DNA of 48,327 nt from Oscillatoriales cyanobacterium CG2_30_44_21 (GTDB taxonomy: Bacteria; Cyanobacteriota; Cyanobacteriia; Pseudanabaenales; Pseudanabaenaceae), in contig MNZA01000188.1 in the NCBI GenBank assembly GCA_001873375.1, positions 3,088 to 51,414 on the forward strand, in the 5' to 3' direction. Every line of letters begins with the position of its first letter. The stretch's first letter is position 1. Below, one piece after another: positions 1 through 48,327 of the stretch. The position numbers were made by a program, and so were the translations under genes. The notes under the pieces were generated by a model. The model was not told where the DNA came from, did not search any database, and was given only the letters and a program-made list of their open reading frames with translations.

Positions 1-17
1 CGCCAAATATTTGAGAA

Positions 18-1652
18 ATGGGCAAAGACCGCAAAATGTTACCAACTTTTGTTTTTCGTAAGCTGACCTTTGTGCTGCCGATTGCCTTTGGTATTTCTTG
101 CTTAGCAATGCCAGCAACCGCCCAAAATACAACGCTCTATGTAAATCCACGCCTTGGCAGCGATCGCCCTGAGTTGGGGACAAATGCGGCGGCTCCGATA
201 AAAACGATTACCTATGCCCTCAGACGAGCTAAGCCCAATCAGGTGGTAATTATTCAGCTTGCCGATGGCGTTTATAGCGACAAAACAGGGGAAATATTTC
301 CGATTCGACTGCGCCCCAATGTAACTTTGCGTGGCAATGAAACTAATAAAGGGCGTGATGTGGTGGTCTTGGGTGGTGGCGCATGGCGATCGCCCTCAGG
401 TTTTTCCCAAAATGTGGCGATCGCCTTCAGCGATCGCTCGGAACTGCGGGGCGTAACGGTGACTAATCCGCAGCCGAGGGGCTATGGCTTTTGGATTGAC
501 AGTACTAGCCCTGCGATCGCCAACAATACTTTTTTAGACAGCAAGCAAGACGGCGGCATGATCACAGGCAAGTCGAAGGCGATCATCTCCGCAAATCAAT
601 TTTTTCGCAATGGTACGAGTGGACTGGCGATCGAGGGCAATGCTAGCCCCGATATTCGTGGCAACCTGTTTCAACAAACTACTTTTGGGATGAGCATTCG
701 CCAAGATGCAGCTCCCCAAATCACCGAAAATACCTTTACTCAGAATCAAAACGGAGTTTTGATTCAAGGAAATGCTCAGCCAGTTTTGCGGGGCAATGCG
801 ATCGTCAATAACCGCGCCTATGGCTTAACTATTTCCGATCTAGCTAAGCCCGATCTAGGAAAAGCTAATGATGATGGCAATAATAATTTTCAGGGTAATG
901 GCACTTTTGATTTGCAAAATGTCAGTAAAAATGTGATCGCGGCTCTAGGAAATCAACTGGATCAAAAAAGAGTCAAAGGCGATTTGCAATTATCCAATAC
1001 GCGATCGCCCGTAAATTTGTTTGCCAGCAATCCTAGTCAAAATACTCCATCTCCCACATCTGCACAGGCTAATAGTCCTAATCGATTTGCCAATATCAAT
1101 CAACAGCTTGAGCAAACACTCAACGCTAATCAACCGAACATCTTTACTCCTAGTCTTAATGCGCCGCCAACCCTAGTTACCGCTAATCCATTGCCTCAAA
1201 GTAATAGCTCGAATTTTACATTTAACGCGGCAACTCAAGCTAATAGTTCTTTTTGGTATGAGCCAGTCACATCGATAATTGTCCGCATTACGCCCAGACA
1301 GTTTAATGCTCCTCTGCCAACTAACCTCGAGATTATTGCCAGCTTGCCTCCCGTCCGTTCCACTCCTCCTGCCAATGAGCCGACCAATCAACCCATTCTG
1401 ATTGCGCCCCTCGCGAATACCAGTCTCACGCCGCAGGAGCCGCCCCGCTATCGCGTGGTTGTGCCAGTATCGTCTCCCAATGCCGTTGCACAGGTACGCC
1501 AGATCGTTCCTAATTCCTTTGCCTCGCGGTTAAATGGAAACTTAGTAGTACAGATTGGCGCTTATAGCGATCGGCGGATCGCTGAGGGGCAGGTGATCCG
1601 CCTTTCTCAAAAAGGCTTATCCGCTAAAATTGAAGCTATCCAAACCCAGTAA
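18..1652 (+). CDS. Exported DUF1565 / right-handed beta-helix protein with a C-terminal SPOR-like segment
   Basis: This 544-residue protein begins with a signal peptide (basic start, hydrophobic stretch, cleavage likely after PATAQ near residue 36). Next comes a DUF1565-type segment (YVNPRLGSD, then ITYALRRAK), typical of cyanobacterial surface or periplasmic parallel beta-helix proteins. Residues of roughly 110-310 contain repeated beta-helix turns of the form N-x-F-x-x-N/G (NNTFLDS, ANQFFRNG, GNLFQQT, ENTFTQNQ). Residues of about 330-430 are an N/Q/S/P-rich linker. The end (VVQIGAYSDRRIAEGQVIRL) resembles the first half of a SPOR peptidoglycan-binding domain; whether the short form is normal for the family is uncertain. 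A second ATG at 36 would shorten the start by six residues without harming the signal peptide. The stop codon lies inside the palindrome that follows. The substrate is unknown. Confidence 0.8.
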   Translation: MGKDRKMLPTFVFRKLTFVLPIAFGISCLAMPATAQNTTLYVNPRLGSDRPELGTNAAAPIKTITYALRRAKPNQVVIIQLADGVYSDKTGEIFPIRLRPNVTLRGNETNKGRDVVVLGGGAWRSPSGFSQNVAIAFSDRSELRGVTVTNPQPRGYGFWIDSTSPAIANNTFLDSKQDGGMITGKSKAIISANQFFRNGTSGLAIEGNASPDIRGNLFQQTTFGMSIRQDAAPQITENTFTQNQNGVLIQGNAQPVLRGNAIVNNRAYGLTISDLAKPDLGKANDDGNNNFQGNGTFDLQNVSKNVIAALGNQLDQKRVKGDLQLSNTRSPVNLFASNPSQNTPSPTSAQANSPNRFANINQQLEQTLNANQPNIFTPSLNAPPTLVTANPLPQSNSSNFTFNAATQANSSFWYEPVTSIIVRITPRQFNAPLPTNLEIIASLPPVRSTPPANEPTNQPILIAPLANTSLTPQEPPRYRVVVPVSSPNAVAQVRQIVPNSFASRLNGNLVVQIGAYSDRRIAEGQVIRLSQKGLSAKIEAIQTQ

Positions 1653-1696
1653 TAAAAACAAAGAAATGGCTACGCCATTTCTTTGTTTTTATTACT
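1648..1696. repeat. Perfect 23-bp-arm palindrome, TAC loop, covering a stop codon
   Basis: Arms 1648-1670 and 1674-1696 are perfectly complementary around the three-base loop TAC; the inner core is AAATGGC-TAC-GCCATTT. The left arm contains the stop codon of the preceding gene. The same inner core recurs at 6401-6455 and (one base changed) at 6557-6597 with different outer arms. Confidence 0.9.
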
Positions 1697-1730
1697 GATT
1701 TGCCAGCGAAGCTGGCAAATCAGATTTTTT
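1695..1730 (+). terminator. Intrinsic terminator
   Basis: A 13-bp stem (1695-1707 with 1711-1723, loop GAA) is followed by a run of six T at 1725-1730. It shares its first two bases with the end of the preceding palindrome. It would end transcription from the upstream beta-helix gene. Confidence 0.75.
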
Positions 1731-1752
1731 GAGTTTGCGCTATATAGCTCGA

Positions 1753-4700
1753 CTAGAACTTACAAGGTCCATTTTTGCCATTAGGACAAACGGTTTGTTC
1801 ATCGGTCTTTGGCAGTTTGCTCTTGTCAAACTTGACCCCAGTTAAATTGCTGCCATTTAACTTTGCCCCATTCAAATTTGCGCCATCGATTTGTCCACCT
1901 GTCAAATTTGCACCTCGCAGATCTGCCTCCGCTAGATCGGTGAAATTTAACTTTGTCCCAGACAGATTTGCTCGTTTGAGGTTGCTAAAACTAAGATTTA
2001 GATACGAGAGATTTTTATTAGATAGATTGCGTCCTTCTAGGGGTTGATTGACAATTTGCCAAGCTAGAAAATATATGGCTGGTAACTTAGTGGCTTCGGC
2101 AGTAGCAGGAGCGCCGATTTTAGTGCCTTTAAAGCTTGCCCCATTTAGGTTAGCGCCTCTAAAGTTAGAACGAGTTAAATTTGCTCCCGCAAGGTCAACA
2201 AATCTCATTTGAGCATCCTTAAAATCAGACCAAATCACACTTGCGCCGACCATCTTCGCTTGATTTAACTTTGCCTTCGCAAAGTTAACCCCATCAAGAT
2301 TTGCGTCTTGAAAATTTGCGCCTTCAATACTTGCATCCTGCATCTTGGCTTTGCTCAAGATCGCCTTAGTAAAGTCAACGTTATCTAGCTTGGCTCCCCT
2401 AAAGTCAGCATTGGTAAAGTCAAGTCCCCGCGCATCTTTAAAAATCCCCCACCGCAGTCCTAGCTCAAATACAGGTCTGTTCATTACTGTGTAAAGCAAA
2501 ACAGCTATACCGATTGCACCTAAGCCCAGCGCAGGAAACTTGAGATAGTTCTGCCACAACGACTCAATGCTGACACTAGGCATGGAGGCTTGCGGCTTGG
2601 GAGGCATCGCTGCCGATGGTTCCGTCGGCTCAAAGCGATCGTCTGTAAAGCGATTGAAGTCTATCTGATCAGGAGGCGCAGACATTCGAGCTTGATTTGC
2701 GTCACCGAAATTTTGCATCGGTTGGCGGCGATCGCGGGGAATGGCTCTGGTTTCGCCCGTACTCATGGTTGAGTCTGACCGTCTAGCGATCGGCGGCTGA
2801 GTGCGGGAAGATGTGGGCATACTGGCACTGCTGACAACTGTGATGTTGTCCGACAAATCGCCGCTTTCTAAGAGTCCCGACCAGTCATTATCATCGTTGT
2901 GGATTTCCAGCCCCAGTTCTTCAAAGTCAGGAAGTTTGGGCTGCTTGCGTCCAGATGAAGGAGATGAACCTCCCCGCAATCGATCCTGAGCAGCATAGTC
3001 AGGAGTTGTCATGGGGCGATGTGACATATTGCTCTGCGAAGGATTAACTCCGCGCGTCGTCGGTGAGGTTAATACATCCGATAAAACTGTGTCAGCATCT
3101 AGTAAATCTGACCAACTTTGGTCAATAGAGCCAATCGATTTATTTTTTCTAAACTTACTTGAGTCCAATTCGTCATTGTGAAAACTGTCAAAATTGCGAT
3201 CATCTATGTTTCCCGAACTGCCACTGACTTGCTGGGGCGGCGTTAGAGGGAGGCTAGGGTTAGACGGTGGTTGCTTGGGCTGAGTGTTACCCCGCATGGG
3301 AGGCAAGGGCAGCATGAAAGGCGGCGGCGGTGGACTGCTGCTTGGCTGTGCAGGCGGACTCGGCGGTGTTAGGGAGGTGCTAACCACAGGATTGGCAAAA
3401 TTAGAGCCAAATTCATCACTATCAAAATCAGTGCCAATACTATCTAAGTCAAAATCATCCAAAAAATCATGATCCGTAGAGTCAAAGTTGGGAGACGGGA
3501 TCGCCATATTTACATCAGGAGGGAAATCGGTGCTAAGCCCACCGCCGTTGAGCAACTCATTGGCTAGTGATTCCTCAATCCCCAGAGCCGCTTCAAATTC
3601 ATCCTCGGCGATCGCCCTTTCAAACTCGTCTTCAAACTCAAATTTGCCCCCAGTTGGAATCGCTGGAATGGAATCTGGTTGGTAATTAGGAATATTCTCA
3701 GGTTGGGGACGCGAGGGTGTAAGAGTGGTGGGGACGCTAAGTTGTCTTAACGGGAAATCGTCAATTAGGCTGTCACTCTCGAAAGTGGCGAGGTCAAAAT
3801 TTTCGCCGAGAATACTTTCAATCTGATTAGGGAGAACATTGGGGATAATGTCAGGCTGGGGAATGGCGATCGTTTCGGGTGGTGGAACCATCGCAAAATT
3901 ATTGCGAAAGCTAGAGTCGGTGATTTGATCGGCGATCGCTGCTGCAAATTCTTGATCAAAATCATCATCAAGGTGATCGCCAAAGTCATCAAAGTCATCT
4001 AACAAGATTGGCGCTGATTGTGGTGTCCCCAGATCCGTCACCATTGGCTCGGCTAGACTTTCGTAATTACTGTTGTAATTATCATTGAATTCGTCTGGAA
4101 TTTCTGCTGAAATTTGTTCTGGAATAAAGTCATCAACCAAGTCGCTTTCAGCAAACGATGCTTCCGCGATCGCCCAACTTTCTGCATCTTCTATCTCTAA
4201 GTTGATGGCATCAAAATCATCTGGCAAATTGTCTGGAAGTTCATCTTGTAGATTATTGTGAAAATCAAAATTTTCATTGACAAAGTCATCAGTCTCCAAG
4301 CTGGGAATTGGAATATTTTCTGCAAAAGCATCTAACGGATGTAAAGATTCAGCAACCTCTTCCCATTCAGGAGCATAGCTACTGTCAACTAGCTCATCGG
4401 CGTAGTAATCGGCGGCGCTCTCAGCTTCAATGGACTCTTGCCAGTCAATCAGTTCATTGGCATCCACAGCCTCCAGTGCTGGCGCTGACTCCACGCTCCA
4501 ATCAGAACTTTGATTAAAATCCTGCTCGAAACTATCTTCATTTGGCCCATTCCAATCTGGATCGATAGTGGAAATGTCAGGACTAATTTCATCAACTTCA
4601 GCTTCAAGTTCGGCGCTCCAATCATCTGCCAATGGCACTGAAGACTCTGACGACTCGGCGGGTTGCCATGCATCTTCAAACGCATTATCGATAGATGGAG

Positions 4701-6030
4701 CGGAAATAAAACCAGCTTCAGGCTCGGTTCCACCCCAAATCGATTCGTCAGAGGCTTCTCCAATATTCTGAACTGCTTCCCAATTATCCGCAAAAGCATC
4801 TTCGTAGGACTGTGAATCAGGGCTGATAGCTGCTGAGCTAGACCAAATCTCATCACCGATCGCTGCATCTAGGGAGTTATCATCCTGTACTTCCGCGAAG
4901 CTCTGCTCGAAGGAATCAAGGTCATTAGCGCTAGGTAGGAAGGTCTCATTGCTAATTTCATTATTGATTTCATTGTCAAAGACATCTTGAAAATCCTGAT
5001 CCTCTGAGACTAGTGCGGTCGGTTCAGCGGCGATCGCTTCTGCAAATTCAGGCTCAAATTCCGACTCATATTCATCACCTATGCCAGCGATCACTGAAAT
5101 TTGCGTTTCCATCTCAAAGCTATGGTTAAAAATTTCTAGCCCAGATTGGGAGGGCGACTGAAACCCTGCATAATCAGTAAATTGATCAACTTGATCTATA
5201 AATTGATCTTCAAAAGGAGACTCTAATAAGTTTTCGGGATCTTCATAAAATTGACCGACCTGTTCTGAACCACTTGTAAGTTCTTCAAGTTGCTTGCTCA
5301 AATCCTCGCTAATCGAATCCTCAATCTTGGCTATCGATTGCCAATCATCACTGGGGTTGGGTGCTAAATCATTTAGTTCATCGTTTAGGTCAAAGTTATC
5401 TTCAAGAAAGCTATTGAAATCTAAGAAATTTTGTTCGCTATCATCACCGATAGAATCAAGGGAGATAGAGTTTAGGTCATCCAATCCATCGGAGGTATCA
5501 AATCCTAAATCTTCTAAATCTAAAAAATCCCCATCCTCTGAAAAGTTAAGTTCTGCTAAACCCAAATCATCAATCAAACTGTCGTCAAGACTATTGAGAC
5601 TTGATTGTAGTAAAGTCATCGGCTGCGGCACATTAGGGGGAGTGACCTTGGCTCTCGATTCACCTTCCGTATCATCTAGTCTTTGTTTGAGGTCGCTAAC
5701 TATCAACCAGTCAATGTTTTCAACATTACTTCTAGTTTCAGTTGATGTGCCTGTGGGCGATCGCTCTATTTCGGCATCTAGCCCGATCGATTGCAACCAT
5801 TCCATATCTTCAAGATCGTCATCAAGATTGGTGCGGGCTAGTGACGGAGATGGAGATTTTGCTACAGGCTGAATTGTGGTTTTGGGCGGCTCAGTAAAGC
5901 CGCCAATTTTTGTACCTAGATCAGACATGATCATCCAATCGACATCCGAAGCATCCGAAGCTGCCGACCTATTAATTTCAGAGTTGTCAGCGCCCGAACC
6001 CTTCTGTTGGTTATTGTTATTGGATGCCAT
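1753..6030 (-). CDS. Giant acidic protein with W-motif repeats, one membrane segment and C-terminal pentapeptide repeats
   Basis: This is a 1425-residue protein of unknown function. About 1150 N-terminal residues are low-complexity and very rich in D, E, S and N, with a proline-rich tract in the second half of this region (SSPPPPPFMLPLPP), so they are probably disordered. Short tryptophan motifs recur near the N-terminus (VDWMIMSDL, MEWLQSIGL, IDWLIVSDL) and again near residues 970 and 1050 (SWSDLLDAD, DWSGLLESG). A single hydrophobic segment (residues about 1162-1181) is followed by pentapeptide repeats A(D/N)Lxx from about 1197 to 1410 (ADFRGAKLDNVDF, AELRGANL-like units), interrupted near 1300 by a non-repeat stretch. 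With one membrane segment, the acidic part and the pentapeptide helix should lie on opposite sides of a membrane; the orientation is unclear. The gene stands alone between palindromes. Pentapeptide homology is certain; any role (scaffold, membrane organiser) is guesswork. Confidence 0.8.
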   Translation of the reverse strand: MASNNNNQQKGSGADNSEINRSAASDASDVDWMIMSDLGTKIGGFTEPPKTTIQPVAKSPSPSLARTNLDDDLEDMEWLQSIGLDAEIERSPTGTSTETRSNVENIDWLIVSDLKQRLDDTEGESRAKVTPPNVPQPMTLLQSSLNSLDDSLIDDLGLAELNFSEDGDFLDLEDLGFDTSDGLDDLNSISLDSIGDDSEQNFLDFNSFLEDNFDLNDELNDLAPNPSDDWQSIAKIEDSISEDLSKQLEELTSGSEQVGQFYEDPENLLESPFEDQFIDQVDQFTDYAGFQSPSQSGLEIFNHSFEMETQISVIAGIGDEYESEFEPEFAEAIAAEPTALVSEDQDFQDVFDNEINNEISNETFLPSANDLDSFEQSFAEVQDDNSLDAAIGDEIWSSSAAISPDSQSYEDAFADNWEAVQNIGEASDESIWGGTEPEAGFISAPSIDNAFEDAWQPAESSESSVPLADDWSAELEAEVDEISPDISTIDPDWNGPNEDSFEQDFNQSSDWSVESAPALEAVDANELIDWQESIEAESAADYYADELVDSSYAPEWEEVAESLHPLDAFAENIPIPSLETDDFVNENFDFHNNLQDELPDNLPDDFDAINLEIEDAESWAIAEASFAESDLVDDFIPEQISAEIPDEFNDNYNSNYESLAEPMVTDLGTPQSAPILLDDFDDFGDHLDDDFDQEFAAAIADQITDSSFRNNFAMVPPPETIAIPQPDIIPNVLPNQIESILGENFDLATFESDSLIDDFPLRQLSVPTTLTPSRPQPENIPNYQPDSIPAIPTGGKFEFEDEFERAIAEDEFEAALGIEESLANELLNGGGLSTDFPPDVNMAIPSPNFDSTDHDFLDDFDLDSIGTDFDSDEFGSNFANPVVSTSLTPPSPPAQPSSSPPPPPFMLPLPPMRGNTQPKQPPSNPSLPLTPPQQVSGSSGNIDDRNFDSFHNDELDSSKFRKNKSIGSIDQSWSDLLDADTVLSDVLTSPTTRGVNPSQSNMSHRPMTTPDYAAQDRLRGGSSPSSGRKQPKLPDFEELGLEIHNDDNDWSGLLESGDLSDNITVVSSASMPTSSRTQPPIARRSDSTMSTGETRAIPRDRRQPMQNFGDANQARMSAPPDQIDFNRFTDDRFEPTEPSAAMPPKPQASMPSVSIESLWQNYLKFPALGLGAIGIAVLLYTVMNRPVFELGLRWGIFKDARGLDFTNADFRGAKLDNVDFTKAILSKAKMQDASIEGANFQDANLDGVNFAKAKLNQAKMVGASVIWSDFKDAQMRFVDLAGANLTRSNFRGANLNGASFKGTKIGAPATAEATKLPAIYFLAWQIVNQPLEGRNLSNKNLSYLNLSFSNLKRANLSGTKLNFTDLAEADLRGANLTGGQIDGANLNGAKLNGSNLTGVKFDKSKLPKTDEQTVCPNGKNGPCKF

Positions 6031-6073
6031 CGATCAATCCTCGTTATTATCTTCTAACTGGCTCTATGTGGGC

Positions 6074-6150
6074 ATACAGCGCTTTTCGCTCAAACCCGAA
6101 CCGAGAATAATTTTTTCGCAGCGCTTCCAAAATTATTCTTGTGGTTTGTC
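6074..6150 (+). repeat. Degenerate copy of the dispersed boxed palindrome element
   Basis: A left-box sequence, ACAGCGCTTTTCGCT followed by CAAACCC (6076-6097), precedes weak inverted arms (AGAATAATTTT near 6104 and AAAATTATTCT at 6129-6139). The arm sequence resembles that of the copy at 21185-21233. Confidence 0.55.
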
Positions 6151-6400
6151 GGATCAAAATTTGCTGTAATTAAAAACCTTAGGCTATAACGCACGCGCAA
6201 CGTTCGCTACAGTTTTTAAGGTTTCATCTTTAAATTAAGCCAAAATTACGCCAAGATGCTTAGTGATCTATGTTGACCTGACCTAAAAAATATTCAAGCC
6301 TAATTTAAACCTACAAATTAAGCTTAGCAATAATATTAATGAAATTTTAGCAAAGTAAACTATACCCCATCTGTCAACTTTGCTCAAAACTCAGCAAATC

Positions 6401-6484
6401 TAATTGTTTTCTAATTCAGAAATGGCTACGCCATTTCTGAATTAGAAAACAATTAATGGCGGCGCATTGCGCCGCCATTAATTG
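6401..6484. repeat. Two chained perfect palindromes
   Basis: The first has 26-bp perfect arms (6401-6426 and 6430-6455) around TAC, with core AAATGGC-TAC-GCCATTT. The second has 16-bp perfect arms (6450-6465 and 6469-6484) around ATT, with core GGCGGCGC-ATT-GCGCCGCC. The last six bases of the first right arm (CAATTA) are also the first six of the second left arm. A short GGGGCATTGCCCC hairpin follows at about 6494-6506. The gap 6031-6645 otherwise holds AT-rich sequence with no gene. Confidence 0.9.
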
Positions 6485-6517
6485 TTTAATTGTGGGGCAT
6501 TGCCCCTATTAGTGAGA

Positions 6518-6535
6518 CTACACTTTTGTGAATTG
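6518..6535 (+). repeat. 18-base half copy of the palindrome at 28070-28105
   Basis: CTACACTTTTGTGAATTG is identical to the right half of the loop-free palindrome at 28088-28105; the left half is missing here. Confidence 0.7.
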
Positions 6536-6556
6536 TAGAATAAACCCAGTATGGTT

Positions 6557-6634
6557 TCTCAAACAAAGAAATGGCTACGTCATTTCTTTGTTTGAGATTA
6601 GAGATGCGGTGCTTCGCGCCGCATCTCTAATCTC
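6557..6634. repeat. Two chained palindromes downstream of pgk
   Basis: Arms 6557-6573 and 6581-6597 (17 bp perfect, then a G-T and a C-G pair round TAC) are a variant of the AAATGGC-TAC-GCCATTT core. They share GAGA with the next palindrome, arms 6594-6609 and 6619-6634 (16 bp), extended inward to a TTC loop with core GTGC-TTC-GCGC. The second sits 11 bases from the pgk stop and may act in termination. Confidence 0.8.
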
Positions 6635-6645
6635 TTTGGATTATT

Positions 6646-7848
6646 TTAAGCTTCGTTTAAAGCCGCAATACCAGGAAGCACTTTACCTTCGAGCAGTTCT
6701 AAGCTTGCGCCGCCGCCAGTGGAAATATGGCTCATCTTGTCCGCGACACCGACTTTTTCCACAGCTGCCACAGAGTCGCCGCCGCCGATGATCGTGATTG
6801 TGCCTGTGGCGGTGAGGTCGGCGAGGGTATGGGCGATCGCTTCAGTACCAACGGCAAACTTATCAAACTCAAATACACCCATTGGTCCATTCCAGATTGC
6901 AGATTTGCATTCAGCAAGGGCGGCTTGGAATACCTTGATTGAGTCGGGTCCAATATCTAAACCCATCCAACCATCGGGAATGTCATTGATGCTGACAGTT
7001 TGAGCATTAGCATCAGGCTTGAAGTTGTCGGCAACCACGACATCGGTGGGCAACAAGAACTTAACTCCGCGATCGGCGGCTTTCTTTTCGAGGGCGCGAG
7101 CTAGATCGAGCTTGTCTTCTTCAACTAAGGACTTGCCCACATTAAGACCACGCGCTTTGTAAAAGGTGAAGATCATGCCGCCGCCGAGCAGTAAATAATC
7201 AACTTTATCGAGCAAGGTTTCAATTACGCCAATTTTGCTGGAAACTTTAGAGCCACCAACGATCGCGGCGAGAGGACGTTTAGGATTATCGATCGCACCG
7301 CTTAGATATTGCAATTCTTTGTCGAGCAAGAAACCAGCGACAGAAGTACTAATGTATTTGGTTACGCCTTCAGTGGAAGCATGGGCGCGGTGGGCAGTCC
7401 CAAATGCATCATTTACATAGATATCTGCCAAGGATGCCAATTTTTTGGCAAACTCAGGATCATTTTTTTCTTCTTCAGGATAGAAGCGCACATTTTCCAG
7501 AAGGGCAATATCGCCATTGTTGAGGGCGTTTACCTGCGCGGCAACCTCGTCACCGATGCAGTCATCAGTTTTGACAACTGGCTGACCAATTAATTCAGAA
7601 AGGCGCACAGCGACAGGATTTAGGCGTAAGCTTTCGATGACACCCTTGGGTCTGCCTAAGTGACTAGTGAGGATGACGCGAGCGCCAGCTTCGGTTAAAT
7701 ATTTGATAGTTGGCAAAGCGGCTCTGATGCGGGTGTCATCAGTGATCTTGCCATTTTCGTCTTGAGGAACGTTGAAATCGACTCTAACTAGGACTTTTTT
7801 GCCTGCCAAGTCAGCCGCAGTCAAGCTTGCGAGATTTTTCTTTGCCAT
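6646..7848 (-). CDS. pgk: Phosphoglycerate kinase
   Basis: Transfers phosphate between 1,3-bisphosphoglycerate and ADP in glycolysis and, in reverse, in the Calvin-Benson cycle; cytosolic. The 400-residue length is standard. Visible family motifs are the N-terminal substrate loop VRVDFNVP (about residues 21-28), [10 protein letters not shown], the hinge region [10 protein letters not shown] and the nucleotide-binding [11 protein letters not shown] followed by [13 protein letters not shown] near the C-terminus. The start MAKKNLASL is the normal position for cyanobacterial Pgk. It is a single-gene unit here, convergent with nothing and bounded by palindromes on both sides. Confidence 0.98.
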
Positions 7849-7963
7849 ATTTATTTTTAGTTTGTTTTTAAAAAATTAACTTTTACATTGTCTTAATAAT
7901 CTTACAGAATTAGGTGACTTGATGGATAGTCCACTCTCTTTTGGGCAGTAGCTAAGTGATATT

Positions 7964-8082
7964 TGCAGCGCGAATCGGCGCTTCGCGCTAACTTAAAACC
8001 CAGAGAAAATTTTGAAAGCGGCGCGAAGCGCCGCTTTCAAAATTTTCTCTGTTGTACACATCAAAGTCTCAATAGGCTGTAA
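7964..8082 (+). repeat. Complete boxed palindrome element (copy 1)
   Basis: Left box (GCAGCG ... GCTTCGCGCTAACTTAAAACC, 7965-8000, with an internal insertion), then perfect 24-bp arms 8001-8024 and 8028-8051 around GAA (inner core GGCGC-GAA-GCGCC), then right box 8054-8082 (CATCAAAGTCTC then AATAGGCTGTAA). This is the clearest full copy: box, palindrome, box. The outer arm AGAGAAAATTTTG is shared with the copy at 10391-10441, but the inner arms differ. Confidence 0.8.
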
Positions 8083-8129
8083 ACGGCGCAAAGCGCAGTT
8101 TATGATTAATCTTTTGGGGATACTTAACT

Positions 8130-9302
8130 ATGCAATTTGCCGATCGCCTTCAGCCCTTACAATCCAATGTCTTTGCCGACATGGACATAGCCAAGAGCCA
8201 AGTCCAAAAACAAGGAATGTCCGTGATTGACCTGTCTCTAGGATCGTCAGATTTGCCTACCGCGCCATTTATTTTGGAGGCGATCGCCGAAGCTTTAAAT
8301 GATCCCAATACTCATGGTTATTCGCTATTTGGTAGTACGCAAGACTTTCGGGCAACAGTGGCGGCGTGGATGCAGCAAAGATTTGGCATCGTCGTTGATC
8401 CTGAGACGGAGATACTGCCCCTGATTGGTTCGCAGGAAGGTACAGCCCATTTGCCTCTGGCGCTGCTCAACCCCCGCGACTTTGCCCTGCTGCAAGACCC
8501 AGGGTATCCGTCCCACTATGGCGGCATCCATCTGGCAGGAGGACAAGTCTATGGGATGCCATTGCTAGCCGAAAATAATTTTTTACCTGTATTTGCCGAT
8601 ATCCCTAGCGATGTTTTGGCGCAGTCAAAAATGATGGTGTTGAGCTATCCCCACAATCCCACTACTGCAACTGCGTCTTTAGATTTTTTTGAGTCAGCCG
8701 TGGATTTTTGTGGTCAGCATAATTTGGCGCTAGTCCATGACTTTCCCTACTTAGATCTGGAATTTAATGGCATCAGTCAGCCTTCGATTTTGCAAGCTGA
8801 TCGCGATCGCCTGCACTCCATTGAATTTTTTACGATGTCGAAGTCTTTTAATATGGGCGGATTTCGAGTTGGTTTTGCGGTGGGCAATCGGGAACTAATC
8901 AAAGCCCTGCGCCAAATTAAGGCGGTAGTAGATTTCAATCAATATCAAGGAATTATGCGGGGTGCGATTAAGGCTTTAAATAGCGATCACGCTGTCGTTG
9001 AGGGGGTGGTGGCTACCTTTAAAGAACGCCGTGATGTGATGGTGGCGGCGCTAGCCAGTATCGGCTGGCAGATCCCCGAACCCGCCGCCACGATGTATCT
9101 ATGGGCAAAGCTTCCCGATCGCTATGCCCACAATTCCGCAAAATTTTGTTTGGATTTGCTTGAGGCAACAGGTGTTGCCCTGTCGGCGGGTTCGGGTTTT
9201 GGTAAGCATGGCGAAGGTTATGTCAGGTTTGCCCTAGTCTATCCGCCCGAAGTTTTACGGGAAGCGGCTCATAAAATTGGTAATTTTTTGGCTACGCCCT
9301 AA
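8130..9302 (+). CDS. Class I/II PLP aminotransferase, LL-diaminopimelate-aminotransferase-like
   Basis: A 390-residue fold-type I aminotransferase. Family signatures are the N-terminal IDLSLGSSDLPTA, the loop SYPHNPTTATA that contacts the cofactor, HDFPYLDLEF with the PLP-contacting Asp and Tyr, and SMSK-like MSKSFNMGGFRVGF, where Lys238 should form the Schiff base. The C-terminal SAGSGFGKHGEGYVRFAL carries the substrate-carboxylate Arg. Cyanobacteria use LL-diaminopimelate aminotransferase for lysine and peptidoglycan precursors, but this group also includes aspartate, alanine and succinyl-DAP aminotransferases, so the substrate is not settled. The ATG at 8130 gives a normal N-terminus. Confidence 0.85.
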   Translation: MQFADRLQPLQSNVFADMDIAKSQVQKQGMSVIDLSLGSSDLPTAPFILEAIAEALNDPNTHGYSLFGSTQDFRATVAAWMQQRFGIVVDPETEILPLIGSQEGTAHLPLALLNPRDFALLQDPGYPSHYGGIHLAGGQVYGMPLLAENNFLPVFADIPSDVLAQSKMMVLSYPHNPTTATASLDFFESAVDFCGQHNLALVHDFPYLDLEFNGISQPSILQADRDRLHSIEFFTMSKSFNMGGFRVGFAVGNRELIKALRQIKAVVDFNQYQGIMRGAIKALNSDHAVVEGVVATFKERRDVMVAALASIGWQIPEPAATMYLWAKLPDRYAHNSAKFCLDLLEATGVALSAGSGFGKHGEGYVRFALVYPPEVLREAAHKIGNFLATP

Positions 9303-9306
9303 AAGC

Positions 9307-9360
9307 AAAGGTCGGCGCGATGCGCCGACCTTTTTGTTTATAAGCGGCGCTTTGCGCCGC
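9307..9360 (+). terminator. Terminator hairpin followed by a second GC hairpin
   Basis: Stem 9307-9318 with 9322-9333 (AAAGGTCGGCGC, loop GAT) runs into TTTTTG, a plausible intrinsic terminator five bases beyond the aminotransferase stop. A second perfect hairpin GCGGCGC-TTT-GCGCCGC lies at 9344-9360, next to the convergent COP23 gene. Confidence 0.7.
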
Positions 9361-9369
9361 AGCAAAAAA

Positions 9370-10152
9370 TTAACGAAAATTATCAGGGTTCAGTCTGCGA
9401 CCGCCACTAAACCCACTATTGGTCAAGCTAGCACCTGTCCCGCCATCACTAGGATCAAGGTATGGCTTCAAATAAATATCGCCATTACTGACATTACTAA
9501 CAGGGCGATCGCTTGATAAAACTGAACCAAGCACATTGGACAAATCAATGCCTAATCCCAAATCTGTAGAAATACTATTCAAAGTACCTCTGCCGCGACT
9601 ACCGTAGGTATTTACGGCGGTGGTTGTTTGCCCACTGTCGGCTGTCGCCAGATTCCCAAAAACGCGATCGCGAGTGGCGATCGGATCTTGACCACTAGGG
9701 ACAGTCAGCACGATCCGACAGGCGGAATTTTTGTCGGTTGTGGCACAAACTACGTTGTAGCCATTTTCTGTACTGGTTCGCATTTCTAGCAGACCATCGG
9801 GGCGATATAGCTCAAGGCGGCGACTAATTTCATTGCAACGGCGCTCTGGCGACCAGCCATCACCCATGGCGCTAGGAGCCGCCCAAGGGAAAAATTTCTG
9901 AGGTTGGCTCTTGGGTTGATACATAACCATGTACTGTCCATCGCGAATTTGGCAGCTAAATCTGGCAGTCTTGTTGTCCGTGGGATTAGCAGCTTTGTCG
10001 TTGGGGTTTTCAGGAGGGATCGGTGTGGTGGGCGGTTCCACAGGGACGATTTGGGCGGAGCTAGGCATCGGAGCAAGGAGGGCGATCGCGGTGATTATAT
10101 AGCTGGATTGCTTTAGAAAAAATTTAACGGACTGTATGGGTTGCTTATTCAT
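9370..10152 (-). CDS. COP23-domain exported protein
   Basis: A 260-residue protein with a signal peptide (hydrophobic segment about residues 15-30, cleavage near PSSAQ) and a proline-rich spacer (EPPTTPIPPENPN). The conserved part from about 62 to 165 (FSCQIRDGQYMVMYQP, WSPERRCNEISRRLELY, VVCATTDKNSACRIVLTVP) matches the COP23 domain, named for a circadian oscillating protein of cyanobacteria. Four cysteines in that domain could make disulphides. The C-terminal 90 residues are Gly/Ser/Asn-rich. Its biochemical role is not known; nothing here shows circadian control. Confidence 0.8.
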   Translation of the reverse strand: MNKQPIQSVKFFLKQSSYIITAIALLAPMPSSAQIVPVEPPTTPIPPENPNDKAANPTDNKTARFSCQIRDGQYMVMYQPKSQPQKFFPWAAPSAMGDGWSPERRCNEISRRLELYRPDGLLEMRTSTENGYNVVCATTDKNSACRIVLTVPSGQDPIATRDRVFGNLATADSGQTTTAVNTYGSRGRGTLNSISTDLGLGIDLSNVLGSVLSSDRPVSNVSNGDIYLKPYLDPSDGGTGASLTNSGFSGGRRLNPDNFR

Positions 10153-10363
10153 GATTTATCAAGAGTTTGTGTGTGTGAGCAAACTGCGGTTCCCCCCGTT
10201 GATCCTTTTATACCAAAAATGATTAGGGAGCAGCACTGATTCGATCAAGTAGTGTTCCGACTGCTACGCGGTCGAGACAATCTTTAGTTTTAGGCTTTAA
10301 TTATTCCGAGATATTTATAATCAGACTTATTGCTTAGTATAAAAGTTTCTAATTTGTAATAAA

Positions 10364-10441
10364 TACAGCGTTTTGTGCTTATTTAAATCCCAGAGAAAAT
10401 TTTGTGGATCACGGCAGAGCCGTGATCCACAAAATTTTCTC
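10364..10441 (+). repeat. Boxed palindrome element (copy 2, right box truncated)
   Basis: Left box TACAGCGTTTTGTGCTTATT then TAAATCCCAGAG (10364-10395), followed by perfect 23-bp arms 10393-10415 and 10419-10441 around AGA (inner core ATCACGGC-AGA-GCCGTGAT). Beyond it CCGTATTACTTACAGC looks like a shortened right box. Outer arm sequence is shared with the copy at 7964-8082. Confidence 0.75.
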
Positions 10442-10450
10442 CGTATTACT

Positions 10451-10511
10451 TACAGCAAGAAAAAGCTTAAAAACGTTGCTTTGCAACGTTTTTAAGCTTT
10501 TTCTTACTGTA
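10451..10511. repeat. Long palindrome upstream of mutL
   Basis: Arms 10451-10479 and 10483-10511 form 29 base pairs with a single C-A mismatch around TTT. The core is AACGTTGC-TTT-GCAACGTT. It ends 12 bases before the mutL start and could affect mRNA folding at the ribosome binding region. Confidence 0.85.
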
Positions 10512-10523
10512 AGATCTAATTTT

Positions 10524-12179
10524 ATGATTATGTCCATCCATCTCCTACCCATTGAAGTTGTTCACTTAATCGCCGCAGGCGAAGTGATTGACTCATTGTC
10601 CGCAGTGGTTCGAGAATTGGCGGAAAATGCGATCGATGCTGGGGCAACCAGAATTGTGATTTCGATCTGGATGGATACGCTTTCGGTGCAGATGAGTGAT
10701 AACGGCTACGGTATGAACTGTAACGACCTATTGCAAGCCGCGACACCCCACAGCACTAGCAAAATCAATAATGTTGGAGATTTGCAGCAAATTCGCAGTC
10801 TGGGCTTTCGTGGCGAAGCCCTTTACAGCCTCGCTCAGCTTGCTGACTTGCAGATTTGCAGTCGCCCGATCGCCCAACCTGTCGGCTATCAAGTTCAATA
10901 TGATCACCAAGGAAACTTGCTCAATGATCCTAAAGTAATCGCGATCGCCTCTGGCACAGTGGTCACTGTGCAAAATCTTTTTTCAGGCTATCCCAATCGC
11001 TTGCAATCCTTACCCAGCAGTTCGCAACAGGTTCGCAAGCTTCAGTTACAAATTCAGCACATGGCGATCGCCAATCCCCAAGTTAACTGGCAAGTACATC
11101 TCAATGATCGCCAGTGGCTGACGATTTGGGCGGGAGAGAATGCTAGTGAAATTCTGCCGCAGATTATCAGTTCTGTGCAACCCTATGATTTGCTTTGCAA
11201 AAGTCTTGCACTTGACCCTGCAAATGGAACCAGAATCCAACTTACCCTTGGCAAACCTGATCGCCTCTCACGCCGCCGCCCTGACTGGATCAAGATTATT
11301 CTTAATGGAAGAGTGATCATATTTCCAGAACTAGAGCAAACAGTTTTGACAGCTTTAGAAAGAATATTGCCGCGCCATCGATTTCCCCTGTGCATTGTTG
11401 ATTTACATATATCTTGCGATCGCCTTGACTGGAATCGCCACCCTGCTAAACATGAAGTCTATATTCAAAATTTGGAAGCATTACAAACTCAACTAAAAGA
11501 ATGTATTACAGAGGCCCTAAAGTCTCCAGAACCAAATAACAGCAGCAATTACAACAGCGTTACCAATAAATTATTACAAACTGCGGAACGCAAAACCGCT
11601 TATTTAATTCCCACCAAGCAGGAAAATTTTAATCAACCGAATTTCTCGATTAAGGCGATCGCCCAAGTTCTCGATACTTACATTCTTGCGGAACATCAAG
11701 GCGGACTGTGGTTAATCGAACAGCACGTTGCCCATGAAAGGATTCTCTTTGAACAAATCGAATCGCAATGGCAAATTGTTCCAATTGCTCAGCCAATCTT
11801 ATTAAAACAAACTTCGCAAATATCGGATCGGGGAGTGGAACAGCTTCAAGTTTTGGGAATGGAAGTGGAAGCTTTTGGGGATAACCTCTGGGCAGTGCGA
11901 TCGCTCCCCGAAATTTTGATCGATCATCCTGAATGTGCCGCCGTCTTGCAAGAAATGAGTCAGCAAGAAGATCCATCCCTAGCCAGAGCGACAGCAGCCT
12001 GTCGCAGTGCAGTGCGTAACGGCACAAAGTTAGAAATGTCAATGATGCGAGATTTACTCAACCAATGGCAACAAACTCGCAATCCCCACACCTGCCCCCA
12101 CGGTCGTCCGATTTGTCTGGCGATCAGTGAGTCTGACCTAGCCAGATTTTTTCGCCGCAATTGGCTAATCACAAAGTAA
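10524..12179 (+). CDS. mutL: DNA mismatch repair protein MutL
   Basis: MutL couples mismatch recognition to strand cleavage. With the ATG at 10524 the protein has 551 residues; the open frame extends to 10404, but that stretch is made of palindromes, so the later start (or the ATG at 10530, MSIHLLP) is preferred. N-terminal GHKL ATPase motifs are intact: AENAIDAGAT with the catalytic Glu34, DNGYGM at 59-64 and GFRGEAL at 94-100. The C-terminal domain has EQHVAHERILFE near 400, matching the endonuclease metal motif except for Glu in place of the first Asp, plus ACRSAVRNG and CPHGRP near 524. It is therefore probably a nicking-type MutL. Its last ten coding bases form part of the following palindrome. 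Confidence 0.95.
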   Translation: MIMSIHLLPIEVVHLIAAGEVIDSLSAVVRELAENAIDAGATRIVISIWMDTLSVQMSDNGYGMNCNDLLQAATPHSTSKINNVGDLQQIRSLGFRGEALYSLAQLADLQICSRPIAQPVGYQVQYDHQGNLLNDPKVIAIASGTVVTVQNLFSGYPNRLQSLPSSSQQVRKLQLQIQHMAIANPQVNWQVHLNDRQWLTIWAGENASEILPQIISSVQPYDLLCKSLALDPANGTRIQLTLGKPDRLSRRRPDWIKIILNGRVIIFPELEQTVLTALERILPRHRFPLCIVDLHISCDRLDWNRHPAKHEVYIQNLEALQTQLKECITEALKSPEPNNSSNYNSVTNKLLQTAERKTAYLIPTKQENFNQPNFSIKAIAQVLDTYILAEHQGGLWLIEQHVAHERILFEQIESQWQIVPIAQPILLKQTSQISDRGVEQLQVLGMEVEAFGDNLWAVRSLPEILIDHPECAAVLQEMSQQEDPSLARATAACRSAVRNGTKLEMSMMRDLLNQWQQTRNPHTCPHGRPICLAISESDLARFFRRNWLITK

Positions 12180-12294
12180 AGTCTGAACCGTCCGCTACGC
12201 GGACGGTTCAGACTTTACTTTGTGAATGAAAGCGTTGCTTCGCAACGCTTTCATTCACAAAATAAGTGGCGGCGCGATGTGCCGCCACTTATTT
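12170..12294. repeat. Chain of three palindromes starting inside the mutL stop
   Basis: First: perfect 26-bp arms 12170-12195 and 12199-12224 around TAC; the left arm holds the last codons and stop of mutL, so the right arm is an inverted copy of coding DNA. Second: perfect 20-bp arms 12219-12238 and 12242-12261 around TTC (core GCGTTGC-TTC-GCAACGC). Third: 16-bp arms 12260-12275 and 12279-12294 around GAT, with one G-T pair. Each palindrome overlaps the next by two to six bases. Confidence 0.9.
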
Positions 12295-12337
12295 GACTTC
12301 GCTATATTTGACAAAGACAGTAAGGAGTAATTTTTAG

Positions 12338-12478
12338 ATGGCTCACAAAGGGAATAAATCTTTTTTACCAAGTAAGGATTGTGTAGTTTGTGGCAAACCC
12401 TTCTCTTGGCGCAAAAAATGGGAAAAATGCTGGGATGAAGTCAAATATTGTAGCGATCGCTGTCGTAAAACCAAGTAG
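12338..12478 (+). CDS. Small four-cysteine protein, DUF2256 family
   Basis: A 46-residue basic protein starting [15 protein letters not shown], with a CVVC ... CSDRC arrangement of cysteines ([14 protein letters not shown] then [10 protein letters not shown]) typical of DUF2256, a small putative zinc-binding family of unknown function. A good Shine-Dalgarno AAGGAG (12322-12327) lies ten bases before the ATG. The stop TAG is taken into the hairpin that follows. Identification rests on the Cys/Trp pattern. Confidence 0.85.
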
Positions 12479-12509
12479 AAAGAGACGGCGCTTCGCGCCG
12501 TCTCTTTCT
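12477..12509. repeat. 15-bp perfect hairpin overlapping a stop codon
   Basis: Arms 12477-12491 and 12495-12509 around TTC, core GGCGC-TTC-GCGCC; the left arm starts inside the TAG of the DUF2256 gene. It may terminate that transcript, although only short T stretches are present. Confidence 0.8.
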
Positions 12510-12654
12510 TAAATATGGCGACAGCTATCTAAAACAGCTATACAAAACAACACAAATGTTAATATTCGTCAATTTTGCCCCAATCTCTCTATTGTCAATG
12601 CTAACATCCAGAATAGTTAACCTATATATTTAGACATAGCTTCAGGAGCGCATT

Positions 12655-13875
12655 TTGACATTACGAGTTGCTGTTGTAGGCGGCGGACCTGCGGGTTCTT
12701 GTGCAGCCGAAACACTTGCCAAAGCAGGAATCGAGACCTACATATTTGAGCGTAAACTGGACAACGCCAAACCCTGCGGTGGAGCAATTCCTCTATGTAT
12801 GGTTCAAGAATTTGATCTGCCTGATCACATCATTGATCGCCGTGTTCGCAACATGAAAATGATCTCTCCCAGCAATGTGGAAGTAGACATCAAATTGGAC
12901 AATCCTGATGAATATATCGGTATGTGTCGCCGCGAAATCATGGATGCTTTTTTACGCAATCGAGCCGCTAGCCTCGGTGCAAAGCTAATCAATGGGCGCA
13001 TCCTCGACATCAAGATTACCGAAAATGGTAAACAGCCCTACGTCCTCACCTACTCAGACTTTGCCGAAGGCGGCAATGAAGGCGTAATGCGTAATCTGGA
13101 AGTGGATTTGATTGTTGGTGCTGATGGTGCTAACTCTGTGGTTGCCAAGGCGATTGACGCGGGTGACTACAACTACGCGATCGCTTTCCAAGAGCGCATC
13201 CGTATTTCGCCTGACAAGATGGAATATTACAAAGATCTTGCGGAAATGTATGTGGGCGATGATGTATCCCCCGACTTCTATGCGTGGGTTTTTCCTAAGT
13301 ATGACCATGTGGCAGTTGGCACAGGCACAATGCACAAGAACCAACGCATGATCAAGCAATTACAAGCAGGGATTCGCGCCCGTGCTTTGCCTCGCATCGA
13401 AGGCGGCGAGGTGATCAAAATCGAAGCTCACCCCATTCCTGAGCATCCCCGCCCTCGCCGTGTGGTGGGACGTGCTGCCCTCGTTGGCGATGCGGCTGGC
13501 TATGTGACCAAATCGAGCGGTGAAGGCATTTACTTTGCCGCCAAGTCGGGGCGGATGTGTGCTGAGGCGATCGTGGAGTTTGCCGAAGGCGGTAAGCGCA
13601 TTCCCACAGAAGCCGATCTCAAGGTTTACATCAAGCGTTGGGACAAGCAGTATGGCTTGACCTATAGAGTCCTAGACATTCTCCAGAACGTTTTTTATGC
13701 CACTAACGCGACCCGTGAAGCTTTTGTGGAAATGTGCGCTGACAAGGATGTTCAAAAGCTTACCTTTGACAGCTATCTCTACAAAACCGTTGTCCCTGCT
13801 AATCCTTTCACTCAGTTAAAGCTGACTTTCAAGACGATTGGCAGCTTGTTGCGTGGCAACGCTCTAGCGCCCTAG
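12655..13875 (+). CDS. chlP: Geranylgeranyl diphosphate/chlorophyll reductase
   Basis: ChlP reduces three double bonds of the geranylgeranyl group to phytyl, using NADPH, to supply the tails of chlorophyll a, tocopherol and phylloquinone. The 406-residue length is normal. The N-terminal FAD-binding Rossmann motif VVGGGPAGSCAAE (residues about 7-19), KPCGGAIP, the second FAD motif VDLIVGADGANS and RAALVGDAAGYVTKSSGEG place it firmly in the family. The only suitable start in frame is TTG at 12655, with AGGAG (12643-12647) eight bases upstream; the rare start codon may tune output. A single-gene unit with an AT-rich 145-base leader. Confidence 0.95.
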   Translation: MTLRVAVVGGGPAGSCAAETLAKAGIETYIFERKLDNAKPCGGAIPLCMVQEFDLPDHIIDRRVRNMKMISPSNVEVDIKLDNPDEYIGMCRREIMDAFLRNRAASLGAKLINGRILDIKITENGKQPYVLTYSDFAEGGNEGVMRNLEVDLIVGADGANSVVAKAIDAGDYNYAIAFQERIRISPDKMEYYKDLAEMYVGDDVSPDFYAWVFPKYDHVAVGTGTMHKNQRMIKQLQAGIRARALPRIEGGEVIKIEAHPIPEHPRPRRVVGRAALVGDAAGYVTKSSGEGIYFAAKSGRMCAEAIVEFAEGGKRIPTEADLKVYIKRWDKQYGLTYRVLDILQNVFYATNATREAFVEMCADKDVQKLTFDSYLYKTVVPANPFTQLKLTFKTIGSLLRGNALAP

Positions 13876-13890
13876 CCAATTTTCTTAGAC

Positions 13891-13937
13891 CCCAAAAGAG
13901 TAATGGCGGCGCAATGCGCCGCCATTACTCTTTTGGG
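13891..13937. repeat. Perfect 22-bp-arm palindrome between convergent genes
   Basis: Arms 13891-13912 and 13916-13937 around AAT, core GGCGGCGC-AAT-GCGCCGCC. It ends one base before the stop of the convergent gene and could serve both transcripts as a barrier. Confidence 0.85.
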
Positions 13938-14390
13938 CTAGCTTTTAATCTTGAAATATGGCTTATTTGAGTTAAGACATTCTGCTAAATCAGGCGATCG
14001 CCCTGCGATCAAATTCTCTTCCCGCTTATAGACTGTACCTTTTACAAAGCGCCCCACCAGACTGCCAAAAATAATTTCTGATCTTTTAAAAGCATATTGC
14101 TGAATCGCCAGATTATTCTCTGGATCTTGCAAGGTATAAACCTCATAATCAATCCCTGTTTGATATCGAGGGATAGTTAGCTTTAGCGATGCAATTAGAG
14201 AACCATTATTAGAAAAACCTTGATAACAAAAACGCTCATCGCCTTCTTTTTGCGCTGTATCTGTCTTCTTCGCGATCGTGATATATCGTGAACCGCCACC
14301 CCAATAAGTCCCTTCCTCAAGGGCTTCCGCAGTTAAAGAAATTAAATTAGCACTAAAAATACTTACAACAATTGCAGCGATTAACTTCAT
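13938..14390 (-). CDS. Small exported protein of unknown function
   Basis: Starting at the ATG ending at 14390 (MKLIAAIVVSIFSANLISL), the protein has 150 residues with a clear signal peptide ending near AEALEEG; a longer frame begins 16 residues earlier but would put a charged stretch ahead of the signal. The mature part (YWGGGSRYITIAKK, FCYQGFSNNGSLIASLKL, LAECLNSN) contains two cysteines and looks like the small periplasmic proteins common in cyanobacteria. No named domain is recognised. Confidence 0.65.
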   Translation of the reverse strand: MKLIAAIVVSIFSANLISLTAEALEEGTYWGGGSRYITIAKKTDTAQKEGDERFCYQGFSNNGSLIASLKLTIPRYQTGIDYEVYTLQDPENNLAIQQYAFKRSEIIFGSLVGRFVKGTVYKREENLIAGRSPDLAECLNSNKPYFKIKS

Positions 14391-14436
14391 AGGGGTTCCA
14401 CAATTTATTAGGGTTATTAGAGAATCGATTTTTAAC

Positions 14437-14521
14437 ACAGCCTATTTAGGATTGGAGGGGTATAGAGAGATTTTTGAAAGCGCCACTTTCAAAAACCTCT
14501 CTAGGTTTTATAGCGATTCCG
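14437..14521 (-). repeat. Boxed palindrome element (copy 3, minus orientation)
   Basis: Read on the minus strand: left box at 14521-14504 (ATCGCTATAAAACCTAGAG), arms 14503-14486 and 14480-14463 (18 bp with one mismatch), then right box 14464-14437 (CTCCAATCC then TAAATAGGCTGTGT). The order of parts is the same as in the copy at 7964-8082. Confidence 0.65.
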
Positions 14522-14538
14522 ATGCTAATGAGTTACAG

Positions 14539-14560
14539 ACAAGGGGCTTAAGCCCCTTGT
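14539..14560. repeat. 22-base perfect palindrome without loop
   Basis: ACAAGGGGCTTAAG then CCCCTTGT is fully self-complementary. No gene begins or ends at it. Confidence 0.7.
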
Positions 14561-14619
14561 TCAGTATAGGTTGCAACACAAAATCATATGTACCTCACTA
14601 GGGCAAGAATTGCTATAAG

Positions 14620-14802
14620 TTAGCGCAAAGATTTCAAGAACGATACCAAGTTGGATTTTTCCACTACATATACGTTACGCAATCTGTTGGAGGGAACGAA
14701 TACTTTGGCTTCTGAAAACGCTAGGATTGGCGTTACAAGTTTCAATCCCTTTTGCTTTTTTACCTCCAAAGCTTGTTTCATCCAGCAAAACCTAACAGAC
14801 AT
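14620..14802 (-). pseudogene. Probable 3' remnant of a NERD-domain gene
   Basis: A 60-codon open frame encodes LKLVTPILAFSEAKVF, then NVYVVEKSNLVSFLKSLR and stop. This resembles the end of the nuclease-related (NERD) domain, where a hydrophobic strand with P-x-x-x-F is followed by V-x-V-V and a final Leu-rich helix. The catalytic N-terminal part is absent upstream, so it is either a decayed fragment or chance. No ribosome binding site is evident. Confidence 0.35.
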
Positions 14803-14840
14803 CTGTAGCTTGATCGCTTGAAAATTACCATGTAAAACCC

Positions 14841-14881
14841 AAATAGCGAATGGCGGCGCGAAGCGCCGCTATTCGCTATTT
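14841..14881. repeat. 19-bp-arm palindrome overlapping a stop codon
   Basis: Arms 14841-14859 and 14863-14881 around GAA with one G-T pair; core GGCGC-GAA-GCGCC. The right arm covers the stop codon and last codon of the nitrate-reductase-associated gene on the minus strand. Confidence 0.85.
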
Positions 14882-15343
14882 AATCAAAATTCCAAATTCT
14901 GTCAGGGCTGGCAAAAAATTATTGTTTTCATGGTTGGATGTGCTGAGTTTGATGAGGGCAAATCTTTGTAATGAGGTGAGACTCTGCCACTGGGAGAGGG
15001 CGATCGCCACATTAAGTTCTTGGGTGTGAGCTAACACACTTTCAGGAATTATGTTTACTTGCATCCATGCAGGAACTTGATCAATGGGCAAATCCTTGGG
15101 GCAGTCCTGACAGGTTTCCCAAACTAGCGATCGCAATTTTTCGCGGTAGGCAATTACTTCTGCGTCAGTTTCGCAAGACAGGTCAATTAGTAGATGTCGT
15201 TGCAGTTCTGAAAAGCTATGCCAATGTTGGAGTTTGAGCTTGACACCACAAGTATCTAGTTTGTAACGCACTTGCATGGGAATACAGCGCAATGAAGCCA
15301 CAAAATCAGACTCAAACTCAAAAAATTGCCACATGGTCAACAT
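14876..15343 (-). CDS. Nitrate-reductase-associated protein (NarM-like)
   Basis: With the ATG ending at 15343 (MLTMWQFFEFESDF) the protein has 155 residues. FEFESDFVASLRCIPM, VRYKLDTCGVKLKL and the later acidic/Trp segments match the conserved cyanobacterial nitrate-reductase-associated family; a founding member (NarM) is needed for nitrate reductase activity. The frame extends 26 codons upstream but that part runs through a palindrome and is unlikely to be translated. No nitrate reductase gene is in the window. It lies 92 bases after mutS2 on the same strand, separated by a hairpin, so cotranscription is possible but unproven. Confidence 0.8.
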   Translation of the reverse strand: MLTMWQFFEFESDFVASLRCIPMQVRYKLDTCGVKLKLQHWHSFSELQRHLLIDLSCETDAEVIAYREKLRSLVWETCQDCPKDLPIDQVPAWMQVNIIPESVLAHTQELNVAIALSQWQSLTSLQRFALIKLSTSNHENNNFLPALTEFGILIK

Positions 15344-15364
15344 TAAACATAAGGGTTCTGCAAA

Positions 15365-15409
15365 CCAATTTCTTGTTGGTGCGGCTTTGCCGCGCCAACA
15401 AGAAATTGG
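15365..15409. repeat. 21-bp-arm palindrome between mutS2 and narM-like gene
   Basis: Arms 15365-15385 and 15389-15409 around TTT with a single T-G pair; core GCGGC-TTT-GCCGC. It lies 26 bases beyond the mutS2 stop. Confidence 0.85.
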
Positions 15410-15435
15410 CTCTTTCCACAAGAATAATTTTGAAA

Positions 15436-17484
15436 TTAGACTTTTTCGGTATCTGTAACATTAACAGTTAATTTCATCGTGCCTAGCCGCACTGAAAACT
15501 CTCCCGAACTATTGGGTGCTGTGAGTACTTGAGCGATTTTGCCAAATTTGGGAATCCGCACCCGATCGCCTACTTTTAACTGCACCTCAACTTTTTGTTC
15601 AGGAATTACGGGTACATGGCGCTTGGTTAACTCTTCGATTCTTTGTTCAGTGCGCTGGACATCAGCAACCAACTGTTCACCCATTTGTTCACCTTTTTGC
15701 AACTTGCGAATAACGCGCCCCACTTCTTTTTGGGCTTGAGAAATCGCTGCTTGAACTTCTTTTTCTTGACGTTCGCGCAGTTCTTTGGCTTGCGATCGCA
15801 TTTTTTCTGCCCGATCAAGCATCTCTTGATGCAGTCGTTCAGTTTCCGCCAGTAAATGAGCCGCCGCTTCCGTTTTTTGAGTTTGTTCGCGGCGTTGAGC
15901 CTCAATCTCGGCGATTACATCATTCATCTCTGCCGAACCTAAACCGACTCGATTTTGAGCAGCTTCGATGATTTCCTGTGACAAGCCCAATCGTCCCGCG
16001 ATCGCTAAGGCATTGGATCGCCCAGGGATACCCCACAGCAGCTTATAAGTGGGCGCAAGAGAGGCATCATCAAACTCAACGGAGGCATTTTCAAATTTAG
16101 GATTTTGGTACTTGAGGGCTTTCAGTTCACCAAAGTGGGTGGTGGCGATCGCCAGTCTTGTATGCTCGCCAAGATATTCCAATAAAGCCGTAGCGATCGC
16201 GCTTCCTTCAGATGGATCAGTACCAGCGCCAACTTCATCGAGTAAGACAAGGGACTGGGGCGAAAGGGCAGCCAAAATTCTACTAATACGCCGAATATGT
16301 CCCGAAAACGTGGATAGGTTCTGTTGCAAGGACTGCTCATCACCGATATCCGCCAGCACTAGATCAAACCAAGGTAATTCCACAGGCTCTTTGGCGGGGA
16401 TAAACATTCCCGCCTTTGCCATCAGCGCTGCTAGCCCAAAAGTTTTCAGGGTCGCTGTTTTTCCGCCTGTATTAGGGCCAGTGATCACCACCACCGCCAC
16501 CTGTGGCGAAATCAGCACATCCACAGGCACAACTTCCCGACCTTCCTCATTGAGCTGCTGCCAAACCAGCAGAGGGTGACGCAATTGGCGCAAGACTATC
16601 GACTCATGGGCAAGGAAATTTGGTGGATTTGCCCGCATCCAGTAGCCATAACGCGCCTTTGCCACCGCCAGATCAATCTTAGTGACAATAATTAATAGCT
16701 TTTGTAAATCCTCCGCGATCGCCGATACCCTTGTACTTAGAGCTGCCAAAATAATCTCGATTTGTGCCTGTTCTATTTTTAGGAGTTGGCGCAGGCGATT
16801 ATTTGACTGGACAATGGAGTTCGGCTCAACAAATAGAGTCATGCCCGTACTAGAGGTGTCATGGACTACCCCAGGCACGCGATCTCGTTGCGGCGACTTA
16901 ACAGCTAGGACATAGCGATCGCTACGCTGCGTAATAATTTGTTCTTGAATAGAACTGGCATTGCGCTGCATGATATTTTGCAGCTTCGTCAAAATCTGAT
17001 CGCGGACAGAGGTTAGCTCATGGCGAATTTCCCCCAAACGCGCCGAAGCCCGATCTAAAACATTTCCCCCTTCATCAATACAGCGATAAATTTCCTGCTC
17101 CACATCAGGATAAGTTCGCAGTTCGCTCGCCAAAATCTGCAAATTTGGACAGCAATCGGCATTATCTAGCTGTCGCCGTAAATTTCTTGCCCCTGCCAAG
17201 GTTGTGGCGATCGCCCATAGCTCACTCGCTGACAAGACCCCCTGTTTTTCCGCCCGAAATACCGCTTCCGTAATATTTTGAATCCCGTCTAGAGATATGC
17301 CTGCATTTTTTTCTTCCAAGGCATAGGCTTCTTTAGTTTGCGTTAAAAGCTCTAACGTCTCACCATAGCTCTCCGCGATCGGCAAATGCACCGCCGCGAT
17401 CGCCCCCAGCTTCGTCGTTGTGAATGTTGATAGATGCTGACATAACCGATTCCACTCCAACAGTTCTAACGTCTCAGCTTGCAT
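15436..17484 (-). CDS. mutS2: MutS2-type ATPase lacking a C-terminal Smr domain
   Basis: MutS2 acts on branched DNA and on collided ribosomes rather than on mismatches. This 682-residue protein has the core regions: the MutS2-type N-terminus (LELLEWNRLCQHLSTFTTT), Walker A GPNTGGKT near 337, Walker B LVLLDEVGAGTDPSEG near 415, the ATTHFGELK switch and a long coiled coil from about 515 to 600 rich in E, Q and K. It ends after a short beta domain (VKVGDRVRIPKFGKIAQVL) at TVNVTDTEKV. Family members usually reach 780-820 residues and finish with an Smr nuclease domain (LDLRG motif); none is present. A palindrome lies just downstream. Missing nuclease could mean a different role or help from another Smr protein. 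Confidence 0.9.
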   Translation of the reverse strand: MQAETLELLEWNRLCQHLSTFTTTKLGAIAAVHLPIAESYGETLELLTQTKEAYALEEKNAGISLDGIQNITEAVFRAEKQGVLSASELWAIATTLAGARNLRRQLDNADCCPNLQILASELRTYPDVEQEIYRCIDEGGNVLDRASARLGEIRHELTSVRDQILTKLQNIMQRNASSIQEQIITQRSDRYVLAVKSPQRDRVPGVVHDTSSTGMTLFVEPNSIVQSNNRLRQLLKIEQAQIEIILAALSTRVSAIAEDLQKLLIIVTKIDLAVAKARYGYWMRANPPNFLAHESIVLRQLRHPLLVWQQLNEEGREVVPVDVLISPQVAVVVITGPNTGGKTATLKTFGLAALMAKAGMFIPAKEPVELPWFDLVLADIGDEQSLQQNLSTFSGHIRRISRILAALSPQSLVLLDEVGAGTDPSEGSAIATALLEYLGEHTRLAIATTHFGELKALKYQNPKFENASVEFDDASLAPTYKLLWGIPGRSNALAIAGRLGLSQEIIEAAQNRVGLGSAEMNDVIAEIEAQRREQTQKTEAAAHLLAETERLHQEMLDRAEKMRSQAKELRERQEKEVQAAISQAQKEVGRVIRKLQKGEQMGEQLVADVQRTEQRIEELTKRHVPVIPEQKVEVQLKVGDRVRIPKFGKIAQVLTAPNSSGEFSVRLGTMKLTVNVTDTEKV

Positions 17485-17500
17485 GACACCTCAAAATAGA

Positions 17501-17631
17501 TTTGGCACAATATAGAAAGCAAGCCTACGGCTCACTTCCTATATTGTGCCAAAAAATTTAAAAACAAGGGGCTTTTCTCAAATACATAAACAGGGCTGAC
17601 CGCCAAGCGGTCAGCCCTGTTTATGTATTTG
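17501..17631. repeat. Imperfect palindrome followed by a perfect 25-bp-arm palindrome
   Basis: Imperfect: arms 17501-17525 and 17529-17553 around TAC, with mismatches only in the middle (core AAGCC-TAC-GGCTC). Perfect: arms 17579-17603 and 17607-17631 around CAA, core GACCGC-CAA-GCGGTC. The second ends two bases from the stop of the small gene at 17633. Confidence 0.85.
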
Positions 17632-17632
17632 C

Positions 17633-17848
17633 TTACAGACGAGAAGCTAATCTTTCAAAATCTGCTTGAGTGCTTGACAACATTCTGCTGCGACTGTCTG
17701 GAGTGCGATCGCCACTTAAATTTGGAACGAGGTTACGAGCTTGCAAAGCCATGTGTAACTGTAAGTGTGCGACATACTCACTCAGATCGCCTTGAACATC
17801 GATTTGCTTGAAAGCTGCAAAGTTGTTAATCACCGCATTACCTCTCAT
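17633..17848 (-). CDS. Small protein of unknown function
   Basis: A 71-residue product starting MRGNAVINNFAAFKQ. It has a coherent soluble composition: a helix-like middle (GDLSEYVAHLQLHMALQ) and a hydrophilic end (DRTPDSRSRMLSS). It carries a HIP1 octamer in frame, as real genes here do. A GTG at codon 6, preceded by AGAGG at six bases, is an alternative start (VINNF). No domain is recognised. The AT-rich leader beyond 17848 may contain its promoter. It is divergent from nothing and lies upstream of mutS2 on the same strand. Confidence 0.6.
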   Translation of the reverse strand: MRGNAVINNFAAFKQIDVQGDLSEYVAHLQLHMALQARNLVPNLSGDRTPDSRSRMLSSTQADFERLASRL

Positions 17849-18022
17849 TAGAAACGCTATATAAACTAGAACTGAGTATAAATTTTTGTAGACAAATATC
17901 TCATTTGACTGAGATAACAGGTCATCTTATCTATAACCTTTGATGTAGACATTATCATACAAGCACTATTGATGGACAAGCCTAGATACGAAGCGTAATT
18001 TTTCGATGCAATACTTAACAAT

Positions 18023-18110
18023 CCAGCCCAAAACTTTAAAAGTGTTGCAAAGCAGCACTTTTAAAGTTTTGGGCTGGAGCGCAAAGCGCCGTAACCGCTT
18101 TGCTGTATTC
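18023..18110. repeat. 26-bp-stem palindrome with a flanking left-box copy
   Basis: Arms 18023-18048 and 18052-18077 around AAA, one T-G pair; core GTGTTGC-AAA-GCAGCAC. Immediately after it, on the minus strand, comes a left-box-like GGCGCTTTGCGCTCC with TACAGCAAAGC further on. Confidence 0.75.
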
Positions 18111-18146
18111 TGATATTGATAAGCTTTAGAGCGTTACAAGCCTAAG

Positions 18147-18250
18147 TATATTTACGCGCTTAATTAAAACTGAGATAGATTTTCGGAAATAGCGCGGAGC
18201 GCCGCTTCCCAAAACCTATCCATACTACTCAAAGCTTTAACAGGCTCTAC
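18147..18250 (+). repeat. Boxed palindrome element (copy 4, degenerate)
   Basis: Left box TTTACGCGCTTAATTAAAAC (18151-18170), arms GATAGATTTTCGGAA and TTCCCAAAACCTATC (two mismatches) round GCGCGGAGCGCC, then right box CATACTACTCAAAG then CTTTAACAGGCT (18221-18246). The degenerate arms suggest an older copy. It is 40-50 bases upstream of the CyanoP gene and may overlap its leader. Confidence 0.65.
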
Positions 18251-18291
18251 TTATAAAAAACTTTATTTATTTCATTTAAGTCCTAGCAACC

Positions 18292-18840
18292 ATGTTAAAA
18301 CGTGCCATCTCTACCTTAGTCGTTGTACTTGCCTTATTCTTAACTAGCTGTGCAAGTACTCCCACCAGTGGTCTTGTGCCATTTGCTGATAGTAAGGATG
18401 GTTATCGATTTTTATATCCCAATGGCTGGACAGAAACCAAGGGCAACCCCAGCATTGACATTTTGTTCCATGACATCATTGAGCCGTCAGAAAATGTGTC
18501 AGTGGCGATCAGCAAGCTGGAAACTGTGAAAAGCCTAGAAGAAATTGGTGAGCCTGAAGCGATCGGCTTGAGATTGCTTCAGCGTGTAGTTGCGCCCGAA
18601 GGGTCAGGTCGTCAAGCCAAAATGATTAGTGCCACTCAAAAAGAAGTAGGCGATCGCAACTATTACACTTTTGAATATACAGTGGCTCGCGCTCAGGGTG
18701 AGCCTCGCCACGATTTAGTGACCGTTGCCACTAATCGCGGCAACCTCTACACCTTGAGTATCTCCAGTTCTGAAAAGCGCTGGGAAAAAGTAAAATCTCT
18801 ATTTTCCAGAGTTGCTAAATCTTTTACGATTAGTGATTAA
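18292..18840 (+). CDS. PsbP-like lipoprotein (CyanoP)
   Basis: A 182-residue lipoprotein: the signal peptide ends in the lipobox LTSC with Cys20 as the lipidated residue. The rest is a PsbP fold (PFADSKDGYRFLYPNGW, VSVAISKLETVKSLEEIG, YYTFEYTVA, LYTLSISSSEKRW), as in CyanoP, which sits on the lumenal side of photosystem II and helps its assembly. The opening YRFLYPNGW is the conserved PsbP N-terminal signature. It precedes the response regulator gene by 63 bases on the same strand; a functional link is not evident. Confidence 0.88.
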   Translation: MLKRAISTLVVVLALFLTSCASTPTSGLVPFADSKDGYRFLYPNGWTETKGNPSIDILFHDIIEPSENVSVAISKLETVKSLEEIGEPEAIGLRLLQRVVAPEGSGRQAKMISATQKEVGDRNYYTFEYTVARAQGEPRHDLVTVATNRGNLYTLSISSSEKRWEKVKSLFSRVAKSFTISD

Positions 18841-18903
18841 GTAAATAGTTGTTCCGCCCGCCACGGAACCTGACCATTAACAGTCTGATGTGTCCTGATA
18901 AAT

Positions 18904-20055
18904 ATGTCACAAATTCTCATCGTTGATGATGACCCCACCATTAGGCTGACTCTTCAGAGATTTCTCAAGAGCCAAGGTTATGACGTGGTTTTAGCTAAAG
19001 ACGGAGAAGAAGGACTAGCTAAAGCGAAAGAGATTCACCCATCCTTGATTATTTGTGATTGGATGATGCCAATCATTGATGGTCTAGAAGTCTGCCGCCA
19101 AATTAAAAGTGACGCTAGTTTAGCTAATATTTATCTGATTCTTTTGACAGCACGAGATCAAGAGGGGGACTTGGTTAAGGGGCTAGAAATGGGAGCCGAT
19201 GACTTTTTGAGTAAACCGCCAAGAATCAATGAGCTAAGGGCAAGGGTTAGGGCTGGGTTGAGGCTATACCAAGCAACTGAAGAAATCCAAAGACAAAAGC
19301 ACTTAATTGAGCAGGAGTTAATGCGGGCTTCCCATTACGTGCGATCGCTCTTGCCCAAACCCATCGAAGGTGATATCTCCATCCAGTCTAGTTTTTTGCC
19401 TTCCACGCAGCTTGGAGGTGACAGTTTTGATTACTTCTGGCTAAATGAAGAAAATTTGGCTCTCTATTTATTAGATGTATCGGGTCATGGTGTGGGTTCC
19501 GCTTTGCTATCCGTATCAGTTTTGAACATCATGCGGAGTCGCGGTCTAAGCCGCAGAGGTACTCACGAAAGTACTAACTTCTTCAGCCCTAGCGAAGTAC
19601 TAGATGATCTCAACAACACCTTTCAGATGTCCGCCCATAATGAAATGTATTTCACAATTTGGTATGGCGTTTACAACAAAAGCACTCACAGCTTAACTTA
19701 CTCGAGCGGCGGACATCCCCCAGCCGTGCTGATCTCTAACGAAGAAATCCCCAAAATCAAGCTGCTCAAGACTTCAGGGCTGCCAATAGGCATGATGCCA
19801 GATATCAGCTACAGTGAGCAGAAATGCGAAATAGATACATCCAGTCGATTGTATCTGTTTAGTGATGGGGTTTATGAAATTTCACAGGAAGATGAAAGCA
19901 TTTGGGGACTCAATTCTTTGATTGATGCTTTTATTCGGACTCCTAGCGATCGCGCCTCACGAATTGACCATATTTTGTCCTGCGTCAGAGGCGCTTCCAA
20001 CAATCGTCCGTTTGAAGATGACCTGTCATTGTTAGAAGTTGAATTTCGTATCTAA
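18904..20055 (+). CDS. Response regulator with PP2C (SpoIIE/RsbU-type) phosphatase output
   Basis: The 383-residue protein joins a receiver domain (about 1-120) to a PPM serine phosphatase (about 150-383). In the receiver, acidic residues Asp8-Asp10, the phospho-acceptor Asp52 in CDWMMP, the LLTARD loop and Lys104 in LSKPP are all present. A helical linker with Q/E (EEIQRQKHLIEQEL) follows. PP2C metal motifs are GGDSFDYFW, LLDVSGHGVGSAL, SSGGHPPA, LFSDGVYE and FEDDLSLL. Such proteins dephosphorylate anti-sigma-factor antagonists in partner switching; no antagonist or kinase gene lies beside it, so the target is unknown. Confidence 0.93.
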   Translation: MSQILIVDDDPTIRLTLQRFLKSQGYDVVLAKDGEEGLAKAKEIHPSLIICDWMMPIIDGLEVCRQIKSDASLANIYLILLTARDQEGDLVKGLEMGADDFLSKPPRINELRARVRAGLRLYQATEEIQRQKHLIEQELMRASHYVRSLLPKPIEGDISIQSSFLPSTQLGGDSFDYFWLNEENLALYLLDVSGHGVGSALLSVSVLNIMRSRGLSRRGTHESTNFFSPSEVLDDLNNTFQMSAHNEMYFTIWYGVYNKSTHSLTYSSGGHPPAVLISNEEIPKIKLLKTSGLPIGMMPDISYSEQKCEIDTSSRLYLFSDGVYEISQEDESIWGLNSLIDAFIRTPSDRASRIDHILSCVRGASNNRPFEDDLSLLEVEFRI

Positions 20056-20066
20056 TAGCAAAGCTT

Positions 20067-20240
20067 TACAGCGTTTTGCGCTGACTTAAAACCCAGAGAA
20101 AGCCTAAATCCAAACAAAAAAGCTAAAGATTTTGCTTTGCAAAGTCCTTAGCTTTTTTGCTTGATATTACCTCTAAAGAGCATTAAAAGTGTTGCTTCGC
20201 AACACTTTTAATGCTCTTTAGTTTTGAGCGCAAAGCGCTA
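20067..20240. repeat. Left box, two palindromes, then an inverted left box
   Basis: A left box (TTACAGCGTTTTGCGCTGAC then TTAAAACCCAGAG, 20067-20097) is followed by arms 20115-20135 and 20139-20159 around TTT (two non-Watson-Crick positions) and by perfect 23-bp arms 20173-20195 and 20199-20221 around TTC (core AGTGTTGC-TTC-GCAACACT). An inverted left box lies at 20221-20240 (minus-strand TAGCGCTTTGCGCTC). The whole set fills the convergent gap before the DoxX gene. Confidence 0.8.
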
Positions 20241-20247
20241 TGAGAAA

Positions 20248-20772
20248 CTATTTGCCAGCACCAACAGATACTGAATTGCTTGCCGTAGGAGCAGCTTCGC
20301 CAACTAAAAACTTACCAAGCGCGTTGGCAATCAAAGTGTCGATCGCGTACTTACCGCCACCATAAACTGCAAAGAATGCGAAGGAAACAGCGTATATAGA
20401 AGATAACTCAATGGAAGGAATTGAAAAACCGCCGATTAAAATGTGATGGTAGTTGGCAACTATCATAGTTCCAAACAACCCTAGAGCCGCAGGACGTGTC
20501 AAAAATCCTAGAATCAATAAAGGAGAAGCAACTGTCTCGGTGATCGCTGCAAGGTAGGAAAAAAAGATCGGAAATGGCAAGCCAATCACTTCAACATAAG
20601 CTTCCGCAAAGCCAGGGATATCACCCAGTTTATCTAGCCCATTGTGGATCATGACCGTGCCGAGGACAACCCTAAGTAAGAGCAGTGAGGCTTGAGTCAA
20701 AGATACTGGCGCGGTATCAGAACCTAAAACTAGACGACCTATTGATGCAGCGACGCGAGTTGTGTTGTTCAT
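20248..20772 (-). CDS. DoxX family membrane protein
   Basis: A 174-residue protein with four hydrophobic segments (ASLLLLRVVLGTVMIHNGLDKL, PIFFSYLAAITETVASPLLIL-like, PAALGLFGTMIVAN, IYAVSFAFFAVYGGGKYAID; parts only shown). The pattern R-x-x-x-G-x-x-x-x-x-x-G-x-x-K in the first segment and GGGKYAID at the end match DoxX. Some family members are oxidoreductase-associated subunits, but the role here is unknown. A Shine-Dalgarno AAGGA precedes the ATG. Confidence 0.85.
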   Translation of the reverse strand: MNNTTRVAASIGRLVLGSDTAPVSLTQASLLLLRVVLGTVMIHNGLDKLGDIPGFAEAYVEVIGLPFPIFFSYLAAITETVASPLLILGFLTRPAALGLFGTMIVANYHHILIGGFSIPSIELSSIYAVSFAFFAVYGGGKYAIDTLIANALGKFLVGEAAPTASNSVSVGAGK

Positions 20773-20874
20773 TTCGGTAAATCCTTAGGATTAAATATTT
20801 TGTTAACTTTGGTAATTAAACAAACCTTTAATAAAACTTAAAGATTTGCAACAATTTATGACTTATATTTAACA

Positions 20875-20902
20875 ATCTTAACATAAGTTTTTATAATGTA
20901 AA
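20875..20902 (-). promoter_or_regulatory. Candidate promoter for the DoxX gene
   Basis: On the minus strand TTTACA (20902-20897) and TAAGAT (20880-20875) are separated by 16 bases in a very AT-rich leader about 100 bases upstream of the start. Five of six and four of six matches to the sigma-70 hexamers; only a candidate. Confidence 0.3.
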
Positions 20903-21430
20903 CAAAATAATATGGAGAAAAAATTTGATATTCCCTTTGCCATAGAGTCGTGTTCATCGCAAGCCAAATAAAGCAATTGGGAAATAATTAGTATAGATCT
21001 ACTACACAAGAGTCAGATCCACCTATGAAATTTTTAAGCTGTGATACGATCAAAACCTCATCTAGCTTTTGCAAATAACCAATCCCAAATATCTAGTGTG
21101 ATTACCTATGGGAATCACGAGCGCGAGGCGCTGAGACACAATAGGATTACTTAAAATTGCTATTACGGCGCTCAGAACCGAACCAAGAATAATTTTGAAA
21201 GCGTTACGGAGCAACGTTTTCAAAATTATTCTTTTAGTTCGGTTGATCGACAATTAATATAAAACTTAATGATTAACGGCGCTTAGCGCCTCACCAAATT
21301 AGGGCTGTGTCGCAAAACAAGGAACAGATTTTTGGCGGCGAGGTGAGACCCCGCGCCTCTTAAAATTGCATCTTTGTTAAATCGCAAAACCCTTAACGTT
21401 TAGCCCACTTAGACTTTTTAGATAGAGCTT
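20903..21430. other. Gene-free gap between DoxX and rseP
   Basis: No credible gene is seen. An inverted repeat lies at 21185-21233 (21-bp arms AAGAATAATTTTG..., one G-T pair, loop ACGGAGC), whose arms resemble the element at 6074-6150; paired AACCGAAC/GTTCGGTT ends lie just outside. Before it comes a box-like GCGCTCAGAACCG. A weak GGCGCTTAGCGCC hairpin lies near 21276-21288. The last 130 bases are presumably the rseP leader. Confidence 0.55.
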
Positions 21431-22519
21431 ATGTCCGCACTGCCCGCCATTGCTGTTCTTGCGATTTTGATTTTGGTTCACGAACTTGGTCATTTCCTTG
21501 CTGCCCGACTTCAAGGTATTTACGTCAATCGCTTTTCGATTGGTTTTGGTCCAGTGTTGTGGAAGTATCAGGGTGAACAAACTGAATACGCACTGAGAGC
21601 GATCCCACTAGGCGGGTATGTCGGATTTCCTGACGATGACGAGGAAAGTAAGATCGCCGCTAACGATCCCAATCTCCTGAAAAATCGTCCTGTTATTGAT
21701 CGGGCGATCGTGATTAGTGCTGGTGTAATTGCCAACTTTGTATTTGCTTATTTAGTACTACTGCTGATGACGGTGAGTGTCGGTGTCGGTACTGTCGATC
21801 AGCCAGGAGTGAGAATTACTAAGATTATTGAGCCTAATGCGCCTGCCGCGATCGCGGGTCTACAGGCTGGCGATATTGTCATGTCAGCAAATGGTATTCG
21901 CTTCGATACCAGTTTGACTACTCTTGATCGATTTCAAAGTCTGATTTCCAAAAATGCCAATCAAGTTGTTGACCTACAAGTAATGCGTGAAGACCAATTG
22001 CGCCAAGTCCAAATCTCGCCCGTTGGTGAAAATGGCAAAGGCAAGATTGGCGTGCGCCTAGACTTTACGGGTAAACCCCACCGCCGCCCAGTCACACATA
22101 TCGCGGAAGCTTTTGATAATGCAACTCAGAGTTTTGAACGACTAGTAGTCATGACTGTCCAAGGCTTGAAGCAACTAGCGACTAATTTTCAAAATACTGC
22201 CTCGCAGCTTTCGGGTCCTGTGGCGATCGTGGCAATGGGTTCGGAGCTAGTCAAGTCTGATGCGTCCGCATTGTTTGACTTTACAGCAATTATTAGTATT
22301 AACCTTGCGATCGTCAACATATTGCCCCTGCCAGCCCTTGATGGTGGTCAACTAGTGTTTTTGGCGATCGAGGCATTGCGCGGTGGTAAGCCCCTACCTG
22401 AAGAGCTACAAAACAATGTCATGCAAGGTGGTTTGGTCTTACTTCTTGGCTTAGGTGTGGTCATGATTTTCAAAGACTCATTCAACCTACTCCAGCAGAG
22501 CGGATTAAGTCCTCTATAA
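21431..22519 (+). CDS. rseP: RIP metalloprotease RseP (site-2 protease)
   Basis: A membrane zinc protease that cleaves within membrane segments of anti-sigma factors or signal peptides. The 362-residue protein has the catalytic HELGH (His17, Glu18, His21) in the first membrane segment, the characteristic VGFGPVLW-like IGFGPVLWKYQ, a PDZ domain at about 125-200 (GLQAGDIVMSANG) and the second metal motif NILPLPALDGGQL near 296. Another homologue at 39478-40731 has lost these residues, so this is the active copy in the window. It is followed by a hairpin and then typA. Confidence 0.95.
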   Translation: MSALPAIAVLAILILVHELGHFLAARLQGIYVNRFSIGFGPVLWKYQGEQTEYALRAIPLGGYVGFPDDDEESKIAANDPNLLKNRPVIDRAIVISAGVIANFVFAYLVLLLMTVSVGVGTVDQPGVRITKIIEPNAPAAIAGLQAGDIVMSANGIRFDTSLTTLDRFQSLISKNANQVVDLQVMREDQLRQVQISPVGENGKGKIGVRLDFTGKPHRRPVTHIAEAFDNATQSFERLVVMTVQGLKQLATNFQNTASQLSGPVAIVAMGSELVKSDASALFDFTAIISINLAIVNILPLPALDGGQLVFLAIEALRGGKPLPEELQNNVMQGGLVLLLGLGVVMIFKDSFNLLQQSGLSPL

Positions 22520-22537
22520 AGCCCTAAAGTTGCTGAT

Positions 22538-22580
22538 TAAACAAGTAAAAGCCTCGCTTTGCACGGCTTTTACTTGTTTA
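22538..22580 (+). terminator. Hairpin after rseP
   Basis: Perfect 16-bp arms 22538-22553 and 22565-22580 (TAAACAAGTAAAAGCC) enclose TCGCTTTGCAC. It lies 18 bases past the rseP stop; the arm ends in TTTTACTTGTTTA, so it is likely, though not certainly, a terminator. Confidence 0.6.
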
Positions 22581-22724
22581 GCTCATACTCACAGCAACCC
22601 CTGATCGCGACTCTAGTTGCTACTTTAAAATGTCAATATAAATACAAATACAAAGTTTTTCGACAAACTCACGCATAATAGATAAAGAAATAATAAGTTT
22701 CTCGATCACCTCAATACATTACCC

Positions 22725-24518
22725 ATGTCTCTTCCCATTCGTAACGTTGCCATCATCGCCCACGTCGATCACGGCAAAACCACTTTAGTTGACGCACTTC
22801 TCAGACAGTCTGGCGCTTTTCGCGAAGGTGAAGCCCTTGTCGAATGTGTGATGGACTCTAACGATCTAGAGCGTGAGCGCGGTATTACCATCCTCTCTAA
22901 AAATACTGCCGTTAGATACAAAGATACTCTGATCAACATTGTTGACACTCCAGGACACGCTGACTTTGGTGGCGAAGTTGAGCGAGTACTTGGCATGGTC
23001 GAGGGTTGCTTGCTCATTGTCGATGCCAATGAAGGACCAATGCCTCAGACTCGCTTTGTGTTGAAAAAAGCGCTAGAAAAGGGCTTGCGCCCAATGGTTG
23101 TGATCAACAAAATTGATCGCGAATTTGCCGATCCCCACGTTGCTGTTAGCAAAGTACTGGATCTGTTCATCGAGCTTGGTGCTGATGATGATCAGTGCGA
23201 CTTCCCTTACTTGTTTGCTTCAGGGATGGGCGGCTTTGCTAAAGAAAAGCTAGAAGATCCCAACGTGGATATGAAGCCTCTATTTGAAGGGATCTTGCAT
23301 CATGTATCCCCTCCCATTGGCGATCCTGAAAAGCCTTTGCAGTTGCAAGTCACCACCCTTGACTATTCCGAATATCTAGGTCGCATTGTCATTGGTAAAA
23401 TCCACAATGGGACAATTACTTCGGGTCAGCAAGCCGCTCTAATTTCTGAAGATGGCACGCTTACTAAGGGTAAAATCACGAAACTCTTGGGATTTGACGG
23501 CTTGAAGCGTGTGGAAATGCAAACTTCATCGGCAGGAAATATTGTTGCTGTTTCTGGCTTTGCCACTGCCAACATCGGCGAAACGATCACCTGTCCCAAT
23601 GAGCCGCAAGCCTTGCCGATGATCAAGGTGGATGAGCCGACTTTGCAGATGACCTTCTGCGTTAATGATTCGCCCTTTGTTGGCCAAGAAGGCAAATTGG
23701 TGACTACTCGTCAAGTACGCGATCGCCTGATCCGTGAACTAGAAACTAATGTAGCTTTACGAGTTCAAGAAGATCCCGATTCACCTGATCGCTTTGCTGT
23801 ATCTGGACGCGGTGAACTGCACCTAGGTATTTTGATTGAAACTATGCGCCGTGAAGGTTATGAGTTTCAAGTTACCCAGCCTCAAGTTATCTTCCGCGAA
23901 ATCAATGGTCAGAAATGTGAGCCATACGAATGTCTGGTTCTTGACGTTCCTGAAGATGCTGTCGGCGGCTGCATTGAGCGCCTCGGACAACGCCGAGCTG
24001 AAATGATCGATATGCAAATGTCGGGTGGTGGACGTTCTCAGCTTGAATTTACTGTCCCTGCTCGTGGTTTGATTGGCTTCCGTGGCGACTTCATGCGGGC
24101 AACTCGCGGCGCGGGGATCATGAATCATAGCTTTCTCGATTACCGTCCTTCTGCGGGCGAAATCAGCGCCCGTCGTAACGGCGTACTGATTTCCTTTGAA
24201 GAAGGCACAGCAACAGAGTTCTCGCTGAAGAATGCTGAAGATCGCGGCGTGTTCTTTATCAAGCCAGGTACTAAGGTTTATAAGGGGATGATTATTGGTG
24301 AAAATAATCGCCCTCAGGACATGGAACTGAACGTATGTAAGAGCAAGCAGCTTACTAATATGCGGGCTGCTGGTGCAGATGACATTGTGCAGTTGCAAGC
24401 ACCAATTGAGATGAGTCTTGAGCGAGCGCTTGAGTATATCGGACCCGATGAGATTTTGGAAGTTACGCCTGAGTCAATTCGTTTACGTAAGCTAACGAAG
24501 AAGTTTGCCAAACGCTAA
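22725..24518 (+). CDS. typA: Ribosome-associated GTPase TypA/BipA
   Basis: A translational GTPase that binds ribosomes under stress and in assembly of the large subunit. The 597-residue length is standard. G motifs are [10 protein letters not shown] (about 12-21), the switch with [25 protein letters not shown] and NKIDRE. Further on are the EF-G-like domains III and V ([31 protein letters not shown]) and the TypA-specific C-terminal domain ending [10 protein letters not shown]. It has its own leader of about 140 AT-rich bases and a terminator after it. Confidence 0.97.
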
Positions 24519-24531
24519 GCACCATAATTTG

Positions 24532-24570
24532 CAAACAAAAAAGAGGCACAAAGCGCCTCTTTTTTATTTG
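24532..24570 (+). terminator. Terminator after typA
   Basis: Arms 24532-24547 and 24555-24570 (AAAAAAGAGGC with GCCTCTTTTTT, one mismatch further out), loop ACAAAGC, with six T at the stem base. Confidence 0.8.
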
Positions 24571-24632
24571 TAGGTTCAAATTTGCTAAACTGTCTTAATA
24601 AAGTTTTAAGGCTACTTTCAATTCACAGACTT

Positions 24633-24797
24633 ATGTATCAAGTTGTCCTCGAACTGGGAAGTCGCAAAGTACACGTAATTTCTGAGCATCCGTCTAAGGA
24701 AGAGGCTCTGGATCAGTACATCAAGCTTGTTGAAGCAAATAAAGGATCACCAATTACCACTAATGGTAAGTACACAATTCGCAAGAAGCCAGAGTAA
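24633..24797 (+). CDS. 54-residue conserved-looking protein of unknown function
   Basis: The ATG at 24633 gives MYQVVLELGSRKVHVISEHP, then SKEEALDQYIKLVEANKGS and a basic end TIRKKPE. The strand-helix-strand pattern (VVLELG, EEALDQYIKLVEAN, GKYTIRKK) suggests a compact soluble fold. The frame extends 17 codons upstream, but only this start gives a typical N-terminus. It is 40 bases upstream of the J-domain gene on the same strand and may be cotranscribed. Confidence 0.65.
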   Translation: MYQVVLELGSRKVHVISEHPSKEEALDQYIKLVEANKGSPITTNGKYTIRKKPE

Positions 24798-24837
24798 TTA
24801 AAATCGCCAAATTTAATGGCAAAAATATTTTCAATCC

Positions 24838-25476
24838 ATGCACCTATCCGAATGTTATCGACTCCTTGGGGTTCCTCGCAATGCCACGCTAGATGATATA
24901 AAAGTGGCATATCGCCGCTTGGCGCGAAAGTATCATCCAGATGTAAACCAGAATGATCCCACCACAACCGATAAGTTTCGACTGGTGCAAGAAGCCTATA
25001 AAACGCTAAAAGATTCGGATAAGAGCGCTTCAGGCAGTGATATGTTTGCCAAGAGTAAAGTCGCTGATGTTGTAGAAAATAAGCGATCGCCTACTCCACC
25101 CCCTCAAAAACAACCGCCACGCAATATCAAAATTGAGGTCAAGCAAGTCAGTTACCGAGTTGATCCCCTCAATAGCGATCCTGAACTAAAGCTAAAACTT
25201 GATATGTTACGAAGAGTTCAAGACTTGCTCAAGCAAAAAAAATATGTGGTGGCGATCGCGGTTGTCGAAGGTATGGGTGAGCGATTTCCTGACTCGCCAG
25301 AAGTAATTCATTGGAAAGCTGTCACTTATCACCGATGGGGTAGTGAGTTGATTTTAGTTGGGAAGCTGCGTGAAGCCGAGATCTATCTAAATAAAGCTCT
25401 AAACACTGATCCCAAAAATCGCGAACTCATTTTTGAAGTTAAGCGCGATCTTGAAAGAGTGCAACAACTCAAATAA
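24838..25476 (+). CDS. J-domain protein with a TPR-like C-terminal domain
   Basis: A 212-residue co-chaperone-like protein. Residues 1-65 form a J-domain with the HPD triad at 33-35 (YRRLARKYHPDV), which stimulates DnaK ATPase. A proline-rich linker (SPTPPPQKQPPRN, about 83-96) leads to a helical part (LRRVQDLLKQKKYVVAIAVVE, KLREAEIYLNKALNTDPKNR; shown in pieces) typical of tetratricopeptide repeats. It lacks the Gly/Phe and zinc regions of classical DnaJ, so it is a specialised type; its client is unknown. Confidence 0.88.
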   Translation: MHLSECYRLLGVPRNATLDDIKVAYRRLARKYHPDVNQNDPTTTDKFRLVQEAYKTLKDSDKSASGSDMFAKSKVADVVENKRSPTPPPQKQPPRNIKIEVKQVSYRVDPLNSDPELKLKLDMLRRVQDLLKQKKYVVAIAVVEGMGERFPDSPEVIHWKAVTYHRWGSELILVGKLREAEIYLNKALNTDPKNRELIFEVKRDLERVQQLK

Positions 25477-25479
25477 AAC

Positions 25480-25552
25480 TTAAAAAGCGCCACTATGCGG
25501 CGCTTTTTAAAATCAAAAAAAAGTTGCGGCGCTTCGCGCCGCAACTTTTTTT
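25480..25552. terminator. Two hairpins between convergent J-domain and vipp1 genes
   Basis: The first has 12-bp arms 25480-25491 and 25499-25510 (TTAAAAAGCGCC) and follows the J-domain gene by three bases. The second has perfect 17-bp arms 25516-25532 and 25536-25552 around TTC (core GCGGCGC-TTC-GCGCCGC), with A7 before and T7 after, suited to terminate transcription in both directions. Confidence 0.8.
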
Positions 25553-25559
25553 GGCAAGA

Positions 25560-26327
25560 TTAGCCCATTTGACGGCGAAGGGCTTCTAGTTCGGCATCAA
25601 TGGCTTGACCAACACTACCAGGTCTAGCTGCATCGGATGGGGGCAAAGCACCCTGTGCCGCAGGATTGCCTGTCATCATTTTTGCCTTGAGCGCAGCGAG
25701 TTCATCATCAACACCACTGCCCTCTTCGAGCAATGCAAATTGAGATTCGAGGTTGTCCATCCCCAGCTCAGAGCTAGCGCTAGCCTTAGCTTCAGCCATC
25801 AAGACTCTCTCTTCCATGCGCTCAAAGGTAGCGGCAGCAGAGTTAGTGTTGACTTTGCCCAACATATTGTTGAGATTCTCTTGGGCTTTAGCAGACTGCA
25901 TCCGCGCCTTGAGCATCTCTTTCTTGGTTTTAGCTTCAGAAATCTTGCCTTCAATGGCAATCAAATTCTTTTTAAGCATATCTACCTGACCAGTCTGCTG
26001 ATCAAGACCAGTCTTCAGAGTGTTGGCTGAGTCAGCATGGGTCTTCTTGCGGTTGAGAGCCTCTCTAGCAAGGGATTCATCCCCTTTTTGCAGAGCTAAC
26101 ATCGCCCGCTTTTCCCATTCCTGCGCTTGCGATGCGCTTTGATTATATTGTTGTTCTTGGCGCTTCAGAGCAGCCATTGACTGGGCGACCGCTTGGCGCA
26201 GTTGCACCAGATCTTCCTGCATATCAATGATTGATTGTTCTAAGATCTTTTCTGGATCTTCCGCAGCCGTGACCATTGCATTTACATTGGACTTGACCAC
26301 CATACCAATGCGATCGAGTAATCCCAT
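25560..26327 (-). CDS. vipp1: Vipp1/IM30 membrane-remodelling protein (PspA family)
   Basis: Vipp1 assembles into rings and rods that maintain thylakoid membranes. The 255-residue protein begins MGLLDRIGMVVKSN, the amphipathic membrane-binding helix, followed by the PspA/IM30 coiled-coil region (DPEKILEQSIIDMQEDL and long Q/E/K-rich helices). It ends in an extra tail (SVGQAIDAELEALRRQMG) separated by a linker; this C-terminal helix distinguishes Vipp1 from plain PspA, so the chloroplast/thylakoid-type name is favoured. A single-gene unit. Confidence 0.9.
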   Translation of the reverse strand: MGLLDRIGMVVKSNVNAMVTAAEDPEKILEQSIIDMQEDLVQLRQAVAQSMAALKRQEQQYNQSASQAQEWEKRAMLALQKGDESLAREALNRKKTHADSANTLKTGLDQQTGQVDMLKKNLIAIEGKISEAKTKKEMLKARMQSAKAQENLNNMLGKVNTNSAAATFERMEERVLMAEAKASASSELGMDNLESQFALLEEGSGVDDELAALKAKMMTGNPAAQGALPPSDAARPGSVGQAIDAELEALRRQMG

Positions 26328-26381
26328 AATTCTGTCCTTTGCGCTAGGGAGTAAAATTGATTACATATTACCATGAACGCT

Positions 26382-26575
26382 TAAAAGCGAAGGTAATCTA
26401 ATCGGTTACCTTCACTTTTAAAGCTCTTAAAATTAATCAAACAATTTTGCTTGATTTGCTCCAGTAATCTCCAAAGTGCTGCTTTGTGGCGTTTTGAAGA
26501 TTACTAGAGTTGATACAGCATATTGATGCTTTTAGTAATACTTATAAACTTTGGGAAGCGGCACTTCCCAAAGTT
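26382..26575. repeat. Three imperfect palindromes in the vipp1 leader region
   Basis: Arms TAAAAGCGAAGGTAA (26382-26396) with 26406-26420 (one mismatch); an imperfect pair GTAATCT/AGATTAC around CAAAGTGCTGCTTTG at about 26464-26504; and perfect 12-bp arms 26547-26558 with 26564-26575 (AACTTTGGGAAG) around CGGCA. No gene is seen between vipp1 and the tRNA. Confidence 0.6.
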
Positions 26576-26610
26576 GACATGATTTTTGATTAAGTGCCAA
26601 GCAATATATA

Positions 26611-26684
26611 TAGCAGCTCCGGGACTTGAACCCGGGACCTACGGATTATGAGACCGTCGCTCTAACCACCTGAGCCAAGCTGCC
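26611..26684 (-). tRNA. tRNA with CAT anticodon (elongator Met, or Ile2)
   Basis: Read on the minus strand, 74 bases fold as a cloverleaf: acceptor GGCAGCT with AGCTGCT, D stem GCTC/GAGC with loop AGGTGGTTA, anticodon loop CTCATAA (CAT at 26650-26648), variable AGGTC and T arm CCGGG-TTCAAGT-CCCGG. The CCA end is not encoded. Position 1-72 is G-T and 31-39 is T-T, unusual non-standard pairs. The anticodon stem lacks the three G-C pairs of initiator tRNA, so it is elongator Met or the Ile tRNA whose C34 is changed to lysidine; the two cannot be told apart here. Confidence 0.9.
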
Positions 26685-26741
26685 ATCTCTAGTAATTTAA
26701 CACAATTATTGTAGATATTTGAAAAAAGTAATTTCCATTCC

Positions 26742-26792
26742 CACCCAAGGATTAGCGGTGGGGCGATTCGCCCCACTATTAATCCTTGGGTG
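26742..26792. repeat. Nested palindrome upstream of eda
   Basis: Outer arms CACCCAAGGATTA (26742-26754) and 26780-26792, inner arms GTGGGGCG-ATT-CGCCCCAC (26758-26776), separated by short unpaired bases. It sits about 75 bases upstream of the eda start. Confidence 0.75.
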
Positions 26793-26866
26793 AAAAGGGA
26801 GTGGCAATTGTTCTAAGATTTATGCAATGATCTCAAGCTGTAGTTCATAAAATTTTTCTGCGCCCT

Positions 26867-27508
26867 GTGAATCCTTGGCTAAGTTTATTGCAACAGTATC
26901 GTGTGATCGCTGTCATCCGTGCTGATAATGTCGGTATGGCTAGAGAAATGGCTCTTGCCACTGCTGCGGGTGGGGTAAAGCTGATCGAAATTGCGTGGAA
27001 TACCGATCGCGCTGAGTCTTTGATTCCCAAATTGCAACAAGAATTGCCTGACTGCAAAATCGGCACGGGAACAATTTTGGATCTGGAAATGGCGGAAAGG
27101 GCGATCGCCTGTGGTTGTAGCTTTTTATTTACGCCTCACACCAATCTGGAAATTATTGCCAAAGGTCTAGAAAATAATATTCCTGTAATCGCAGGTGCTT
27201 TGACTCCGACTGAAATTGTTGCTGCTTGGCAGGCGGGTGCATCTGCGGTGAAGGTTTTTCCGATTAAGTTAATTGGTGGAGTTAGTTATCTGCAAGCATT
27301 ACAACCTGTGCTGTTAAACATTCCTTTGATTCCTACGGGCGGAATTACGATTCAAAATATCGATCAATTTTTGGAGGCTGGGGCGATCGCTGTGGGCATT
27401 TCCAGCGACTTGTTTAGGTCAGAAGCAATTGATGAGGATATGACCACCAATATTATTGCCCGATCGCAAATGCTGATCCAAAAAGTGCAACCCTTTCAAA
27501 ATCAATGA
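26867..27508 (+). CDS. eda: 2-keto-3-deoxy-6-phosphogluconate aldolase (KDPG/KHG aldolase)
   Basis: Cleaves KDPG to pyruvate and glyceraldehyde 3-phosphate in the Entner-Doudoroff pathway, or acts on 4-hydroxy-2-oxoglutarate. A 213-residue class I aldolase: Glu41 in KLIEIAW, the phosphate-binding GTGTI, FTPHTN and the Schiff-base Lys129 in SAVKVFPIK, followed by PTGGI. The start is GTG at 26867; the nearest upstream in-frame alternatives are not better. The ruvX start lies four bases after its stop, so the two genes are probably cotranscribed. Confidence 0.9.
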   Translation: MNPWLSLLQQYRVIAVIRADNVGMAREMALATAAGGVKLIEIAWNTDRAESLIPKLQQELPDCKIGTGTILDLEMAERAIACGCSFLFTPHTNLEIIAKGLENNIPVIAGALTPTEIVAAWQAGASAVKVFPIKLIGGVSYLQALQPVLLNIPLIPTGGITIQNIDQFLEAGAIAVGISSDLFRSEAIDEDMTTNIIARSQMLIQKVQPFQNQ

Positions 27509-27512
27509 GCTA

Positions 27513-27941
27513 ATGGAATATGCAGCGCTGGGTTTAGATGTCGGTCGAAAACGAATTGGTGTAGCAGGATGCGATCGCCTTGGAATCACTGTCCACGGCA
27601 TCACGACAATTATTCGGAGGTCATGGGATGAGGATATGGCGGAGTTGCGATCGCTAATTATTGATAGGAACGTTAATACTTTGGTGATTGGGCTTCCTTA
27701 CAATATGGATGGCTCATTGGGTTATCAAGCCAAACAGGTACAGAAATTTGCTCACAATGCCACTAAAGCTCTGGGCATGAATTTAGAATTTGTGGATGAA
27801 AGACTTACATCCTATGAAGCCGAAGAAATGATGCGATCGCTGGGTATTTCTACAAGACATAACAAAGAAATGATTGATCGTAAAGCTGCCGCCCTAATCT
27901 TGCAACAATGGCTCACCATCAAGAACCAAGAAAAGTTTTAA
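27513..27941 (+). CDS. ruvX: Putative pre-16S rRNA nuclease / Holliday junction resolvase RuvX (YqgF)
   Basis: A 142-residue RNase H-fold protein. GLDVGRKRIGVA at the N-terminus carries catalytic Asp9; VIGLPYNMDG, FVDERLTSYEAEE and DRKAAALILQQW complete the family pattern. YqgF is essential in E. coli and matures 16S rRNA 5' ends; a resolvase activity has also been proposed. It follows eda by four bases, and its last 13 bases, including the stop TAA, are part of a perfect palindrome. Confidence 0.93.
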   Translation: MEYAALGLDVGRKRIGVAGCDRLGITVHGITTIIRRSWDEDMAELRSLIIDRNVNTLVIGLPYNMDGSLGYQAKQVQKFAHNATKALGMNLEFVDERLTSYEAEEMMRSLGISTRHNKEMIDRKAAALILQQWLTIKNQEKF

Positions 27942-27975
27942 AAGCGTTGCTTCGCAACGCTTTTAAAACTTTTCT
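27929..27975. repeat. Perfect 22-bp-arm palindrome overlapping the ruvX end
   Basis: Arms 27929-27950 and 27954-27975 around TTC, core AAGCGTTGC-TTC-GCAACGCTT. Thirteen bases of the left arm are ruvX coding sequence and stop. Confidence 0.9.
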
Positions 27976-27979
27976 GATG

Positions 27980-28069
27980 TTGCAGCCCATTGAGGCTTTG
28001 AGTAGTACGGAAAAGTTCTGGAAAGCGTTGCTCTGCGCCGCTTTCCAGAACTTCTATGGGTTCTGTTTT
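27980..28069 (-). repeat. Boxed palindrome element (copy 5, minus orientation)
   Basis: On the minus strand the right box lies at 28010-27980 (CCGTACTACTCAAAG, CCTCAATGGGCTGCA). Arms AAGTTCTGGAAAGCG (28013-28027) and 28039-28053 enclose TTGCTCTGCGC, which would pair further with one mismatch around TCT. The left box is reduced to about AACAGAACCCATAG. Confidence 0.7.
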
Positions 28070-28105
28070 CAATTCACAAAAGTGTAGCTACACTTTTGTG
28101 AATTG
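28070..28105. repeat. Perfect loop-free 36-base palindrome
   Basis: CAATTCACAAAAGTGTAG (28070-28087) is followed directly by its exact reverse complement (28088-28105). It ends three bases from the stop of the minus-strand DUF255 gene. The right half recurs at 6518-6535. Confidence 0.9.
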
Positions 28106-28108
28106 GTG

Positions 28109-30151
28109 TTAAATGACTCGATTCATGCTTTTTTTAAGCTGCTGTTCACACATATCTAGACTTGTAGCTGGCTCCAAGCAAGCACTACCTTGACATATTA
28201 GGGCGATCGCATTGGGCGCAAAATGTTGATCAAAATGGGGATCGATACATAGCATCGCTACTGGATAATAGTGGCGATAGAAATAATCATATTGGCTAGC
28301 GCTAGTCTGCAATAGGGCATGATTGCGAAACCAGTCAAAGGCGGTTAATAGACTAGGACAAGACACAGGATTAGTAGCAATTACATGACCAAAACGTTTT
28401 AGGGCAAGCTCAGCGTGGTTGAGATATTCGCGCTTTTCGGTGAGGGTGGCAAGGCGAACTAAATTGGCGATCGCAATGCCATTGGGTGAGGGTGTGGCAT
28501 TGTCTTGATAGTTGCGTTCGCGCAATAGCAAATGCTGACTAGACTCGCTCGTTGTATTAAAGTAGCCGCCAGACATGGCATCCCAAAAATCACGATCAAA
28601 TTCGGCTTGAATGGCGATCGCTTGAGCCAAATAGAATTCTGCTTGTTCAGGAATTGCTTGATGTAAGTCTAAAAGCGCCTTAATCAATAGAGCATAATCT
28701 TCAGATTGAGCGACTACCGAAGCTTGTCCTTCATAATTAATGCGTTGAAGTTTGCCTTCAATCCATTGATGATCGAGAATGAATTGGATGGCTCTAGTCG
28801 CCATCTGCTTGTAAATGGGATTTTGAAAAGCACGGTAAGCCGTAGCAAGTCCCGAAATCATCAGAGCATTCCAAGCGGTAATTGCCTTGGTATCGGTAAT
28901 CGGTGGCACACGACCTTCCCAATCAATTTCTTTGATGTCAGCTTGACTACGAGCCACAGGAAAAGCATCAGTTGGACGGGAATATTCACCATAACGACGG
29001 CGAAATAGTTTGGTGAGGCAACTTTCTATCTCTGGCGATAATATCCCCAGTTTCTTGCGTTGCAGGACATTACTTTCTTCAAAATTTCCCTGTTCAGAAA
29101 TTGTAAATTCCTGAACTAATAGTTCCAATTCTGAATTACTAAAAATCTTTTTTAGTTCCCCATAGCTCCACACCCAAAATTTCCCCTCCCGTCCCTCGCT
29201 ATCGGCATCTTGGGAGGCATAAAAGCAGCCTTCTTGAGCAAGCATTTCGCGCTGGAGCCATGTGGCAGTTAACTCGCAAGCTCTAGCGATCGCAGGTTCT
29301 TCTAGTCCTGAGAGCCAGAGATTTGCTAGATATTCCATGATCAAGCCATTGTCATAGAGCATCTTCTCAAAGTGTGGCACTGTCCATGTATGGTCTACGG
29401 TGTAACGATGCCAGCCTCCCGCCACATGATCAAAAATGCCGCCAAGAACTAAATCTATTCCTCTTTGTTGGACTTTATTTTTAAGCTGGTTATCTCCCTT
29501 CTCAAACCTGCTCGCCATCAGCAAAAAATTAGCATAAGGAATCATCGGGAAGCAAGTTCCATAATCACGATTGGTGACTACTTCCGCACATTTTTGAATT
29601 CCATTAGCTAATACATTATCGTTAATAATCGGTACAGGAATTAGCTTATTGATTTGATGGAGATTGCGAACGATTTGTTCTTTGTATTCTTGAATATCTC
29701 GATTGCGATCGCAATGAATTTCATTGATAGATTGTAAAACCTTCAAAAAGCCTGGTCTTCCGTAGCGCGGCTCAATGGGAAAGTATGTACCACCATAAAA
29801 GGGAACTAAATCATCAGGTGCTAAAAAGAGATTTAATGGCCAGCCGCCACTCTCGCCCATGATCTGCACCGCTTGCATATAGATGCTATCGAGGTCGGGG
29901 CGTTCCTCTCGATCTACTTTGATTGCTACAAAGCGATCGTTCATGTAGTCCGCGATTACCGTATCTGAAAAAGCTTCATGTTCCATCACCGTACACCAGT
30001 GACAACTGGAATATCCAATTGATAGAAAAATAGGCTTATTTTCAGTTCTTGCCTTTTCTAAGGCTTCATTGTCCCAAGGATACCAATCAATCGGATTATC
30101 CGCGTGCTTGCGTAGATAGAGACTTTGCGATTGCGCGAGACGATTGGACAT
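28109..30151 (-). CDS. DUF255 thioredoxin-domain / six-hairpin glycosidase-like protein
   Basis: A 680-residue member of the YyaL/SPATA20 group. The N-terminal thioredoxin-like domain shows the family start [16 protein letters not shown] and the redox motif SSCHWC with Cys50 and Cys53. The rest is a large helical domain resembling six-hairpin glycosidases ([43 protein letters not shown]). The function of the bacterial group is not established; a role in redox or glycan chemistry is inferred from domains only. Length is normal for the family. Confidence 0.9.
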
Positions 30152-30179
30152 AGGACAAACTTTAATTACGATGTAATTT

Positions 30180-30311
30180 TACAGCGCTTTGCGCTTAAAC
30201 CTAAACGTGGCAAGTTTTTGAAAGTGTTGCTTTGTAATACTTGACCGAAAAAAGCCTAAAAGCGCTGCTTTTAGGCTTTTTCGGTTCGCGTTAAAGCGCA
30301 AAGCGCTTTAA
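30180..30311. repeat. Palindrome flanked by inverted left boxes
   Basis: A forward left box (ACAGCGCTTTGCGCT then TAAACCTAAACG, 30181-30207) and an inverted one (minus-strand TTAAAGCGCTTTGCGCTTTAA, 30311-30291; each half under 20 bases as GCGCTTT/AAAGCGC) flank stem 30244-30263 with 30267-30285 (one bulged A, loop GCT). The inverted box covers the stop codon of the ABC transporter gene. Confidence 0.75.
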
Positions 30312-32134
30312 ATCAATTCGCCAGTTTCTTGGAGAGAGTGCAACCGATGGTAAATACCGCCTTGAGCGAGTAGTTGTTGGTGTGAACCAATTTCCACAAT
30401 TTGCCCTTGATCTAAAACCACAATTTTATTTGCCTCACGAACAGTACTGAGACGGTGGGCAATGATAATTGTCGTGCGTGTTCCCTGAATCCTTTGCATC
30501 GCCAACTGAATTGATCGCTCTGATTCATAGTCAAGGCTGGAAGTTGCTTCATCAAAAACTAAAATATCAGGATCAACTAACAAAGCTCTGGCAATACCTA
30601 ATCTCTGACGCTGACCACCAGACAATCTTACGCCCCGCTCACCCACGATTGTGTTAAAGCCTTTGGGTAGTAGATGCAAAAATTCATCCACACTAGCGAT
30701 CGCACAGGCTTCTTTGACCTGAGCAAAGGTGGCAGTCGGGTTGCCATAGACTAGGTTGTCCAGCAGAGTTCCATTAAATATATCGACCTCCTGATGCACG
30801 ATCGCCAACCGCTTCCGATAGCCTGTGATATCAAGGTCAGTAATACAATTATCGTCAATCAAAATGCTGCCACCAGAAGGCTCAAAATAACGGAACAGCA
30901 ACTTAACCAAAGTTGACTTACCCGAACCCGATCGCCCCACAAGAGCTACTGTCTCGCAAGGCTCAATTGTGAATTGAATATTTTCTAATACAGGGCGATC
31001 GCGATCGTAGCCAAAAGCCAGATTGCGAAATTCCACCTTGCCTTCAAAACGATATTGGGGATATTTGGCTTGTTGATCAATGGCGATCGCTGCATCTTGC
31101 CCATCATCTTGCTTCATAAATTCATGGAAGCGCATCATCGAAGAGTAGCGGCGGGCAAACACTTCTGCTAATAGACAAATCGGTCTGATCTCCGAGTAAG
31201 CCATACTCGCCAATGTGGAGATCGTGATGAAGTGACCGATGGACAATTTGCCACCAAAAGTCGCAAATAGCGCCGCCCCAAACACCACAAACTGGCAAGC
31301 TTCCAAGACCGTATCCCTTACCATGCCTAGCCTGACATAGCCATTGTGAATTCCCCAGAGCGAGACTTTAGCCTCACGCTCTAGGCGATCGCGTTGACGC
31401 TGATATTCCTTAGCTTCGTTACCAAATGCTTTGACAGTCTTAATATTGGTAATAATTTCTGAAGTGCGACTTTCCGTATTTTCTTGATAAACCTCAAGAG
31501 TTTCCTCGATTTTGGTGAGCTTCTTCAGCTTTTGCAAGCTGCCCAGCAGTACCACAATAAATGAAACCAAGAAGAAAGCAGAAATCCACCAAGCGATCGC
31601 GCAGATAATTACAAAAATGCCAATAATTCGGAACAGCTTGGGAATTAACTGCCCCGCAATTTCGGGATATGACCACATATGATTGGCTAGTCCTCGCGCT
31701 ACCCGTCCCGCAATCCGTCCAGGATTGTTCTCGTCATAAAACTCAATGGGCAAAGTCAAAATCTTGGCGATCGCCCTTTGGGTCTGGTCACGCCGAGTTT
31801 TGAGAGCCACCTGCCAATGAAAGTTGTTGGCAATCAAGACCTGTACAGGCGCACGAAGAACTGTCACCACAAAAATCAAACCTGTCAAAATTGCCAAGCT
31901 AACCTCTGCGGTCACAGGTTGTCGCACCAAAGTTGCCATTGCATCAATTAAGAGCGCAACTTCACGATCTGGCGATCGCCCTGACAATATATTTAAGATC
32001 TGTCCCACGGCGTAAGGAACCGTCAAGTCAACGATTTCAAACAGGCTAGAGCCTGTAATGCTCCAGATCGCCGTGACTCGATATCGTCTAAAATAAAGTG
32101 CGATGTCCCAAAAACTTGCTGTCATAGTTGTCAA
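30308..32134 (-). CDS. ABC exporter, fused membrane and ATPase domains
   Basis: A 608-residue half transporter. Residues 1-330 form the membrane domain with about six hydrophobic segments; the ATPase part has Walker A GRSGSGKST near 399, the Q loop IVHQEVDIFNGTL, signature LSGGQRQRLGIAR near 503, Walker B ILVFDEATSSLD near 525 and the H loop IIAHRLSTV. It would work as a homodimer or with a partner. The substrate (lipid, peptide or drug) cannot be told. It is divergent from arfB with a 64-base shared gap. Confidence 0.93.
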   Translation of the reverse strand: MTTMTASFWDIALYFRRYRVTAIWSITGSSLFEIVDLTVPYAVGQILNILSGRSPDREVALLIDAMATLVRQPVTAEVSLAILTGLIFVVTVLRAPVQVLIANNFHWQVALKTRRDQTQRAIAKILTLPIEFYDENNPGRIAGRVARGLANHMWSYPEIAGQLIPKLFRIIGIFVIICAIAWWISAFFLVSFIVVLLGSLQKLKKLTKIEETLEVYQENTESRTSEIITNIKTVKAFGNEAKEYQRQRDRLEREAKVSLWGIHNGYVRLGMVRDTVLEACQFVVFGAALFATFGGKLSIGHFITISTLASMAYSEIRPICLLAEVFARRYSSMMRFHEFMKQDDGQDAAIAIDQQAKYPQYRFEGKVEFRNLAFGYDRDRPVLENIQFTIEPCETVALVGRSGSGKSTLVKLLFRYFEPSGGSILIDDNCITDLDITGYRKRLAIVHQEVDIFNGTLLDNLVYGNPTATFAQVKEACAIASVDEFLHLLPKGFNTIVGERGVRLSGGQRQRLGIARALLVDPDILVFDEATSSLDYESERSIQLAMQRIQGTRTTIIIAHRLSTVREANKIVVLDQGQIVEIGSHQQLLAQGGIYHRLHSLQETGELI

Positions 32135-32198
32135 AACTCCTACATCAAGTTTACTTCGTGAAATCTACTCTACGAAATAATCGCCAGCACTAACTAAA

Positions 32199-32615
32199 AT
32201 GCTACAGATAACCAAATACAGTTCTATATCATTAGACGAAATCGAGATCACCGCGATTCGATCGCAGGGTGCTGGCGGTCAAAACGTAAACAAAGTCTCC
32301 ACGGCTATACATTTACGTTTTGATATCAATGGTTCTTCCCTGTCGCCAATTTACAAAGAACGTCTTCTCAATCTTAGCGATCGGCGCATCACCAAAGATG
32401 GCGTGATCGTCATCAAAGCTCAGCAACATCGTACCCAAGAGCAAAATAAAGAAGAAGCTTTGAAAAGATTACAGTTATTAGTTAAATCGGTAACAATTGA
32501 AACCACCAAACGCAAACCCACCAAGCCATCACTGGGCGCTCATAACCGCCGCATCCTCGCCAAAACCAAACGCAGCCAAATCAAATCCCTCCGCGCCAAC
32601 GTCATCGATGAATGA
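32199..32615 (+). CDS. arfB: Ribosome rescue hydrolase ArfB (YaeJ-type)
   Basis: Releases peptides from ribosomes stalled on broken mRNAs without a stop codon. The 138-residue protein has the release-factor GGQ loop (SQGAGGQNVNK, GGQ at 26-28) right at the N-terminus and a long basic C-terminal tail (RKPTKPSLGAHNRRILAKTK, RSQIKSLRAN) that would enter the empty mRNA channel. No codon-recognition domain is present, which fits ArfB rather than RF1/RF2. Cyanobacteria also have tmRNA, so this is a back-up system. Confidence 0.9.
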   Translation: MLQITKYSSISLDEIEITAIRSQGAGGQNVNKVSTAIHLRFDINGSSLSPIYKERLLNLSDRRITKDGVIVIKAQQHRTQEQNKEEALKRLQLLVKSVTIETTKRKPTKPSLGAHNRRILAKTKRSQIKSLRANVIDE

Positions 32616-32675
32616 TAAATCTCTGCAAATGCGTTGAGTATTTCCTTACTTCAAACACAAGTCACGTAGACCAAG

Positions 32676-34157
32676 ATGTCAAAGATTGAAATAAACAGTA
32701 GAGACAATTATTTCACTCCAAGTTCAGACAAAAAATCTGTAACCTACTTTCTATGGGGATTCTGCGGTCTGACAGCTATGTTAGGGCTGACCACACCTAA
32801 TCCCTTTGAAACCTTTGTGGGATGTCTGATTTGGCCAATCCTTTTCTGGGCTCTTTGGAAGCCAGGTGAGCCACCTGTTCTGCTCTTCGCCGCTTTTTTT
32901 CAAGCTTTTCAAGTATTTACCCCTGTGGTCGTGGCAAATTTTGCAGGAGAAACTCTCGACCAAACCACCAAGTATCAGTTAGATATGAGTACTGCTTTCT
33001 ATCTGGCAGCCATATCTATAGTTGTATTAGCTCTTGGTATGAAGATTGGTTCAGGAAGTGCTTCTCCCCAATATTTGCAGACCGTAAACAAAAACAGCCA
33101 AGAGCTAAGCTCCTCTAAGTTGGCGATAGTTTACGCAATATTTTTAGTAATCTCAACATTTTTAGAGTCTGTAGCTTTTGCCTATCCCGCATTGACACAG
33201 CTTTTGCTTGGGATTGCGTCCTTTCGCACATTGATTTTATTTCTAATTGCTTGGGCTGGATTTCGCTATCCTCGTTTCTATTTTTTAGCAATCTGCACAA
33301 CTGTATTAGAAATTGTAATTGGGTTTACTGGATTTTTCGGTGAATTCCGAGTTGTTCTATTTTTATTGTTAGTTGTATATGGTGGCACAAGTGTAAGAAT
33401 TAGCAGATTAATTAAGCCTCAAATAGTCATATTAATGTCACTACTTTTAGCCTTGGCAGTTTATTGGCAAGGCGTAAAGTCAGATTATCGAGGCTTTGTA
33501 AACCAAGGTACTCTAACTCAAAATGTTCAAGTATCTTTGGAAGACAGATTGTCTTTTCACCTTGACTCAATTAGCGACTTTGGAACAGAAAAAGTTGAAG
33601 AAGGCTTCGAGTCAGGATTAGAACGATTGGGATATATTAGGTTTTTCGCGGGTAGTATTAAAACTGTTCCGAACCTGATTCCTCATCAAGATGGAAGGTT
33701 GTGGTCAGAAGCTTTTGCTAACCTTGCGCCGCGATTTCTTTTCCCTGATAAACCTATTATTGATGATTCAAGGCGTACTAATATTTTTTCTGGGATTAGA
33801 GTTTCTGGGGCGGATACAGGAACTTCAATTAGTATTGGCTATGTTGGTGAAAGCTACATTGATTTTGGCGTTCCACTAATGTATGCGCCAATTTTTGCCC
33901 TTGGTTTATTTTGGGGATGGACTTATCGACTTTTAGCTAATACTGGTTTCATTCCTTTGCTAGGTCAAGCAGCTGCTACTACTCTCATACTCAATGTTGC
34001 CGTTTATTTTGAATCATCAAACATCAAGATCCTCGCAGGTGGTGCTATTTCACTGCTGGTGTATTTAACAATTTTGCATTTTGGTAGCAAAATTGTCTGG
34101 AAGTGGGTTACAAGTAAGCGCTCAAACTTAAATCAAAAAAATCAACTAGATGCCTAG
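32676..34157 (+). CDS. Multi-spanning membrane protein, probable polysaccharide polymerase (Wzy/O-antigen type)
   Basis: A 493-residue protein with about 10-12 hydrophobic segments, a large hydrophilic loop between about 270 and 380 (DYRGFVNQGTLTQNV, LAPRFLFPDKPIIDD, GVSGADTGTSISIGYVGE-like) and conserved-looking polar residues in it, as in Wzy-type polymerases. No signature proves the activity. It overlaps the next gene, a glycosyltransferase, by eight bases (ATG inside its last codons), so the two are translationally coupled and likely serve the same extracellular polysaccharide. Confidence 0.75.
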   Translation: MSKIEINSRDNYFTPSSDKKSVTYFLWGFCGLTAMLGLTTPNPFETFVGCLIWPILFWALWKPGEPPVLLFAAFFQAFQVFTPVVVANFAGETLDQTTKYQLDMSTAFYLAAISIVVLALGMKIGSGSASPQYLQTVNKNSQELSSSKLAIVYAIFLVISTFLESVAFAYPALTQLLLGIASFRTLILFLIAWAGFRYPRFYFLAICTTVLEIVIGFTGFFGEFRVVLFLLLVVYGGTSVRISRLIKPQIVILMSLLLALAVYWQGVKSDYRGFVNQGTLTQNVQVSLEDRLSFHLDSISDFGTEKVEEGFESGLERLGYIRFFAGSIKTVPNLIPHQDGRLWSEAFANLAPRFLFPDKPIIDDSRRTNIFSGIRVSGADTGTSISIGYVGESYIDFGVPLMYAPIFALGLFWGWTYRLLANTGFIPLLGQAAATTLILNVAVYFESSNIKILAGGAISLLVYLTILHFGSKIVWKWVTSKRSNLNQKNQLDA

Positions 34158-35343
34158 TAAATCTACATCGATTAAATTAGCAATTGTTGCCTCCCATCCG
34201 ATTCAATACTATGCTCCGCTTTTTCGGCGCATGGCTCAAGATGGTTACTTGATTATTAAAGTATTTTATCTATGGGATTTTGGAGTTACTGATCAAGTGG
34301 ATCAAGGATTTAAACAATCCTTGAAGTGGGATATTCCTCTTTTAGATGGCTATGATTTTGAGTTTGTCCCTAATGTTAGTAAAGATCGGGGTACGCATCA
34401 TTTATTTGGCTTGCAAAATCCCAGTTTATTTAAACAGTTAAAGACGTTTGAGCCAGATGCAATTTTGCTAACCGTTTCCTATAACTATGCAAGTATCTAT
34501 AGGTTCCTTTGGCAAATGCGAGGCGTGAATATCCCCCTGATTTTTCGTGGGGATTCTCATCGAATCTTTGTAGAAAATAGTTTTAAATCGAAGGTTAAGC
34601 GTTGGGTAATATCGACAATATTTAAAAGTTTTGATGCTTGCTTATATGTTGGCAATGCAAACTATGAATATTTTCGATATCACGGTATTAAACCTAAGCA
34701 GCTATTTTTCGCGCCCCATGCGATCGATAATGCTCGATTTGTTGCCACTGAAGAAACAACTTATCAAGCACAGGAATGGAAACAAGAGCTAGGAATTCCG
34801 TTGGGACATCGGGTAATTCTATTTGCAGGAAAGTTTGAAGATAAAAAGCGACCGTTGGATCTAATTAAGGCTTTTATTAATGCAAATTTAGAGTCTGTGG
34901 TTTTGTTGATGGTTGGCGCGGGCAGTCTGGAAGCAAAATCAAAGAAATATGTTGAAGCAAATCAGGCTTTGAATGATCGCATTTTTTTTGCGCCATTTCA
35001 AAACCAGTCCTTGATGCCACGTACTTATGCGGCGGGTGATCTATTTGTATTGCCTAGCTATGGCAACGGTGAGACTTGGGGTTTGGCGGTTAATGAAGCG
35101 ATGGGTATGGGTTGTCCTGTGATCGTCAGTAGCCATGTGGGTTGTGGCGCTGACTTGGTTAAACCATTTGAAAATGGGCTGATTTTTGAGGCGGGTAATG
35201 TCGCTGATTTGTCGGCTTGTTTGCGTGAGGCGGTGGGCGATCGCTTGACACGATGGGGAGAAGCAAGTAAAAAAATTGTCGCTAATTATTCTTATGAGAA
35301 TGTAATTGTGGGGTTAAAGCAAGCTTTAGCAGCAATTCTATAG
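34150..35343 (+). CDS. Glycosyltransferase family 4 (GT-B)
   Basis: A 397-residue GT-B transferase. The N-terminal acceptor domain begins LAIVASHPIQYYAPL; the C-terminal nucleotide-sugar domain begins about residue 205 with ILFAGKFEDKKRPLDLIKA and has FFAPFQNQSLMPRTYAAGD and the E-x7-E pattern ETWGLAVNEAMGMGCPV used to bind the sugar donor. Its sugar and acceptor are unknown. Coupled to the polymerase gene upstream; no other polysaccharide genes adjoin, so this is an isolated two-gene unit. Confidence 0.9.
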   Translation: MPSKSTSIKLAIVASHPIQYYAPLFRRMAQDGYLIIKVFYLWDFGVTDQVDQGFKQSLKWDIPLLDGYDFEFVPNVSKDRGTHHLFGLQNPSLFKQLKTFEPDAILLTVSYNYASIYRFLWQMRGVNIPLIFRGDSHRIFVENSFKSKVKRWVISTIFKSFDACLYVGNANYEYFRYHGIKPKQLFFAPHAIDNARFVATEETTYQAQEWKQELGIPLGHRVILFAGKFEDKKRPLDLIKAFINANLESVVLLMVGAGSLEAKSKKYVEANQALNDRIFFAPFQNQSLMPRTYAAGDLFVLPSYGNGETWGLAVNEAMGMGCPVIVSSHVGCGADLVKPFENGLIFEAGNVADLSACLREAVGDRLTRWGEASKKIVANYSYENVIVGLKQALAAIL

Positions 35344-35376
35344 ACAAGGAAGCCTCGCATTGCGAGGCTTTCTTGT
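35344..35376 (+). terminator. Hairpin between convergent glycosyltransferase and ispG genes
   Basis: Arms 35344-35358 and 35362-35376 (15 bp, one G-T pair), loop ATT, core GCCTCGC-ATT-GCGAGGC. It fills the whole 32-base gap and touches the ispG stop. Confidence 0.75.
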
Positions 35377-36626
35377 TAAGGATCGACCCAGCGATCGTCG
35401 GATTTGATTAGGGCAATTAATTGCTCTACACCTTCCGCTTCAGGAACACGTTTAATTTCTTCCTTGCCCCGATAGAGCGAAATAGTGCCTGGAGTCTTGC
35501 CCACGTAGCCATAGTCAGCATCTGCCATTTCCCCTGGGCCATTGACGATACAGCCCATGACCGCAATATCTAAACCAACTAAGTGACTGGTGGCTTCACG
35601 GACTTTATGCAAGACCTCTTCGAGATTAAATAAAGTGCGTCCGCAGGAGGGGCAAGCCACATATTCCACCATCGTCTTGCGAAGTCCTAAAGACTGCAAA
35701 ATGCTGTAGCAAACGGGAATTTCTTTTTCAGGAGCTTCAGTCAGAGAGGCGCGAATCGTGTCGCCGATGCCTTGAGACAGCAAAGTGGCAATACCTGCGG
35801 TGGACTTAATCCGACCGTATTCGCCATCGCCTGCTTCGGTTACGCCTAAGTGCAGAGGGTAGTCCATACCTAACTGATCCATGCGTTTTGCCATCAGTTG
35901 GTAGGCGGCGATCATCACAGGAACGCGGGAAGCCTTCATCGAAATCACAATATTTTTGAAATCCAGATCCTCGCAGATACGAATGAACTCGATCGCAGAC
36001 TCAACCATTCCTTGAGGGGTATCACCATAGGTAAATAGCATCCGCTCAGCTAGAGAGCCGTGATTTACACCGATTCGCATCGCTTTACCCTGTTCTTTGA
36101 GCGATAGAACTAATGGCTTGAGAGTATCGCGTACCTTTTCGGCAATTTCATCAAATTCTGATTGAGTGTATTCGGTACGGTTTGCCTTGGGTTTTTCAAA
36201 AACATAAAGTCCTGGGTTAATGCGAACTTTGTGGATGTGCTTGGCAACTTCAAGGGCAATCTTCATGCCATTGTGATGGACATCGGCGACGAGAGGTACA
36301 TCTAAATATGTGCGTCTTAGCTTTTGGCGAATTTCTGAGAGGGCGGCGGCGTGCGCCATGCTAGGAACGGTGACGCGGACAATTTCACAGCCAATCTCAT
36401 GGAGACGGCGAATCCCTGCCACGGAGCCATCAATATCGAGGGTATCTTCATTGATCATTGACTGGACAACGACAGGAGAACTCCCACCGATGGTGATGTT
36501 GCCAACTTGAACAGGTCGGGTTTTGCGTCTCACAATTACGCCAAGATTTTCGCTGCCATCTGGCTGATCGCTGACTTCAATTTTGCCGTTTTGGGTAGCT
36601 TTTGTATTCTCAGAAACAGTCGCCAT
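35376..36626 (-). CDS. ispG: 4-hydroxy-3-methylbut-2-enyl diphosphate synthase
   Basis: IspG converts methylerythritol cyclodiphosphate to HMBPP in the plastid-type isoprenoid pathway that feeds chlorophyll tails and carotenoids. The 416-residue protein shows [48 protein letters not shown] and the iron-sulphur cysteines in ACPSCGRT and [16 protein letters not shown]. In cyanobacteria ferredoxin supplies the electrons. It has an extended N-terminus of about 28 residues before the core. Single gene unit. Confidence 0.97.
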
Positions 36627-36675
36627 AAAACTTTTCGTTATTTTCTATTATCAGTTTAAGTGATTTTGCCAAAAT

Positions 36676-36704
36676 TTTTACTGCCCGCTACGCGGGCAGT
36701 AAAA
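36676..36704. repeat. 13-bp-arm palindrome, TAC loop
   Basis: Arms 36676-36688 and 36692-36704, core CTGCCCGC-TAC-GCGGGCAG. It sits four bases from the stop of the minus-strand gene that follows, and has T4 on that strand's exit side. Confidence 0.75.
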
Positions 36705-36707
36705 GTT

Positions 36708-37904
36708 TTAAATATGGATGTTTAAGTTGTCAGCGATCGCCTTGGCTAATCTCTCAGAAGCCCCTTTTGTCCCAAGTCGTTCTAATCCGTTAATTTTGCA
36801 CTTCTCCAGATATTCGCGATCGCCTAAAACCCTTTGCACATATTTAGCCGCTTCTAACAAAATTTCAGGTGTCGCCGCTTCTTTACCAATAGTTTGTACT
36901 GACAAGCCTAATAGTCTTTGTTGAGCTTCGGCAAAGCGATAGGAAAATTGGGGACCATTGCCGATAATTTGTACCACAGGTTTGCCTAGTCCAACGGCTT
37001 GCTCAACGGCTGTGCCTGCCATGCCGATCGCCAAATCGCAATTATGTAAAATATCCGCAAAAGCGTCACTAAAACAGAGAATAATTATTCCTGATTGCCC
37101 ATGATAAAGTTTCCCTTCGTCATATTGCCAACCTGCTTGAGCTGCAATTTCTGGTAATAGCGGCATCATGCTAGGTACAAGGGCAGCGCGAAATTGTACT
37201 GGTTGTGGGGCAAACTCTTGGCTAATGGCTTCACACAAACGCATTTGCAAAGCTAAGTTTTCCGCAGCTTCTGGTAAACGGCTACCTGTCAGTAAGGCGA
37301 TCGCTGGTGCATCAGCACTTAGATACAAGTCTTTGCCCGTTGGCTCAAGCACATCCATAATTGGATAGCCAAGGAAGCTAGCATTTTGATAACCCCTTTG
37401 CCTGATTAGATCGGCACTGTAAGCATCACGAGTAAGAATTTGTTTGCACCGTGGCGATCGCATCATCAATGCTTGTTCCCAACGTGGGATATAGCGATTT
37501 TCATAAAATGCTGACGACGACACTAGAAACATGGCATAGGGCAATCCTGTCAGGTAAGCAAAAATTGCAGGAAGCACATCCCCAGTCGCAAATACAAAAT
37601 CACAGGTTTTGCTACATTTTCTCGCTGCTCTAAGTTGCTGCCAAGTTAGGGCAATTAGTCCTGAGCGAAAGTCTTCGATCTGCTTGGTGACACTCATATA
37701 GGCAAAACCGCCCGATGGCAAAGCTTTGGTGGGAGCCACAATCTCCACACCTGCGCGGCGATAGGCGTTACCATCACCAACTAGGGGCAAGGCGACTGTT
37801 TCCACATCAGCATAATTAGCTCGTAAAGCTTTTAGTACTTCACAGGCATTTAAGTCTTCGCCATTACCATTACTGATAAATAAAACTCGTTTTCTTTTAG
37901 TCAC
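36708..37904 (-). CDS. Lipid-A-disaccharide-synthase-related protein
   Basis: A 398-residue GT-B-like protein of the cyanobacterial and plastid group annotated as lipid-A-disaccharide synthase related (similar in fold to LpxB but distinct). The start VLFISNGNGEDLNACEVLKA, the middle TGDVLPAIFAYLTGLPYAMF and the C-terminal CDLAIGMAGTAVEQAVGLGK, VQIIGNGPQF are typical. Its real substrate is not established; cyanobacteria do carry a true LpxB separately in most cases. Downstream of lpdA on the same strand, separated by a hairpin. Confidence 0.85.
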   Translation of the reverse strand: MTKRKRVLFISNGNGEDLNACEVLKALRANYADVETVALPLVGDGNAYRRAGVEIVAPTKALPSGGFAYMSVTKQIEDFRSGLIALTWQQLRAARKCSKTCDFVFATGDVLPAIFAYLTGLPYAMFLVSSSAFYENRYIPRWEQALMMRSPRCKQILTRDAYSADLIRQRGYQNASFLGYPIMDVLEPTGKDLYLSADAPAIALLTGSRLPEAAENLALQMRLCEAISQEFAPQPVQFRAALVPSMMPLLPEIAAQAGWQYDEGKLYHGQSGIIILCFSDAFADILHNCDLAIGMAGTAVEQAVGLGKPVVQIIGNGPQFSYRFAEAQQRLLGLSVQTIGKEAATPEILLEAAKYVQRVLGDREYLEKCKINGLERLGTKGASERLAKAIADNLNIHI

Positions 37905-37924
37905 AGAATTATTTACATATTAAG

Positions 37925-37959
37925 AGTTATTTTCAGCGCCTACGGCGCTGAAAATAACT
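37925..37959. repeat. Perfect 16-bp-arm palindrome, TAC loop
   Basis: Arms 37925-37940 and 37944-37959, core CAGCGCC-TAC-GGCGCTG. It lies four bases beyond the lpdA stop and 20 bases before the next gene. Confidence 0.8.
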
Positions 37960-37963
37960 AAAA

Positions 37964-39367
37964 CTAAACGTGAGCAGCACGTTTGTAAGCTTCATCTAAG
38001 ACTTCGCTAAGGGTAGGGTGCGCGTGAACGATAGTGGCTAGTTTCTGCACAGTCTGCCGATCGCGAATTGCTGCTGAAGCTTCATGAATCAAGTCCGCAG
38101 CATGGATTCCGATGATATGTACGCCCAAAAGTTCGCCTGTATCTTCGCGATAGATGATTTTAGCAAGTCCTTCTGTTTCACCTTCCGCGATCGCCTTAGA
38201 ATTACCCTTAAAGTAGGACTTTGTATTAGCGACCTTAAAGCCTTCGGCGGCTCCCTTTTCCTTGGCTTGTGGCTCGGTCAAGCCCACAAAGCTGACTTCA
38301 GGATGGGTAAAGGCTGCCGCAGGAATGCTTTGATAATCAACAGTGGCAGGGCGATCGCAGATATTTTCCACAGCCACAATGCCCTGAGCCGACGCTGCGT
38401 GGGCTAACATCATTTTGCCAGTGGCATCGCCAATCGCCCAGAGGTGCGGTACGGATGTCGCCATGCGATCATCAACATCGATAAAGCCGCGTTTGGGTGC
38501 AAGATCAACATTTTCTAGACCAAGATCCTTAGTGAGCGGAATCCGACCAGTCGCCACTAGGCAAGCATCGACTTCTAGAACTTCAATTACTTTTTTGGTT
38601 TTGGCATCGGTGAGTTCAATCTTCACGGGTGAGCCTGCGGTGATCTTGGTGGCAAATACGCCTGTGCGAGTTTCGATGTCGCGGGGCTTGAGCAAAACTC
38701 GCTCGGCAATCTTGGCAATGTCAGGATCAAACCCTGGCATTAGGACATCCAAAGCTTCGATCATTGTTACTTCGGAACCCAGCGCCGTGTAGACATCGGC
38801 AAATTCTAAGCCAATGTAACCACTACCGATAATCGCCACCCACTGTGGCAAGGTTTCTAGACGTACTGCCTGATCGCTGGTAAATACAGTTTTGCCATCG
38901 AGTTCCACGCCGCGAGGTACAAATGGCTCGGAACCTGTGGCAAGAATAATGTCTTTAGCCGTATAAATTTTGTCACCAACGCTGACTTTTTGCTGACCTG
39001 CGATCCGCCCACGCCCTTCGAGAATATCTACGCCTAACCGTTTGAGGCTATTGGTCAAGTCGCCGCGTAATTTTAAAACTAGATTATCGGCATGACTAGC
39101 GATCGCGCCGCGATCAAAATTTACTTCGCCGACCTCAATACCCAGCGCCTTGAGGTGATGTTTTGCCTTCATTTCACGCACCCGTCCCGAGGCTGCTAGT
39201 AAAGCCTTAGAGGGGATACAGCCCCGATTGACACAGGTTCCACCCATGACGTTATCTTCGACGATCGCCGTTTTTAGTCCACAGGCGACCGCATGGAGTG
39301 CCGCGCCATGTCCACCAACGCCCGCACCAATAATAATTAAGTCGTAATCAAATTTTTCCGACACCAA
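37964..39367 (-). CDS. lpdA: Dihydrolipoyl dehydrogenase
   Basis: The E3 subunit that reoxidises lipoamide in pyruvate dehydrogenase and glycine cleavage complexes. In 467 residues: FAD-binding GAGVGG (14-19), the redox disulphide Cys45/Cys50 in [13 protein letters not shown], the NAD motif [11 protein letters not shown], the second FAD motif [16 protein letters not shown] and the C-terminal His-Glu pair in [13 protein letters not shown]. It is not next to the other complex genes, as is usual in cyanobacteria. Confidence 0.97.
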
Positions 39368-39443
39368 TTTTTCTCCAGTAGAATCAATCTCTTATTTTGG
39401 CATCGTTCCAACCAAAAAGCGAGTGGTAGCGCGATGCTAGCAG

Positions 39444-39478
39444 AGCTAAACGGCGGCGCATCGCGCCGCCGTTTAGCT
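39444..39478. repeat. Perfect 16-bp-arm palindrome, ATC loop
   Basis: Arms 39444-39459 and 39463-39478, core CGGCGGCGC-ATC-GCGCCGCCG. Its last base is the first of the stop codon complement of the following minus-strand gene. Confidence 0.85.
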
Positions 39479-40731
39479 TAGAGAATTTGTTCGCTTATTT
39501 CCACTAGACGGAAGTTGGCAGGAAACTTGCCATCTATTTTGATTTGTTTGATATATTCCGAAGGAATCCGCCATAGCAATTTGGCATCTAGCGCCCTCAT
39601 GATGTCACCGCGATCAACTATCCCCGCCACAGAGCCAACAGGCGATCGCACAATCACATAGCGCAATTGTTTCTGTTCCATTAAGTTAATAATTTCATAG
39701 ATTTTAGTTTTGAAATCGACTGTATCAACTTCTTCAAATGGCTTGATTAGGGACTGAAGCGTTTTTGATTGCCACATTTCGCTATCGATATTCCGAATCG
39801 AATTTGCCGAAATCAATCCGCGATCGCGTCCATTGGAAGAAGCAATGTAAATAGGATTAGCGTCTTTCTCTTCCATTAGCAAAAACTTATCCGCAAAGTC
39901 ACGCAATGATAGGTCGGTATCCACTAAGCGGAAGTCCCTTGTCATCGTCATTTCCGCATCAGTATCGATCAAAGCCTGTCGCAAGTTATTGAGATAGAGA
40001 TAGCCGCCCGCACTCCCAAACAAAAACCATCCTAAAAACAGAAGAAATATTCCAGAAAAGTTTGAGAGCAGCACCAGTCCGCCCCAAAGCATGATCAAAA
40101 CCCCAAAGACTTGTCCCGATCGCGAAGCCCATCGGATACCCGCATAGCGATCGCCTGTAACTTTCCAGATCGCCGCTTTTAAAATATAGCCACCCTCAAA
40201 AGGCAGGGCAGGAATTAGGCTGAACACGGTAAAAATAATATTAATTCGCGCAATATTTAAAGAAATGATTGTCCAAATCGTGCGGGAATTGCCAATACTT
40301 TCGGGTAACGTTTCGATGATTTTCGGATCGGTAGAGAATACGGCATCACCTGCTAGTAGCCATGCGATTGTAAAGCCGACTACGCCAAAAAATAGGCTGA
40401 CTAGCGGAGCCGCGATCGCAATGAAAAATACAGAGAGGGGATCTTGTGGTTCTGGCTCAAAGGTAGTCGCCCCGCCCATAAATTTGATATTGATGGCAGT
40501 AGTTTTTACACCTCGTACTTGGCTCATCACGCCGTGGGCAATTTTGCTCGCAGCGATCGATAGAAAAAATAAAACTGCGGTGATCGCTCCGTAGCCCAAG
40601 GCAAATGACGGCGATAGCTTTGTATAAGCCGCGCTCAACCACACGGCAAGAAAGCCGATTATCAGAAACCAAGAGGCATCAGTATATATGGGAATGCCTA
40701 GAATGCTGCCGATGCGGATGCCGCCTCTCAT
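39478..40731 (-). CDS. Site-2-protease homologue with CBS domains, catalytic motif lost
   Basis: A 417-residue protein with the S2P family layout: IGSILGIPIYTDASWFLI at the start, four to six membrane segments, then two CBS domains (about 265-400; IYEIINLMEQKQLRYVIV, VAGIVDRGDIMRAL). The zinc motif that should read HExxH is SKIAH here (Ser62, Lys63, His66), and the second motif, usually N-x-x-P-x-x-P-x-D-G-G, is SLIPALPFEGG with Glu for Asp and Ser for Asn. Three metal or catalytic residues are thus changed while the fold and frame are intact. It is probably a non-proteolytic regulator or decoy. The active relative at 21431 keeps all motifs. Confidence 0.85.
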   Translation of the reverse strand: MRGGIRIGSILGIPIYTDASWFLIIGFLAVWLSAAYTKLSPSFALGYGAITAVLFFLSIAASKIAHGVMSQVRGVKTTAINIKFMGGATTFEPEPQDPLSVFFIAIAAPLVSLFFGVVGFTIAWLLAGDAVFSTDPKIIETLPESIGNSRTIWTIISLNIARINIIFTVFSLIPALPFEGGYILKAAIWKVTGDRYAGIRWASRSGQVFGVLIMLWGGLVLLSNFSGIFLLFLGWFLFGSAGGYLYLNNLRQALIDTDAEMTMTRDFRLVDTDLSLRDFADKFLLMEEKDANPIYIASSNGRDRGLISANSIRNIDSEMWQSKTLQSLIKPFEEVDTVDFKTKIYEIINLMEQKQLRYVIVRSPVGSVAGIVDRGDIMRALDAKLLWRIPSEYIKQIKIDGKFPANFRLVEISEQIL

Positions 40732-40830
40732 GTTTTACTTTTCCTAATTGATCGATGAACAAACTAGCTTTTAGACCAGTCAAAGAAACTATGCATAACA
40801 TTTTACCTTTTTACAGATGTCGCCATTCTT

Positions 40831-40864
40831 GATTACAGCCTATTTAGGCTTTGAGGGTTACAGC
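40831..40864 (-). repeat. Isolated right-box copy
   Basis: On the minus strand this reads GCTGTAACCCTCAAAGCC then TAAATAGGCTGTAATC, the best match to the right box of the boxed element. A palindrome follows at 40908, but no left box is clear, so the copy is partial or rearranged. Confidence 0.65.
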
Positions 40865-40907
40865 AAAAGCTTTTGCAAGGAAGACGCAGTCGCCTCAAAA
40901 TAAACTA

Positions 40908-40958
40908 TCGAAACCCATAAAGTTGCGCCCCTGCGGGGTGCAACTTTATGGGTTTCGA
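40908..40958. repeat. 24-bp-arm palindrome after the M23 peptidase
   Basis: Arms 40908-40931 and 40935-40958 around TGC with one G-T pair; core TTGCGCCCC-TGC-GGGGTGCAA. It ends seven bases from the stop of the minus-strand peptidase gene and may terminate it. Confidence 0.8.
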
Positions 40959-40965
40959 CTTGGTA

Positions 40966-41847
40966 TTACTCGATCGTCGCATAGCGCCATGCCACAGGGT
41001 CAATCGCCTCACCATTGACATACAATCCCCAATGTAAGTGAGCGCCTGTCACCGCACCCGTTGCCCCGACTGCGCCAATTGTTTGCCCCGCCTTTACAAA
41101 ATCACCTTCTTTGACATAAATCTTGCTGAGATGTAAGAAAATACTCGCCACGCCTTGACCATGATCTAACCCAATTGTATTGCCATGTAGCCGAAAGCCT
41201 TGCCCCACAGTACCCACCAAACGAATGTAACCCGCCGCAGGGGCAATCACAGGTGAGCCGACTCCGCCGCCATAGTCCACGCCGCGATGGTAATAGTCAT
41301 CGGCAAATACACCATTGTAATAACGCTGCACCCCAAATACAGAAGTGATCTCGCCGTCATTAGGACGTAAGAAAGCGCCATTCCAGAGCTTTTGAGCAGT
41401 TACTAATTTCTTAAATGCCGAAACCTTGTCCCACTCATAATCGGTCGGCTCCGAGCCACCACCAGATTCATCAATCCAAATTCTTTGGGTTGGAAATTGC
41501 CGATTTGCCAATGGCATTGCCAATGTCTGTTGCAAGCCGTCACCAGTCACCACCACTTGCTTTGGACCTGCTTTATCCAGTGGCGTAGTCGGAATAAAAG
41601 CCCGCCAACGATTTGGAACGATCGCGAAGGCGGGATATTGCTTGCGCCCGATGGACACAGTGGGCGTATTGCTAGCCGCTATCAACACCGAAACCGTGTC
41701 GCCCAATTTAGGCGCATTTGGTGTGAGCATCACCTGTAAAGCATCCACACGCGATACCCCAAAAATAATTGAGGCGATCGCTGTCAATATACTCAAGCCG
41801 ATCAATAGCGGAAATTTTATCAATAATTTTAAGTAGCGAGTAAACAT
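40966..41847 (-). CDS. Exported M23 (LytM-type) peptidase
   Basis: A 293-residue protein with an N-terminal hydrophobic signal or anchor (about residues 12-32). An Ig-like middle domain is followed by the M23 zinc peptidase domain from about 160. Metal ligands are His in HRGVDYG (with the Asp), and His270 or its neighbour in GAHLHWGLYVNG, with LDHGQGVASIFLHLS between. Such enzymes cut peptidoglycan cross-links or activate amidases. No LysM repeats are seen. Single-gene unit divergent from the radical SAM gene. Confidence 0.9.
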   Translation of the reverse strand: MFTRYLKLLIKFPLLIGLSILTAIASIIFGVSRVDALQVMLTPNAPKLGDTVSVLIAASNTPTVSIGRKQYPAFAIVPNRWRAFIPTTPLDKAGPKQVVVTGDGLQQTLAMPLANRQFPTQRIWIDESGGGSEPTDYEWDKVSAFKKLVTAQKLWNGAFLRPNDGEITSVFGVQRYYNGVFADDYYHRGVDYGGGVGSPVIAPAAGYIRLVGTVGQGFRLHGNTIGLDHGQGVASIFLHLSKIYVKEGDFVKAGQTIGAVGATGAVTGAHLHWGLYVNGEAIDPVAWRYATIE

Positions 41848-41933
41848 GGTATTTGCTCCTGTGAATCTTTAGTTTTAGGAAAATCCTTGAAATCAGGTCA
41901 GCGCTTTGTACTGCATTTTAAGGGCTACGCCGT

Positions 41934-41985
41934 AAAACATTAGATTTTGGATAGCACGGCTGCGCTACCCAAAATCTAATGTTTT
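41934..41985. repeat. Imperfect palindrome in the radical SAM gene leader
   Basis: Arms AAAACATTAGATTTTGG (41934-41950) and 41969-41985 are perfect; inside, TAGC/GCTA extend the stem after one mismatch. It ends 12 bases before the start codon, so it may bury the ribosome binding site. A box-like CAGCGCTTTGTACTG lies at 41899-41913. Confidence 0.7.
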
Positions 41986-41997
41986 AACTATGGCATA

Positions 41998-43653
41998 ATG
42001 ACTGAAAAGACTCATGATGTTGCCGCTTTGAACCAAGCATACTTTCAATCAGAACATCTTCTATTTAATCGGACAACACCAGACCATGATGCAGTGCCGA
42101 TTGTATTTGCATTTCCTAATACTTACACCGTCGGCATTACCAGCCTTGGCTATCAGGGGGTTTGGGCAAATCTAGCGACGCGATCGCAAGTAGATGTTAG
42201 TCGCTGGTTTACCGATGCCCATGAAGAATTACCGCGAAACATGGAGATATTGGGATTCTCTTTTTCTTGGGAATTGGATTATGTCAATATTTTGGCGGCT
42301 TTAAAAAAATTTGAGATTCCCATTGATAGTGGCGATCGCGATCAGCAACATCCTCTGGTCTTCGGCGGCGGCCCCGTTTTGACCGCCAATCCTGAACCTT
42401 TTGCCGCTTGGTTTGATCTGATTTTGATGGGAGATGGCGAAGAACTAATTGGGAACTTCCTAAATGCTTATCAAGAAGTCAGATCAGCGAGTCGCCAAGA
42501 TAAGCTGCGCCATCTGGCAAAACTAGACGGTATCTATGTGCCGCAAATGTATACCGTCACCTATGAGTCGGCGGATGGTGCGATCACCGCGATTGAGCCA
42601 ATTGACAGCGATATTCCTGCGATCGTTCATAAACAAACTTATAAAAGTAACTTGCTTTCAGCTTCCACAGTCGTTACGGACAAAGCCGCTTGGGAAAGTA
42701 TTTTCATGGTGGAAGTGGTGCGAAGTTGTCCCGAAATGTGTCGCTTTTGTATGGCAAGTTACTTAACATTGCCATTTCGGACGGCAAGTATCGAGTCGAG
42801 TCTGATTCCTGCGATCGCGCGGGGAATGGAAGTAACCAAACGCTTGGGGCTATTAGGAGCCTCGATTACCCAACATCCAGAATTTGATACTTTGCTTGAT
42901 CATCTTGCCCAGCCTCAGTTTGACGATGTGCGGTTAAGTCTCGCCTCAGTTCGCACCAATACGCTCACGGAAAAGTTAGCGCGGATTCTCTCCACTCGCG
43001 ATAGCCGTTCGGTCACGATCGCCATTGAAAGCGGTTCCGAACGCTTGCGGGAAATCATCAATAAGAAACTCCACAATGATGAGATTAAGCAAGCCGCGAT
43101 TAATGCCCAAGCGGGGGGACTCAAGGCACTCAAACTCTACGGCATGGCAGGCGTGCCGATGGAGAATGACGATGATATTGAGCAGACGATTGAGATGTTA
43201 ATTTCTCTACGAAAAATTGCGCCTAAGCTGAAGATTGCCTTTGGCTGTAGTACCTTTGTTCCCAAGTCCCACACCCCTTGGCAGTGGCAAGGGGTCAGCA
43301 AAACTGCGGAAAAGAAAATGCAGCTTTTTCGTAAAAAGTTACTTCCCAAGGGAATCGATTTTCGTCCTGAAAGTTATAAAGACTCAATCATTCAAGCGCT
43401 TATTTCCAGAGGCGATCGGCGTTTAACAAAGTTATTAATTTTGGCAGGCAGTTATCACGAAGGCGAGGCTCCCAGTGATGGATCTTACAAACGCGCTTTT
43501 AAGGAACTATCAGGACAGTTGCCTCCTTTGAGTTGGTATGTCCATGATGATTGGGATATTTCGCAAGTACTACCTTGGCAACATCTTCGCAGTGCCTTAC
43601 CTGTCGAAACCTTAGTCAAGCACCGCGAGACTTCCTTCACGGCGCAGTCGTAA
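41998..43653 (+). CDS. Radical SAM protein with B12-binding-like N-terminus
   Basis: A 551-residue radical SAM enzyme. The iron-sulphur cluster cysteines are Cys244, Cys248 and Cys251 in SCPEMCRFC. The N-terminal 200 residues (FAFPNTYTVGITSLGYQGVW, VFGGGPVLTANPEPFAAWFD) resemble the cobalamin-binding-like domain of the large B12-binding radical SAM group, though the classic D-x-H-x-x-G motif is not seen. SAM-contact features are TIAIESGSERLREIINK and LYGMAGVPMENDDDIEQT. The reaction is unknown. Confidence 0.88.
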   Translation: MTEKTHDVAALNQAYFQSEHLLFNRTTPDHDAVPIVFAFPNTYTVGITSLGYQGVWANLATRSQVDVSRWFTDAHEELPRNMEILGFSFSWELDYVNILAALKKFEIPIDSGDRDQQHPLVFGGGPVLTANPEPFAAWFDLILMGDGEELIGNFLNAYQEVRSASRQDKLRHLAKLDGIYVPQMYTVTYESADGAITAIEPIDSDIPAIVHKQTYKSNLLSASTVVTDKAAWESIFMVEVVRSCPEMCRFCMASYLTLPFRTASIESSLIPAIARGMEVTKRLGLLGASITQHPEFDTLLDHLAQPQFDDVRLSLASVRTNTLTEKLARILSTRDSRSVTIAIESGSERLREIINKKLHNDEIKQAAINAQAGGLKALKLYGMAGVPMENDDDIEQTIEMLISLRKIAPKLKIAFGCSTFVPKSHTPWQWQGVSKTAEKKMQLFRKKLLPKGIDFRPESYKDSIIQALISRGDRRLTKLLILAGSYHEGEAPSDGSYKRAFKELSGQLPPLSWYVHDDWDISQVLPWQHLRSALPVETLVKHRETSFTAQS

Positions 43654-43673
43654 AGATTCCGCGCTCAAATTCT

Positions 43674-43728
43674 GAACCAATATCTGATAGCGCGGCGAAG
43701 CCGCGCTATCAGATATTGGTTCTTTTTT
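43674..43728 (+). terminator. Terminator after the radical SAM gene
   Basis: Perfect 23-bp arms 43674-43696 and 43700-43722 around GAA (core GCGCGGC-GAA-GCCGCGC), followed by six T (43723-43728). Confidence 0.85.
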
Positions 43729-43800
43729 ACGGCGCAGCCTTAAATGAAGTCGCAGACAACATTGGCTGAATCGTAGCAAACGCAATAGTTAGCTGAGCCT

Positions 43801-43873
43801 ACAGCGCTTTGCGCTTACTTAAAACCCTAGAAGTTGTTCCGCCCGCTACGCGGGCGGAACAACTTCTAGGGTT
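43801..43873 (+). repeat. Boxed palindrome element (copy with perfect left box)
   Basis: Left box ACAGCGCTTTGCGCT then TACTTAAAACCC (43801-43827), the best copy in the window, runs straight into perfect 24-bp arms 43823-43846 and 43850-43873 around TAC (core CGCCCGC-TAC-GCGGGCG). The right box is not recognisable. Confidence 0.85.
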
Positions 43874-43879
43874 ACAAAC

Positions 43880-43973
43880 AAAGCAATGTAAGAGCAATTC
43901 ATGAATTGTCCTTACATTGCTTTTCTTGGTTTGAGTTGGAGCGCAAAGCGCTCCAACTCAAACCAAGAAAAGC
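43880..43973. repeat. Two chained palindromes upstream of the acetolactate-synthase-like gene
   Basis: First: 13-bp arms 43880-43892 and 43911-43923 enclosing CAATTCATGAATTG, itself a perfect palindrome. Second: perfect 26-bp arms 43919-43944 and 43948-43973 around AAA (core GGAGCGC-AAA-GCGCTCC). They share five bases. Confidence 0.85.
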
Positions 43974-44054
43974 TTGGAAAGATTCTTTTGTAGGTCATCA
44001 AGAGTTTAGAATTTAGACAAAACCGCCATAAATTAAATTTAATTAGGTGCAACT

Positions 44055-45695
44055 ATGAAGACCGCAGAATTATTAGTTAAATGTCTGGAAAATGAGGGGG
44101 TTGAGTATATCTTCGGTCTACCTGGGGAAGAAAATATGGCAGTTCTCAATGCCCTTGAAGGTTCATCGATCAAGTTTATTACCACCCGCCACGAACAGGG
44201 AGCCGCATTTATGGCGGATGTCTATGGCAGACTGACGGGCAAACCAGGGGTATGCCTATCGACCTTAGGACCTGGAGCAACTAACTTGATGACGGGAGTT
44301 GCCGATGCTAATCTTGACTGTGCACCATTGATCGCCATTACAGGGCAGGTCGGTACTGACAGAATGCACAGCAATTCCCATCAATATCTCGATCTAGTGG
44401 CAATGTTTGCGCCTGTGACCAAATGGAATGCCCAAATTGTACGCCCTAGCATCACCGCCGAAATTGTTCGCAAAGCTTTTAAATTAGCTAAGACCGAGAA
44501 ACCTGGGGCAGTGCATATTGATTTGCCTGAAAATATTGCAGATATGGAAGTGTCGGAGCAGCCGCTGGAAATTAGAGGCGATCGCCAATCGATGTATGCC
44601 TCCTATCGCAGTCTTTCGGAAGCTGCTCTCTTGATTTCCCAAGCAAAAAATCCCTTGATTTTAGTAGGAAATGGCGCGATTCGTTCCCAAGCTAGCCAAG
44701 CTGTCACCGACTTGGCAACCCGACTGAATATCCCTGTGGCAAACACTTTTATGGGGAAGGGTGTGATTCCTTACCGCCATCCTCTGGCGCTGTGGTCAAT
44801 TGGATTACAACAGCGAGATGTGATCAACTGCGCTTTTGATGAAACCGATTTAGTATTGGCAGTTGGCTATGATTTGATTGAATATTCTCCTAAAAAATGG
44901 AATCCCAAAGGCACAATTCCGATTATCCATATTGCGGAATTAGCAGCGGAAGTTGATAGTAGCTATATGCCGCAAGTCGAGATTGTCGGTGATATTTCTG
45001 ACTCGCTCGTGGAAATTATGCATCGTTGCGATCGCACTGGCATGAAAGATCCCCACGCGATTTCGTTGCGTCCCCAAATCCTTGCGACCTATGAGCAGCA
45101 CGCCCAAGATCAAGGCTTCCCAATTAAGCCTCAAAAAATTATCTATGACCTACGCCAAGTAATGGGAGCCGAAGATATCGTCATTTCTGATGTGGGGGCG
45201 CATAAGATGTGGATGGCGCGGCATTATCATTGCGATCGCCCCAATACTTGCATCATTTCCAATGGTTTCGCGGCGATGGGTATCGCCATCCCTGGAGCGA
45301 TCGCCGCAAAACTAGTGAGTCCCAACCGCAAAGTCGTTGCCGTGACAGGCGATGGCGGCTTCATGATGAATATGCAAGAACTAGAAACAGCTACAAGAAT
45401 TGGCACTCCTTTTGTAACAATCATCTTTAACGATGGCGGCTATGGACTGATCGAATGGAAGCAACAAATCCATTATCAAAAGTCAGCCTTCATCAAATTC
45501 GGCAATCCCGACTTTGTGAAGCTCGCTGAAAGCATGGGGCTAAAGGGCTATCGCGTTAGCGCTGCCGCTGAATTAATCACAATTCTCAAGGATGCCCTCG
45601 AGCAGGATGTCCCCGCCGTAATCGATTGCTCAGTAGACTATCGAGAAAATATGCTCTTTTCCCGCAAAGGCGCCGAATTGTCTTGTACGCTTTAG
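44055..45695 (+). CDS. Acetolactate-synthase-like thiamine diphosphate enzyme
   Basis: A 546-residue ThDP enzyme. The N-terminal pyrimidine domain has the catalytic Glu47 in RHEQGAAFMADVYGR; the diphosphate-binding motif runs from VTGDGGFMMNMQEL (about 431) to NDGGYGLIEW. Most similar in pattern to catabolic or stand-alone acetolactate synthases (pyruvate to 2-acetolactate). No small regulatory subunit gene is adjacent, and cyanobacteria normally have a separate ilvB for branched amino acids, so this second type may have another keto-acid substrate. The leader is filled with palindromes. Confidence 0.88.
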   Translation: MKTAELLVKCLENEGVEYIFGLPGEENMAVLNALEGSSIKFITTRHEQGAAFMADVYGRLTGKPGVCLSTLGPGATNLMTGVADANLDCAPLIAITGQVGTDRMHSNSHQYLDLVAMFAPVTKWNAQIVRPSITAEIVRKAFKLAKTEKPGAVHIDLPENIADMEVSEQPLEIRGDRQSMYASYRSLSEAALLISQAKNPLILVGNGAIRSQASQAVTDLATRLNIPVANTFMGKGVIPYRHPLALWSIGLQQRDVINCAFDETDLVLAVGYDLIEYSPKKWNPKGTIPIIHIAELAAEVDSSYMPQVEIVGDISDSLVEIMHRCDRTGMKDPHAISLRPQILATYEQHAQDQGFPIKPQKIIYDLRQVMGAEDIVISDVGAHKMWMARHYHCDRPNTCIISNGFAAMGIAIPGAIAAKLVSPNRKVVAVTGDGGFMMNMQELETATRIGTPFVTIIFNDGGYGLIEWKQQIHYQKSAFIKFGNPDFVKLAESMGLKGYRVSAAAELITILKDALEQDVPAVIDCSVDYRENMLFSRKGAELSCTL

Positions 45696-45700
45696 AAATT

Positions 45701-45739
45701 CTCAAAGATTAGAGGTGCGCTGCACCTCTAATCTTTGAG
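45701..45739 (+). terminator. Hairpin after the acetolactate-synthase-like gene
   Basis: Perfect 18-bp arms 45701-45718 and 45722-45739 around GCT, core AGAGGTGC-GCT-GCACCTCT, five bases past the stop; no T run, so termination is only likely. Confidence 0.7.
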
Positions 45740-45888
45740 TTGGGAGTGAACATATCAAGACTTTTGTAAAAATGCTCAAGATACAAGCAATTTATAATGT
45801 TTTGTTGACATTTATCTTAAATACAACAAAAATTAGACTATATCAATTTTGAAAATATTCGCCCTAATCTCAATCAAGTATTAACGCT

Positions 45889-47067
45889 ATGCATAATCCA
45901 CCACCACCACAAAAGCCAGAATTGCCAATATGGATATGGGCGCTAATTGGCTCAGGTGGAACTTTGCTTCTTTTTCTAGCAGGCTATGGAATCTGGAGTT
46001 TAACCACCTCGAAATCACCTGAAACTTCATCTATTGCAATAGCCTCAAGCGCAACCCAGAAATCAGAAGATACTAATCCACTGTTTCAGATACAACAAAA
46101 TGAAAATTATGGATTTGTCGATAAAAACGGCAAGGTTATTATTCCTCCTCAGTTCAAAAGAGTTGGTTATTTTAATTCTTGGAAGGCTAATAATTTTCCT
46201 GAAGGCTTGATGTCTGTCTCTATGGATAACATTGGTAAATGGGGATTTATTGATAAAACGGGAAAGTTTGTCATTGAGCCTAAGTTTGCTTACGCTTTAA
46301 ATTTCTCTGATGGTCTGGCTTTTGTAGCAATAGAGAATCTAAGATCTCCAGGATTTATCGACAAAACTGGAGAGGTTGTAATTCGCTTGAATGAAGACAT
46401 CAGTGCAGATCCCTATTTTGACGAGGGATTTGCAGCTATCGAAGGCAAAGATGGAGTTAGATACATTGACAAGTCAGGGAAATCTGTATTTGACAGAAAA
46501 TTTGATGCTGCTGGTGAATTTTCTGAAGGTTTAGCACCAGTTTTAGTAGATGGTAAAGTTGGATATATTGATCGTAATGGAAAGATTGCTATTACACCTC
46601 AGTACAAGGCGCGTAAGGTATTCAGTCCAATCAGCTTCTCAGAAGGGTTAGCAGCAGTTGAAGTCAATGGGAAATGGGGATATATTGACAAGAATGGAAG
46701 AATGGTAATCAATCCTCAATTTGATTTTGCCAATTTGTTTTCAGAAGGTCTGGCAGCAGTTCAGGTTAATGGGAAGTGGGGATATATTGACAAGACTGGA
46801 GGGATTGTAATTAGTCCACGATTTGCGAATGGTTTTCTATTCTCACGATTTTCTGAAGGTCTAGCTTCAGTTCAGTTTGATAATGGAAAGTATGGTTTTA
46901 TCGATAAAACTGGCGCAACAGTAGTTCCCCCAAAATTCGATAATTCTAGTCCATTTAATAATGGTGTTGCATTCGTACAAGTTTTCCCAGAATCTGGCTC
47001 TAGATCTGGTGCGAAAAGTGGAATTATTGATAAAACAGGAAAATACATTTGGGAACCGACAAGATGA
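45889..47067 (+). CDS. Membrane-anchored WG-repeat protein
   Basis: A 392-residue protein. The N-terminus is short and proline-rich (PPPPQKPELP), then one hydrophobic segment (about 14-37). From about 70 to the end it has at least eight WG-type repeats of about 40 residues with the pattern G-F/Y-I-D-K-x-G then a Phe/Glu-Gly-Leu-A turn (WGFIDKTGKFVIEPKF, FSEGLAAVEVNGKWGYIDKN). Such repeats form beta-propeller-like or solenoid surfaces; the ligand is unknown. Located beside the accessory patch. Confidence 0.88.
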   Translation: MHNPPPPQKPELPIWIWALIGSGGTLLLFLAGYGIWSLTTSKSPETSSIAIASSATQKSEDTNPLFQIQQNENYGFVDKNGKVIIPPQFKRVGYFNSWKANNFPEGLMSVSMDNIGKWGFIDKTGKFVIEPKFAYALNFSDGLAFVAIENLRSPGFIDKTGEVVIRLNEDISADPYFDEGFAAIEGKDGVRYIDKSGKSVFDRKFDAAGEFSEGLAPVLVDGKVGYIDRNGKIAITPQYKARKVFSPISFSEGLAAVEVNGKWGYIDKNGRMVINPQFDFANLFSEGLAAVQVNGKWGYIDKTGGIVISPRFANGFLFSRFSEGLASVQFDNGKYGFIDKTGATVVPPKFDNSSPFNNGVAFVQVFPESGSRSGAKSGIIDKTGKYIWEPTR

Positions 47068-47162
47068 TCGCAGCATTAAGTAAATGGGAAGAAAGCTACT
47101 TATCTGTAGCAACATAACAACAAACCACTTTTATAAAATTCTTTATCATCTAAAAAATAGCT

Positions 47163-47459
47163 ATGTTAGCCCTGAGTTATCCCCACATCGAAAAAACTGC
47201 CAACCAACCTGCAAGACTGCAACGACTACCACGCATTCGCGTAGCGCAAATAGTCATGGACTACATTGCCTATGGCTGGTCGGTGGATGGAATCTGCCGT
47301 CAACATCCCTACCTAAATCTATCTGAAGCATATGCCGCAATGGGTTATTACTTCGATCATCAAGAAGAAATCGATCAAGAAATTAGAGAAGAATGGGAAC
47401 AAGCTCAACAAATCGTCAGCCAATCAGGGCGATTTAGTTCTTGTATTCACAACAAATAA
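47163..47459 (+). CDS. DUF433 family protein (antitoxin-like)
   Basis: A 98-residue protein with the DUF433 winged-helix pattern: PRIRVAQIVMDYIAYGWSVD (binding-site strand and helix), HPYLNLSEAYAAMGYYFDH and a helical acidic end (EEIDQEIREEWEQ). DUF433 proteins often pair with a DUF5615 PIN-like toxin. No such partner gene follows; the next gene is HicB-like, so it is an orphan or its toxin was lost. Confidence 0.85.
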   Translation: MLALSYPHIEKTANQPARLQRLPRIRVAQIVMDYIAYGWSVDGICRQHPYLNLSEAYAAMGYYFDHQEEIDQEIREEWEQAQQIVSQSGRFSSCIHNK

Positions 47460-47489
47460 ATCTCTACTCTATTATTAAAAAAAACAAAC

Positions 47490-47657
47490 ATGAAAACATT
47501 TACTGCTGTAATCGAAAAAGATTTAGATACAAAATTGTATGTTGGTTACATTCCAGGCTTTGTTGGAGCGCATTCTCAAGGTGAAACTTTAGATGAATTG
47601 CAAGAAAATTTGCGTGAAGTAATTGAAATGCTATTAGAAAAGCAAGCAATTATCTAA
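47490..47657 (+). CDS. HicB-like antitoxin-type protein
   Basis: A 55-residue protein starting MKTFTAVIEKDLDTKLYVGY, with the HicB fold elements VGYIPGFVGAHSQGETLDEL then LREVIEMLLEK. This is the short, one-domain form without a DNA-binding tail. A HicA toxin gene (small, with a double-stranded RNA-binding-like fold) is not found on either side. It lies 30 bases after the DUF433 gene. Confidence 0.8.
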   Translation: MKTFTAVIEKDLDTKLYVGYIPGFVGAHSQGETLDELQENLREVIEMLLEKQAII

Positions 47658-47693
47658 GTCTGTGAATAAACTTTAAAATGGAGAATAAAAACT

Positions 47694-47912
47694 ATGACAG
47701 AGCTACTCGATCGCACAATTACCAAACTAAAAACATTACCTGTCGATCAACAAGATGCGATCGCCATGATAATTTTAGAAGAACTCGAAGATGAAATGCA
47801 ATGGAATAATTCATTTGAACGTTCCCAAGACTTACTAGCAAAACTAGCCGAAGAAGCAATGTCTGAATACAATGCAGGCAAAACTCAAGAACTGGATTTA
47901 GAAACTCTGTGA
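47694..47912 (+). CDS. Antitoxin of a RelE/HigB-type module
   Basis: A 72-residue acidic protein (MTELLDRTITKLKTLPVDQQ, AIAMIILEELEDEMQW, KLAEEAMSEYNAGKTQ). Its pattern matches the small antitoxins paired with RelE-like toxins in cyanobacteria. The stop overlaps the toxin GTG start in GTGA, the usual coupling. The antitoxin is intact while the toxin is broken. Confidence 0.8.
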   Translation: MTELLDRTITKLKTLPVDQQDAIAMIILEELEDEMQWNNSFERSQDLLAKLAEEAMSEYNAGKTQELDLETL

Positions 47913-48058
47913 AATCAATTACCACCACAGCATTTCGTAAAACCTATGCTCGTCTGCCCACACAAATAAGGGAGCAAGCTTACGAAGCATATCTTCAGTT
48001 TAAAGAAGATCCAAGTCATCCTAGTCTAAGATTTATAGGACTTACGCAAGAACCATAG
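47909..48058 (+). pseudogene. RelE/HigB-like toxin truncated by an insertion sequence
   Basis: Starting at the GTG (47909-47911) the protein reads KSITTTAFRKTYARLPTQIR, then EQAYEAYLQFKEDPSHPSLRF and breaks off. This is the first half of a RelE/HigB-type toxin, in which HPSLRF normally leads to K-R-I and a beta sheet with catalytic residues. The frame then runs into IS DNA and stops at 48056-48058. The cut lies at about 48030-48037. Confidence 0.8.
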
Positions 48059-48327
48059 GAATAGAAGGATGATTAAGCTGGCTCCGTAAATAATCAGATA
48101 AAAGTCCGCATTTGAGTTGGTAGATAGTTTTACCAGATTGAAAAGCTAAACGTTTAAGATGATGCCAAACAAGCATGGCACAAGCAATGTGATTACGCTG
48201 AATTCTGGATTTACGGCACTGGCAAGCCTCAATCCCCGTCAATTGCTTAATTTCCCGATGAAATTCCTCAATAATCCACCTGATGGAGCAAATAGCTTGT
48301 ACTTCAGGGGTGTAGTCTTGATTTAAG
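48036..48327 (-). mobile_element. End of an IS701-like insertion sequence
   Basis: The IS right end starts near 48036 with GGACTTACGCAAGAACC, a terminal inverted repeat style common in cyanobacterial IS. Transposase coding DNA begins six bases later on the minus strand and runs off the window. It interrupts a toxin gene. Confidence 0.75.
48042..48327 (-). CDS. IS701-like DDE transposase, C-terminal part
   Basis: The stop is at 48042-48044 and the frame is open to the window edge (95 codons). The sequence includes IRWIIEEFHREIKQLTGIEA, CQCRKSRIQRNHIACAMLVW and a C-terminal LLSDYLRSQLNHPSIP. The catalytic Glu of the DDE triad is expected in the IEEFHRE helix. IS701 assignment is from the TGIE-CQ-RK-QRNHI pattern; the IS4 superfamily in a wider sense is certain. 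The start lies beyond the edge. Confidence 0.8.
   Translation of the reverse strand, partial: LNQDYTPEVQAICSIRWIIEEFHREIKQLTGIEACQCRKSRIQRNHIACAMLVWHHLKRLAFQSGKTIYQLKCGLLSDYLRSQLNHPSIPMVLA

Follow-up and report, generated by a model that had tools for sequence, protein, structure and literature searches.

A non-autonomous IS630/Tc1-mariner MITE of Pseudanabaena with a palindromic centre probably kept by template switching, and spacer inversion at hairpins of the genome

Copies and hairpins in the window

The window, that is, the whole stretch of 48,327 nucleotides that was analysed, lies on contig C124 of a Pseudanabaena genome (G000; 3.5 Mb, 272 contigs). At 7964..8081 on the forward strand it carries a worn copy of a miniature inverted-repeat transposable element (MITE), which runs from a left TG (from TA) to a right TA and measures 118 bp against 105 bp for the canonical form. 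The left box of this copy, CAGCGC..TTCGCGCTAACTTAAAACCC (7966..8000, +), contains an expansion of a small foldback by about 10 bp. It is followed by a perfect palindrome at 8001..8051, with a stem of 24 and the spacer GAA, and by the right box TTGTACACATCAAAGTCTCAATAGGCTGTA (8052..8081, +), an IS630-type end. Three further copies are found in the window: that at 14437..14521 (-) has a good right box and a shortened palindrome but nearly no left box, that at 18147..18250 (+) is missing the first, outermost bases of the left box, and that at 27980..28069 (-) combines a good right box with a degraded left box. The first-pass annotation, whose box positions in the window were recovered as claimed, had called these four copies complete or near-complete; the sites are real, but all are worn, and the intact form was derived from copies at other places in this genome.

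Among the sites that had been listed as left boxes only, two proved to be related elements with a left-type box at each end, namely 20067..20240 (+), which also holds two internal hairpins, and 30181..30311 (+); a left-type box of a related element lies at 6074..6100 (+). The left box at 10364..10391 (+) is followed by a perfect palindrome (10393-10441), and the stretch 43801..43873 (+) consists of a left box and a different perfect palindrome (43823-43873, stem 24). A solo right box is present at 40831..40864 (-).

Hairpins in the window are not confined to the MITE. With stems of at least 14 bp, 22 perfect hairpins were counted, versus none in 20 shuffles, and an Rfam scan of the window found a tRNA alone. 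Two non-MITE perfect hairpins could be compared with the relative ULC187bin1 (G012): at 12169..12225 two pairs had changed on both sides and the spacer was inverted (TAC/GTA), and at 13891..13937 the arms were identical and the spacer was exactly inverted (AAT/ATT). The hairpins at 1647-1697, 6401-6455 and 6557-6597 have the centre GAAATGGCTACGCCATTTC (or a near variant) in common and differ in their outer arms; they belong to a recurrent hairpin family of the genus. The hairpin CAATTCACAAAAGTGTAGCTACACTTTTGTGAATTG at 28070-28105 comes from another repeated family, seen at several loci of this genome and of G012, and one copy of that family in this genome is split by a 50-bp MITE.

Element family and mobility class

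A genome-wide search with at most 3 mismatches gave 197 left boxes and 95 right boxes, and reversed controls gave 0 for each; both boxes thus stand far above chance, which bears out the recurrence that the first-pass annotation had seen in the window. The genome thus holds this IS630-type element about a hundred times or more, in dispersed positions. The left box was found in 25 of 26 Pseudanabaena genomes; in a named collection, the left-box pattern retrieved, among the matches listed, only Pseudanabaena records and one genome labelled Phormidium tenue. Sequence work on this genome covered about 0.7 Mb of fetched stretches, and 92 complete or near-complete copies were collected around its box matches, together with 71 from relatives.

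The commonest form is 105 bp long and consists of a 28-bp left box starting TA-CAGC, a 49-bp palindrome (23+3+23) and a 28-bp right box ending GCTG-TA, that is, TACAGCGCTTTGCGCTTAMTTAAAACCC, then the palindrome, then GTACTACTCAAAGCCTCAATAGGCTGTA. Other lengths are 107, 95, 61 and 50 bp. The 95-bp forms have lost 10 bp from the palindrome centre, and in the 61- and 50-bp forms the palindrome is missing between short direct repeats (AAAAC or CCC), a product that slippage would give. A small foldback lies in each element end (AGCGCTTTGCGCT and AGCCTAAATAGGCT). The proposal that the box ends are short inverted repeats held for TACAGC/GCTGTA; beyond this short terminal repeat the left and right boxes are unlike. 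The centres of the 92 copies never fell inside ORFs of at least 150 aa, though such ORFs cover 73% of the sequence. At one locus of a relative (L308, G007), a 105-bp MITE splits one member of a set of repeated genes, which may code for a transposase; its relatives are intact. Most copies measure 50-111 bp, and the element is non-coding, multicopy and short, as a MITE is.

TA was present at both ends of 125 of the 163 complete copies. In this genome (L247), one MITE lies inserted in the right end of an IS630 remnant, reading CCTCAA-TA-MITE-TA-GACTG. In ULC187bin1 (L200), a 105-bp MITE stands at ...CATCATTTA|AGTCAAC, and the orthologous site in G006 and G007 (L389 and L363) has one TA and no element, reading ...GGTAACATCAGT-TA-AGTCAACAG.... 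The nested insertion and the empty site in two relatives together show insertion at TA with duplication of the TA, which supplies the target duplication and empty site by which the first reading could be checked and sharpens its MITE-like element to the IS630/Tc1-mariner class. The 18147 locus was considered as a further empty site in G012 and discarded, since a short remnant is common to both genomes and the site is not clean. Over the stretches that were compared, G006 and G007 showed no difference in MITE presence or absence.

IS630 elements of about 1 kb occur in relatives (L250, L251, L253). Their ends, TACAGCCTATTGAGG-like ... GTACTACTCTTTCCCTCAATAGGCTGTA (the latter from L253), are close to the MITE right box, and the left box has TACAGC alone in common with them. 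The transposase of L250, from G010, scored 178.8 bits against a cut-off of 100 for NF033545 (IS630 equivalog) and contains the Pfam domains DDE_3 and HTH_Tnp_IS630. The autonomous IS630 partner is represented by remnants in this genome and by complete copies in relatives. In the fetched loci, an IS with left-type ends flanking an ORF was not found, only ordinary host genes; because of this, we infer the action of the transposase on the left-type end, and an IS630 transposase would be the partner that recognises TACAGC...GCTGTA. A second IS630-type (DDE_3) group of this genome (C73, C76, C121, C128, C217, C233) had no TACAGC-type end in the copies read. Judged by these sequence features, the element is a non-autonomous IS630/Tc1-mariner MITE, and its family is new and of an ordinary kind.

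Another IS630-type (DDE_3) group of this genome (L241-L246) has its copies at contig ends, which suggests several near-identical copies. In addition, a palindromic element of about 90 bp with the ends AGGACTTACGCA...TGCGTAAGTCCT is present in G007 (L364) and absent from G006 (L388); AAGCAT is apparently duplicated, and it appears to be a second, recently active MITE family.

Paired arms and spacer inversion

The pairing of the arms was assessed in an alignment of 78 distinct copies with 500 shuffles. Pairing was found in 97.9% of arm cells, in agreement with the first-pass annotation, which had described interiors that vary among copies and pair inside each, and 21 of 23 pairs varied on both sides. 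Two-sided cells numbered 258, against 49.5 in shuffled data, and 0 of 500 shuffles reached as high a value. Such pairing together with two-sided variation indicates that the arms are kept matched. The arms diverged from the consensus by 16%, versus 7-9% for the boxes, and only 61 of 1909 cells were mismatched where about 555 would be expected if the arms changed independently; on the element strand the mismatches were G-T 14, A-C 34 and other 13. The spacers occurred in inverse pairs (TCC 20/GGA 12, TTC 18/GAA 14, AGA 4/TCT 3). Between copies with no more than 4 other differences, the spacer was the same in 29 cases, the exact inverse in 30 and another sequence in 19.

Similar hairpins are abundant outside the MITE. 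The 693 kb (about 0.69 Mb) of this genome contained 431 perfect hairpins with stems of at least 12, of which 82% have a 3-nt spacer and most have different arms. Stem lengths drop off past about 30 bp, and three extreme lengths seem to be artefacts of the contigs. The hairpins lie outside ORFs in 404 of 428 cases, are concentrated shortly after stop codons (median distance to the facing stop codon, 22 bp) and are densest between convergent genes; T tracts accompany 23 of 428. Between this genome and G012, which are about 88% identical, eight clearly orthologous hairpins with 146 pairs had 21 changes that affected both sides; the spacer was exactly inverted in two cases, in one of them with all 44 arm bases unaltered. 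The behaviour of the palindrome is therefore general to palindromes of the genus and not specific to the MITE. Loss of SbcCD as the cause of palindrome survival was rejected, since both SbcD, in two copies, and relatives of SbcC were found. Two homologues of SbcD, the subunit of a palindrome-cutting nuclease, occur in Pseudanabaena genomes (G000:C94:28998-29774 and C265:18719-19480).

Spacer inversion was then quantified between two relatives, G006 (a metagenome assembly) and G007 (a single contig), which are 99.56% identical over the compared loci. Out of 97 perfect hairpins of G006, 48 were identical in G007 and 49 differed; in most of the latter the arms were intact and the spacer was exactly inverted. 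The inverted fraction depended on stem length. It was 0.04% for stems of 4 bp, 0.1% for 5, 0.5% for 6, 2% for 7 and 0/21 for 8-9 bp; it reached 10% at 10-11, 13% at 12-13 and 29% at 14-15 bp, and it was 67% at 16-17, 54% at 18-19, 46% at 20-23 and 44% at 24 bp or more. With stems of at least 16 bp, about half of the perfect hairpins were thus inverted as read from the assemblies, from which alone fixed inversions are indistinguishable from mixed populations or assembly choices. The plateau near 50% indicates that orientation is effectively random. Among orthologous MITEs of the same two genomes, 8 of 22 were inverted, and in one an 11-bp core had flipped as a block, mismatches included. At one locus, G007, G022 and G025 (read from the reverse strand) had the same orientation and G006 and G014 the opposite one; this sharing runs against relationship, which indicates that flips recur. 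With a two-state model and 42% inverted as a low estimate, the flip rate was at least about one flip per hairpin on the path, versus 0.0044 substitutions per site, a difference of about 200-fold. A few arm mismatches remain uncorrected between G006 and G007, suggesting that arm copying is slower than spacer flipping.

Proposed mechanism, alternatives and known systems

Given these observations, we regard it as highly likely that the element is an IS630/Tc1-mariner MITE with TA duplication whose palindromic centre is kept by template switching. The MITE would have spread through the IS630 transposase acting on its TACAGC...GCTGTA ends, with TA duplicated at each insertion. At the near-perfect palindrome of about 49 bp, a replicating strand would switch template, either to the partner strand or to its own folded arm, and then return. 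A single round of switching would leave the spacer inverted, and a switch spanning a mismatch would rewrite one arm from the other. Over repeated rounds the arms would stay perfectly paired while both drift jointly and quickly, and such joint drift accounts for copies that are unlike each other and hardly mismatched internally. Hundreds of further hairpins of this genome with 3-nt loops would be subject to the same process. The changes themselves are exact inversions and two-sided replacements. As their maker, we infer template switching during replication rather than another hairpin-processing route; exact spacer inversion, two-sided arm changes and dependence on stem length are all as template switching predicts.

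Selection on an RNA hairpin, serving as a terminator or as an mRNA 3'-end stabiliser, would also keep the arms paired, with the two-sided changes as ordinary compensatory mutations, and both the high arm pairing and the crowding of hairpins outside ORFs, close to stop codons and between convergent genes fit it. However, spacers exactly inverted between unaltered arms are not predicted by such selection, wobble pairs are few (the G-T mismatches number less than half of the A-C ones) and T tracts are scarce, so that we consider it unlikely as the explanation. Selection may favour the presence of a hairpin whose perfection is maintained by template switching, and since the hairpins cluster just past stop codons, selection on RNA may help to retain them. 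The main remaining worry is that the inversions arose artificially, from the handling of palindromes in assembly or library preparation, and that the real genomes differ far less. Saturation near 50% is what a blind choice of orientation would yield, G006 is a metagenome assembly, and palindromes are filled with N in some relatives; in the UBA1465 assembly (L082 and L084), MITE palindromes appear as runs of N, a sign of hard assembly. Against this, the inverted fraction starts to climb at stems of 10-15 bp, below the usual assembly words, and the hairpins are under 60 bp, shorter than reads. Complete genomes differ as well (AAA in G022 versus TTT in G014, with identical arms), similar copies within the single contig of G007 differ by inversion, and an artefact cannot produce two-sided arm changes. 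We therefore judge this account quite improbable.

Strain-specific interiors, such as AAATAAACTTGAGGAAGC in ULC187bin1 and AGAGAAATTTTGGGAAGC in O153, could reflect separate MITE subfamilies, each amplified from one perfect palindrome without arm copying. Amplification of this kind does contribute to copy number, but as the sole explanation it is very improbable, being contradicted by two-sided changes at orthologous single-locus hairpins outside the MITE, by arms that diverge faster than the boxes and yet remain paired, and by inversions between orthologues. The small foldbacks at both ends would suit a single-strand element of the IS200/IS605 type (PATE/REP-like) recognised through end foldbacks; the inverted TACAGC termini and a right end in common with an IS630 transposon speak against it, and the TA duplication refutes it, leaving it scarcely credible.

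Template switching, the best explanation, is a known mechanism whose scale here is new, and a description of a comparable scale was not found in the literature searched. By extrapolation from 431 in 693 kb, perfect palindromes with a 3-nt loop may number of the order of two thousand in each Pseudanabaena genome, with spacer flipping rapid enough to randomise orientation at 0.4% divergence. The process would be recombinase-free and genome-wide and, counted per hairpin, would outpace per-site substitution about 200-fold, and IS630 MITEs would have taken it in too; we hold this wider account to be evenly balanced between true and false. If it is true, populations are mosaics of hairpin orientation, and the inversion process may both create and preserve hairpins. 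Template switching would account for puzzling repeats with common ends and differing but self-matching interiors, and the hairpins offer a natural system in which palindrome template switching can be measured simultaneously at hundreds of loci, stem length serving as the dose. A further caution is that two-sided changes in a bacterial hairpin do not alone prove that the RNA has a function, and that differences between spacers are not to be scored as independent substitutions.

TA insertion with duplication is known in the IS630/Tc1-mariner family from ISY100 of Synechocystis (PMC2170065). The present element resembles such cyanobacterial elements and prokaryotic MITEs (PMC10969869) in TA duplication, inverted ends, a DDE_3 partner and intergenic non-autonomous copies of about 100 bp; it differs in that a close resemblance to the IS end is limited to the right box, with the left box departing beyond TACAGC, and in that the interior is a co-varying palindrome. 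In yeast, template switching at inverted repeats homogenises arms and exactly inverts spacers, only where the arms exceed 9 bp and mostly at already-perfect repeats (PMC8604942), but that report concerns ten coding events across strains, whereas here about half of the long-stem hairpins differ between genomes 0.4% apart. For RNA hairpins, one template-switching event has been proposed to explain multi-base compensatory changes and perfect stems (PMC8794818); that was inferred from RNA gene histories, and the present case concerns intergenic hairpins and a mobile element of a bacterium. In chloroplast DNA, small inversions flanked by hairpins, for example at trnH-psbA, are recurrent within species and palindrome-associated (PMC2903610), in one plastid spacer region as against hundreds of loci here, mostly with 3-nt spacers. 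Finally, when perfect inverted repeats were surveyed across 118,019 genomes, bacteria showed excess spacer variation, with 4-bp spacers most frequent (PMC13155455), whereas in the present genome 3-nt spacers predominate and the variation takes the form of exact inversion.
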